Part shown: piece after piece, positions 1 through 45,627 of the stretch
Position numbering within the stretch: position 1 is the first letter of the stretch
How the letters are laid out: each line of letters starts with the position of its first letter
Assembly: GCF_025210435.1 (NCBI RefSeq)
Contig: NZ_JAOART010000145.1
Span: forward strand, 1 to 45,627
Direction: 5' to 3'
Source of the DNA: Anaeromicrobium sp.
Lineage (GTDB): Bacteria; Bacillota; Clostridia; Peptostreptococcales; Thermotaleaceae
Length of the DNA: 45,627 nt
Program-made: the position numbers and the translations under genes
The notes under the pieces: model-generated
What the model saw: only the letters and a program-made list of their open reading frames with translations
Told to the model about the DNA's origin: nothing
Databases searched by the model: none

Positions 1-141
1 ATGCTACTCCAACATGACACATGAACCTATATACGAAGATTCACACTTTCGCTTGTGACAAGGACTTGGGTGGAAAAGATTTTCAATATATTTTCCTGAA
101 ATAGGCTCACATAAAGCAAGTTTATACACCAGAAATCTATA
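1..141 (-). repeat. Interspersed ~235-bp structured repeat, copy 1 (cut by window edge)
   Basis: This is the 3' part (plus-strand sense) of a repeat found complete at 18175-18413 and 45350-45582. Identity to those copies is high across the shared part, including the TCACACTTTCGCTTGTGA hairpin and the AAATCTATA end arm. The strand is given as minus because on that strand the hairpin loop reads GAAA, a GNRA-type tetraloop. It lies beyond the terminator of the minus-strand UPF0180 gene. Confidence 0.85.
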
Positions 142-221
142 TAAGTTGTATATCTATATATAGTTTAATAACACTACACTATTTTATCAGAATTTTATTT
201 AATAGCAACTAAAAAATTATT

Positions 222-245
222 AAAAAAGACCTCATAAGAGGTCTC
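222..245 (-). terminator. Rho-independent terminator of the UPF0180 gene
   Basis: Hairpin AGACCTC-TTAT-GAGGTCT on the minus strand is followed by a run of six T, immediately after the stop codon of the gene ending at 248. Confidence 0.85.
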
Positions 246-247
246 TT

Positions 248-493
248 TTAACTAAAAGTATTAGTTAATTGGTTTTTAATATCTTCCGGTGTACGTCCAT
301 CCGCACTTATAACAGATGCCTTAGTAGCAGTATCTTGCATACCTAAAAAGTTATTTTTCTGTCCTGTAACTATTACTGCATCTAGATTTCTTATATCACT
401 GCTATCATTTTGAAGTTCAACTACATCATATCCTTCATTAGATAAAAAGTTCTTCACATTTTGTAAAGACTTTTCAACACCAACTCTTTTCAT
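248..493 (-). CDS. UPF0180 (YkuS-like) small protein
   Basis: About 81 residues starting MKRVGVEKSLQNVKNFL. It matches the UPF0180/YkuS pattern: an N-terminal GVE-x-SL-x-V start, a GYDVVEL strand, a VVTGQ-like segment (here IVTGQKNN) and a DTATKASVI segment near the middle. The family is common in Bacillus and Clostridia and has no established function. I chose the ATG at 493 because TGGAGG lies 9 bases upstream; an in-frame TTG at 499 is too close to that site. The gene is monocistronic with its own terminator. Confidence 0.85.
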   Translation of the reverse strand: MKRVGVEKSLQNVKNFLSNEGYDVVELQNDSSDIRNLDAVIVTGQKNNFLGMQDTATKASVISADGRTPEDIKNQLTNTFS

Positions 494-567
494 AGTCAAA
501 TGCCTCCATTTTCATAAATATAAGTATACATAAAATAGTATTCCTTATCTATGAAATATTTATACTA

Positions 568-1572
568 TTACTTTATGGACTTAACGCTTTCCCTTTCTAC
601 TAAATTATGAGGTAGCTTAACTACATTACAATCTAGCTCTTCTTCGTTTATTTTCTTTATTATCATTCTAATGGCAACAGCACCAATATCATATATAGGC
701 TGATGTATTGTAGTTAATTTAGGCCTATATATGGAGGATAGTTCAATATCATTAAAACCTGCAACAGATACATCATTAGGTACATTATACCCATTATCAA
801 ACAAAGCATTTATAGCACCAATAGCCATTACATCATTTGATGCAAATATGGCAGTAGGCATATGTTTACTTTTAATTAAATTTTGGGTTAATTCATATCC
901 CTTTTCAATTTTATATTCCCCTTCATACACAATGTTTTCATTTAGTGCTATATTATTATCTTCTAAGGCCTTTTTATATCCTTCATAAATTCTTAAACTA
1001 AATGCATCACGTCCTTGTCTTCTCATAAGAGCTATTTCTTTATGTCCTTTGTTTATTAAATACTCTGTAATTTCATAGGCTGCTTTGAAATTATCTATGG
1101 ATACGGAGGGGATCTGAACTTCGTCCGTATTTCGATTTATTAAAACCACAGGAGTATTCATATTAGATATGTACTTAATAAGTTTTTCATCTAATTCCCA
1201 AGTCATAAAGACAATACCTTCCACTTGTTTAGCCTTTAATAGGTTTAAATATCTCAACTCTTGTTCTTGGTCTCCATAGGTACTACATAATAAAATATCA
1301 TAATTATACATTCTTCCAATTTCTTCAATTCCACTTAATATTTCATTTATAAATGTATTAGAAATATCTGGTACTACCACGCCAATTAATTGACTTTTTT
1401 TCATTACTAAACTTCTTGCTATAGGATTAGGCATATATCCAGTCTCTTCAATTATTGCCATTACCTTTTGCCTAATCTCATTACTTACAGGTTTAGATCC
1501 ATTTATTACCCTAGACACGGTAGATATGGAAACACCAGCTTGTTTTGCTATATCTTTTATAGTTATACTCAT
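568..1572 (-). CDS. LacI/GalR-family transcriptional regulator
   Basis: A DNA-binding regulator of about 334 residues. The N-terminal helix-turn-helix with hinge is typical (TIKDIAKQAGVSISTVSRVI, then NPIARSL). It is followed by a periplasmic-binding-protein-like effector domain beginning IGVVVPDISNTF and containing the conserved FASNDVMAIGA and VSVAGFNDIE segments. The chosen start (ATG at 1572) has GGAG 8 bases upstream; a longer frame to 1614 lacks a good site. Members usually repress sugar-use genes and some, such as CcpA, act globally. No sugar genes lie nearby, so the target cannot be read from context. The HTH is only moderately CcpA-like. Confidence 0.9.
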   Translation of the reverse strand: MSITIKDIAKQAGVSISTVSRVINGSKPVSNEIRQKVMAIIEETGYMPNPIARSLVMKKSQLIGVVVPDISNTFINEILSGIEEIGRMYNYDILLCSTYGDQEQELRYLNLLKAKQVEGIVFMTWELDEKLIKYISNMNTPVVLINRNTDEVQIPSVSIDNFKAAYEITEYLINKGHKEIALMRRQGRDAFSLRIYEGYKKALEDNNIALNENIVYEGEYKIEKGYELTQNLIKSKHMPTAIFASNDVMAIGAINALFDNGYNVPNDVSVAGFNDIELSSIYRPKLTTIHQPIYDIGAVAIRMIIKKINEEELDCNVVKLPHNLVERESVKSIK

Positions 1573-1705
1573 TTTTTTCACTCCATTTTTATTATATTTA
1601 TTTTTAAGAAACAAATATAAACAATCAGATTTTTAAGTAAGTCTTTCTCATGAAATTTACTAGTTCTACATTTAATTTAAATTTCCTTCTTATTTTTGGT
1701 TTTTT

Positions 1706-1734
1706 TTGAAGGATTTTTTATTTTTTTGTAGAAT
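1706..1734 (+). promoter_or_regulatory. SigA-type promoter for the M23 peptidase/bactofilin pair
   Basis: TTGAAG and TAGAAT separated by exactly 17 bases, about 40 bases upstream of the start codon at 1774. Transcription would start near 1741. Confidence 0.6.
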
Positions 1735-1773
1735 AATAGCCCTAATAGTGTTTTAGAAATGAGGAAATTTAAT

Positions 1774-2712
1774 ATGAAATTCAATCATATAATAAAAAAA
1801 CTCAAAAATGAATCCGTATCTATTATGATAGTTCCACATACGGGAGAAAATGTTAAACAAATTAACTTTAAAAAATCATTTTTGTATACTTTTCTAGGTT
1901 GCTCATCCATATCCTTTATTATAATTTGTGCATCATTGGCTTTTTTAATAAGTGGCAATGGATCTTTATATAAGGATTTGGCTACCAAAGAAAAGATTAT
2001 TAGTAAGCTAACGGCTGAAAACAATGTTCAATCAAAGGAAATTACTCAATTGAGGAACAAGACAAAATTAATTAGTGAAAAGCTAGAAGCTTTAAACGAT
2101 TTAGAAGAACAAGTTCGAGCAATGGTAGGATTAAAAAAAAACATTGATTCCATGAAGGAAAAGGAAGTTTCAAGATCCTTAGTATCTAGAATAAACTTAG
2201 ATTCATCAGACGAAGAATTAGACTCTCAAATATTATCCCTATCTGGTAGTATGGATAGTGAAAATGACAATTTACAGAAATTAATTAAGGATGTAAACAA
2301 CCGATTAGAATTTTTAAAATGTAAACCTGACAAATGGCCTACTCATGGAAGAATAACTTCAAAGTTTGGTTATAGATTGTCTCCACTGACAAACAGAAGA
2401 CAATTTCATAAGGGCATTGATATAGCCAATAAAACGGGGACAAATATCCTATCTGCAGCTAATGGTATTGTTGTTTTCTCAGATAGAATGTCTGGTTATG
2501 GAAATACTCTAATCATTTCCCATGGGTATGGTTATAGAACTGTATATGCCCATAATCAAAGGAATTTAGTAAAAGTAGGACAAAAGGTAACAAAAGGACA
2601 ATTAATAGCTAAAATGGGAAATACAGGTCGTAGTACGGGACCCCATGTGCACTTTGAAGTCCATTATAATGGTAAAAGAATTAATCCTATGAAAATCTTG
2701 AGTAGTAAATAG
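1774..2712 (+). CDS. Membrane-anchored M23-family metallopeptidase
   Basis: About 312 residues. One membrane segment lies near residues 30-57, then a coiled-coil-like stretch (about 70-175) rich in Lys/Glu/Leu, then a C-terminal LytM/M23 domain. The zinc-binding pattern is visible: HKGIDIA (HxxxD) and GPHVHFEV (HxH), plus the GYGNTLIISHGYG and GNTGRSTG segments. This is the EnvC/NlpD/SpoIIQ-like layout of a cell-wall endopeptidase facing outside. The ATG at 1774 is preferred over 1759 because GAGGA is spaced 8 bases before it. It is followed 52 bases later by a bactofilin gene, a pairing seen in many bacteria that suggests localised wall remodelling. Confidence 0.9.
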   Translation: MKFNHIIKKLKNESVSIMIVPHTGENVKQINFKKSFLYTFLGCSSISFIIICASLAFLISGNGSLYKDLATKEKIISKLTAENNVQSKEITQLRNKTKLISEKLEALNDLEEQVRAMVGLKKNIDSMKEKEVSRSLVSRINLDSSDEELDSQILSLSGSMDSENDNLQKLIKDVNNRLEFLKCKPDKWPTHGRITSKFGYRLSPLTNRRQFHKGIDIANKTGTNILSAANGIVVFSDRMSGYGNTLIISHGYGYRTVYAHNQRNLVKVGQKVTKGQLIAKMGNTGRSTGPHVHFEVHYNGKRINPMKILSSK

Positions 2713-2764
2713 TTTATGTGTACATAGGAAAAATAAAATACTTTAGAATAAATGGAGGTCTAGC

Positions 2765-3163
2765 ATGTTTAAAAAAAATACTAGTTCAGAAAATATTAAT
2801 ACAAATATCAATACTTTAATTGGTAAAGGTTCTACATTTGAAGGGAAGTTAAATGCCCAAGGTACTGTAAGAATAGACGGAGAATTTCTTGGTGATATAA
2901 TCATAAATGGAAATCTAATCTTAGGTGTTGAGGGAAAAATTTCAGGAAATATTCAAGGAGATAATGTTATAATTTCTGGTTCTGTACATGGAAACATTAA
3001 CACTAATGAACAACTTAAGATCAATTCATCGGGGAAAGTTATAGGTGACTTAAAGGTTGACAGCCTTGTAATAGAAGACAAGGCCATATTTGAAGGAAAA
3101 TGTAGCATGAAAACTAATTCTACACAAGTTATTCCTATAGAGAAAACTGCTGAAAAAAAATAA
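2765..3163 (+). CDS. Bactofilin (polymer-forming cytoskeletal protein)
   Basis: 132 residues. The centre is a run of short beta-helix turns (GKGSTFEGKL, VRIDGEFLGDI, ISGNIQGDNVIISGSVHGNI, IGDLKVDSLVIEDKAIFEGKC) with the regular Gly/hydrophobic spacing of the bactofilin (DUF583) family. N- and C-terminal tails are short and polar, as usual. Bactofilins self-assemble without nucleotide into membrane-associated filaments that position wall enzymes. A strong GGAGGT site precedes the ATG. It is probably cotranscribed with the M23 peptidase upstream. Confidence 0.92.
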   Translation: MFKKNTSSENINTNINTLIGKGSTFEGKLNAQGTVRIDGEFLGDIIINGNLILGVEGKISGNIQGDNVIISGSVHGNINTNEQLKINSSGKVIGDLKVDSLVIEDKAIFEGKCSMKTNSTQVIPIEKTAEKK

Positions 3164-3177
3164 CTTTAATGTACCTT

Positions 3178-3212
3178 AAGGGAGAGTCTATATTTAGTCT
3201 CTCCCTTGTTTG
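3178..3212 (+). terminator. Terminator between convergent genes
   Basis: AAGGGAGAG ... CTCTCCCTT hairpin followed by TGTTTGTTT. It lies just past the bactofilin stop and before the end of the opposing lipid-kinase gene, so it could serve both strands. Confidence 0.75.
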
Positions 3213-3216
3213 TTTA

Positions 3217-4116
3217 CTATGGAATCACCACTTCTATTGCCTTAGGAATTGTTAATATGGTGGCTGGTAACCTTTCACCCTTTTCACCATCTAAATCCAA
3301 TATTATATCTTTATTCTTAGAAGTAGGTGTTATTCTTATTTTATTAGATTGAAGGTACATAATTTTAGGATGGTTTATATGCTCTCCTGCAATCACTTGT
3401 AAAAACAAGGTGACAAAATCTTTTATATCACATTTTTCTATAATGCACACATCTAGTAATCCATCATCAGTCTTTGCCATGGGAGCAACCTTCTTAAATC
3501 CTCCAACCATAGGTGTATTAGATACTATGAACATGAATATTTCCTTTTTTTCTTTTTTTTCTTCATACTCAATTTCTACTTCTATACTATTAAAAAGGTT
3601 TTTAGGAATTTCCTTTACACCTTCCACATAATAAGCGTACTTACCAAAGGTAGTTTTAAAATCTGAAGATGCTTTGTATCCCACATCTGTAAACATTCCT
3701 CCAGCTGCTACATTTAAGAAATATTTTTCTCCAACTTTTCCTAGATCAATCTTTGCAGTCTTCATATTCTTAATCATGTTTATAAAGGATTGGCCATCAT
3801 TAGATATTTTGTACCAATTAGCAAAATCGTTAACAGTTCCACTAGGAAGTATGGCCAGTGGAATATTAACATTATACTTTACCATTCCGTTTATAACCTG
3901 ATTTACAGTTCCATCTCCTCCTACAGCTACTATTAAATCAAACTTACCTTGGGGAATATTTTTTAATTCATTTAAGGTTCCTTCTTCATTTATGGTATAG
4001 TATATATCCACTTCCCTTATTATTTTATCTAGTACTAATCTTCCAATTATCCTATCAAGGCTTTTTTGAACTATCTGTTTACCTGATGAAGGATTTATAA
4101 TGAACTTTACATTCAT
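3217..4116 (-). CDS. Diacylglycerol kinase-like lipid kinase (DagK/YegS family)
   Basis: 299 residues of the DAGK catalytic fold. The N-terminal INPSSGK and the nucleotide-binding GGDGTVNQVINGM loop (about residues 66-78) are diagnostic, as is LPSGTVNDFANW. The C-terminal beta domain carries the LLDVCII and LDLDGE segments typical of YegS/BmrU/DgkB proteins. It phosphorylates a lipid such as diacylglycerol at the inner membrane face; the exact substrate is not readable. A repeated GAGGTGAGGTGAG purine tract precedes the ATG. Confidence 0.9.
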   Translation of the reverse strand: MNVKFIINPSSGKQIVQKSLDRIIGRLVLDKIIREVDIYYTINEEGTLNELKNIPQGKFDLIVAVGGDGTVNQVINGMVKYNVNIPLAILPSGTVNDFANWYKISNDGQSFINMIKNMKTAKIDLGKVGEKYFLNVAAGGMFTDVGYKASSDFKTTFGKYAYYVEGVKEIPKNLFNSIEVEIEYEEKKEKKEIFMFIVSNTPMVGGFKKVAPMAKTDDGLLDVCIIEKCDIKDFVTLFLQVIAGEHINHPKIMYLQSNKIRITPTSKNKDIILDLDGEKGERLPATILTIPKAIEVVIP

Positions 4117-4236
4117 AAGCTCACCTCACCTCATATTTTTATTTAAAATGCTTTCTTAAAAGTTAAATAATCTATTTTTTATCCTAATAAAATTCCTCAT
4201 ACATTCATAATTCCCTTTTTAGGTTCCTATCATTCC

Positions 4237-5715
4237 TTATAATAAGGGGGTATAGTAATCTCTTATATGTTCCTTATCATATCCCTTAATTATATTTGCC
4301 AATATGTTCATACCCTTTTCTATTTGTTCTGGGTATACGGCTGCTATACTTAGTCTAAAATAACTATTTTCATTTACTATGGGAAAAAATATATTTCCTG
4401 GTATTATTAATACATTTTTTTCAGCTGCCTTTTCATAAATTTCATCAGAATTTAGTCCCTCAGGTAGTTTAAACCAGAAGTTTAAACCTCCATTAGGAAT
4501 GGAATATTCTAAACCTAATTGACTAAAGTATTTACTAATACTTTTGCCCATAACTTCAAATCTTTCTTCATATATTTTTTCCATATGATGTATATGGTCT
4601 TTCCAAATATCTCTTCTTAAGTATAAATCAAAGACCCTCTGATTTAATCCAGAAGTGGAAATATCTGATGTATGCTTAGCCCTTAATATTTTATGGTATA
4701 CCCTTGGGGGCATTACTAAAAATCCAAGGCGCAGCCCAGGCATGAAAATCTTTGAAAAACTCTTAATATATATTACTAATCCATCCTTATCCAAGCTCTT
4801 TAATGTGCCATTTTCCCTTTTATTAAATACTAAATCACTTAGATAATCATCTTCCACTATTAATATATTATATTTTTTAGCTATGTCTAATATTTTCTTC
4901 TTTTTTTCTAAAGAGTAACTATAACCTGTAGGATTTTGAAAATTAGGCATTAAATATATTAACTTAGGTTTGTTAACCTTAACTGATTCTTCTAATTTCT
5001 TTATATCTATGCCATCTTCTAAAATGGGAATAGATATTATTTGGGCTCCCCTTGATCTAAAAGTTCCAATTGCCCCTGTATATGTGGGGCTTTCTACAAT
5101 TACCCTATCATTATATTCTACTAGGGCCTTTGCTATTACGTCTATTCCCTGTTGAGCTCCTGATATTATTTGTACATTTTCGGGTTTGGTTTCAATATTA
5201 TAATTTTTTAGATATTTAGTCAAAGACTCTCTTAATGGAAAATATCCTTGGCTTTCTTGGTATCCAAAAACTTCTCCCTTATCCCTATCTAACACCTCAT
5301 TTAGCAATACTTTAAATGCTTCTACTGGAAATAAATCAGGAGTAGGAGTTGCACTGGCAAAACTTATCATATCTTTTCTAATCTGCATTTGCCCTTGGTC
5401 CATTAGTTTAAGATCATCCTTAGCAGGGTATTTTTCTAATATTACATCTTCGTTATCATATTCAAGTCTAGGGGATACAAAAGTACCACTTCCCATTTTT
5501 TTATATACATAACCTTCCTTTTCTAATAATCTATATGCATTTACCACAGTACTATTATTTACTTCTAACTGACCTGCTAGTGACCGTATAGGTGGTAACT
5601 TATAATGATCCTTTAATTGTCCTTTTATTATGCTATCTCTAATAATATTAAATAATTGGACATATAAGTGTTGAGGTTTTCTTTTGTCTAAAGTGTTTTT
5701 GTTGAATTTTTCCAT
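4237..5715 (-). CDS. MocR-type regulator: GntR HTH fused to PLP aminotransferase fold
   Basis: 492 residues. Residues about 12-80 form a GntR winged helix (QLFNIIRDSIIKGQLKDHYK, then STVVNAYRLLEKEGYVY). From about 115 on there is a class I aminotransferase fold with the PLP-binding lysine at K322 in SFSKIF and the LRLGF segment after it. The QNPTGYSYS and VEDDYLSDLVF motifs are intact, so the PLP site looks functional. MocR proteins (PdxR, GabR) sense PLP or amino compounds and often control a divergent gene. No obvious partner lies next to it. AGGAGG sits 7 bases before the ATG. Confidence 0.9.
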   Translation of the reverse strand: MEKFNKNTLDKRKPQHLYVQLFNIIRDSIIKGQLKDHYKLPPIRSLAGQLEVNNSTVVNAYRLLEKEGYVYKKMGSGTFVSPRLEYDNEDVILEKYPAKDDLKLMDQGQMQIRKDMISFASATPTPDLFPVEAFKVLLNEVLDRDKGEVFGYQESQGYFPLRESLTKYLKNYNIETKPENVQIISGAQQGIDVIAKALVEYNDRVIVESPTYTGAIGTFRSRGAQIISIPILEDGIDIKKLEESVKVNKPKLIYLMPNFQNPTGYSYSLEKKKKILDIAKKYNILIVEDDYLSDLVFNKRENGTLKSLDKDGLVIYIKSFSKIFMPGLRLGFLVMPPRVYHKILRAKHTSDISTSGLNQRVFDLYLRRDIWKDHIHHMEKIYEERFEVMGKSISKYFSQLGLEYSIPNGGLNFWFKLPEGLNSDEIYEKAAEKNVLIIPGNIFFPIVNENSYFRLSIAAVYPEQIEKGMNILANIIKGYDKEHIRDYYTPLL

Positions 5716-5736
5716 AAGGCCCTCCTAAAAACAACT

Positions 5737-5854
5737 TTATCCGATGACTAACAATTCTATTTTTCCATCCGAATTAAGTTTTTCTTCATATGTATCTATA
5801 ATTTCACTTAAGTTCCTTTCCTTTAATCCTATATATTACTATGAAATACTCCAT
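5737..5854 (-). pseudogene. Possible frameshifted small ORF upstream of the MocR gene
   Basis: Two short coding-like stretches abut on the minus strand in different frames. The first starts at the ATG at 5854 (MEYFIVIYRIKG). The second lies about 1 base out of phase, contains ERNLSEIIDTYEEKL and ends VIG-stop at 5737. Neither has a good start plus ribosome site. It could be a decayed leader gene or chance in AT-rich DNA. I see no other gene between 5716 and 5930. Confidence 0.25.
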
Positions 5855-5930
5855 ATATTATAATTATACAAAAACTCCGTTTTATAAGTCTAGTTAAATC
5901 CTTTATTTTTAAATAATATCACATGTGAAT

Positions 5931-5962
5931 AAAAAAAATACAGCTTATAAAAACTGTATTTA
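5931..5962 (-). terminator. Terminator of the 98-residue hypothetical gene
   Basis: Minus-strand hairpin AATACAG ... CTGTATT directly followed by eight T, 30 bases after the stop codon at 5992. Confidence 0.8.
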
Positions 5963-5991
5963 AACTTTTAGGAAAAATCTATTATTTATTT

Positions 5992-6288
5992 TTAGTGAAT
6001 AGAAACACAATTTTGTCCATATTCTAATCGTTTTATGAAATTCTTTAAAAAACTCCTAGTTACCCTATTATCCTTAAGACTTATATTTCTCAAATAATTG
6101 TCTTCTATTTGAATTATTTCATTAGTTTTATTATCTTGAGCATATTCAATATAATATTTCATATGACTATTGTAAATTTTACTACACACATTAAATCCCT
6201 TTTCAACTAACTTTTCTTCTATGATTCTTCCTTCCTTTTCATTTTCTTTGGTAGTTAATATCATATAATCATATTTCTGTTTTTCCAC
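5992..6288 (-). CDS. Hypothetical protein, about 98 residues
   Basis: I do not recognise this protein. It is charged and soluble-looking, with a likely alpha/beta N-terminal half (YDYMILTTKENEKEGRIIEE, then LVEKGFNVC) and a basic C-terminal helix (RSFLKNFIKRLEYG). No membrane segment or signal peptide is visible. The frame is open upstream to a GTG at 6321, but AGGAAGG lies at good spacing before the GTG at 6288, which I prefer. It has its own terminator. The neighbouring small zinc-ribbon gene is on the same strand 93 bases upstream. Confidence 0.6.
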   Translation of the reverse strand: MEKQKYDYMILTTKENEKEGRIIEEKLVEKGFNVCSKIYNSHMKYYIEYAQDNKTNEIIQIEDNYLRNISLKDNRVTRSFLKNFIKRLEYGQNCVSIH

Positions 6289-6380
6289 CCTTATCCCTTC
6301 CTCACTTTTATATTTTATCACTTTAAAGCACTAAAGTTATTTATATAATAATAGCATTCCTTCTTTCTGTCAACTATATT

Positions 6381-6623
6381 TTAAATTTTTATTCTTTCAA
6401 TTTTAACTCTCTTATCATGATCACATTTTTCACAATAAAATAAATGTACACAAAAATTACTATTTGCTCCATCTACCATACTTGTCAATCCAATTGGTAA
6501 ATAGGGGCTATATTCATCTAAAAAATCTGTTATGGGGCCCTTATCAATCATAACACTTTCACATTTATGGCATCTGCACAAATATTTAGTTAAACCATTA
6601 CATAAAGGACATACCAATTCCAA
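6381..6623 (-). CDS. Small zinc-ribbon-like protein (TTG start)
   Basis: 80 residues with three cysteine pairs: CPLC at the N-terminus, a CRCHKC cluster near residue 17, and YCEKC near residue 68, the layout of one or two zinc ribbons. Function is unknown; similar short cysteine-rich proteins are common in Clostridia. The start is decided by the ribosome site: GAGGAGG lies 8 bases before the TTG at 6623. An ATG only 1 base from it opens a different frame of ten codons and cannot be the start. Confidence 0.75.
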   Translation of the reverse strand: MELVCPLCNGLTKYLCRCHKCESVMIDKGPITDFLDEYSPYLPIGLTSMVDGANSNFCVHLFYCEKCDHDKRVKIERIKI

Positions 6624-6792
6624 TTTTCATACCTCCTCAAATCATTTTTCTTTTTTAATATTCTACACCTATTGATTATTTATTCTATTTAGGCATATTC
6701 AAGATTCATATTTTAACTTGTATGGAATATGATTATTATAGGTTAAAAAGTTTGAGATAAGAGAGTTCATCTCAGATTAAAGGAGGTCATTC

Positions 6793-8328
6793 ATGAAAAA
6801 AAATTCTTTTCTTTACGGCACACTTTTATTAGTAGTTGTAAATTTCATAGTAAGATTTTTAGGATTTTTTTATAAAATAGTTCTTTCACGTATGATAGGT
6901 GCTGAAGGTATAGGGTTATTTCATCTAGTTTTCCCCATTTTAATGATATGCATCACCTTTACCACAGCTGGAATACCTGTAGCCGTATCAAAATTAGTAG
7001 CCCATAATATTTCCTTAGGAAATAAAAAAAATACCTATAGGGTTTTAGCCTTAGCCACCATAACAGGATTTATTATGAGTTCTTTCTTTGCTTTTCTCTT
7101 GTTTAAAAATGCCAGATTTATAAGTGATAACTTATTAAAGTCCTCAGATTCCTACTATAGCCTATTAGGTATTTGTCCCTCTATTGTTTTAATTACTTTA
7201 TCTTCCATATTTAGAGGGTACTACTATGGTATAAAAGAAATGAAGCCTGCTGGTACTTCCCAGGTATTAGAACAAATTTTTAGAATCACATTTGTCATCG
7301 CCACATTATATATACTTGGTCCTATTGAAATTAAATATGCTGCATTTGTTGCTGTAATTGGTATTTCAGTGGGAGAATTGACAGGATTCATATGGTTATT
7401 GTACAACTTTAGGAAAACAACAAGATTAAAAAGAAACTATTCTCCCTTAAAAAACAGACCCCTATTTTACATAACAGATATACTCCTAATAGCTACTCCC
7501 ATAACAATTACTCGATTAATAGCAGTTATTGTACAATCGTTAAACGCCCTATTAATACCTCAAAAACTTCAACTTGCTGGTTATTCCTACGTGGAATCTA
7601 TGAAGGTTTTTGGTAAGATTACAGGAATGGCCTTTCCCTTATTATTTTTGCCCTTTATAGTAACATCTGCTTTAGTAATAAACATTATACCTAACGTGTC
7701 TCAGGAAATGGCCTATAAAAACCTTCATAATATTAGAGTTAAATCTGCTTTAGCCATAAAAATGACCTTATTCGTATCAATTCCACTCTTTGCTCTGTTT
7801 TTAACTTTTTCTGAACCTATTTGTACAGTAATATATAATGAACATGATGTATCCTTTTATCTATCCTTTTTATCTTATTCAGTTATCCTTTGGAGTCTTC
7901 ATCATACGGCAGCAGGAGTGCTCCATGGCATGGGCAAACAAGTAATCACTACTATTAATTACCTACTAGGAACTAGTGTTCAGCTATTTTGTACTTTTTA
8001 TTTAGTCCCTAATCCCCATTATGGTATTAAAGGATTTTTATATGGATTTTTAATATCATCCCTTATAATATGTACTCTTAATGTGTTATCCTTAAAATTT
8101 TTCATAAAAAAAATGCCCATTAAATTTATTAATGACATTTTAAAACCTATAATATGTACTTGTTTCATGATTGCATGTATAAAATTTGCTTACTCAATCT
8201 TACAGATTGGTCTTGTTCTCAATACAACCATAAGCATTTTATTTGGATTTTTAGTATATATGATCTCCATATTACTTACTGGAAGTGTAAAAATTAGTAC
8301 TTTAAAATATGTCTTTACAAAAAAATAA
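6793..8328 (+). CDS. spoVB: Stage V sporulation protein B-like lipid flippase (MOP superfamily)
   Basis: 511 residues with about 14 predicted membrane helices and the polysaccharide-transport/MurJ-like fold. The N-terminus is characteristic of SpoVB (FLGFFYKIVLSRMIGAEGIG, LVFPI, TTAGIPVAVSKLVA), and TITRLIAVIVQSLNALLIP lies mid-protein. SpoVB is needed for spore cortex peptidoglycan and probably moves lipid-linked precursors. AAAGGAGGTC lies just before the ATG. The gene is convergent with the candidate 6S RNA, whose 3' U-run overlaps its stop codon. A paralogue of this family for another polysaccharide cannot be excluded. Confidence 0.85.
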   Translation: MKKNSFLYGTLLLVVVNFIVRFLGFFYKIVLSRMIGAEGIGLFHLVFPILMICITFTTAGIPVAVSKLVAHNISLGNKKNTYRVLALATITGFIMSSFFAFLLFKNARFISDNLLKSSDSYYSLLGICPSIVLITLSSIFRGYYYGIKEMKPAGTSQVLEQIFRITFVIATLYILGPIEIKYAAFVAVIGISVGELTGFIWLLYNFRKTTRLKRNYSPLKNRPLFYITDILLIATPITITRLIAVIVQSLNALLIPQKLQLAGYSYVESMKVFGKITGMAFPLLFLPFIVTSALVINIIPNVSQEMAYKNLHNIRVKSALAIKMTLFVSIPLFALFLTFSEPICTVIYNEHDVSFYLSFLSYSVILWSLHHTAAGVLHGMGKQVITTINYLLGTSVQLFCTFYLVPNPHYGIKGFLYGFLISSLIICTLNVLSLKFFIKKMPIKFINDILKPIICTCFMIACIKFAYSILQIGLVLNTTISILFGFLVYMISILLTGSVKISTLKYVFTKK

Positions 8329-8500
8329 GCCCCAGAATGCCGTTTTGCTTTATAATTCACACCCGCGTCTCAACTAAGTGGGTACCTGCCCCTTATTTCT
8401 GAAGTCCAATAAAGGCATTACATAGATAAGGAAACCCCAGTTCCCGGATGTTATTTGTCGGTTGAATTATGAAGCTTATACGCACATTCTAGGTACGTTT
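8321..8500 (-). ncRNA. ssrS: Candidate 6S RNA
   Basis: An element of about 180 nt in the 288-base gap after spoVB. Its ends pair: AGAATG/CATTCT, then GCTTCATAATTCA with TGAATTATAAAGC, enclosing a partly paired centre containing ACCCACTTAGTTGAGACGCG. On the minus strand it is preceded by a promoter and ends in CTGGGGCTTATTTTTTT. Length, long closing stem, central bubble and terminal U-run fit firmicute 6S RNA, which binds SigA-RNA polymerase. The identification rests on shape and recollection of clostridial 6S sequences, not on a search. Confidence 0.6.
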
Positions 8501-8506
8501 AACTAT

Positions 8507-8535
8507 ATTATACAATATGTTAATACAGTTTTAAA
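8507..8535 (-). promoter_or_regulatory. Promoter of the candidate 6S RNA
   Basis: On the minus strand, TTTAAA and TATAAT are separated by 17 bases. A start about 7 bases downstream (near 8500) coincides with the 5' arm of the predicted closing stem. Confidence 0.55.
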
Positions 8536-8616
8536 GGGAATGAAATTGAAAAGCTATAATTTATATCTATTTTTAGTAATTTAATAATATTTTATTCTCC
8601 TAAACTGTATTTTGAC

Positions 8617-9657
8617 CTATCTTTCTTGAAAAAATCTCACATTTTTCACTACTATATTTACAGTTCCATCACCATTTCTTTTTATCTCGATTTTAGCATC
8701 ATCTTCAAAATCTTCATATTCTCCTTTTATTTCAATTCCCGTATTTGTCTTCATAACCCTCCTTTTCATTTTTTTCTCTACCCAATTTTTATCTATATCA
8801 AATCCATGCAATTCTATTCCTTCATTATTCATGTGCTGTATAAAATGATCCTTTTTATCCTTATCCTCACCTAGTAGGTCCCTTGCAAATCCATCTAAAT
8901 CTACTTCTGCAGCATTTTTAAGAAGACTTATAGTTCCTTCTCTTAGTTCCTGAGCCTTGTCTATGTCTTCTCTTAAATTTTTTCTAGTCCATTTTTCAGC
9001 TGCACTTTTAAATATTTTTGTTTTATCCCTACTATCTAATATCATATTACAATTTAAAAAATCATTTATAAAAAATTGTGCTACCCCTGCATCATCTTCC
9101 TTATTAAACATTTGCTTGTCTAAAACTATTAGATCATATTCAGCATCTTCATCATATCTTTTTATGAAAGCACATTTTTGTATTTTTTGATTTAGTCCTG
9201 GAAGACCTATAGCCTGAGGTACTATGGATATTTTAAATTTTTCCTCCACAAATTCCACCTGATGTATAAAAGATGTACTATAATCTAACTTAAGAACAGC
9301 TATATACTCATTATCTTCAAATGAATATAGGGCTATAACTAAATCACAAGAGGATATGTTATTATTACTTTTCATTACTTTAAAAAGTTGTTTTCCAATC
9401 CTTTGAGAATTTTCCACAAAGGTTTCACTATCATTAAATATGTCTTGGCAAGAATTTAATACTACTTGATTTCCCGATCTGAAATTAGCTTTCTTATTAG
9501 TTTCATCTTGCAAACACTTTACAATATGTTTTTCTAAAAATTCATGGATAACCTCATCTATTTCCTGTTCATAATCTGTTAAAAGTGGCATATCGGAATT
9601 ATTATCTAAAACATGGATTATTGCTTTTTTTACTAAAATAGAATCTGTATTTCTCAT
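8617..9657 (-). CDS. Nucleoid-associated protein, NdpA/YejK family
   Basis: 346 residues resembling the 37-kDa nucleoid-associated protein family. It begins ILVKKAIIHVLDNNSDMPLL, the hallmark N-terminus in which a short helix precedes the HVLD segment. It is acidic and soluble, with no membrane segments. The Escherichia coli member associates with the nucleoid; the clostridial role is unknown, and some relatives sit in accessory or phage regions. AAGGAG precedes the ATG. It is transcribed towards the candidate 6S RNA. Confidence 0.8.
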   Translation of the reverse strand: MRNTDSILVKKAIIHVLDNNSDMPLLTDYEQEIDEVIHEFLEKHIVKCLQDETNKKANFRSGNQVVLNSCQDIFNDSETFVENSQRIGKQLFKVMKSNNNISSCDLVIALYSFEDNEYIAVLKLDYSTSFIHQVEFVEEKFKISIVPQAIGLPGLNQKIQKCAFIKRYDEDAEYDLIVLDKQMFNKEDDAGVAQFFINDFLNCNMILDSRDKTKIFKSAAEKWTRKNLREDIDKAQELREGTISLLKNAAEVDLDGFARDLLGEDKDKKDHFIQHMNNEGIELHGFDIDKNWVEKKMKRRVMKTNTGIEIKGEYEDFEDDAKIEIKRNGDGTVNIVVKNVRFFQER

Positions 9658-9779
9658 TATATATTACTCCTTTGTTGAATTATTTAGTACTAGATTTAAA
9701 GTCCAAAATCTATTATACTATATAAATTAATCTTCTTTAAGAAATTTTCATACTTTAATTATTTTCTAAATTAATTATA

Positions 9780-9808
9780 AAAACTCCTTTTTTTAGTAAG
9801 GAGTTTTT
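9780..9808 (-). terminator. Terminator of the Fe-S protein gene
   Basis: AAAACTCCTT ... AAGGAGTTTT hairpin after the stop codon at 9822, with A/T tracts on both sides. It can act on the minus strand. Confidence 0.75.
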
Positions 9809-9821
9809 ATAGGAATATGCC

Positions 9822-10883
9822 TTATTCTAACCAATCTGCATTCCCTCTTATATAGGGCCTAATAGGATATTTTTCTGTAAAATTTTTGAGTACTTCTTTT
9901 TTAGCCCAATCTTCTTTTAAATTATTAACTAAATTACCTGGTATATTATCTGAAAAGGGGCAATTAGCTAAACATATCCCACAATCCGTTCCTAAAGCCC
10001 TCCATCTTCTATAGCATTCTTCTGCATTAATCTTCCATCTTTCAATTCCATCTATCATTTCCATAGGTCCCTTAGGTATGGACCTACCTGGACAAGTGCT
10101 AGAACAACGTCCACAGACTTTACAAAATTCAATTAAACCAAAGTCATCTTTAGGATCTTCTATTAATTCTAAATCTGTGGTTACTACTCCAAGCCTGACT
10201 CTAGCTCCATATTCTTTTGTTATTAAAAGTCCATGCCTTCCAATTTGTCCAAGACCTGCATCCCTTGCCACTAATGGAGCTATAACTAAATAATTTCCAT
10301 CCATATGATTCCTTGCTTCATATCCTAATTCCCTTATGTAGTGACTAAGTATCATTCCTATTATGGCTCCATCCACGTATCCTTTAGTTACTTCTATTGA
10401 TTCAGACAATTGGGGTCCACGAAAGATCATATCCTTTTCCATCTCAACGGCAAATACAATTCCATATTTATGTTTATTTTTAATTTCCTCTCCATAATTC
10501 TCAGGTTCTCTTCCCCTATGGGAATAATAATGCTCATCCTTAAGTTTAGTTATACCTACTAACTTTCCATTATAATGTTTAGCCAATCCCTTTATGATCT
10601 TAGTCATTTTTTTTATATCATCTATTTTTTTCTTATTAGAATTCACTTCCCCTTCAGAATATTTTTTTATCTTTCCTAAAAATCTAAAGGTAGCATCCAC
10701 AATGGGGGAAGTAATAGGATTGTACATGGCACTTCCTTCTCCTCCCATAGGTGGTAATTCTCTTATTTCACTATCTATTTGAAGCTTATGGGGGTTTCTT
10801 CTGTAGTAATCTTCATATTCCTCAGTTCCTCTATCATATGCCATTCTAGCAAACATGGTATCTCTTTCATCTATCTTTTTCAC
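9822..10883 (-). CDS. Reductive-dehalogenase-like/QueG-like double [4Fe-4S] protein
   Basis: 353 residues. The C-terminal third has two ferredoxin-type cluster motifs, CKVCGRCSSTCP and CGICLANCPF, as in RdhA and epoxyqueuosine reductase QueG. The middle contains ARDAGLGQIGRHGLLIT, the segment before the clusters in that superfamily, which lines the cobalamin site. There is no Tat signal and no RdhB anchor gene, so it is probably a cytoplasmic reductase, not a respiratory dehalogenase. The length and N-terminal half match RdhA-like proteins better than QueG (usually 310-380). Substrate unknown. It is divergent from the large three-gene operon, with only about 90 bases between them. Confidence 0.75.
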   Translation of the reverse strand: MKKIDERDTMFARMAYDRGTEEYEDYYRRNPHKLQIDSEIRELPPMGGEGSAMYNPITSPIVDATFRFLGKIKKYSEGEVNSNKKKIDDIKKMTKIIKGLAKHYNGKLVGITKLKDEHYYSHRGREPENYGEEIKNKHKYGIVFAVEMEKDMIFRGPQLSESIEVTKGYVDGAIIGMILSHYIRELGYEARNHMDGNYLVIAPLVARDAGLGQIGRHGLLITKEYGARVRLGVVTTDLELIEDPKDDFGLIEFCKVCGRCSSTCPGRSIPKGPMEMIDGIERWKINAEECYRRWRALGTDCGICLANCPFSDNIPGNLVNNLKEDWAKKEVLKNFTEKYPIRPYIRGNADWLE

Positions 10884-10973
10884 TAAATCACTCCTTTTTC
10901 ATTACATATGTACATTTAAACTTATAATTACGTTATAATAAAATTGACAAGGATATATACTAGGAGGTATTTT

Positions 10974-13900
10974 ATGAGCAACATAACTATTCAAGAATTA
11001 TACAATAGTATATCACGGAAATTATTAGATGATTCTTTTTTAAATAAATTCTCACTAAATAGGGATTTTGTCAAAAACCATATAGAGTCTAATCACTTCT
11101 TCTTAGAATTAAGTAAAATAGTTTCTAAAAGGGATTATTCCTGCATTGGAACTTTAAACTTGTGTAAAAACATATTAACAGACTTATGTATAGAACAAGT
11201 TCCTAATAACTGGCTTGAATACCTATATGAATTTTGTTTATCAAAATCCTTTCCCCATGCAGTAAACATAACCCTTAATCCAAAACTACATAGAGCCTCT
11301 TATATTTATCTTGAGGTTTTAAGAATTATATCACAATTTCAAAAGAAATCCAACGATAACACATGGCAGAGTAAGTATCCTCTAAACTTCCTATCAAAGA
11401 AAGAGATGAAGTCACTAGAAGATAGTAGTGAATACATGAAATTCATAAAATCCTTTAACAGGCAATATGTATATGAGCTTATGAAATTAAATCAAGAAGT
11501 TAAAGGATTTAGTACCATAGATCATATATGTGGAGTTCATTATCTTGCCATGTATATTGGAAAGCAGGTCCATAACTCATGCCTATCAATTGATTTAGGT
11601 AGAGTATCCGGTTCTACTGCTGGCCATGATATAGGTAAATTTGGCTGTACTAGTCAAGAACAGAAAAGAGTTCCCTATTTGCACTATTACTATACGGATT
11701 TATGGTTTAATAAAAACAATATAGAATATATAAGAAATATTGCTGCTAACCATTCCGTTTGGGACTTAGAACTTGAAAATCTGTCTATTGAATCTTTAAT
11801 TTTAATATATTGTGACTTTAGAGTTAAAAATGTAAGTACACCAGAGGGATACAAAATGACCATCACATGCCTATCAGATGCCTTTGATGTAATACTTAAT
11901 AAGTTAGATAATATGGATGAGGAAAAGCAAAAGAGATATACAAAGGTTTATAACAAATTAAAAGACTTTGAAAACTTTTTATTAGATTTAGGAATAAGCG
12001 TAGATGTTAATGAAAATATATCTCATAGAAAAAAGGATAAAACATATTATTCCCTGTTACAGGGTAAAGAAATAGTTGATAATGTTAAATATTTATCCAT
12101 ATATCATAACGTGGAGGTAATGCATCTTCTTAGGACAGAAACTTCCCTAGACCTAATATTACAATCTGCAAGAAGTGAAAAAAATGGGCAGACTATAAGG
12201 GAGTATTTAAGTGTTTTTGAAGAATATTCCACATACTTAACTCAAAATCAAAAACTCATTACTTTAAAATTCTTATATGAACTTTTAATCCATCCCGATG
12301 ACGATATTAGGAAACACAGTTCTGAAATAATAGGTAAATTAATAGCCATATATGACACTGAATATAGGAAAGAATTACCAAAAAATGCAAGTATATGTAT
12401 GGATAATATTACTAGCAAAGAACTTCTTAATAAGTACATTCAGTTATTCCTATATCCTAGCCACAAGATAATTCCTAAACATCAAGAATGGATAGGAGAA
12501 TTATTAAACACTATGATTAGTTCTTTCTTTGAAAATCATAAAAAGAAAAGTTCTAAAATATTAAATTTAAATACCGCTGACTATATCTACACTTTAATCC
12601 GATTTTATAACAAGGAAATCCATGATAGTAATAGGCTCTTTTATTTAATTGACACCATTAAGCATATTCCTTTTACTAGAAAGGACTCCTATTATGAAAG
12701 TTTCTTTTACTTTCTAATTGATATATGCGATTCACAGGAAGTATTTTTGAGAATAAGCGGATTAAATAGTTTGATTTACATAATAAATTCAGATCCTATT
12801 GAAGGAATTTTTATTGAAAAAGTAGAAAAATTAATTATGGATTATCCCTACAAAAACAATTCTATTGTGGAGGATTATCTTCTTGTTAAAATAAACAAAA
12901 AATTAAATATTAATAAGGAATATGATTCTTTAGAATTAAGTCAAAGTGATTTATCATCTATTTCTCTAAAAAATTTAAAGTCTGCTACTAATCCTATAAT
13001 TAAAAAAGTTCAAATAGAAATTTTATTGGAAAATGCTTTAACTAGTAGGGAACATGAAAAGTTCAAGGTGGCCCTTCATTATTGCAACCTTTTAAAGGTA
13101 AGTTCTCATAACCATGTAAGAAGGGAAGCTGGCCTTGCTATTTTAAAGTTAATACACCACTTGTCCTATGAAAATAGAAATGAAATTGTAGTTGAGTTAG
13201 TAGGGGCATTAGAACTTACAGGATATCAATTTTCAAAATATATACCTAACTATTTAGGTGAAATAATTCTAACTTTAAGACCTAATGAATTAGATGATTT
13301 TATTAAAGAATTTAGTCTTAAAATTAAAACATCTAACGATAATATAAGCTCCTTGTTACTAAAAACCATCGGAGTTGCCGTTGCAAATTATTCAATTTAT
13401 AGAAATGAATTTTCTCAAGATGATACATGTCACAGCAAACGCCTTATGAATATGTTAGGCCTTTTATTAAATGGCCTTGTTCACTATTCTCCAAAGGTAG
13501 AACAAATGGCTTTAGGAGTAATAGGTAGGTCCATATTTGCTTCTAATAAAATTGATTTAGAAGAAAAAAATAGTATATTTAAACTCATAGCTAAAAAAAT
13601 ATTGAACCTAGTAAGGAAAGATAAAAATAATTCTCTGTTGTTTTTATCTAATGGAGCATCATTACATCATATATATAAATTTATTTCTGATTACATATTT
13701 ACTAAGGGGGATTATTGCCTAACATTGCCTGAGAAAATCGCATTTTTCCCTGGTACCTTCGACCCATTTTCCCTTAGCCATAAAAAGATTGTAACCTCTG
13801 TAAGGGATTTAGGTTTTGAAGTTTATTTAGCCATAGATGAGTTTTCTTGGTCTAAGCAAACCCTTCCCCATAAGTTGAGAAAAAATATAATTAATATGTC

Positions 13901-15866
13901 CATAGCAAGCGAACTGGATATATACACATATCCAAAAGAATTGCCCACTAATATAGCTAATGATGAAAATCTGAAAGTTTTGAGGGATAATTTCCCCTAC
14001 TCTCATGTTAACATTGTAGTTGGAAGTGATGTTATTATAAATGCATCTGCCTATAATAAAGAAAATACAAAGGATTCTATCCAGTCCTTTCCCCATATAG
14101 TATTTGACAGGAACAATCTATTATCTAAAAAGGAATCTAGTAAAAAACTTAAGACCATATCAGATAAATTATCTAGCCCATGTACAGTATTAACATTATC
14201 TGCTCCCTTTGAAGAAATTAGTTCTACTCAAATAAGAAACTATATAGATGAGAATAGGGATATTTCTAGTTTAATAGATCCACTGGCTCAAAGATATATA
14301 TATGAAAATGGTTTTTACAGAAGTGAGCCTCAATTTAAGAGTCCTACTGAAAAATTATCCTTTAAAGTTCAAATAGTCGAAAACTTCGATATAGATTCAA
14401 TAAATGAATTGTCCTCTTTATTTAGGGACCATTACGAAGATTCTCGATCAAAATTAGTAGACTTTTGTAATAAGCCCTCTGCTAGAATATTGATTTTAAG
14501 AGACTTAAATAGGAATGGACAAATCCTTGGTTTTTCCATCCATCATTGGACTAGATTAAATTCCCTATACAATGATTTAAAAAATATAAAAGTTTCCGAA
14601 TATGTGAGGGAAAACTCTAGTGGAAGGATATTGATTTTAGATGGAATATTTACAAATATGGGTAAAAATGGACGAGAATTAGAACAGATAATATTAACAG
14701 AAACCCTATCATTTTGTATTTCTAAGGACTATGAGTATGCCGTATATAATAACATGCTCCCTAAGTATCATTCTAATACATTACAAGAAATTTTATCTTT
14801 ACAGGGCTTTTTAAAATTAGATTTTAGTAATGAATCTAATGCCGTATATGTAACTAGCATGAATTCTCCAACCACCCTGTATTTAGATATTGAAACAGTA
14901 ATGAAAGAACCCTTTAAAAGTAATATCCATGTGCAAAAGGCCATAATAGAATCTAGAAAGAAAATCCAAAATGCCCTAACAAAACTATATCCTGGTAATT
15001 TGGTTTTATCCTTTAATAGACAAATTTTACACGAGAGATTAATTAGAAAAATATGTGCTCAAAATAACGTTCCAACTATACCCTTTGTTCCCAAAAAACT
15101 AGGAAAGGCCATGTGCGTATCCTTTGGTAATATGTTAAATAGAAGTATAATACCAAATACGGTGACCAAATCTATGCACACAGAAAAAATGTTTTTCCCA
15201 CATATGGATGATTTTAAAATAGGCCCTTTCCCCCATTACACTGATCTTGATACACAGGTGAAAATGATAAAATCCTTCAATAGACCTGTCATATTAATAG
15301 ATGATATTCTACATAAGGGTTATAGAAATAATGTTATCCATCCCCTACTTCAGAAGCATGAAGTCAATGTGGAAAAAACTATTGTGGGACTATTATCTGC
15401 CCGTGGAAAGGAACTTATAGATAGACAGGGAAGGCATGTGGATTGTGCCTATTATATACCAAAATTAAGAGCATGGTTTAACGAAAGCTATCTTCTACCC
15501 TTTTTCGGTGGAGATACCCTGTGGCGTGGAGAAACTCCAAGGAGGAATTTAATACCTTCTGTAAATCTATTATTGCCCTATACGTCACCAACATACATTG
15601 CAAAAGCGTCTAATGAATCCATATATAATTTATCAAAGACTTGTATCCAAGCTTCCATAAACATATTAACTTCCATTGAAAATGAATATCATAATATTAA
15701 CGAAAGAAAATTAACATTAGAATCTTTAGGTGAAGTATTTATAGCACCCCGTTGTCCAGACCAAGGTCGTGGAATGCACTATGATTTAAATTTAAATCCA
15801 TCCCACTACCTGTTAAATGACTTAGAACGCTTAAGTAGGCTAAAACAAATATTAATAGAAAAGTAG
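10974..15866 (+). CDS. Giant HD / HEAT-like / NadD-like / GNAT-like / PRTase-like fusion protein
   Basis: 1,630 residues; ATG at 10974 with AGGAGG 7 bases upstream. Domains in order: (1) HD phosphohydrolase, about 175-330, with H184, H218-D219 in GHDIGKFG, H260 and D281; (2) helical HEAT/ARM-like repeats, about 380-910; (3) NadD/cytidylyltransferase-like Rossmann domain, about 921-1110, with FFPGTFDPF and the ISSTQIR signature at 1082-1088; (4) a GNAT-like region, about 1128-1300; (5) a phosphoribosyltransferase-like region, about 1320-1560, with the PRPP-loop-like VILIDDILHKGYR at 1439-1451. In domain 3 the HxGH motif reads SLSH, losing the first histidine. No signal peptide or membrane segment, so cytoplasmic. 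The next gene starts 8 bases later. Domains 1, 3 and 5 are readable from motifs; 2 and 4 are weaker. HD and NadD are neighbours in NAD operons (NadD-YqeK), so a nucleotide-type product is a reasonable inference. Confidence 0.8.
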   Translation: MSNITIQELYNSISRKLLDDSFLNKFSLNRDFVKNHIESNHFFLELSKIVSKRDYSCIGTLNLCKNILTDLCIEQVPNNWLEYLYEFCLSKSFPHAVNITLNPKLHRASYIYLEVLRIISQFQKKSNDNTWQSKYPLNFLSKKEMKSLEDSSEYMKFIKSFNRQYVYELMKLNQEVKGFSTIDHICGVHYLAMYIGKQVHNSCLSIDLGRVSGSTAGHDIGKFGCTSQEQKRVPYLHYYYTDLWFNKNNIEYIRNIAANHSVWDLELENLSIESLILIYCDFRVKNVSTPEGYKMTITCLSDAFDVILNKLDNMDEEKQKRYTKVYNKLKDFENFLLDLGISVDVNENISHRKKDKTYYSLLQGKEIVDNVKYLSIYHNVEVMHLLRTETSLDLILQSARSEKNGQTIREYLSVFEEYSTYLTQNQKLITLKFLYELLIHPDDDIRKHSSEIIGKLIAIYDTEYRKELPKNASICMDNITSKELLNKYIQLFLYPSHKIIPKHQEWIGELLNTMISSFFENHKKKSSKILNLNTADYIYTLIRFYNKEIHDSNRLFYLIDTIKHIPFTRKDSYYESFFYFLIDICDSQEVFLRISGLNSLIYIINSDPIEGIFIEKVEKLIMDYPYKNNSIVEDYLLVKINKKLNINKEYDSLELSQSDLSSISLKNLKSATNPIIKKVQIEILLENALTSREHEKFKVALHYCNLLKVSSHNHVRREAGLAILKLIHHLSYENRNEIVVELVGALELTGYQFSKYIPNYLGEIILTLRPNELDDFIKEFSLKIKTSNDNISSLLLKTIGVAVANYSIYRNEFSQDDTCHSKRLMNMLGLLLNGLVHYSPKVEQMALGVIGRSIFASNKIDLEEKNSIFKLIAKKILNLVRKDKNNSLLFLSNGASLHHIYKFISDYIFTKGDYCLTLPEKIAFFPGTFDPFSLSHKKIVTSVRDLGFEVYLAIDEFSWSKQTLPHKLRKNIINMSIASELDIYTYPKELPTNIANDENLKVLRDNFPYSHVNIVVGSDVIINASAYNKENTKDSIQSFPHIVFDRNNLLSKKESSKKLKTISDKLSSPCTVLTLSAPFEEISSTQIRNYIDENRDISSLIDPLAQRYIYENGFYRSEPQFKSPTEKLSFKVQIVENFDIDSINELSSLFRDHYEDSRSKLVDFCNKPSARILILRDLNRNGQILGFSIHHWTRLNSLYNDLKNIKVSEYVRENSSGRILILDGIFTNMGKNGRELEQIILTETLSFCISKDYEYAVYNNMLPKYHSNTLQEILSLQGFLKLDFSNESNAVYVTSMNSPTTLYLDIETVMKEPFKSNIHVQKAIIESRKKIQNALTKLYPGNLVLSFNRQILHERLIRKICAQNNVPTIPFVPKKLGKAMCVSFGNMLNRSIIPNTVTKSMHTEKMFFPHMDDFKIGPFPHYTDLDTQVKMIKSFNRPVILIDDILHKGYRNNVIHPLLQKHEVNVEKTIVGLLSARGKELIDRQGRHVDCAYYIPKLRAWFNESYLLPFFGGDTLWRGETPRRNLIPSVNLLLPYTSPTYIAKASNESIYNLSKTCIQASINILTSIENEYHNINERKLTLESLGEVFIAPRCPDQGRGMHYDLNLNPSHYLLNDLERLSRLKQILIEK

Positions 15867-15874
15867 GGATTAAA

Positions 15875-17113
15875 ATGTATTATTATAAACTTAATGACAA
15901 ATTGTTATTCTCTCAAAATTCATATGAAGATTTGGAAAACTGCACTTTAAAAGAAATAATTAATTCTAATGAGGTTATATATTATTTAGTAGATAGGAAT
16001 CCTAAGTTCTTTAGGGATTCCTACTCTGTATCCCATATGGATTTACTCTTTTTTAAAAGGGAAGGTATAAACTTAATAGATGATTGTCGTATACCTATGA
16101 TTACGGAAAAATGGATACAGGATAAAATAAATAATAATAAAATTTGTGCCATAAACACTGCTTACCCAAATTGGAAAAAATTACTTATACCTAAACCTAA
16201 TAGGAAATTTAAAATAAACATAGTGGGCTTAGGAGATGTGGGTGGAACTTTAGGTATAGGCCTTCGTCTCCTTGGTGGAGATATAGTAGAAAAAATAGGC
16301 CTTTATAACATAGATTCTAATTCACTACATAGATGGAATTACGAATTGAATCAAATCTACTCCATGGACAAAACTCAGTTTCCTTCTGTAGAAATAATAG
16401 ATGAGGATGATCTATTTAATTGTGATTTATTTGCCTTTTGCGCTTCTGCCTTTGTTCCTAAGGTTGGTTCTAATGTAGGTGATGTACGTATGGTTCAATT
16501 TGAAAAAAATTCAAAGATCCTATCTATATATGCTAAATTAGCCCGTGAAAGAAATTTCAAAGGAATATTTGCTGTAGTATCAGATCCTGTTGACCTCTTA
16601 TGTAAAGTAACCTTTTTAGAGAGTAATAAAAACTCCAGTGGTGATTTAGACTTTAATGGATTATTCCCTAGCCAAATAAGGGGCTATGGTTTGGGAGTAA
16701 TGCACGCTCGTGCCCTTTATTACTCTAAGGAAAATGAAAAAACTATCCCTTACGAAGATGAAGGTCGTGCTTATGGTCCCCATGGAAATGGCTTAGTTAT
16801 AGCTAATAGTATATATGATTATGATGAAGATCTATCTATAGAGTTAACCAAAAAGGCAAGGGAAGGAAACTTAGATGTTAGGGCTACAGGATTTAAACCA
16901 TTTATAGGACCAGCCCTATCATCTGGAGCCTTATCCCTACTTGCCACCTTACGTGGAGATTGGAACTATAGTGCTACTTTCATGGGTGGAGTTTTTATGG
17001 GTGCTAAAAACAGATTAATGCCTAGTGGCTTGGAAATAGAGAGGGTGAAACTTCCTAGTAAATTGTATACAAGACTTGTTACTACCTATGAAGAACTGGT
17101 GAATATAATATGA
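15875..17113 (+). CDS. Lactate/malate dehydrogenase-like NAD(P)-binding protein
   Basis: 412 residues. The first ~110 form an extra N-terminal domain I do not recognise. From about residue 112 an LDH/MDH-type Rossmann domain begins with VGLGDVGGTLGIGLRLLG (117 on). The VVSDPVDLL segment parallels the NPVD loop of LDH/MDH, and IRGYGLGVMHARALYYS and YGPHGNG occupy the places of the catalytic VIGxGTxLD/R and GEHGD segments. A dehydrogenase on a 2-hydroxy/2-keto acid-like group is plausible, but the altered loop means the substrate is not lactate or malate by default. It starts 8 bases after the giant gene and overlaps the next gene by 4, so the three are translationally linked. Confidence 0.7.
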   Translation: MYYYKLNDKLLFSQNSYEDLENCTLKEIINSNEVIYYLVDRNPKFFRDSYSVSHMDLLFFKREGINLIDDCRIPMITEKWIQDKINNNKICAINTAYPNWKKLLIPKPNRKFKINIVGLGDVGGTLGIGLRLLGGDIVEKIGLYNIDSNSLHRWNYELNQIYSMDKTQFPSVEIIDEDDLFNCDLFAFCASAFVPKVGSNVGDVRMVQFEKNSKILSIYAKLARERNFKGIFAVVSDPVDLLCKVTFLESNKNSSGDLDFNGLFPSQIRGYGLGVMHARALYYSKENEKTIPYEDEGRAYGPHGNGLVIANSIYDYDEDLSIELTKKAREGNLDVRATGFKPFIGPALSSGALSLLATLRGDWNYSATFMGGVFMGAKNRLMPSGLEIERVKLPSKLYTRLVTTYEELVNII

Positions 17114-18165
17114 TGGACTTATATATTTTAGGTTCTAATAGTAGATCTGAAATTTTAAATAATATGGTATTAAATAGTACTAAAAACTTAAATCCTATTA
17201 TGGTTGACAAAGTAAGTGAACTTTCTAATCTACAGGGAAAAAAACTACTTTTTGCCATAGAATTAAATAATATTGGAGTTTGCTATGACACTTTAAAGAC
17301 AATAGAGTATTTACAAAACCTAGGAAGTGAAAGTCTTATTAACTGTACAGGAGCCCTTTTAATCCATGGTCCTAACGAACTATACACTAAAAATTTCAGC
17401 AGAGAAATAATTTTTTTAGCCAATTCCCTAGGGTGTGCTTTCATAGGCCATCCCCTAGTGGAGGCCATAGGTAATCTGAAAAACTTTTTAACTTGGCAAA
17501 AGACTATGGATATGACTTTAGAAGAAATATGCTATAGCCTATCTAAAAAGCTTGTGAGTAGATTAGTAAATTTCACAGAAGAAAAGATAGTAAATCCTAA
17601 TATTTTAGCTCTACACTCTAGTTCCTATAAAACATCTAATACTTTATCCCTATGGAATCTAGTTAAAAACCATTTACCTAACTTTACAGAATTTCATGTG
17701 GAAAATGGAACCGTATTAGATTGTACAGGTTGTTCTTTTAAAACTTGTATGCACTATAGTGAAAAAAATAGTTGTTTCTACGGGGGAGTCATGGTTGAAG
17801 AAATCTATCCTTCTATTGAAAGGGCCCATAGCATACTCTTTTTATGCCCTAATTACAACGATGCCATCTCGGCTAATTTGTCTGCTGTTATTAACAGATT
17901 AACAGCCCTTTATAGGAAGCATTCCTTTTATGAAAAGAACCTTTTTTCCATAGTAGTATCAGGAAACTCTGGCAGTGATATTGTGGCTAAACAACTACTA
18001 GGTGCCTTAAATATTAATAAGGGATTTAGATTACCACCCTATTTTTCCCTCATGGGTACGGCCAATGAACCTAAAAGTATTTTAAATCATGATAATATAA
18101 AAAGCATATCAAAGGATTTTTCTAGTCACATATTAAATGAAAGCAAAAGGCAAATTTTTACTTAA
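17110..18165 (+). CDS. Tandem flavodoxin-like (NADPH-dependent FMN reductase/iron-sulfur flavoprotein-like) protein
   Basis: 351 residues starting in an ATGATG overlap with the previous stop. The C-terminal half (about 165-351) is an FMN-reductase/flavodoxin domain: NILALHSSSYKTSNT, ILFLCPNYNDAISANLSAVI, and a cysteine cluster at C205, C208, C212 and C221 in the place where archaeal iron-sulfur flavoproteins bind [4Fe-4S]. The N-terminal half (ILGSNSRSE, GALLIHGPNE, and a GNLKNFLTW-like end) looks like a second, degenerate copy of the same fold. It probably supplies electrons to, or reduces the product of, its two operon partners; this is inference from position. Confidence 0.7.
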   Translation: MMDLYILGSNSRSEILNNMVLNSTKNLNPIMVDKVSELSNLQGKKLLFAIELNNIGVCYDTLKTIEYLQNLGSESLINCTGALLIHGPNELYTKNFSREIIFLANSLGCAFIGHPLVEAIGNLKNFLTWQKTMDMTLEEICYSLSKKLVSRLVNFTEEKIVNPNILALHSSSYKTSNTLSLWNLVKNHLPNFTEFHVENGTVLDCTGCSFKTCMHYSEKNSCFYGGVMVEEIYPSIERAHSILFLCPNYNDAISANLSAVINRLTALYRKHSFYEKNLFSIVVSGNSGSDIVAKQLLGALNINKGFRLPPYFSLMGTANEPKSILNHDNIKSISKDFSSHILNESKRQIFT

Positions 18166-18174
18166 TAAAGATTA

Positions 18175-18413
18175 TATAGATTTCGTAACACTAAGATTTC
18201 TTTATACAGTAACTTGCCTATAAGGGAAAATATATTGAAAATCTTTGGAACCCTGGAACGTCACAACATCCTATTCTACTCCAACATGACTCATGAACCT
18301 ATCTACGAAGATTCACACTTTCGCTTGTGACAAGGACTTGGGTGGAAAAGATTTTCAATATATTTTCCTGAAATAGGCTCACATAAAGCAAGTTTATACA
18401 CCAGAAATCTATA
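18175..18413 (-). repeat. Interspersed structured repeat, copy 2 (complete, 239 bp)
   Basis: The ends are inverted (TATAGATTT at 18175-18183, AAATCTATA at 18405-18413). Inside, 18225-18245 pairs perfectly with 18348-18368, with shorter pairings between (GATTTCT/AGAAATC, AACTT/AAGTT, GCCTAT/ATAGGC). The centre carries a TCAC-AA-GC-GAAA-GT-GTGA hairpin on the minus strand. It fills the gap between two convergent gene ends (stops at 18165 and 18453), so it may also stop transcription from both sides. Confidence 0.88.
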
Positions 18414-18452
18414 ATGACAAACAAACCCTTTATAAAACTTTGTTTTTTCATC

Positions 18453-19892
18453 TTATTTTCCTGCCTTATATACCATCATTTGGTGCCTATAACTAGGCAT
18501 TCCTGTATTGTGGGAAATACTATTTGACAAATATAAGTCAAAATGACCTATAACATTATTATTTGGAATTGTATCATGGGCATGGGGCATACCAGCTAGG
18601 GATGCGGCTATATTCATACCATCTTTAAACACTACAACAGCTCTAGGTTTCCATGTCCAGGTGCCAAATAAATACCTCATTATTGTTGTATCATAGGCAG
18701 TTAATGGTTCAATGTCAGAATGATTATATCCTCCCATCATCTTAACTTTAAATTCCATGGCCGTATCCACATCTGTAATAATAAATATATCTCCCCTTTT
18801 TAGTAAATATTGTCCTTCCCTAAACCAATCTACAACTTTTCCCCTCCTCTGTGGGACTAAAGACTCTCCTGGACTAATTGTATAATTTCTAGGTGCATAA
18901 GTGGAAATGTATATAGTCTGTCCTGCATTAAGATATTGCTCCTGGTCCATATAATTATATTTTAAAACCTTATCAGGAGAGGTTCCTAATTTTTTAGCAA
19001 CACTATATACCGTATCACCAGCTGCTACCCTATAGGTATCCACCTTAGGCCCAGTTTCTTCATAATATATGCCTGCATTTGGTTGTATATTATCACTAGG
19101 AATTAATAATTTTTCACCCGCTTCAATCCTATCAGATGTCAAATTATTTATATTCTTAATTTCATCTACTGCTGCATTAAATTTGTTTCCAATTTTCCAA
19201 AGACTATCTCCCCCCTCTACTGTATAGGTTTCAATAGCCTCTCCTTGTGTTCCCCTTGTTAAGACAACTGACCTAGTCTTATTATCCCACCCCACATTAA
19301 ATCCTAATATTTCACTTATGAAACGAACAGGAACCATTACCCTGCCATCTATAATATAATGGGGTGCCATTTCAATGGATTTTCCGTTAAACCTAGCCCT
19401 AGTAGCTCCCATGATAAAGGAAAAGTTTAAATTATCCTTATTAATACCAACCGTTTTGCTCTCTCCATTCCACCATATACTCCCACCTGCTGATTTAATA
19501 AATTCTCCTAAGGGTACATAGGCCCTATTATTAATTATGACAGGGTCTTGATCATAATTTTGAATTTTATTATCCAAAGTTATATTAACTCTTTTTAGAT
19601 TATTTATATTTTCTTGAACAATGGTATTACTACCAAGGGCTGTCACTGATGCAAAGGGGATTGAAAGGAGTAATAGGGAACCCACCACCAGTTTAACTTT
19701 TGCTATTTTAAGATTTGAAAAATTTCTTTTTACATACTTATGTATAGCTTCATATAGGGACTCATTATTTTCATTTTTATCATAATGAAATTCACTGGCA
19801 AACTCAGCTAAGGTTGCACTAGGGTTTATTTCTAGAATAATACTATATCCCTCTTTAGTTAATTCTAGTTTATGGCCTATAAATATATTCAT
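18453..19892 (-). CDS. Stalk-domain (copper amine oxidase N-terminal) and LysM envelope protein
   Basis: 479 residues. About 62 N-terminal residues are probably cytoplasmic, followed by one membrane segment (about 64-86, VKLVVGSLLLLSIPFASVTAL). Outside are a copper-amine-oxidase-N 'stalk' domain (about 95-212, with NNRAYVPLGEFI and DGRVMVPVRFISEILGF) and two LysM peptidoglycan-binding repeats (about 225-270 and 287-332). A conserved-looking C-terminal domain (about 350-479) follows, rich in His (HSD, MPHAHD, GHFDLY), which I cannot assign. It is probably a wall-anchored enzyme or spore-envelope protein. The stalk domain here does not imply copper chemistry. GGAGG precedes the ATG, and a 61-residue gene lies 35 bases upstream in the same operon. 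Confidence 0.82.
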   Translation of the reverse strand: MNIFIGHKLELTKEGYSIILEINPSATLAEFASEFHYDKNENNESLYEAIHKYVKRNFSNLKIAKVKLVVGSLLLLSIPFASVTALGSNTIVQENINNLKRVNITLDNKIQNYDQDPVIINNRAYVPLGEFIKSAGGSIWWNGESKTVGINKDNLNFSFIMGATRARFNGKSIEMAPHYIIDGRVMVPVRFISEILGFNVGWDNKTRSVVLTRGTQGEAIETYTVEGGDSLWKIGNKFNAAVDEIKNINNLTSDRIEAGEKLLIPSDNIQPNAGIYYEETGPKVDTYRVAAGDTVYSVAKKLGTSPDKVLKYNYMDQEQYLNAGQTIYISTYAPRNYTISPGESLVPQRRGKVVDWFREGQYLLKRGDIFIITDVDTAMEFKVKMMGGYNHSDIEPLTAYDTTIMRYLFGTWTWKPRAVVVFKDGMNIAASLAGMPHAHDTIPNNNVIGHFDLYLSNSISHNTGMPSYRHQMMVYKAGK

Positions 19893-19926
19893 ATTAAAAC
19901 CTCCATAAAAAAGTAACTAATCCTTT

Positions 19927-20112
19927 TTATTGTTCATTAATAAAACTCCTTGATCCCTGTGCATCTACCTTTTTTCCTCCTATTAGGGTAGCCACATTCT
20001 CACCCTTTCCTTCCACCTTCATAGCTACTTCATTATTGTTTAATCCCATTTCCTTTCCAAGCTTACTCTTATTATTTACTAGATCTCTAAAATCCACTTT
20101 AGTTTCATTCAT
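19927..20112 (-). CDS. Small hypothetical protein, 61 residues
   Basis: Starts MNETKVDFRDLVNN at the ATG at 20112, with GAGGTG 7 bases upstream; a GTG three codons earlier overlaps the ribosome site. Hydrophilic, with no cysteine and no membrane segment. I do not recognise it. It is likely cotranscribed with the LysM/stalk protein and ends 34 bases before that gene. Confidence 0.6.
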   Translation of the reverse strand: MNETKVDFRDLVNNKSKLGKEMGLNNNEVAMKVEGKGENVATLIGGKKVDAQGSRSFINEQ

Positions 20113-20259
20113 ACTTTTCACCTCAAGATTTAAAATTTATTTTCTAAATATATTCTTTGTGATTTTCTAATAAATATTAATAGAATCATAAGTTTCCTAA
20201 CAATTATATATTTGTATATGCATAATATGTAATATACTAAATTTTAAGAGGTGTTTATT

Positions 20260-20364
20260 GTGCCTACTTCCTGTAAAGATTTTACATGTGATTTCATATA
20301 CATTATAGTCCTCTCCCTATTTTTTGTTATACTTTCTCTTATTTTAGTCAATTGTTGGAGTTAA
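20260..20364 (+). CDS. Small single-span membrane protein, 34 residues (GTG start)
   Basis: GTG start with GAGGTG 6 bases upstream. The product has a short polar head with two cysteines (PTSCKDFTCDF), one strongly hydrophobic stretch of about 20 residues, and a tail ending NCWS. A perfect terminator follows 2 bases after the stop, so a complete tiny gene is bracketed by its signals. The layout recalls very short sporulation membrane proteins (YjcZ-like), but sequence similarity is not evident. Confidence 0.55.
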   Translation: MPTSCKDFTCDFIYIIVLSLFFVILSLILVNCWS

Positions 20365-20366
20365 GA

Positions 20367-20396
20367 AAACACAGTTTTTGGAAAACTGTGTTTTTT
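20367..20396 (+). terminator. Terminator of the 34-residue gene
   Basis: AAAACACAGTTTT-TGG-AAAACTGTGTTTTTT: a near-perfect stem followed by T6, 2 bases after the stop codon at 20364. Confidence 0.85.
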
Positions 20397-20466
20397 AATA
20401 GATTTATTTATATTCTTTTCATTCATTTTATCTTATTTTCACTATTTCCTCGGAAATGGAAATAAT

Positions 20467-20631
20467 TTATTTCTTAGATAGAACTGTCTTTATTGCATCA
20501 GCTAATAATTCATCTGAAACCTTAGATACTACCTCTTGTCTTTTATTTTTCTTCTCATCTATTTCCTTTAACTTCTCCTTATCTATCCCTTTTTCTTTTT
20601 TCACTTTTTTCTTTTGCCTAAAAAAGAACAT
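20467..20631 (-). CDS. Small basic protein, 54 residues
   Basis: ATG at 20631 preceded by AGGAGG at ideal spacing. The product is Lys/Glu-rich (about a third lysine), beginning MFFFRQKKK and ending DELLADAIKTVLSKK; the centre is probably one long helix. No family recognised. It starts 21 bases after the stop of the cysteine-rich gene upstream, so the two form an operon. Confidence 0.6.
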   Translation of the reverse strand: MFFFRQKKKVKKEKGIDKEKLKEIDEKKNKRQEVVSKVSDELLADAIKTVLSKK

Positions 20632-20651
20632 GCTCTGCCTCCTAAATGGAT

Positions 20652-20816
20652 CTATTCTGTAAAGTATTCACACCTTTTCCCTGTGGATCTATACACAAGT
20701 ATAGAAGGTAATTGATTAGATTTAATCCCATAGAGTTTACACCCATTAGGAAATTGATTATTCCATGTTACATAATAATATTTGCATTTTTTACAGTAGA
20801 TTCTTTGATTCTCCAT
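20652..20816 (-). CDS. Small four-cysteine protein, 54 residues
   Basis: ATG at 20816 with GGAAGG upstream. The sequence has RIYCKKCKYYYVTW, PNGCKLYG and GKRCEYF, giving C-x2-C, C and C, a probable metal-binding knuckle. Very similar short clostridial proteins are, from memory, often labelled 'uracil-DNA glycosylase' in error. At 54 residues it cannot be that enzyme. It is first gene of the pair with the 54-residue basic protein. Confidence 0.7.
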   Translation of the reverse strand: MENQRIYCKKCKYYYVTWNNQFPNGCKLYGIKSNQLPSILVYRSTGKRCEYFTE

Positions 20817-20879
20817 AAGATTACCTTCCCTTTACTTTAAACATATTTATATATTAATATTTTATAAAGTTTTTTTCAA

Positions 20880-21006
20880 TAGGGTTAATCTTCTTTCTAA
20901 TATCATCCTCAAGGGCTAATAATTCGTCTTATAGGTACTAGGATTATTGGCAACTACCTAGACTGGGCTTTCACCAGTAAGCTACATCTTTACTGGGCAT
21001 GCTTTG
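20880..21006. other. Unassigned structured intergenic segment
   Basis: Between the zinc-dehydrogenase terminator and the four-cysteine gene. It contains CCAGTAA...TTACTGG (20969-20992 region) and CTAGG...CCTAG inverted repeats plus GTGAAAGCCC on the minus strand, suggesting a folded RNA or the end of an old mobile element. It is less AT-rich than its surroundings. No ORF and no riboswitch class I can name. Confidence 0.4.
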
Positions 21007-21008
21007 TG

Positions 21009-21048
21009 AAAAAAAAAGAACTCCCTTCTTAATCTTAGGGAATTCTTT
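21009..21048 (-). terminator. Terminator of the sigma-54 redox operon
   Basis: Minus-strand AAAGAATTCCCT ... AGGGAGTTCTTT hairpin followed by a T-rich run, about 10 bases after the dehydrogenase stop. Confidence 0.85.
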
Positions 21049-21057
21049 CCAATGTAT

Positions 21058-22098
21058 CTAACCTTCCATCTCTATCAATATCTTCATTATACTTTTATCT
21101 GTTTTTAATTTTTCAAATGCTTCACCTATATGATCTAATGATACTATGGTCTTTTTATAATCCTCTAATAAAAATCTTTTATGCTTCACTAATGTAATAG
21201 ATTGAGCTAAATCATTTTTAGCACCTGCTACACTTCCTACCATGGATAATTCTTTTAGGATCATTTCAAAGGGTTTATAATTAACAGCACAATCTTCACT
21301 GGCTAATCCAAAGGCTACAATCCTACCACCTGGTCTTACAAGTTTAAATGTCTGATCATAAGTAATAGGAAGACCAACAGATTCAATAACTATATCTCCA
21401 CCTCTGCCTTCAGTTAAATCCTTAACCTCTTCATACATTCCATCTCCGCTTTTTATAACGTAATCTGCTCCAAATTCCTTGGCCTTTTTCATTTTATCTT
21501 CATCAAGTCCAATCACAATTATAGGTGCAGCCCCACATATTTTTGCCATTTGCACATGCATAAGTGCAATAGCTCCGTCACCGATAATTACAACACTTTC
21601 AGCAAAGTTTATATTATGTTTTTTAGCTGAACGGACTACGCATGAAATAGGTTCTAATAGTGCAGCATCCTTTAGATCCATTTCCTGTGGAATTTCATAG
21701 ATCATTTCCTGAGGCACCGCCACATATTCAGCAAATGCTCCATCTATATGAATCCCTAATTGCTTCATTTCTTCACACATGATAGGTTGATTTTGTCTAC
21801 AATAAAAGCAAGTACCACAACTAAAATTAATATCTGCTACTACCTTTTCCCCACCTTTAAATCTTTTTACTCTATCCCCTACTTTTTCAATAACACCTGA
21901 AAATTCATGTCCTGCAATGAAAGGAAGTATGTCCTTAGAATAAGCACCATTATAAATATGCATATCTGTACCACAGATTCCACAATATTTTACTTTTACA
22001 AGGACTTCATCATCTTTAATTTCAGGTATATTTACACTTCGAACTTGAATTTTTTCAGGCTCTAAAAACATAGCACCTTTCATTTTTCCCTTTTCCAT
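21058..22098 (-). CDS. Zinc-dependent medium-chain alcohol/polyol dehydrogenase
   Basis: 346 residues. The catalytic zinc site shows CGICGTD and GHEFSG, the structural zinc lobe CGTCFYCRQNQPIMC, and the nucleotide-binding loop VVIIGDGAIALMHV. This matches the sorbitol/threonine/butanediol dehydrogenase branch, oxidising a secondary alcohol with NAD(P). It is last of three genes in the sigma-54 operon, 11 bases after the ABM gene. The frame starts at 22098, but GGGGG is only 2 bases from that ATG; an ATG at 22083 (MKGAMFLEP, the usual family N-terminus) is an equally good start. Confidence 0.88.
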   Translation of the reverse strand: MEKGKMKGAMFLEPEKIQVRSVNIPEIKDDEVLVKVKYCGICGTDMHIYNGAYSKDILPFIAGHEFSGVIEKVGDRVKRFKGGEKVVADINFSCGTCFYCRQNQPIMCEEMKQLGIHIDGAFAEYVAVPQEMIYEIPQEMDLKDAALLEPISCVVRSAKKHNINFAESVVIIGDGAIALMHVQMAKICGAAPIIVIGLDEDKMKKAKEFGADYVIKSGDGMYEEVKDLTEGRGGDIVIESVGLPITYDQTFKLVRPGGRIVAFGLASEDCAVNYKPFEMILKELSMVGSVAGAKNDLAQSITLVKHKRFLLEDYKKTIVSLDHIGEAFEKLKTDKSIMKILIEMEG

Positions 22099-22109
22099 TT
22101 CATTTCCCC

Positions 22110-22394
22110 CTATACTCTTTTATAAAGATTTACCTCTGTTTCACTTTCTTGTAAATCTCTTAATTTAGGAACGATCTCAACAAAATGTGAAGCCTTCACA
22201 TGTGCATCAATAGCCTCTTGATCTTCCCATTCTTCTATAAAAGTAATTATCTTAGGGTCGTTTATATCTTCATATAAGTTATAGGAAATACATCCCTTTT
22301 CTTTTCTTGTTTCTTCTACTAACGTTTGTGCATATTCTTTAAATTTATTGATATTTTCTTCCTTCACTACTCCCTTTGCAACTATTGTAATCAT
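22110..22394 (-). CDS. Antibiotic-biosynthesis-monooxygenase (ABM/YgiN-like) domain protein
   Basis: 94 residues forming a single dimeric ferredoxin-like ABM domain (MITIVAKGVVKEENINKF, GCISYNLYED, FIEEWEDQEAIDAH). Relatives include quinol monooxygenase YgiN and heme-related enzymes; members often act on quinones or aromatic or enone substrates. Between the enoate-reductase-like and dehydrogenase genes it presumably handles or detoxifies the same substrate. It is cotranscribed with both. Confidence 0.85.
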   Translation of the reverse strand: MITIVAKGVVKEENINKFKEYAQTLVEETRKEKGCISYNLYEDINDPKIITFIEEWEDQEAIDAHVKASHFVEIVPKLRDLQESETEVNLYKRV

Positions 22395-22436
22395 GTTATT
22401 CTCTCCTTTTTATTGGTTATTTTTGTAATATATATT

Positions 22437-24359
22437 TTATATTTGTAAAGCTGTTTTATATCCTTCATTTACTGCATCTAAAATAGTTCTTACCCCTTGT
22501 GCATCTCCGATAAGACTTACCTTTTCATACTTTTCCTTTATGGCTTCAAATAGTGAATTGTTTGGTTTTGAACCAACTGCCATAACTACTGTATCCACAT
22601 TTTCCATGAATTGATCTTCTCCATTTGAGGCAACCAACACTTTATTTTCTCCTATTTCTTTTACTTTTGTATTGGTCATAATATTCACATTTAAGTTTTC
22701 TAGGGCTTCCATTAGGAAGAATTTTACTCCTGCCTCACAATCTCTTGCAATTGTATCTGTAAGTTCAACCAAAGTTACATTCTTACCATGTTTTGCTAAA
22801 TGCTCTGCCGTTTCAGCTCCTACAAGGCCGCCTCCTATAACAACTACATTTTGTCCTGCTTCATCCCATCCTCCTAATACACTATTTGAAGTTAGAACTA
22901 TAGGATGGTCTACTCCTTGAAGGGGCGGAATAAATGGTATAGCTCCTGTTGCTACTATAATGTGGTCTGCCTTTTGGTTTTCTAATAGGTCTTCGTCCAC
23001 CTTTGTATTTAAGTGAATATGAACACCAAGCTTTTCTAATTGATTCTTTTGCCATACGATAAAGGATGTGATTTCTGACTTAGTAGGAGGAACAGCTGCT
23101 AATAATAATTGTCCTCCAAGTTCCTTATCTTTTTCAAATATATGAACTTCATGACCACGTTTTGCTGCTACAATAGCAGCTTCCATTCCACCAGGTCCAC
23201 CACCTATAATAAATACCTTTTTCTTTTCCTTAGCTTCTGATATAAAAAGCCCTTTCTCATTTCCCGTAAGGGGATTTAATACACAATTTACAGGCAAATC
23301 TTCAGAAAGCATTCCTGAACAACCCTGACGGCAAGCGATACATTCTATAATTTCATCAAACATTCCTTCTTTTGCCTTGTTTGGTAGGTCTGGATCAGCT
23401 AAAGAAGCTCTTGCCATACCTATCATATCTGCCTTTTGTGATAATAATATTCCTTCTGCTAAGAATGGATTATTAATACGTCCTGATGTAATCACTGGAA
23501 TAGATAATATGGATTTAAATTCTTTAGCAAAATCTGCTTCCCATCCATGTTTAACTGCCGCAGGAGCTGTTATATGAAAACCACTTGCATAAACGCCTAC
23601 AGACACATCAATGGCAGCAACCCCTGCATTTTCTAGTATTTTTACGATAACTTTTGTATCTTCTATTGTTAATCCATTTTCAATTAACTCATCTGCAGAT
23701 ATTCTATATAGGATAGGATAATCTTTCCCTGCCTTTTCTTGGATATTTTCAATAATTTCAAGGGCAAATCTAGCTCTATTCATCACATTACCGCCATACT
23801 TATCTACTCTCTTGTTAGAAAAAGGTGACATAAATTGGTTAATCAAATAACCATGTGCCCCTTGTAATTCAACGGCATCAAATCCTGCTTTTTTAGCTCT
23901 TAAAGCTGCATCTCCAAATTGTTCTACAATAATTTGAATCTCCTCTTGTGTTAAAGGATGGGGCATTTCGCCTATTACAGGGTCAGGAATAGGAGATGGT
24001 GCTACGATTTTCATTCCCGTAAGTGCACTGCTAGTTTCTCTTCCTGCATGGAAAATTTGAAGAGCAATTTTTGCTCCATGCTTATGAACTCTTTTTGTTA
24101 ATTCTTTATTTGAGTCCATCTGCTCATCATTCCACATACAACCCATATACTTAAAGCCTTTGCCCTCTGGAGCAATGGCATAATTTTCAGTGATTATAAG
24201 GCCAAATCCTCCCTTAGCTTTAGCTTCATGATAATCAATAAATCTGTCTGTAATTGTGCCATCTTCATTACAAAGACTAACAACCATAGGTGGTACTACA
24301 AAACGGTTTTTGATCTCTAGCTTTCCTATGCTAATTGGTTCAAATACTTTCTTTAACAT
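22437..24359 (-). CDS. Old-yellow-enzyme/2-enoate reductase family flavoenzyme
   Basis: 640 residues in three parts. An FMN TIM barrel (about 1-340) shows KNRFVVPPM, HAGRETSS and GAHGYLINQFMSP. A [4Fe-4S] motif C-x2-C-x3-C-x11-C lies near 345 (CIACRQGC). A C-terminal FAD/NAD module has VFIIGGGPGGMEAA and VVVIGGGLVGAETA. This is the layout of 2-enoate reductase, 2,4-dienoyl-CoA reductase and bile-acid/cinnamate reductases: NAD(P)H-driven reduction of an activated C=C bond. The start at 24359 has GGAGG 8 bases upstream; the frame is open to 24419 but would cross the sigma-54 promoter. First gene of the operon. Confidence 0.9.
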   Translation of the reverse strand: MLKKVFEPISIGKLEIKNRFVVPPMVVSLCNEDGTITDRFIDYHEAKAKGGFGLIITENYAIAPEGKGFKYMGCMWNDEQMDSNKELTKRVHKHGAKIALQIFHAGRETSSALTGMKIVAPSPIPDPVIGEMPHPLTQEEIQIIVEQFGDAALRAKKAGFDAVELQGAHGYLINQFMSPFSNKRVDKYGGNVMNRARFALEIIENIQEKAGKDYPILYRISADELIENGLTIEDTKVIVKILENAGVAAIDVSVGVYASGFHITAPAAVKHGWEADFAKEFKSILSIPVITSGRINNPFLAEGILLSQKADMIGMARASLADPDLPNKAKEGMFDEIIECIACRQGCSGMLSEDLPVNCVLNPLTGNEKGLFISEAKEKKKVFIIGGGPGGMEAAIVAAKRGHEVHIFEKDKELGGQLLLAAVPPTKSEITSFIVWQKNQLEKLGVHIHLNTKVDEDLLENQKADHIIVATGAIPFIPPLQGVDHPIVLTSNSVLGGWDEAGQNVVVIGGGLVGAETAEHLAKHGKNVTLVELTDTIARDCEAGVKFFLMEALENLNVNIMTNTKVKEIGENKVLVASNGEDQFMENVDTVVMAVGSKPNNSLFEAIKEKYEKVSLIGDAQGVRTILDAVNEGYKTALQI

Positions 24360-24401
24360 ATTTATTCCTCCAAAATTGTTTATTGTTTCACAAATATACA
24401 T

Positions 24402-24419
24402 AAGCAATACTAATGCCAA
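24402..24419 (-). promoter_or_regulatory. Sigma-54 (-24/-12) promoter
   Basis: TTGGCATTAGTATTGCTT on the minus strand has the invariant GG and GC separated by exactly 10 bases and matches the TTGGCA-N6-TTGCT consensus. It lies about 43 bases upstream of the flavoenzyme start codon. Confidence 0.85.
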
Positions 24420-24640
24420 TTTTCATAAGAATAAAATAAAAAATATTTTTTATAATTTTTTAGAAAAACTTAATCCTATAATAAAGTTTTATTATTTATT
24501 TTTTGTGATAAAGATTGATTTTAACCCGTTTATTTCAAAAATGTAATTCCATATTCTTAAAAATATTATGAAGAAATATGACTTCACAGTTAGTAACAAG
24601 CTATTGCTTAAGGTATTTTAAAATATTTCTACAAAACAAA

Positions 24641-24693
24641 CATGTCTCACATATGACACATGTTTCAGTTTCATGTGTCATTTATGAGACATG
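24641..24693 (-). promoter_or_regulatory. Tandem upstream activator sites for the sigma-54 regulator
   Basis: Two palindromes with the same design, TGT(C/G)TCA-N4-TGA(C/G)ACA: one at 24643-24660, one at 24674-24691, centres 31 bp apart (about three helical turns). They lie 220-290 bp upstream of the -24/-12 promoter and just beyond the regulator gene, as expected for an enhancer-binding activator. A CACATG ... CATGTG repeat bridges the two. Confidence 0.8.
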
Positions 24694-24748
24694 CTTTAAA
24701 TAATCATAAGGTTTCAATATTCAAACACCCTAAACCCTACTACATTTT

Positions 24749-26761
24749 TTATTTCCTATAATTTTCCCAATCTATGTTTAAGCTTTTTAATTTTCTGTAC
24801 ATTTTACTCCTACTAAAGCCTAATTTTTGTGCTGATTTTTTTATATTCCCATTATTTTTTTTCAGTATAGTTATGATAAATTCTTTTTCATTATTTTCAA
24901 TCACCTGATCATAATTATACTTTTCCACTTTCACATTACACAAAATCTTATCTGGAAGATCTTTGTCTTGTATATAATCTTCCTCACATATATTAATGGC
25001 TCTTTCAAAGACATTACTAAGCTCCCTTACATTCCCTACCCAATCATAAGCATTTAGTAATTTTTTCGTATTTTCATCTAATCCCTTTATCTTTTTATTT
25101 AATTTTTTGTTAAACTCTTTTATAAAAGCTTCTATGAGTATTTCAATATCTTCTTTTCGTTCTCTTAAGGGAGGTATATAAATATTTAACACATTTATTC
25201 TATAATAGAGATCTAATCTAAAGGAATTTTCCGAAACCATATTTTCTAAATTTCTATGGGTAGCAGCTATAATTCTCACATCAATCTTTTTAGGATTTCT
25301 CCCTCCTATCCTATAAACTTCTTTCGTTTGAAGAACTCTTAAAAGAGATGCCTGAACTTCAAGGGGCATATCTCCAATTTCATCTAAAAATATAGTTCCT
25401 CCATTTGCAAGTTCAAATTTGCCAGGGTTCCCTTCTTTTTTAGATCCTGTAAAAGCCCCTCCCTCATAACCAAAAAGCTCACTTTCTATAAGTCCACTAG
25501 GAATAGCTCCACAATTAATGGCGATAAATGGTTTATTTTTTCTTTTGCTAGCGCTGTGAATAGAATGAGCCATTAACTCTTTTCCCGTACCACTTTCTCC
25601 TACGATTAACACATTAGACGAACTATCCGCTGCTATTTTTCCAATATGTATAGCCTCTTTCATGACCTGAGACTGGAAGGTAATATCTTCAAAGCTATAA
25701 TAGGCAGTAGATCGTAACATTTTATTCACTAGCTCATGTACTTTTTCCATTTCTTTTAAGATGATAATGAACCCTTTTATATTTTCTTCATTCCATATAA
25801 TAGAGATGGACAAAATACAATTTAGTATATTTCCTGAATGAAGTCTTAACCTTTGTTCTTGATCTATAGTGTCTTTTTTTGAATGGATTAGCTTTTCTAA
25901 ATTCATATCTTCTAACAAATACTCTCTTACGTCTTTATGAATATAATTTTTTCCCATATCTAGTTCCATGAGTTTTAAGGCTTTTTCATTTATACTTATG
26001 ATTTTCATATTTTTGTCTAATATGATGATTCCCTCGGATATACTCTGAAAAGCTTTTTCTCTTTGTATGATTAAATCTTGTTTTTCTGCTAACTCACTTT
26101 CAATAATCATTTGTCTTTCAATAGCTCCTGCAGCTGCAGTGACCATGCTAAGAATATGAGGATTTGCATCTGCTAAGACACAGGAGATACTCAAGCAGCC
26201 TATTAAATTTCCTTCCCTATCATGAACAGGAGCTGCTGAACAACTAAGGGGATGATTTTCTAGTGCGAAATGCTCTGCTCCCAAAATTTGAATAGGTCTA
26301 TCTAAATAAATAGTGGTTCCTATGCCATTTGTCCCTATATATACTTCCTTACACAAAGCTTTTTTATTATGAACTTCAATCTTTTCAAGGTCTTCTTTAT
26401 CTCCTATTACCTCTAATACACAACAGCTTTTATCTGCCACTATTACAGTACAACCTGATCCCTTAAATGAATCATATAGATTTTCCATATAAGGAACTGC
26501 TGACCTTATAAAGGCATCACTCTCTTTCCTTTTTCTTTCAAATTCTTCTTCAGATATATAAATCGGGTCATTATGCTGTGGATTCACATGATTCTCCACA
26601 CTTCTAGCCCATGACTCAGCAATAAAATCTCTTATCTGATTACTGGGTTTAATCCCTTTAAACACAAAGTTTTCCCATTCTTCATAAAGCTCATGGTTTT
26701 TTTTCCTATCAATCATATCCATATCAAGTTTCATGAGTGATAAAACTTGATATTTCACCAC
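24749..26761 (-). CDS. Sigma-54-dependent activator, AcoR-like (GAF-PAS-AAA+-Fis)
   Basis: 670 residues. A GAF-type sensory part lies at about 60-215, a PAS domain at about 225-330, an AAA+ core at about 350-580 and a Fis-type HTH at about 625-668. The core has Walker A GESGTGKE, the sigma-54-contacting loop GAFTGS, Walker [12 protein letters not shown] and the RIGG region. The loop reads GAFTGS in place of the usual GAFTGA. The overall arrangement resembles AcoR/DhaR activators of alcohol or acetoin genes. It sits directly upstream of the enoate reductase operon, whose promoter and activator sites are visible. The start is uncertain: GTG at 26761 has a poorly spaced ribosome site, and ATG at 26734 is the alternative. 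Confidence 0.9.
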
Positions 26762-26945
26762 CTTTCGTGAAAATCAACTACTATAATTAGAAATAACTAT
26801 CTTATACAATAGATAATACACTTTGTTTTAGGAATGTTCAAAACATAAATTGGTCAATTTTATAAATAAACATAAATAATACCCATTAAAACTATGTAAA
26901 TTTTGTGTAACACCATCCTTCCTTTTATTTGTTTTAAAAACAAAA

Positions 26946-26980
26946 TAAGGGTAGAGGAATATAATTTCCTACTACCCTAT
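26946..26980 (-). terminator. Terminator after the LRR gene region
   Basis: AGGGTAG-AGGAA ... TTCCT-A-CTACCCT hairpin with a short T-rich tail on the minus strand. It closes transcription from the LRR gene before the activator's promoter region. The rest of 26762-26945 shows no gene. Confidence 0.55.
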
Positions 26981-26984
26981 TATT

Positions 26985-27071
26985 TTACTTAATTCCGTCT
27001 TCAACATAATCAATATTATCAAATTTTGAAAATTGAGGTAAAAAAGCTAACTCTACAACTCCTGTTTTCAT
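26985..27071 (-). pseudogene. Coding-like tail in another frame after the LRR stop
   Basis: An open frame of 28 codons (MKTGVVELAFLPQF ... EDGIK) begins at 27071 without a ribosome site. It extends upstream in-frame as far as a TAA near 27117, overlapping the LRR 3' end. It could be the displaced C-terminus of a longer ancestral LRR protein or a separate remnant. Low confidence. Confidence 0.3.
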
Positions 27072-27085
27072 ATTATTCCAATCTT

Positions 27086-28747
27086 TTAATGTTCTAGAAC
27101 AGCCGTATAGTTCCCATCTTTATCTTTTGTTAGGTTAAAATTCCTACTTTCAAGTTTGTCATAATAATGGCTAATAGGATTGTAATTCTTTATCTTATAT
27201 TCATCCAGCATTAACTCTCTCAAATTCACAAGATTTTTTAATGGCTTTATATCATATATTTCATTGTATTTAATATCTAGGTTTCTTAATTGTATAAGAT
27301 TGCTCAATGAACTTATATCACTTATTCCATTATCGCTAATATCAATAGAATTTAGATTTTGTAAATTACTTACTACAGATATGTCTTTTATTTTATTGCC
27401 TCCAACGCCTAAATACGTTAAATTTATTAGGTTTTTTATTGGCTTTATATTATCTATTTCATTATCCCTTAAATTTAAGACCTGTAATTTCGGAAGATTG
27501 CCTATTGAATCTATATTAGTTATTTGATTTTTACTAATTTCTAGTGACTGTAAATTTTCTAAATCACGAAGTACAGATATATCAGTTATATGGTTTCCAT
27601 CTAAGTATAAATCAGTCAAATTCTCACACTTTTTTAGTGGCTCAATATTACTTACTTTATTATTATATAAAATTAGAGATTTTAAATTAACGAGATTTCT
27701 TAATGATCTTATGTCAACTATATCATTATTATTAAAAGAATCATGTTCATAATTACCAAGTCTTAATGACGTTAAATTTACAAGTTTTCTCAATGCCCCT
27801 ATATCATTTACTTTATTATTTCCTATATCTAAATCAGTTAAATTTATAAGGTTTCTTAACGAATTTATATTTTGTATGTCATTCCCTGAAATACCCAGAA
27901 CCCTTAGATTGGTCATTTTTGTCAATGGTTCTATATTGCTTATTTTGTTATCATCAACGTACAATACTTCCAGTCTAGTTAAGTTTTTTAAGGGTGTTAT
28001 ATCCTTTACTTTTCTATTATATCCTATCCTTAAGTCAACTAAATTCTCAAGACTTTTTAATGGAGAAATATCTTCTATTTGATTGCCACCTATGCCCAAA
28101 TAATATATCTTAACTAAATTACTTAGTGGTTCTATGTCTTTTATATTGTTACCGTGTATGTCTAACCACGCCACATTAGTTAGGTTTTCTAACGGTTTTA
28201 TATTGTTTATTTTATTAGAATCCAAACTTATATTAATCAAAGAACTCATTTCTTTTAATGGATCTAAATTACTTATATTATTATAATCTAAATTTAAGTG
28301 CTCTAAGTCAACCAAATTTTTTAATAACCTGACATCATCTATTTCATTGTGTGAAAGATTCAAACTCAATAAATTATTAAGATTTTTCAAGTGTTTTATA
28401 TTGCATATTTTATTATTGCTCATTTCCAAATATTTTAAATTCACGAAACATTCCATTCCTTCTAGATTGCTAATATTCTGATTATTTATCACCAATTCTT
28501 CAATATCACTGACCTCGTCTTTATACATGTCACCTACAGGTTTATTTATTGCATTTCTTATTGCTTTTTCTAAATTTTCATCTGGAAAATGAATATGCTC
28601 ACAATTCTCCCTAATTGCAGGTATTACAATGGTAACTTCTGTATCTAATGTTATATCTTGTGCATGAATGTTCAATGCCGTATTGCTTAACAATGTTATT
28701 ATTACGCACATTGTCAATACACCTGACTTTATTATTGTTTTCTTCAT
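27086..28747 (-). CDS. Secreted leucine-rich-repeat protein (SDS22/internalin-like)
   Basis: 553 residues. A signal peptide (KKTIIKSGVLTMCVIITLLS) ends near NIHAQ. A short region with PDENLEKAIRNAI follows, as at the start of internalin-type repeats. Then come about 20 repeats of 22 residues of the type L-x2-L-x-L-x2-N-x-I-x-(D/N)-I-x-(P/S)-L. One repeat near residue 330 carries a short insertion (EHDSFNNN). No LPxTG, SLH or GW anchor is seen, so it is secreted or held by other means. AGGAGG precedes the ATG at 28747. LRR proteins bind protein partners; the target is unknown. The gene is bounded by a mobile element 126 bp upstream, suggesting recent arrival or an unstable region. Confidence 0.88.
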   Translation of the reverse strand: MKKTIIKSGVLTMCVIITLLSNTALNIHAQDITLDTEVTIVIPAIRENCEHIHFPDENLEKAIRNAINKPVGDMYKDEVSDIEELVINNQNISNLEGMECFVNLKYLEMSNNKICNIKHLKNLNNLLSLNLSHNEIDDVRLLKNLVDLEHLNLDYNNISNLDPLKEMSSLINISLDSNKINNIKPLENLTNVAWLDIHGNNIKDIEPLSNLVKIYYLGIGGNQIEDISPLKSLENLVDLRIGYNRKVKDITPLKNLTRLEVLYVDDNKISNIEPLTKMTNLRVLGISGNDIQNINSLRNLINLTDLDIGNNKVNDIGALRKLVNLTSLRLGNYEHDSFNNNDIVDIRSLRNLVNLKSLILYNNKVSNIEPLKKCENLTDLYLDGNHITDISVLRDLENLQSLEISKNQITNIDSIGNLPKLQVLNLRDNEIDNIKPIKNLINLTYLGVGGNKIKDISVVSNLQNLNSIDISDNGISDISSLSNLIQLRNLDIKYNEIYDIKPLKNLVNLRELMLDEYKIKNYNPISHYYDKLESRNFNLTKDKDGNYTAVLEH

Positions 28748-29110
28748 AAATCCTCCTCTTGTGTCATTAGTTAATACCATATTACCATTTTTTAGCATAT
28801 ATTTGAATATATTACATCAATTTTACTACAACTAAAAAAAATGGAAAAGGTGAAATATATGGTATATATCTCTCTGACCTACGTACAGTGATTAGTGTAT
28901 TTTATGAATAAAATCTATAATTTGTAACTACCTTCACTCTAAAGTTTTCGCTCCTTGACTTGAACTATTATATTATTGTTAAATAGAAGGATTTCTATCA
29001 CTTTTATTCCTTTTTAGAAAAATAATGGAAATAGATAGAGTTACAAATACCCTATCATGGCCATATCCAATGTTAAATTTAACCATAAATTCTAAAATAA
29101 CTAGACTTTA

Positions 29111-30193
29111 TCATATGTCATAGAGTATAAAATTGAATTTTAGCTTATACTTTCTTATATTTGAGCCATAACACTTATTAAGCCATTTTAGACCGCTGCT
29201 AAACAAACTATAGATTCTAATAACTCTGTTCTTAATTTTCTTCGTGGTTCCTATAATTTTACTTTTCTTATTTTTAGAACAATCTGCTCCCAATATAACC
29301 ATCCATGTGTAGGCTATACATAGACATAAATACAGGTTTTTGAAATATACAATGCTATCTGACCATGTATTTTCCATGCGAAATTCCTTAGATTTTAAAT
29401 CTCTAAACATTTCTTCTATAATAAATCTCTTTTTATATTCTAAAATACACCTTTTGCTATCCATATTACTTGCTATATACCAAGTATCTTCGGAATCTTC
29501 TGCTTTACACACAACTAAATTACAATTATATTCTTTTGCACTTAGTAGAATATTATTAAAATGCTTTGTCCCTTTTTTCAATGGTCTTATGTCTTGTAGT
29601 TTATTGATTTTATCTTTACTATCTATTTTTATAATCATATCTTTCGTGCATCTTATGCAATACTTCCAGACCAAATCATCTATAAACTTGAACAAATCAA
29701 TACTTTTAAAGAATCTATCTTCTAGCAATATAATTTCATAATCATAAGGTTTGAAAATTTGATAAAGATCCTTTATAGCTTCTTTTATATGAGAAAAATC
29801 TTTATTGTTAGCTTCATTATATTTAAATATCCTATACCACAGGGTGATTGCCCTTTTGCCTACTTTCAATGAAAACTTTAATATTAAAAATCTATCATCA
29901 ATGGTTGAATGATCAAATATTATAATAACTTTGTTGCATTTACTACTCTTCACATATTTTCTAATTAAATCTTCAATGAAAAATCCGTATAAATAATCTG
30001 GATTTATAGGTGAAGACCTAAAAAATCTATATATTCTTTTAATTTTACTTTCTTCAGTTGCATCTGTGAAACTATCTTTAAGTTTTTTAGATATATCAGA
30101 AATAACAACTGATTCTGCTAATATTATTCCAATAATTATATATACTAGGTTTTTCAACCTTTTTGGCGTTATGGATAAAATTGCATATAGCAT
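29111..30193 (-). CDS. IS4-family DDE transposase
   Basis: 360 residues, intact. The catalytic residues are in IIIFDHSTIDD (first D), IILLEDRFF (second D) and RFIIEEMFRDLKS, the Y/R-(2)-E-(3)-R/D-(2)-K-like signature holding the E. The basic C-terminus is usual. The ATG at 30193 has no strong ribosome site, typical for transposases kept at low expression. A 60-base palindrome upstream may lower expression from outside transcription. Confidence 0.85.
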   Translation of the reverse strand: MLYAILSITPKRLKNLVYIIIGIILAESVVISDISKKLKDSFTDATEESKIKRIYRFFRSSPINPDYLYGFFIEDLIRKYVKSSKCNKVIIIFDHSTIDDRFLILKFSLKVGKRAITLWYRIFKYNEANNKDFSHIKEAIKDLYQIFKPYDYEIILLEDRFFKSIDLFKFIDDLVWKYCIRCTKDMIIKIDSKDKINKLQDIRPLKKGTKHFNNILLSAKEYNCNLVVCKAEDSEDTWYIASNMDSKRCILEYKKRFIIEEMFRDLKSKEFRMENTWSDSIVYFKNLYLCLCIAYTWMVILGADCSKNKKSKIIGTTKKIKNRVIRIYSLFSSGLKWLNKCYGSNIRKYKLKFNFILYDI

Positions 30194-30232
30194 TTTTTCT
30201 AATTCTGTGGTAATATATTCTTAGTTATTTGT

Positions 30233-30292
30233 CATAGTCAAGCTCCTTCCATATAAGTTTTGCAAAACTTACATGGAAGGAGCTTGACTATG
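30233..30292. repeat. 60-bp palindrome upstream of the transposase
   Basis: 29-base arms around a GC centre with a single mismatch; in minus-strand RNA that mismatch becomes a G-U pair, so the stem is fully paired. On the plus strand it is followed by T7. Lying 40 bases before the transposase ATG, it could block read-through transcription or hide the start codon in external transcripts. Confidence 0.8.
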
Positions 30293-30391
30293 ATTTTTTT
30301 CTATACTTTTTTGATGATAATTTAAACCTTGGATAACAATTCCTTTTTACTCTCCGTAGGTCAGATTATAAGATAATAGATTTTATTTTGA

Positions 30392-31078
30392 TTATAATTT
30401 AGAATATTTCTCAACATATAATATACATAAAATCAGACACATGAAAGAAAGAAATAGATAAATTATTTCTACGTAATACTTTCTCCAAAATCTAAAGAAT
30501 CTTATATATAATTTCACTTTAAATTCTTTCAATTTATTTGTGTCATCTATAGATGATAGCACCTCACAAGAATTTAATTCCTCATTAAATTCAAAGTTAT
30601 CTATACCTCCGCACATATCAAGAATTAACTCTTTAGTAGTATTTCCCCTTAGTCTTGTGTTCTCATCAATTACCTCTACTTTTTTAGGGTATATAATCAT
30701 ACTAGGAACACTATCATTTTCATTATTATTCAAGTAATTTATATCTACTTGTCCAAAGTATATATTAACTTCTTCTTTAGCTTTCTCACTCCATAGTGTA
30801 AGTTCAACTCTAACATATTCTCTATCTACCGGAATTTTAACTCCTGTTTGTAAGTTGTACCAGTAATACTCATCAAAATTCATATATGGAGAATGAAAAG
30901 AAGAAATATTTTCTCTGCCTTTAACCAACAAATTAGGAGCATTAATGATATAATCAAAATACCTTTCTGCTTCTTCCTCTAAATTATTATTAGCCCCTAA
31001 ATATATCTCATTACTTATTTCAATGTTTTCGAATGGCAACGGCAACCCAATCAAAATCTGATAAGTATCTCTATGTGC
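30392..31078 (-). pseudogene. C-terminal part of a membrane protein, separated by an in-frame TAG
   Basis: About 228 codons continue in the same frame directly after the TAG at 31079-31081. The soluble part (about 170 residues, with GLPLPFENIEIS and an IYFGQVDINYL stretch) ends in one membrane helix (YVEIIYLFLSFMCLILCILY). No ATG or ribosome site lies near its beginning; the first usable codon is a TTG at 31054. It therefore looks like the back half of one gene broken by a nonsense mutation. Its function is not recognised. Confidence 0.6.
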
Positions 31079-31642
31079 CTATTTCATTATCTTTACTTTT
31101 AATAATTGACCAGCAATTAGTAGTGTATTGATTTCATTTATATTATTGGCATTAAGTACTTCAAACTGACTGGGCAAATTGCTAGATTTTTTAATATTAT
31201 TTAATTTATCGAGAAGCATCATGAATCCTATTAGAATAGCTACTCCTACAGTAATAAAGGTTACTACAAATCCATATTCATATTTGCTAAATGTCAATGG
31301 ATAAGATAACAATAAAATACTTTCCCATATAATTATAACAACAAATAATGAAAAAATTGCTAACTTAATTATGCTATCATTTGCACTAGCTGTACTATTA
31401 TATAGGTTTCTATATATGTTAAATAACGAACAAAATTCTGTTTCCTTATCAATATCATCATATCTTCTTAAAGTTCTTTGAAATTTTTCCATTTCCCATA
31501 ATATCTCTCTCAGCTTTTGTATATTATGTTGTCTGTTTATAGATATGAAAATTGTGACCAGCCCAACTATAGTCGCAATGCTTGAAGTTATACCAAATGC
31601 TATTGTCAAAAGATTACTAAAGTTCAATAGTTTCATTTTCAT
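31079..31642 (-). CDS. N-terminal part of the interrupted membrane protein, 187 residues
   Basis: Three membrane helices: about 10-32, 88-112 and 122-146. A charged segment lies between the first and second (NRQHNIQKLREILWEMEKFQ). The gene ends at a TAG, after which the frame stays open for 228 more codons, giving an ancestral protein of about 416 residues with four helices and a soluble domain before the last. GGGGATGAAAATGA-like purine sequence precedes the start. No family recognised. It lies between an IS4 element and an IS3 remnant. Confidence 0.6.
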   Translation of the reverse strand: MKMKLLNFSNLLTIAFGITSSIATIVGLVTIFISINRQHNIQKLREILWEMEKFQRTLRRYDDIDKETEFCSLFNIYRNLYNSTASANDSIIKLAIFSLFVVIIIWESILLLSYPLTFSKYEYGFVVTFITVGVAILIGFMMLLDKLNNIKKSSNLPSQFEVLNANNINEINTLLIAGQLLKVKIMK

Positions 31643-31942
31643 CCCCTACCCTTTTTTATTGTTTATTCCATCTCTATTTTTATAAATTTATTTCTATTTT
31701 TAATATTTTACTAACACCAATTGTGTTTATACATTTTCATTCTAACTCATTCTTTCTAATAAATTGCCCCCAGTAATTACTGCTCCTAGTTACCAATATA
31801 CTACATATACAAGATAATCTAGACTATATATCTTGTTTATTAATGTATCTACGGATTAACCCCTTTATTTTGGACAAAAACTCATTAATTCTTCTCTTTT
31901 CATAGTATTCCTTTAAGTTTTTCTCCAAAATAAAAGATTTAA

Positions 31943-32690
31943 CTATAATCTGATTACTTGCTTCTTTTCCTTGTTTTCTTTCCAATTTTCAAAATATTCA
32001 CTAGGACATAAGTACCCTATTGATCCATGTATTCTAACCTTATTATAATATTTCACATACTGATCTATAAGCTTCGGCATAAAATTCATACTCATTTTTA
32101 GATATGCATTCTTCTTCTAATAATCTATGAAATGATTATATATATGCATTTTTATTTGGTGTTTTACACGGTATTCTTTCATGCTCTATATTCATACCTA
32201 TACATTCTTTTTCAAACTTTTTACTAATAAATTATGGCCCATTATCAGACCTGATTATTAATGGTATTTCATTTAATAATATATCGCTCTTTATTAAAGC
32301 TCTCTTTAGGCTAACTATTACATCTTCAGCCTTACAGCTACGGCCTATATGATAATACGTAGAAAAATCTGTCTCCTCCATTTATGTATCCATACTTTAT
32401 ATCTACTTCCCATAGGATATTAGAAGCTTTTACAGTTCTATTAATAGCTATTCTTTTCTTTAGAGTATTTCTCTATGGTTTTAATACTTTTAATTCTTTG
32501 CATAAAAGGTTTACTTTATTGAATCCTTTTATCATAACTCCTTTTCTACCTTTAAATGTATCGTTATTTTCAACTTTGTCTATATGTATATTTAATTCAT
32601 CTGAAATTTTCTTTTTTAACTTTAGCTTATGGTATTCGGAAACAAAGTAATCAAATGAGATCAGCTAAGGCTTTACTTCAGTATCATATA
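31943..32690 (-). pseudogene. Decayed IS3-type transposase (integrase core)
   Basis: Broken in several frames, but fragments are recognisable: ASNILWEVDIKYGYING, SCKAEDVIVSLKRAL, IPLIIRSDNGP, then a stop, and finally IDQYVKYYNKVRIHGSIGYL, the end of an IS3/IS150 integrase core. Stops and frameshifts interrupt it at least three times, so it is dead. Between 31643 and 31942 I see no gene. Confidence 0.75.
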
Positions 32691-32831
32691 CTACATTCAT
32701 TACACCTACTGATTTCATTTCTATACAATTAAGATAAATATGTATGTTATTCCGAAAAATAATAATAATACAAAATTTGAACTGGTCATAATTTTTTTAT
32801 CTCCATTCTGTGTCTCTTTAAATCACTTGAT

Positions 32832-33914
32832 TTATGGTCTTTTATTGTCAAGCCTTTTTTCTATATAATAGAATAACTCTTCAATTTTATCTTTATGACC
32901 TAATAAGTACGGTCTTTTACTACTGTATTTTTCATAATATTTATCTGTCATTTCTTTATTAACCCTACTGTCTTTTGCATAGCGAATTATTGCGGCAACT
33001 GAATGATATATGTTTGGAGAATTATTTTCAATCACTCCTCTTGCCCAACTTTCTGTTTCTGAAGACAATCCACTCAAATATCCAAGTTTATCATTTCTAT
33101 TTCCATTTTCTCTCACATTTTCTTCTTTCTTCTTAACTTCACCTTTTTTAATAACAATTTCTTTGTCATTGGCACTAACTCCATCAAGAGCTGCTTTTGC
33201 TAATTTATCAGCAATCTCATTATATACGTCTCCTGAATGGGCTTTTACCTTTACAAAGGTAATATTAACTTGCTTCATTTTTTCTACCATATACTCATAA
33301 TATTTTTTAGTATAATCATTTTTTCTTTTCCATGTTCCCTTAGCCCAATGTTCTAAACCTTTATAATCATAATATATTTCTATATCCTTATAATTATTTT
33401 TTATTGCAAATTGAACAGCTCTCATTGCTCCTACCATCTCACCAGCAACATTTCTTAACAGAACTGCTCCCTTATCACTTCCTACTCCATTTGCCTTATG
33501 AACTATACTTCCATTTAATACAACTACGTACCCATAGGCATAATTAGCTATGCCTTGTCTAAAACTACCGTCAACATATATTTTTAAAATATTAGCCCTT
33601 TGTATATTATTAGCATTATTAATATTTATATCTTTACCTTGAATTTTCTCAGTCTTATTTCTCTGTTTTACAAGTTTGATACTTTCAGCAGGTTTATGTT
33701 TAAGTAAGTAAGGACATTTCTTAACTAAATCATCAGACTTTAAACCCACGTCAGATGCTAAATAACCTATAGCTTCGTCTATTGTTTTAAAACTTTTATA
33801 CTTAGCTCCTTTATATGCTTCAACTACCCCTTTGCAATCATCCCAATTTATGTATATATTAGGCAACACACCTCTTCCTTCGGCTACTGCATAATATTTT
33901 TTCTTTTTTGCCAT
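32832..33914 (-). CDS. RNase H with N-terminal viroplasmin (hybrid-binding) domain
   Basis: 360 residues. The N-terminal 45 form the caulimovirus viroplasmin/RNase H1 hybrid-binding domain (KKYYAVAEGR, then KGAKYKSFKT). Residues about 110-245 are the RNase H core with the D-E-D-D residues in IYVDGSF, AGEMVGAM, YYDYKGL and NEIADKLAKAA. The C-terminal ~110 residues are an extra domain (YLSGLSSETESWARG ... KRPYLLGHKDKIEELF) not needed for RNase H1 activity, perhaps nucleic-acid binding. It removes RNA from RNA-DNA hybrids. ATG at 33914 with GGGAG 8 bases before it. Confidence 0.88.
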   Translation of the reverse strand: MAKKKKYYAVAEGRGVLPNIYINWDDCKGVVEAYKGAKYKSFKTIDEAIGYLASDVGLKSDDLVKKCPYLLKHKPAESIKLVKQRNKTEKIQGKDININNANNIQRANILKIYVDGSFRQGIANYAYGYVVVLNGSIVHKANGVGSDKGAVLLRNVAGEMVGAMRAVQFAIKNNYKDIEIYYDYKGLEHWAKGTWKRKNDYTKKYYEYMVEKMKQVNITFVKVKAHSGDVYNEIADKLAKAALDGVSANDKEIVIKKGEVKKKEENVRENGNRNDKLGYLSGLSSETESWARGVIENNSPNIYHSVAAIIRYAKDSRVNKEMTDKYYEKYSSKRPYLLGHKDKIEELFYYIEKRLDNKRP

Positions 33915-34077
33915 ATGTTTCACTCCCTTATCCTATTATTATACAACAAACTACCAATTTCTTCTAAATCAATTCCTATATGCGAAAACCCAACCTCTAA
34001 GTCCCTGAATTTCCCCCACCTCTTAAAAATAACAATTCATATGAAAAACTTCACTTATATTTTTGTCCGAAAAACAA

Positions 34078-34115
34078 AAACACACCTTTTATCTAGCTAG
34101 ATAAAAGGTGTGTTT
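34078..34115 (-). terminator. Perfect-palindrome terminator of the YebC-family gene
   Basis: A 38-base perfect palindrome centred on CTAGCTAG with T-rich flanks on the minus strand (TTTTTGTTTTT), 33 bases after the stop. Confidence 0.85.
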
Positions 34116-34147
34116 ATCATTCAAAACCCAATAAAATGTTCCTATGA

Positions 34148-34873
34148 TTATTCTTCAGGCATGTCCCAGTTGTGATAAATTTGTTGAATGTCATCATCAT
34201 CCTCAAGCATGTCTATAAGCTTATTCATGGCCTTTGCTTGCTCTTCACTATCAAGAGCCGTCATAGTTTGAGGAATCATACTTACATCTGCTTCTAAGAA
34301 TTTATATCCAGCAGTTTCTAGGGCATCCTTTACTTCATAAAAATCTTCTGGTGCCGTTAATACTTCGTAGATGCTTTCATCATCTACTATAAAATCTTCA
34401 GCTCCAGCTTCTAAGGATGCTTCCATTAGGGCATCTTCGTCTACTCCATCTTTTTCAATTAGGATTTGACCTTTTCTATCAAACATGAAAGATACACACC
34501 CAGGAGTTCCTAGATTCCCTCCATTTTTATCGAAATAGTACTTCATATTACTTCCCGTTCTATTTCTATTATCCGTTAAAGTCTCTACTATTACTGCTAT
34601 ACCGTTTATACCATAACCTTCATAGGAAATTCTTTCAAAGTTATCTCCATCATTTCCACCTACACCCTTTTTTACAGCTCTTTTTATATTATCATTTGGC
34701 ATATTGATGGCTCTTGCCTTATCTATGGCATTTTTTAAAGAAGCATTATATTCTGGGTCTCCCCCACCTTCTCTTGCTGCAACTGTTATAAATCTTGCAT
34801 ACTTTGTAAATATTTTTGCTCTTTTAGCATCTTGTTTATTTTTTCTATTTTCAATAGTACCGTGTCTACCCAC
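34148..34873 (-). CDS. yebC: YebC/PmpR (TACO1) family protein
   Basis: About 242 residues. The N-terminus [20 protein letters not shown], then [11 protein letters not shown] and [13 protein letters not shown], then [10 protein letters not shown], are the standard motifs of the family. Members either bind DNA as regulators or promote translation of proline-rich stretches on the ribosome. The start is a GTG at 34873 with AGGGAGTG 6 bases before it, giving the usual M-G-R-H-G N-terminus; the frame is open to 34882. Confidence 0.92.
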
Positions 34874-34942
34874 GAAAATCACTCCCTACATCTTATGTAA
34901 CATTGTAATTTTACCATAAATAAAAAAAGTAGTAAACGTTAT

Positions 34943-34973
34943 AAAAGGCTAAAACAAAATGTTTTAGCCTTTT
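34943..34973 (-). terminator. Terminator of the TAXI-TRAP operon
   Basis: AAAAGGCTAAAAC ... GTTTTAGCCTTTT hairpin, 10 bases after the permease stop codon at 34983. Confidence 0.85.
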
Positions 34974-34982
34974 ATATCATAT

Positions 34983-36962
34983 TTAAACTTGCAATTGTTT
35001 ATTAACTCTATTTTTTTGTCCAAGCCATACAAGAACTACTAATCCTAAACCAACTCCATTAAGTACTAAATTAGTCATTACTAATAGAACTCCACCAAGA
35101 CCTAATACAAGTCTTTCCCAACTTTTACAATGGGTCAGTGAGTATCCACTCACACCTCCACCAATGGCAAACATACCTAATAAAGCTGTTGATAAAGAAA
35201 TTATTAAAGTAGCTGCCTTTGATCCTAATATTAAGGATTCTGGAGTAAATACTAATACTAATGATGGTGATGTTGCAAATACATATGGCACCAGATAAGC
35301 TGCAAAGGCCAGCATAGATGCCTGGACTCCGGTTTTAAACGGGTTGGATCCGGCAATACCAGAGCCTGCAAAGGCTGCCAAAGCAACAGGTGGTGTAATA
35401 TCTGCAATGATACCGAAATAGAATACGAATAAATGTGCTGCTAATACTGGAACTCCAACAGCTATTAATGCAGGAGCTGCAATAGTAGCTTGAACTATAT
35501 AGTTTGCAGTAGTAGGCATACCCATACCTAATACTATCGATGCAATCATAGTAAAGAACATAGTTAGGAATATGTTTCCTTGAGATAAAGCAACAATACC
35601 ATTTGCAAACTTAATTCCAAGTCCAGTTAATGTTACTACCCCAACGATTATACCCGCACTAGCACAAGCCATAACAACGGCTAATGCACTCTTTGCACCT
35701 TCTTCTAATCCTTCTATTAATTCTTTAAAACCAAAGTTAACATTCTCGTCTAAGTGTGAGTTTATAAATCCTATAATTATAGTTGATAATATACCCATTA
35801 AAGCTGCTCTCATAGGTGTATATCCTTTAACAAGTAAGAATACTATTGCAAATATAGGCGTTGCTAAGAACCATTTTTCTTTTAATAGTCTCTTTAAATT
35901 AGGTATTCTTTCCTTTGGTAGACCTTCTAAACCATTCTTCTTAGCCTCTAAGTGAACCATAATGAATATACCCACGAAATAAAGGAATGCTGGTATGGAT
36001 GCTCCTAAAGCTATAGTTACATATGGAAGATCTGTAAACTCAGTCATGATAAATGCAGCTGCACCCATTATAGGTGGCATCAATTGTCCTCCAGTAGAAG
36101 CTGCTGCTTCAACCGCGGCGGCAAATTCACTTCTGTATCCAATACTCTTCATAAGTGGAATTGTTACTGATCCTGTACCTACCGTATTTGCAACGGAACT
36201 TCCTGAAATTGTTCCCTGCGATGCACTTGCTACTATGGCAGCCTTAGCTGGCCCTCCAGTAGCTCCACCTGCAATGGCTAAAGCCAAATCAGTTAACCAG
36301 TCTCCTATACCAGTTTTCTTTAAATAAGATGCAAATAATAAGAACAAGAATATAAATGTAGATGATACCATTATAGGTATACCTAGTATGGACTCTGTAC
36401 TTATCCATGCATAAGTTGCTATTCTAGGAATAGAATATCCTCCATGGGATAAGAATCCTGGGAAATACTGCCCAAAATAAGCATATAGTAAGAATGTTCC
36501 CGACACTGTTATTAATACGGGACCCGCTACCCTTCTTGTACCTTCAATAATTAATGCAATTGCAATCAAGGATACTATCATATCCATTTGATTATAAGCT
36601 CCTGCTCTGTATAAAAGGTTTTCAAAGTTCACAACGTGGTATCCCACAACACCTACTGATAATACTATAAATATAAAATCATACCATTTAACCTTATTTG
36701 TCTTGTCATTTTTTGTCATAGGATATAATAGATAAATTACTACTAATCCAAATCCAACATGAATACTTCTTTGTAACGTAGGTGGTAATAATCCAAATGT
36801 AGCAGTATATACCTGCCATAAACTCCAGATGACAGTAATCACGAAAACTAAAGTCTTGTTTACGCCACTTAACTTTCTGTAGGAAAATTCTCTGTCATAT
36901 TTGGCCATAAGCTCTTCTTGCTTCGCTTCATCCATTGTGTTGTTCACATTTGTATTTTTCAT
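34983..36962 (-). CDS. TRAP transporter fused permease (DctQ-DctM), TAXI type
   Basis: 659 residues with about 17 membrane helices. The first ~150 residues (four helices) replace DctQ; the rest is the DctM transport domain, with PKAAIVASASQGTISGSSVANT, GGQLMPPIMGAAAFIMTE and GMGMPTTANYIVQATIAAPA, typical of the fused 4TM/12TM family. It works with the TAXI binding protein encoded upstream to import an organic acid or related anion, driven by an ion gradient. It starts directly after the DUF1850 gene. Confidence 0.92.
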   Translation of the reverse strand: MKNTNVNNTMDEAKQEELMAKYDREFSYRKLSGVNKTLVFVITVIWSLWQVYTATFGLLPPTLQRSIHVGFGLVVIYLLYPMTKNDKTNKVKWYDFIFIVLSVGVVGYHVVNFENLLYRAGAYNQMDMIVSLIAIALIIEGTRRVAGPVLITVSGTFLLYAYFGQYFPGFLSHGGYSIPRIATYAWISTESILGIPIMVSSTFIFLFLLFASYLKKTGIGDWLTDLALAIAGGATGGPAKAAIVASASQGTISGSSVANTVGTGSVTIPLMKSIGYRSEFAAAVEAAASTGGQLMPPIMGAAAFIMTEFTDLPYVTIALGASIPAFLYFVGIFIMVHLEAKKNGLEGLPKERIPNLKRLLKEKWFLATPIFAIVFLLVKGYTPMRAALMGILSTIIIGFINSHLDENVNFGFKELIEGLEEGAKSALAVVMACASAGIIVGVVTLTGLGIKFANGIVALSQGNIFLTMFFTMIASIVLGMGMPTTANYIVQATIAAPALIAVGVPVLAAHLFVFYFGIIADITPPVALAAFAGSGIAGSNPFKTGVQASMLAFAAYLVPYVFATSPSLVLVFTPESLILGSKAATLIISLSTALLGMFAIGGGVSGYSLTHCKSWERLVLGLGGVLLVMTNLVLNGVGLGLVVLVWLGQKNRVNKQLQV

Positions 36963-37469
36963 CTACTTTATTCCCTCCTTAGCCATATATTTTATAAGGT
37001 TCATCCTTTTGACCCTTACTTTTACAAATCCCCCTGGTCTGTATAATTGTCTCAAATATACCACATTATTTTCAATACATATTATATGATCTGCTATTAC
37101 CTCTCCTATAACCACTGGAACCTCATCAAATTCCATGTTGTAGTTATATACCCTTATATGATCGTCCTTATACTCCCATTTGGTGTTGTAATCAGGTCTT
37201 GCAGGTAAGTTAGCACTAAAAGTGTCGAATTTCATTTCATTAATAGCGATTTTCAGATTATTTAGTATTTTATACTTTTCTATAACAGGTCTCTTGCTTA
37301 CAGAATGTATCCAGTTAACTTCAAAGGTTTGTCCTGTTTTTACAGGCATCCTAAGGAGTACCTTACCATTATCCACTCCCCTATCAGCAACAAACACTTC
37401 TAATACTGTCAGATTATAACTAAAGAGAATCAACGCCAAAAGTGCAATAATTAAAAATGTTTTTTTCAT
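36963..37469 (-). CDS. DUF1850 protein of the TAXI-TRAP operon
   Basis: 168 residues. An N-terminal signal or membrane anchor (KKTFLIIALLALILFSYNL) precedes a small beta-rich domain with WIHSVSKRPVIEKY, the conserved core of DUF1850. The family is found almost only beside TAXI-TRAP permeases, where it may help assembly or substrate handling; the function is not established. It abuts the permease start and follows a stem-loop after the binding-protein gene. Confidence 0.85.
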   Translation of the reverse strand: MKKTFLIIALLALILFSYNLTVLEVFVADRGVDNGKVLLRMPVKTGQTFEVNWIHSVSKRPVIEKYKILNNLKIAINEMKFDTFSANLPARPDYNTKWEYKDDHIRVYNYNMEFDEVPVVIGEVIADHIICIENNVVYLRQLYRPGGFVKVRVKRMNLIKYMAKEGIK

Positions 37470-37485
37470 CTCTCTCTTCCTCTTA

Positions 37486-37520
37486 TTAAGGCCGAAATAG
37501 CTTTCACTATTCCGGCCTAA
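37486..37520 (-). promoter_or_regulatory. Intra-operon stem-loop after the binding-protein gene
   Basis: TTAGGCCGGAATAG ... CTATTTCGGCCTTAA on the minus strand, without a T-run, between the binding-protein stop and the DUF1850 ribosome site. Such stems protect the upstream mRNA and allow excess of the binding protein over the permease. Confidence 0.6.
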
Positions 37521-37534
37521 TATGTGAAATATTT

Positions 37535-38542
37535 TTACTTAACTCCAACCTCTTCATAGTACTTCATAGCACCTGGATGTACTGGAGTAGTTACTCCTGC
37601 TAAAGCATTTTTAACATTAATTTGCTTACCTCTAGCATGTCCTTTAGCTATTTCTTCAGTATTTTCATACATTTGCTTAGTTAAGTTATATACCATTTCT
37701 TCTGGTAGATCTTCCTTAACATATAATACAGCTTGTAAAGTTACTGTAGTAGCATCTGTATCTTGACCCTTATATTCTCCACCAGCAATTGTAAACGGTG
37801 CAGCAAACGGAACCTTTTCTTGTAACTTAGCAAACTCATCACCCTTAATTTCTAATACTTTTACAGGGTTAGTAGTAGCGATTTCCAATACAGCTGAAGA
37901 TGGGAAAGATACAACAGCAAATGCAGCATCAATATTACCATCTTTTAATCCTGCAACAGCATCAGAAAAACTTCCTGGCTTTGCAGTGAAATCCTTAGGA
38001 GTAATTCCATAAGCTTCTAATATTGGCATTGCAGTTGCGAAAGTACCACTACCCGGAGGTCCTGGGTTAACTGATTTTCCTTTTAAGTCTGCAATAGAGT
38101 TAATTCCTGAATCCTTAAGAGTGATACAGTGGATAACTTCTGGGTATACAACACCGATTGCTTTAAAGTTCTTAATAGCTTTTCCACCAAAACTTTTTCC
38201 TTCTCCATTGAAAGCGTTATCAGCAATGTTATTCATAGCTAATACTAAATCAACTTCTCCTGAAGATACTCTATTGATGTTCTCAACAGAGGCACCAGCT
38301 GGTTGAATAGTTACATTTACCCCTTCAACTTTGTCATTCCATACATTAGCAATAGCCCCACCTAGTGGGTAATATGTACCTGATGTTCCACCTGTAGCAA
38401 AAGCTAATTCCATTGTTCCTCCATCTGCTGGAGCTTCCGTTTTAGTTCCTTCCTTTGGTGCTTCTTCCTTCTGTCCGCAACCAACTAGCCCTAATGATAA
38501 TACTAGAACTAAAACAAGAAGTAGCGATAAGCTTTTTCTCAC
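37535..38542 (-). CDS. TAXI-family TRAP transporter solute-binding lipoprotein
   Basis: 335 residues. The signal peptide ends in a lipobox (GLVGCGQ), followed by an acidic linker. The mature part shows FATGGTSGTYYPLGGAIANVW at its start and GPPGSGTF in the middle, the hallmarks of TAXI proteins. It captures substrate outside the membrane for the fused permease. The GTG at 38542 is chosen because AAGGGGG is 6 bases upstream; the longer frame from 38563 begins within that site. First gene of the operon. Confidence 0.92.
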   Translation of the reverse strand: MRKSLSLLLVLVLVLSLGLVGCGQKEEAPKEGTKTEAPADGGTMELAFATGGTSGTYYPLGGAIANVWNDKVEGVNVTIQPAGASVENINRVSSGEVDLVLAMNNIADNAFNGEGKSFGGKAIKNFKAIGVVYPEVIHCITLKDSGINSIADLKGKSVNPGPPGSGTFATAMPILEAYGITPKDFTAKPGSFSDAVAGLKDGNIDAAFAVVSFPSSAVLEIATTNPVKVLEIKGDEFAKLQEKVPFAAPFTIAGGEYKGQDTDATTVTLQAVLYVKEDLPEEMVYNLTKQMYENTEEIAKGHARGKQINVKNALAGVTTPVHPGAMKYYEEVGVK

Positions 38543-38655
38543 TTTTATTCCCCCTTCATTCATTCTTGTAAAATCCTTTTGAAAGATTCCACTTCCTTAG
38601 TTGCAATAATAAAACTTTTTTAAAAGATCGATTTTTTCGCAACTTTCTAATACAA

Positions 38656-38684
38656 ATTATATAATATATAGCAAAATTAGTCAA
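38656..38684 (-). promoter_or_regulatory. Strong SigA promoter of the TAXI-TRAP operon
   Basis: TTGACT and TATAAT with exactly 17 bases between on the minus strand. The resulting leader of about 105 nt contains an AGTTGC ... GCAACT inverted pair that could fold before the ribosome site. Confidence 0.8.
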
Positions 38685-38696
38685 GAAATACAAATA

Positions 38697-38728
38697 GCAC
38701 GTAGTAAACCCTCTTATTTACTACGTGC
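38697..38728 (-). terminator. Stem-loop terminator between ABC ATPase gene and TRAP promoter
   Basis: GCACGTAGTAAA ... TTTACTACGTGC, 12-bp arms. The T-run is weak on the minus strand and better on the plus side (T7 at 38735), but it lies just after the ATPase stop. Confidence 0.65.
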
Positions 38729-38741
38729 CATTACTTTTTTT

Positions 38742-39803
38742 CTATTTTTCTTTTCCAAAAAACATACTATCCGTAATTGCAAATTTTATTTTATCCCCCT
38801 TTTTAATTTTGTCAGAATCATCCATATTTTGCATCATTAGTTTGACCTTTGTCGCATTTTGCAATATAACGCTACACATTTCCATATTCCCCTTGTATGT
38901 TATATCTTCAATAACTCCTTCATTATAAACTTTTTCCTTGTTCCATATATTTATTTTTTCAGGTCTTACTGCAAAAGTATGTGCTTGGCCCACTTTTAAA
39001 TTCTTATGAGGATTAATAAACAATCTCTGACCACCCATATCTATTTCACAAAAGTCCTCTTTAACACTTTTTACCATCCCCCCCAAAACATTTATTTCTC
39101 CTATAAATTTAGCTACAAATAAATCTTTTGGCTGTTCATATATGTCTTTTGGGGTTCCCCTTTGTACAATAGCCCCATCCCTCATTACCATTATTTCGTC
39201 AGAAAGTTTAAGGGCTTCTTCTTGATCATGGGTAATGAAAATAGTTGTTATATTAGTCTTTTTTTGTATTTCCTTTAGTTCACTTTGCATTTTAATTCTC
39301 AGTTCCCTATCAAGGGCATTTAATGATTCATCTAACAATAATAAATCAGGTTTTATTATTAAAGCTCTACCCAAGGCCACCCGTTGTCTTTGTCCTCCTG
39401 ATAATTCATTTACCTTCCTGTTTACAAAGTCCTTTAATTTCACAATAGATATTATTTCTTCAAGTAAATTTTCCTTTTCTTCCTTTGTATTTTTTTTATT
39501 TTTCAGACCATACAGTATATTTTCCTTGACTGATAAATGGGGAAATAGTGCATAATTTTGAAAAACCAATGCAACATTTCTTTTATATATGGGCATGTTA
39601 GTTATTTCATTATTTTTCAAATAAATTTTCCCTTTATAAACTTTTTCTATTCCACTTATTATCTTTAGTAAGGTTGTTTTTCCACATCCCGATGGACCTA
39701 ATATGGATACAAAACTCCCTTTTTTAATACTCATAGATACATTTTCCAATACTAAATCATCACCATAATATTTACTCACATTTTCAATTTTTAAATACGA
39801 CAT
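38742..39803 (-). CDS. ABC transporter ATP-binding protein, PotA/FbpC-like, without adjacent permease
   Basis: 353 residues. Walker A GPSGCGKTT, Q-loop VFQNYALFPH, signature LSGGQRQRVALGRAL, Walker B LLLLDES and the switch THDQEEAL are all present. The residue after the Walker B glutamate is Ser, where importers usually have Pro. The C-terminal ~110 residues are a TOBE/OB-type domain as in PotA, FbpC and MalK. No permease or binding protein is nearby, so the complex must be completed by genes elsewhere. It follows the hydrolase gene by 10 bases in one operon. Confidence 0.88.
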   Translation of the reverse strand: MSYLKIENVSKYYGDDLVLENVSMSIKKGSFVSILGPSGCGKTTLLKIISGIEKVYKGKIYLKNNEITNMPIYKRNVALVFQNYALFPHLSVKENILYGLKNKKNTKEEKENLLEEIISIVKLKDFVNRKVNELSGGQRQRVALGRALIIKPDLLLLDESLNALDRELRIKMQSELKEIQKKTNITTIFITHDQEEALKLSDEIMVMRDGAIVQRGTPKDIYEQPKDLFVAKFIGEINVLGGMVKSVKEDFCEIDMGGQRLFINPHKNLKVGQAHTFAVRPEKINIWNKEKVYNEGVIEDITYKGNMEMCSVILQNATKVKLMMQNMDDSDKIKKGDKIKFAITDSMFFGKEK

Positions 39804-39813
39804 TCATGTTCTC

Positions 39814-40464
39814 CTATATTATTTTTTCCACAATCTCAATACCATTTAAATCCATCATATAAAAAGACATTATATTCAGTAGTTCTCCATCATGGTAGGT
39901 CACATCTAAATTATATGTTTCCACACAGTTTCTAGGTACGATTATTCTATTTTTTATATTTTTCTCATTATGATAAGCTTTTAGAGTTAATGCCAATTGC
40001 ATTACACATATATCTGTACAATCTCCCACAATCATATAATTTTTCACTTTTTCGTTAACCTTTAACCATTTAGAAAATTCTTCATTTACAAAGGCATTTG
40101 TAGAATTTTTGCATATTATATGACTATTATCATCTATGTAACCTTTAAGCTCATCCACAATTTCTGACTCCCTTGTATCTACCAAACAATGGGATGGATA
40201 TGTTTCAAATTCTAAGGATTCCTTCGTATGGACATCCTTTATAAATAGCTTTTTGTAATCCCCGCCCTTCTTTAACAAAACCTCTATTGGTTTTATTATT
40301 TCCCCAATTCTGTCTGAAAATAGGTTGCCTTCTCTTATAAATCCATTTATCACGTCTACCACTACAATAGCAGTACAATCCTTATCCAATTCTTTTAAAG
40401 ACAGGGCTTTTAAGTTCTTGTATTTTTCATTTATTTTATTTAAGTTGTCAATCATTTTTTCCAT
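39814..40464 (-). CDS. Isochorismatase/nicotinamidase-family cysteine hydrolase
   Basis: 216 residues. The Asp-Lys-Cys catalytic set is visible: VVVDVINGF (Asp), HIICKNSTNAF (Lys) and IVGDCTDICVMQLAL (Cys in DICV). HTKESLEFETYPSHC matches the metal-binding loop of nicotinamidases, so hydrolysis of nicotinamide or a related amide is likely. AAGGAGTAG precedes the ATG. It is cotranscribed with an ABC ATPase; whether that system carries an NAD precursor is only a guess. Confidence 0.8.
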   Translation of the reverse strand: MEKMIDNLNKINEKYKNLKALSLKELDKDCTAIVVVDVINGFIREGNLFSDRIGEIIKPIEVLLKKGGDYKKLFIKDVHTKESLEFETYPSHCLVDTRESEIVDELKGYIDDNSHIICKNSTNAFVNEEFSKWLKVNEKVKNYMIVGDCTDICVMQLALTLKAYHNEKNIKNRIIVPRNCVETYNLDVTYHDGELLNIMSFYMMDLNGIEIVEKII

Positions 40465-40874
40465 TAGTCTCTACTCCTTTAGCAAATATGATAATTATAC
40501 ATAGTATAATTTCCTAAATAATACTATTTAATTATACTATAAATGATAGGGTATATAGGGGTTTATAATTTCCTATAACTTATAATTTTTCCTTAAAGGT
40601 AACTATTTATAATATAAAAGAAAAATTAAACTTATTAAAATATATATCCCATGACATAAGAGAATCAGGAGGAAGATTTTTTCGTGGGCTGTTATGAGAA
40701 TGAATATGCTTAAATATTTTCCCAAATTGAAAGCCCTAGTAAATTGTCCTCAAGATAAAATCCATTTTCCCTACAGGAGTAATTAATGAATTATTATTCT
40801 TGTCTAGAGCTAATCATACCTGTCTTTCTATACCTGATAATCATTAGCCTTTTAGGGAAGTTCCTCACTTTAAT
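40465..40874. other. Intergenic region with only broken coding-like stretches
   Basis: On the plus strand short open stretches in different frames look faintly coding (for example LKALVNCPQDKIHFPYRSN before 40790 and INELLFLSRANHTCLSIPDN to about 40850). An AGGAGGAAG at 40668 precedes them, so a decayed small gene is possible. No intact gene, hairpin terminator or RNA was found. Confidence 0.3.
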
Positions 40875-41654
40875 TTATATCAATTTATTTTCTATATTAT
40901 TTAATATATAAAACCCTTTATCATTCAAACTATTTTCTCTATTATAAATCATCTCCGTATCATCCATTTGTCTAAATACTCCCCCAGCTTCTTTAACAAT
41001 ACACTCCATTGCTGCTGTATCCCATTCCATAGTTAGGCCAAATCTATAATATACTTCTGCATCCCCTCTTGCTATCAAACATCCCTTCAATGAGCTTCCC
41101 GTTCTTTTTTTATATTTAATATTATTTCTTCTTATCAGTTCTTTTAATTTATTTGATGCATGAGATCTGCTCATTACTAATCTTAAATTTTCTTTTTTAT
41201 TAGAAACATATAACTTCTTAATATGTCCGCGTTTTTCACAAAAAGCCCCTTCATTTTTCACCGCGTAGTAAATTTCATCTCTTACCGGAACATAAATTAC
41301 TCCCAAAACAACTTTATTCTTATATGCAAGTGCTATATTTACTGTAAATTCTCCATTTCTTTTAATAAATTCTTTAGTTCCATCTAGGGGATCAATTATC
41401 CAACACCAATTATTGTTCAGCCTTTCTTTATCATCCTTTAATTCTTCAGATAATATGGAGTAATTTTGAAACTCTTCTTTTAACTTATATACTATTATTT
41501 CATTTGATCTTTGGTCAGCTTCTGTTAGTGGTGATTTATCTTCTTTATACTGTACTTTTATTGAACTGTTATATATCTTTAATATATCTTTTCCCGATTT
41601 AATGGCTAATTCCTTAGCCATGTTCAATTCTTTACTTAAATCTATAATAAACAC
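40875..41654 (-). CDS. cysQ: 3'(2'),5'-bisphosphate nucleotidase CysQ (inositol monophosphatase family)
   Basis: 259 residues. The metal-site motifs are intact: SPLTEADQRSNE, WIIDPLDGTKEF and EWDTAAMECIV. The DGTKEF form (not DGTxNF) points to CysQ, which removes the 3'-phosphate from PAP(S) in sulfur assimilation. The start is unclear. GAGAGG directly abuts the GTG at 41654, but an ATT at 41648 has the better 6-base spacing and would give the family's usual short N-terminus; an ATG lies at 41621. No sulfate genes are adjacent. Confidence 0.87.
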   Translation of the reverse strand: MFIIDLSKELNMAKELAIKSGKDILKIYNSSIKVQYKEDKSPLTEADQRSNEIIVYKLKEEFQNYSILSEELKDDKERLNNNWCWIIDPLDGTKEFIKRNGEFTVNIALAYKNKVVLGVIYVPVRDEIYYAVKNEGAFCEKRGHIKKLYVSNKKENLRLVMSRSHASNKLKELIRRNNIKYKKRTGSSLKGCLIARGDAEVYYRFGLTMEWDTAAMECIVKEAGGVFRQMDDTEMIYNRENSLNDKGFYILNNIENKLI

Positions 41655-41784
41655 CCTCTCTTAACTATTAATTCAATGTTCTTCTTTCCATAAAAGTTTA
41701 ATTTATAAACTTATATGTATTTCTACTACAAATATTCACTAAATAATCTTTTATGCATTGGTAAATTTTTTTAATTCTGTAACA

Positions 41785-41810
41785 CAAAAAGGATGGCCAT
41801 ACCATCCTCT
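41785..41810 (-). terminator. Terminator of the two-component operon
   Basis: AGGATGG ... CCATCCT hairpin followed by TTTTTG on the minus strand, just after the lipoprotein stop at 41814. Confidence 0.75.
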
Positions 41811-41813
41811 TTT

Positions 41814-43232
41814 CTATTCTTTTTCCACATTATTTTTTTTCATATTCTTTTGGATTTCTTCTTTTATTATTTTATCCCATTTATCCACATATGAGTAGAT
41901 AGCCCACTCTGCCATTACCACCTTTTCATCTTCTTTCTTATCTATTACAGCCATGGGATCTTTAGAAAGTCCTATTTCTTCAATTTCATATATATATATT
42001 TTTTTATCACTTATTATTATAGCCACATCCCTATTAGGAGATGTAAATCCATCTATGGCCTCCGGAACCTTTTTCTCCACTTCCAACCAACTTATATGAA
42101 ATTTATCATAATTCACTATTTTTTTTGAAGGAAATCTTTCCACTTGAAAATCGAAATAATCCCTATTACTGTCATTATAATAAGTTCTTCCCTTCATGGC
42201 CCAATGACCCTTATATCTATATAGCATAAAATTATCTTCCCTAAGATTTTTATCTAAGCTATCATAAATACTTTTATGTAAAGAGTTTAATAATCTTTTA
42301 AAACCAACAAAATAGTCTTCTTTTAATTTTTTTCCACCCACATCAGAAACTTTTATCCCAATACGTTCCTTAAGCCCATCTATAGGAATTATCTTAAATC
42401 TCATTTCATTAGTTTCATTATGCCTATATTCTATCCCCATGTATTCACTGGCTGTAAAAACTATTTTCTTTTCCCTATCCCATTCATTAGCTTCTTCCCT
42501 TATTATATCTTCTTCATTTTTTATAGGATATGCATATATAAGGTTAGGAATTCCATCTTCTTCACCTGTAAGTGCCACTTTCCAAAATCCAGTTTTTCTT
42601 GGTACAAACAAAAAATTCATTTCTAAAATAGGATTTAATTTATTTTCCTTTGTACTTATCCATAGGGTCTTATATTCTTTAGAGTCACTTCTCATACCTA
42701 TTAATACTCCCGTTTTAGATATTTTTTTATCTAAAGGAGCTTTTATAAATTCTACTTTTTCTTCATCCTTCATTTTCTTCACATTGAAAAATATATACTC
42801 TACAAAAATCACCAGATCATTGTCATCCACTTTAATAAACTGAGCAAATAACTTTCCATTAGAAATTATATCAATTATTTCAACTTCTTTTTTACTTATA
42901 CCAAGACTTTTAGGGCTCACCTTATAAGTATTTGAAAAATATTTCTCAGTATTCACCCTTTTCACCTTATAGGAAGGCCTTTTCCATACTTCATTTCCTA
43001 TTTGAATCTTATCTTCACTAAATATTATCCTACTATTAATCCATTTATTTAAATTTTTTTCAACATTTAAATCATTTAGTATTAGTCTATAATCTTTTAT
43101 ACTCCAACTTCCATGAACAGGTATGGCTTCATTATTAGGAGCTATCACATTATCAGCTTTTTCTATTTTCAAATCCATACAACCAGAAAGGAAGGTCATA
43201 AAAATTATAACTACAAATATTTTATACTTCAT
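41814..43232 (-). CDS. Large lipoprotein of unknown function
   Basis: 472 residues with a short signal peptide and lipobox FLSGC near residue 17; the cysteine is the likely lipidation site. The rest is soluble, beta-rich and charged, with HGSWSIKDYRL near the N-terminus. I recognise no domain. Its start overlaps the kinase 3' end by 11 bases, so it is made with the two-component system and may be its sensor partner or output at the cell surface. Confidence 0.7.
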   Translation of the reverse strand: MKYKIFVVIIFMTFLSGCMDLKIEKADNVIAPNNEAIPVHGSWSIKDYRLILNDLNVEKNLNKWINSRIIFSEDKIQIGNEVWKRPSYKVKRVNTEKYFSNTYKVSPKSLGISKKEVEIIDIISNGKLFAQFIKVDDNDLVIFVEYIFFNVKKMKDEEKVEFIKAPLDKKISKTGVLIGMRSDSKEYKTLWISTKENKLNPILEMNFLFVPRKTGFWKVALTGEEDGIPNLIYAYPIKNEEDIIREEANEWDREKKIVFTASEYMGIEYRHNETNEMRFKIIPIDGLKERIGIKVSDVGGKKLKEDYFVGFKRLLNSLHKSIYDSLDKNLREDNFMLYRYKGHWAMKGRTYYNDSNRDYFDFQVERFPSKKIVNYDKFHISWLEVEKKVPEAIDGFTSPNRDVAIIISDKKIYIYEIEEIGLSKDPMAVIDKKEDEKVVMAEWAIYSYVDKWDKIIKEEIQKNMKKNNVEKE

Positions 43233-44631
43233 CCTTCTTCTCCTCTATGGGTAATAGAACATGAACCCTTGTTCCACTCTCCATCTCACTTTCTAAATAC
43301 AATTGTCCTCCATGAATTTTAACTATTTCATCACATATGGACAAACCTATACCATTCTTAGATTTACTATTTTTACCTTTGTAGAATTTTTCCTTAACCC
43401 TAGGTAGATCTTTCTCACATATACCACACCCATTATCTTCTATTAATATATGTACATGACTTTTCTCTTTTTCAGCCCTAAGTTTCACTACACCATTTTC
43501 ATCTACAAACTTAAAAGCATTATCTAAAATATTTATTAAAACTTGTTTTATTTTGTTTTTATCTCCATTCACTAAAGGAAGAGGCCTTTCATATTCTACT
43601 AGAAACTCAATATTTTTTCTATATGCAATGGGTGTCATATGGGTTTTTATGTATTCAATAATTTTTTCCATATGAATTTTTTCCCTCTTAATAGTTACTT
43701 CTCCTGATAAAAGTTTAGAAAAATCCAATAGTTCCTCTACCATTTCCGTAAGTCTTTCACTTTCCTTTTCTATAATATTAAGTCCTTCTTTTATACTATC
43801 TTCATCCTTAACTATTCCATTATTCAAAAGTACTGCCCATCCCTTTATTCCCGTTAAAGGAGTTCTTATTTCATGGGATACGGATGAAATAAAGTCATTT
43901 TTAAGTCTTTCCCTTTTTAATATTTCTTCGGCCATATAATTTAAAGTGTTTGAAAGTTTTCCTATTTCATCATTATAAAATATCTTTGCCCTAGTCTGAA
44001 AGTCTCCTTCAGTCATTTTTTCTGCACTTTTAATTAGATCTTTTATAGGTTCTATTATTGTATTTGCTAAAAACAAGCTTACTAGGGCACCAATTGCCAT
44101 TACAAGGACTCCTATACCTATAAATATTATAGATATATTCTTCATTACTAAATCTACCCATTTTAGTGATGTTACAAAACGTAGAACCCCTACTATTTCA
44201 TTTCCTGATTTTAAAGGGTGTGATATGGCCATTACCTTATTTGAGTCATAATGAACACTGCCTACATATTTTCCAATTTCTCCATTAAGTGCCTTTTTAA
44301 AATCCCCAGACTCCATGGGACTATCATAGGTAACTCCAATAGAATCCATAAGGACCTGTCCTTTAGAATCTATAATTTGTACTTGAGCGTCCGTCTGATG
44401 CCAAAATGCATCCACATCATCTAATACATTTTCTTCTAAAGATTTTGAGCTAAAATATTTTTCATATAAACTAGCAGAAATCTTAATTTGATTAATGAGT
44501 ATATCTTCCACATTTCCATAATAATATTTTCTAACAAGTCCTATTAATAACATTTCAAAGATCAATACGGTCACAATAATTACTATCATAAAATTACTAA
44601 CTAATCTTTTTTTAATACTTTCCTTAGCCAT
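43222..44631 (-). CDS. Membrane sensor histidine kinase
   Basis: About 469 residues. Two membrane helices (about 12-36 and 162-187) enclose an extracellular Cache-like sensor. HAMP, HisKA with the phospho-acceptor His in SSVSHEIRTPLTG (about residue 250), and a HATPase domain with NILDNAFKF, DNGCGI and GIGLSICDEIV follow. It phosphorylates the response regulator encoded just upstream. ATG at 44631 is chosen over GTG at 44649 because AAAGGA is 8 bases before it. Confidence 0.9.
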   Translation of the reverse strand: MAKESIKKRLVSNFMIVIIVTVLIFEMLLIGLVRKYYYGNVEDILINQIKISASLYEKYFSSKSLEENVLDDVDAFWHQTDAQVQIIDSKGQVLMDSIGVTYDSPMESGDFKKALNGEIGKYVGSVHYDSNKVMAISHPLKSGNEIVGVLRFVTSLKWVDLVMKNISIIFIGIGVLVMAIGALVSLFLANTIIEPIKDLIKSAEKMTEGDFQTRAKIFYNDEIGKLSNTLNYMAEEILKRERLKNDFISSVSHEIRTPLTGIKGWAVLLNNGIVKDEDSIKEGLNIIEKESERLTEMVEELLDFSKLLSGEVTIKREKIHMEKIIEYIKTHMTPIAYRKNIEFLVEYERPLPLVNGDKNKIKQVLINILDNAFKFVDENGVVKLRAEKEKSHVHILIEDNGCGICEKDLPRVKEKFYKGKNSKSKNGIGLSICDEIVKIHGGQLYLESEMESGTRVHVLLPIEEKKDEV

Positions 44632-44636
44632 TTTCT

Positions 44637-45320
44637 TTATCCTTTCCACCTATATCCAGTACCCCAGACAGTTTCAATATATTCTGGCTCAGAAGAAGTA
44701 TCTTCCACTTTTTTTCGTAGCCTTCTAATATGTACATCTACGTTTTTCGACTCACCTACAAATTCCCAACCCCATACATTTTTTAATAATTCTTCCCTAC
44801 TAAAGGCCTTTTGGGGATTTTGTATAAATATTTTCATCAATTCATATTCTTTAGGAGTTAAATCTAACTCCACATTATTTTTATATACCTTTTTAGAGTA
44901 TATATCTATTTTAAAGGGTTTACTTTCTAATATAGCTTCCCCCTCATGAACTTCTTTTTTACTTCTTCTTAATAAAGCCTTCACCCTTAAAATCAACTCC
45001 GTTGGATTAAAAGGCTTTACCACATAATCATCTGCTCCCTTTTCAAGTCCATTTATTTTATCAATATCTTGACTTTTAGCCGTTAACATGATTATTCCAA
45101 TATTAGGATATTTTTTCCTCAATTGATCGCATACATAAAACCCATCTACTCCTGGTAACATTACATCTAATAAAACCACGTCTGGATTTTCTTTTTCCAC
45201 CAGTTCTAATCCTTCTTCTCCTGTGGCCACATCCATCACTTCAAATCCACTACATTTAAAGGCCACCCTCAAAACAGAAGATATGCTACTGTCATCCTCC
45301 ACTATAAGTATCTTTTCCAT
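44637..45320 (-). CDS. OmpR/PhoB-family response regulator
   Basis: 227 residues. The receiver domain (1-120) has the acidic pocket in IVEDD, the phospho-acceptor Asp in VVLLDVMLPG (about D52) and the Lys in VKPFNP. The C-terminal winged helix (about 130-227) shows LTPKEYELMKIF and VDVHIRRLRKKVE. GGGAGGA precedes the ATG. The gene is first in the operon with kinase and lipoprotein. Its leader or promoter zone is occupied from 30 bases upstream by repeat copy 3. Confidence 0.92.
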   Translation of the reverse strand: MEKILIVEDDSSISSVLRVAFKCSGFEVMDVATGEEGLELVEKENPDVVLLDVMLPGVDGFYVCDQLRKKYPNIGIIMLTAKSQDIDKINGLEKGADDYVVKPFNPTELILRVKALLRRSKKEVHEGEAILESKPFKIDIYSKKVYKNNVELDLTPKEYELMKIFIQNPQKAFSREELLKNVWGWEFVGESKNVDVHIRRLRKKVEDTSSEPEYIETVWGTGYRWKG

Positions 45321-45349
45321 ATAATTCCTCCCAATATTCCCACTTAACT

Positions 45350-45582
45350 ATGGATTTCGTAACACTAAGATTTCTTTATACAGTAACTTGCCTATAAGAG
45401 AAACGATTGAAAATCTTTGGAACCCTGGAACATCACAACATCCTATGCTACTCCAACATGACTCATGAACCTATCTACTAAGATTCACACTTTCGCTTGT
45501 GACAAGGACTTGGGTGGAAAAGATTTTCAATGGTTTCCTGAAATAGGCCCGCATAAAGCAAGTTTATACACCAGAAATCCAT
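45350..45582 (-). repeat. Interspersed structured repeat, copy 3 (complete, 233 bp)
   Basis: End arms ATGGATTT (45350-45357) and AAATCCAT (45575-45582); an inner stem at 45400-45417 with 45520-45537. Relative to copy 2, both inner arms are 2 bases shorter, and the outer arms change together (G-C in place of A-T). It lies directly upstream of the response regulator gene, in the orientation that would put it in that gene's leader. Confidence 0.88.
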
Positions 45583-45627
45583 ATTAAATATTATATCATC
45601 ATAACATATAGTTTTCCTATTTTACGC

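Follow-up and report, generated by a model that had tools for sequence, protein, structure and literature searches.

A conserved three-gene operon of Clostridia encoding a multi-domain NadD-like protein and two redox-type partners

Gene layout and domain content

The window analysed here is a stretch of 45,627 nucleotides from contig NZ_JAOART010000145.1, part of the genome of an Anaeromicrobium sp. (assembly GCF_025210435.1; 3.96 Mb in 148 contigs). Three genes within it run in one direction (10974-15866, 15875-17113 and 17110-18165); 8 bases separate the gene for a large multi-domain protein from that for an LDH-like dehydrogenase, and the latter shares an ATGA overlap of 4 bases with the gene for a flavoprotein. 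The start of the large gene is most likely the ATG at 10974, with AGGAGG ahead of it. The operon, first noticed in an initial annotation of the DNA, is confirmed as real, and its features are the following.

10974..15866, + strand: multi-domain large protein, 1,630 residues (open frame; ribosome-binding site AGGAGG at 10962-10967; full-length homologues in dozens of genomes)
11391..12023, + strand: probable HD phosphohydrolase domain, residues about 140-350 (H184, H218-D219, K222, H260, D281; weak Pfam HD matches and conservation)
12066..13715, + strand: HEAT-type helical solenoid, residues about 365-914 (fold search)
13716..14339, + strand: NadD-like adenylyltransferase domain, residues about 915-1122 ([S/T]x[S/G]H at 933-936, ISSTQIR at 1082-1088; PF01467, hhalign, PDB profile)
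14355..14867, + strand: GNAT-fold domain, no acetyl-CoA loop, residues 1128-1298 (fold search)
14868..15863, + strand: probable type I PRTase-like domain, residues about 1299-1630 (PRPP-type loop at 1439-1451; weak PF00156 matches and profile preference)
15875..17113, + strand: LDH/MDH-like dehydrogenase, 412 aa, N-terminal extension of about 108 aa (Ldh_1_N)
17110..18165, + strand: FMN_red flavoprotein, 351 aa, C205/C208/C213/C222 (FMN_red 62 bits at 164-315)

The domain content predicted for the large protein was borne out, the NadD, HEAT and GNAT assignments being firm and those of the HD and PRTase domains probable, on weaker but controlled sequence evidence. The fold search that the annotation had called for supported the GNAT fold (residues 1128-1298) and identified the predicted helical repeats as a HEAT solenoid; HD and PRTase folds were not among the matches listed, in which other domains took up the space. 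The list for the HD-containing model was filled by solenoids and that for the PRTase-region model (a good prediction) by GNAT proteins, so that neither absence says anything against an HD or a PRTase domain. Conservation was tabulated over 95 non-redundant homologues of the large protein, of which 48 entered each of the alignments of the HD region (A4) and the PRTase region (A5), with A6, A7 and A8 holding 35, 30 and 33 of the 36 listed; over the 95, the catalytic residues are almost invariant.

The HD hydrolase residues named in the initial annotation (H184, H218-D219, H260 and D281) are confirmed, together with K222: all are present in 95 of 95 homologues except H260 (94 of 95), and they form the H...HD...D metal-ligand pattern of the HD superfamily. 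Pfam HD is matched by 23 of the 48 members of the HD region at E <=0.1 (best 1.1e-5), the large protein of this locus itself giving no match, and a PDB sequence search with the region found nothing up to E 5. In a controlled ranking, the profile of the HD region placed HD proteins of the same genome above its PRTases (p 0.001), the profile of the PRTase region preferred PRTases over HD proteins (p 8.9e-6; 10 of the 11 PRTases of the genome were used), and five other regions gave no significant result. Comparison with YqeK proteins of the same order by hhalign reached only about 5% (5.1%), aligning the H and HD stretch alone. Among the named NCBIfam models, the one shared by most members of the HD region is NF045665, the HD-containing half of the DVU_1551 family of NTP transferases (29 of 35 members, within positions 181-312 of 359), although these weak matches reach 23.3 bits at best among those seen (cut-off 315), the large protein of this locus gives none, and TIGR00295 is also matched by 14 of the 35. 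Members of the DVU_1551 family resemble the large protein in combining an HD domain and a nucleotidyltransferase in one polypeptide; beyond the weak score, they differ in that their other half is MobA-like, a transferase of another family than the NadD-like domain found here.

The NadD-like core with an ISSTQIR signature, as initially described, gives the clearest family match of the protein. PF01467 matches it with 25.5 bits (cut-off 21), hhalign relates it to true NadD at 99.1%, and its profile matches the PDB entries 3h05 and 5llt; TIGR00482 (NadD) gives 41.9 bits, far under the curated cut-off of 112.45. Residues F929, D930, W959 and R1088 are each found in 95 of 95 homologues, S/T933 in 94, and S/G935, H936, S1083 and S1084 in 93 each. 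The NadD signatures, (H/T)xGH and ISSTxxR, are thus present in a variant form, in which the first motif reads [S/T]-L-[S/G]-H and begins with S or T, not H; T in this position is normal in CoaD, and the motif has the CoaD-like form. NadD and VPA0413 (PDB 3h05) share with the domain a family resemblance, the (H/T)xGH-type motif, ISSTxxR and a YIYENGLY-type end, and VPA0413 additionally the SLxHK and WxK segments; the domain is set apart from them by its low NadD score, a SWSK segment, its fused context and the additional presence of an ordinary NadD.

The stretch described initially as GNAT-like does have a GNAT fold, but the acetyl-CoA loop [QR]xxGx[GA] is missing in all 33 homologues inspected (alignment columns 96-135), and a PDB sequence search with the region returned only a sulfotransferase at E 1.2. 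PF00156 is matched by 21 of the 48 members of the PRTase region at E <=0.1 (best 6.9e-4), the large protein of this locus giving no match. In the loop reported as PRPP-loop-like, the two acids and the glycine are kept (D1443 in 95 of 95, position 1444 D in 81 and N in 14, G1449 in 94), as are K1448 (90) and R1451 (94), but the loop is atypical: it reads DDxLxKGYR, that is DD-x-x-x-KGYR versus the canonical DD-x-x-x-TGxT, with Lys and Arg at the usual phosphate-binding Thr positions, and the domain may therefore be inactive or bind another ligand. Likeness to type I PRTases (PF00156; PurF, PyrR, Hpt) consists in a hydrophobic strand, two acids and a glycine loop; the differences are KGYR for TGxT and an extra C-terminal part. 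Against PDB sequences, the C-terminal region of the large protein gave three matches at chance level (E 0.14 for a sulfotransferase, 0.74 for a hypoxanthine PRTase and 0.94 for a ribosomal protein). A free-standing gene for the GNAT-PRTase module was sought among 196 genomes and none was found, for at each of the 18 places where the module occurs (in 16 of the 196) the frame is 1,573 residues or longer, a single frame of 882 residues at a contig end excepted.

The claim of an LDH/MDH-like dehydrogenase holds for the NAD-binding domain (Ldh_1_N matched in 30 of 30 homologues), both arginines and the histidine, but the catalytic Asp is replaced by Met. R205, N212, R279 and H303 are kept in 30 of 30, R279 and H303 being spaced by 24 residues in 28 and by 21 in two, and the substitutions M276 and D237 are likewise found in all 30. 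From an LDH-type chain alignment that extends as far as the Arg171 region, we take R205, R279 and H303 to be LDH Arg109, Arg171 and His195, and Met276 and Asp237 to stand for Asp168 and Asn140. The Asp168-His195 pair is therefore broken in 30 of 30, the His being kept, and the substrate may be unusual. L-lactate and malate dehydrogenases share the NAD-binding half and the Arg/Arg/His site; apart from the two substitutions, they differ from the protein in having GEHG where it has GPHG, and in lacking the N-terminal extension that most of its homologues carry (absent or short in L056, L057, L063 and L072).

Of the flavoprotein, described at first as a tandem flavodoxin-like protein, the C-terminal half alone is demonstrably flavodoxin-like: FMN_red is matched in 30 of 30 homologues, the profile found nothing in the PDB at 1e-3, and a tandem repeat was rejected (hhalign 0.4% between the halves). 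The cysteine cluster given as C205/C208/C212/C221 is corrected to C205/C208/C213/C222, and the resulting CX2CX4CX8C spacing is found in 30 of 30 homologues and the compact Isf motif CX2CX2CX4-7C in none of them. The protein thus resembles iron-sulfur flavoproteins (Isf) in its FMN_red domain and four invariant cysteines, which may bind an Fe-S cluster, and differs from them in cysteine spacing (CX2CX2CX5-7C in Isf, as given in an excerpt of PMC3164229) and in an N-terminal half with no assigned family.

Conservation, paralogues and distribution of the gene set

The co-occurrence of the three genes was surveyed in a sample of 99 relatives, each belonging to the same order. Of these, 64 carry the large gene, counted at E <=1e-60 (the tally at E 1e-3 is 76, the remaining matches covering the NadD stretch alone); the LDH-like gene is found in 63 of these carriers and the flavoprotein gene in 60, and neither in the 35 non-carriers, with weak matches to ordinary homologues left uncounted (for the LDH-like gene in G066, G074 and, over 67 residues near a contig end, G002; for the flavoprotein in G046, G050, G074 and G084, with a 59-residue piece in G072). 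The exceptional carriers are G002, where the locus lies at a contig end, G072, with a partial flavoprotein match, and G038 and G046, with none. The linkage is therefore conserved, and rare co-occurrence, which the initial annotation had named as grounds against its reading, is not what the survey found.

At the level of loci, where the counts of downstream genes, gene order, neighbourhoods and divergence contain some loci more than once (L066 and L126, for instance), 86 have at least 3 kb of downstream sequence, and the LDH-like gene follows in 79 and the flavoprotein gene in 75; accounting for the misses are seven stand-alone paralogues, along with four loci (L077, L088, L147 and L152) where more than 8 kb downstream holds no flavoprotein gene. 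Gene order and strand are constant in 80 of the 80 loci with all three genes, the gaps are at most 98 bp in 72 of them and at most 81 bp in 74, and no other gene family appears in more than 12 of 100 neighbourhoods. Divergence is correlated among the three proteins (r 0.71, 0.87 and 0.78 over 79 loci; 0.68, 0.86 and 0.77 after removal of near-identical pairs), as compared to shuffled maxima of 0.18-0.27, with shared ancestry contributing to the correlation.

Identity to the large protein ranges from 28 to 61% across 30 aligned homologues. A second copy of the three-gene operon lies elsewhere in the Anaeromicrobium genome, and its large protein is 58% identical. Four full-length paralogues (L053, L054, L118 and L131) stand alone with no partners nearby and keep the active-site residues, except that L054 has Tyr in place of H260. 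The operon is present at another site in the genomes of L053, L054 and L131 (G007, G009 and G014), as it is in that of L118 (G015, assigned by matching coordinates).

In a sample of 291 genomes from the class, 25 carry the large gene at E <=1e-60, and in one of 398 from the phylum, 8 carry the LDH-like gene at 1e-40; the source genome is included in both counts. Among the named loci, the best 80 of 569 confirmed stretches comprise 10 from Atribacterota, one labelled Calditrichales and 69 titled Clostridia or other Bacillota; Clostridium carboxidivorans P7 is one of the carriers. In a quick tree with a midpoint root, the six non-redundant sequences from Atribacterota cluster with support as a single group next to Tepidibacter and Alkalithermobacter, a grouping that would fit a single transfer between phyla. 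A defence or mobile origin was rejected (no PADLOC match up to E 1, none in 50,697 phage records), and no relative was seen in 104 viral-contig stretches scanned. A link to sporulation was likewise rejected, since Spo0A occurs in 38 of 64 carriers as against 16 of the 35 genomes that lack the large gene (p 0.21). Matches to GrdB are found in 56 of 64 carriers versus 22 of 35 non-carriers (p 0.009, kinship ignored); since some carriers are without GrdB (for example, G024, G035, G049 and G077) and some non-carriers possess it (five of the six genomes of f4 g13), Stickland metabolism by glycine reductase is at most a correlate of lifestyle.

A possible nucleotide cofactor pathway and its alternatives

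A multi-domain protein with nucleotide-type domains, usually found beside the same two redox enzymes, suggests a so far undescribed pathway that makes or maintains a nucleotide-type cofactor. The earlier reading of the operon, as a pathway for a nucleotide-like cofactor or signal, is plausible and partly supported; that it serves a phosphoribosyl-derived nucleotide cofactor or metabolite is held tentatively, at somewhat less than an even chance. The best explanation would be that the large protein makes a phosphoribosyl-derived dinucleotide, which its HD domain can also hydrolyse, and that the redox enzymes act on or with the product. PRPP or another phosphoribosyl compound would be the substrate of the PRTase-like domain. 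The mononucleotide formed would then be coupled by the NadD-like domain to a nucleotide, in all likelihood AMP derived from ATP, while the HD domain would hydrolyse wrong or spent products for proofreading or turnover, in the manner of YqeK with NadD. The active sites may be held together by the HEAT solenoid, the GNAT-fold domain may bind an intermediate or be structural, and the LDH-like enzyme and putative Fe-S flavoprotein would oxidise, reduce or use the product; we infer these substrates, the order of steps, the product and the action of both partners on the same molecule.

A precedent for the pairing of HD and NadD domains exists in a mycoplasma fusion (JCVISYN3A_0380), in which, as described in an excerpt of PMC9426524, an HD hydrolase and a NadD-type transferase occupy one polypeptide and the YqeK HD domain hydrolyses wrong NadD products in experiments. 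Similar logic is seen in NadM, an adenylyltransferase fused to a NAD-cleaving Nudix domain (excerpt of PMC9503650). The present protein differs from the mycoplasma fusion in that its HD domain is N-terminal and not clearly a YqeK, a HEAT solenoid intervenes, and GNAT and PRTase-like domains, as well as two redox genes, are added. That precedent, the 99.1% match to true NadD, the weak matches of the HD region to NF045665, the near-invariant catalytic signatures, the fixed gene set, the lack of any other recurrent neighbour, the constant order and strand and the correlated divergence all favour the pathway reading; against it stand the KGYR loop, the S/T in place of the first His of HxGH, the distance of the HD domain from YqeK, the four stand-alone full-length paralogues and the four loci with no flavoprotein gene. 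A more elaborate version is rather doubtful: a PRPP-based assembly-line protein would carry out phosphoribosyl transfer, adenylylation and HD proofreading on the HEAT solenoid, yielding, for anaerobic bacteria, a so far undescribed redox cofactor or nucleotide signal that the LDH-like enzyme, with its rebuilt site, and the Fe-S flavoprotein would complete or use, and the module would have spread through Clostridia into Atribacterota.

The statement that no characterised system possesses this set stands after the searches made: the families, structures and full-text literature (open-licence PMC papers) covered yielded none of this architecture, and no Pfam, NCBIfam or PADLOC model spans the large protein as a whole. 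A large enzyme so strongly conserved in 64 of 99 relatives, and present in a second phylum, points to an overlooked piece of anaerobic metabolism. If the protein makes a cofactor or signal, the molecule is one so far undescribed; if it repairs NAD-type nucleotides, it represents a new branch of metabolite damage control. Its conserved residues open the protein to direct testing.

Housekeeping NAD synthesis was rejected, since an ordinary NadD above the family cut-off is present in 94 of the 99 genomes and in every carrier except G046 (63 of 64). The same observation is what would be expected of a repair branch, and quality control of NAD(H), in which the large protein and its partners would mend or salvage nicotinamide nucleotides that are damaged or in isomeric form, is unlikely. 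The HD domain would then cleave wrong dinucleotides, the NadD-like domain rebuild them, and the flavoprotein and LDH-like enzyme oxidise abnormal reduced forms. NadD being the clearest family match, the proofreading precedent in the excerpt of PMC9426524, and the Met in the LDH-like site all speak for such a role, as opposed to the HD domain, which is not clearly YqeK, and the PRTase-like domain, which is of the wrong class. Type I PRTases are not the class used for nicotinate or nicotinamide. A role in maturing some other cofactor to its dinucleotide form, for use by the two partner oxidoreductases, is highly improbable. HD-containing NTP transferases of the DVU_1551 type may mature molybdopterin, and the NF045665 matches in 29 of 35 members point in that direction; those matches are weak and shared with TIGR00295, the transferase half is NadD-like, and neither partner is a known Mo enzyme.

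The large protein might instead be a scaffold-type sensor or regulator, in which nucleotide-binding GNAT and PRTase-like domains on the HEAT solenoid sense PRPP or a nucleotide and govern the HD (and perhaps the NadD) activity, the partners forming a redox output; this is also unlikely. The solenoid, the GNAT domain with no acetyl-CoA loop in 33 of 33 and the atypical PRPP loop agree with such a role, as do two short divergent paralogues, L055 and L062 (L061 being left out of the residue table), which keep all six HD residues while the NadD residues decay (H936 is replaced by Gln), L062 having also lost the PRTase loop. Judged from these sequences, the pattern suggests that HD activity can be kept without the transferase; over the 95 homologues, however, conservation of the NadD and PRTase signatures comes close to that of the HD site. 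Very unlikely, too, is an assignment of HD and PRTase domains to mere look-alikes in a protein of another activity, which would accord with the PDB search of the HD region that found nothing up to E 5, the chance-level matches of the C-terminal part and the absence of both Pfam families from the large protein of this locus. The Pfam matches among the 48 members of each region (23 for HD, 21 for PF00156) argue to the contrary, as does the controlled ranking, in which these two regions alone reached significance.

Individual records and loci with the large gene

The record at L105, a locus with a homologue of the large gene, is labelled Calditrichales bacterium MX18-03, with Calditrichota as its taxonomy entry. 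The quick tree of large-protein homologues (drawn with a midpoint root) placed this locus within Clostridia and, judged from sequence, its rpoD-dnaG neighbourhood looks like the Firmicutes type; the Calditrichales label may be wrong.

The operon is present in NZ_CP154629.1 from Acetoanaerobium noterae (locus L003), a 2.63 Mb record that is named as a plasmid, carries only four annotated features, and looks like a chromosome. At loci L075 (7921-13233) and L078 (14957-20154), from two Bacillota, the large gene and the LDH-like gene are separated by 5.4-5.6 kb, and the insert, judged by sequence reading, appears to hold a putative ammonium transporter gene and three putative glutamate-synthase-type genes.

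Additional NadD copies

Genomes G013 and G021, from the 99 sampled relatives of the same order, each have two copies of NadD that score higher than the TIGR00482 family cut-off (112.45 bits), in addition to the copy within the large protein.

Other features of the window

8325-8498, minus strand: 6S RNA gene (61.1 bits)
27086-28798, minus strand: leucine-rich-repeat protein, 570 residues
41814-43232, minus strand: 472-residue frame adjoining a histidine kinase

A Pfam search at 1e-5 returned no match for the 472-residue frame. The leucine-rich-repeat gene occupies an unusual setting, with metabolic genes as its neighbours.
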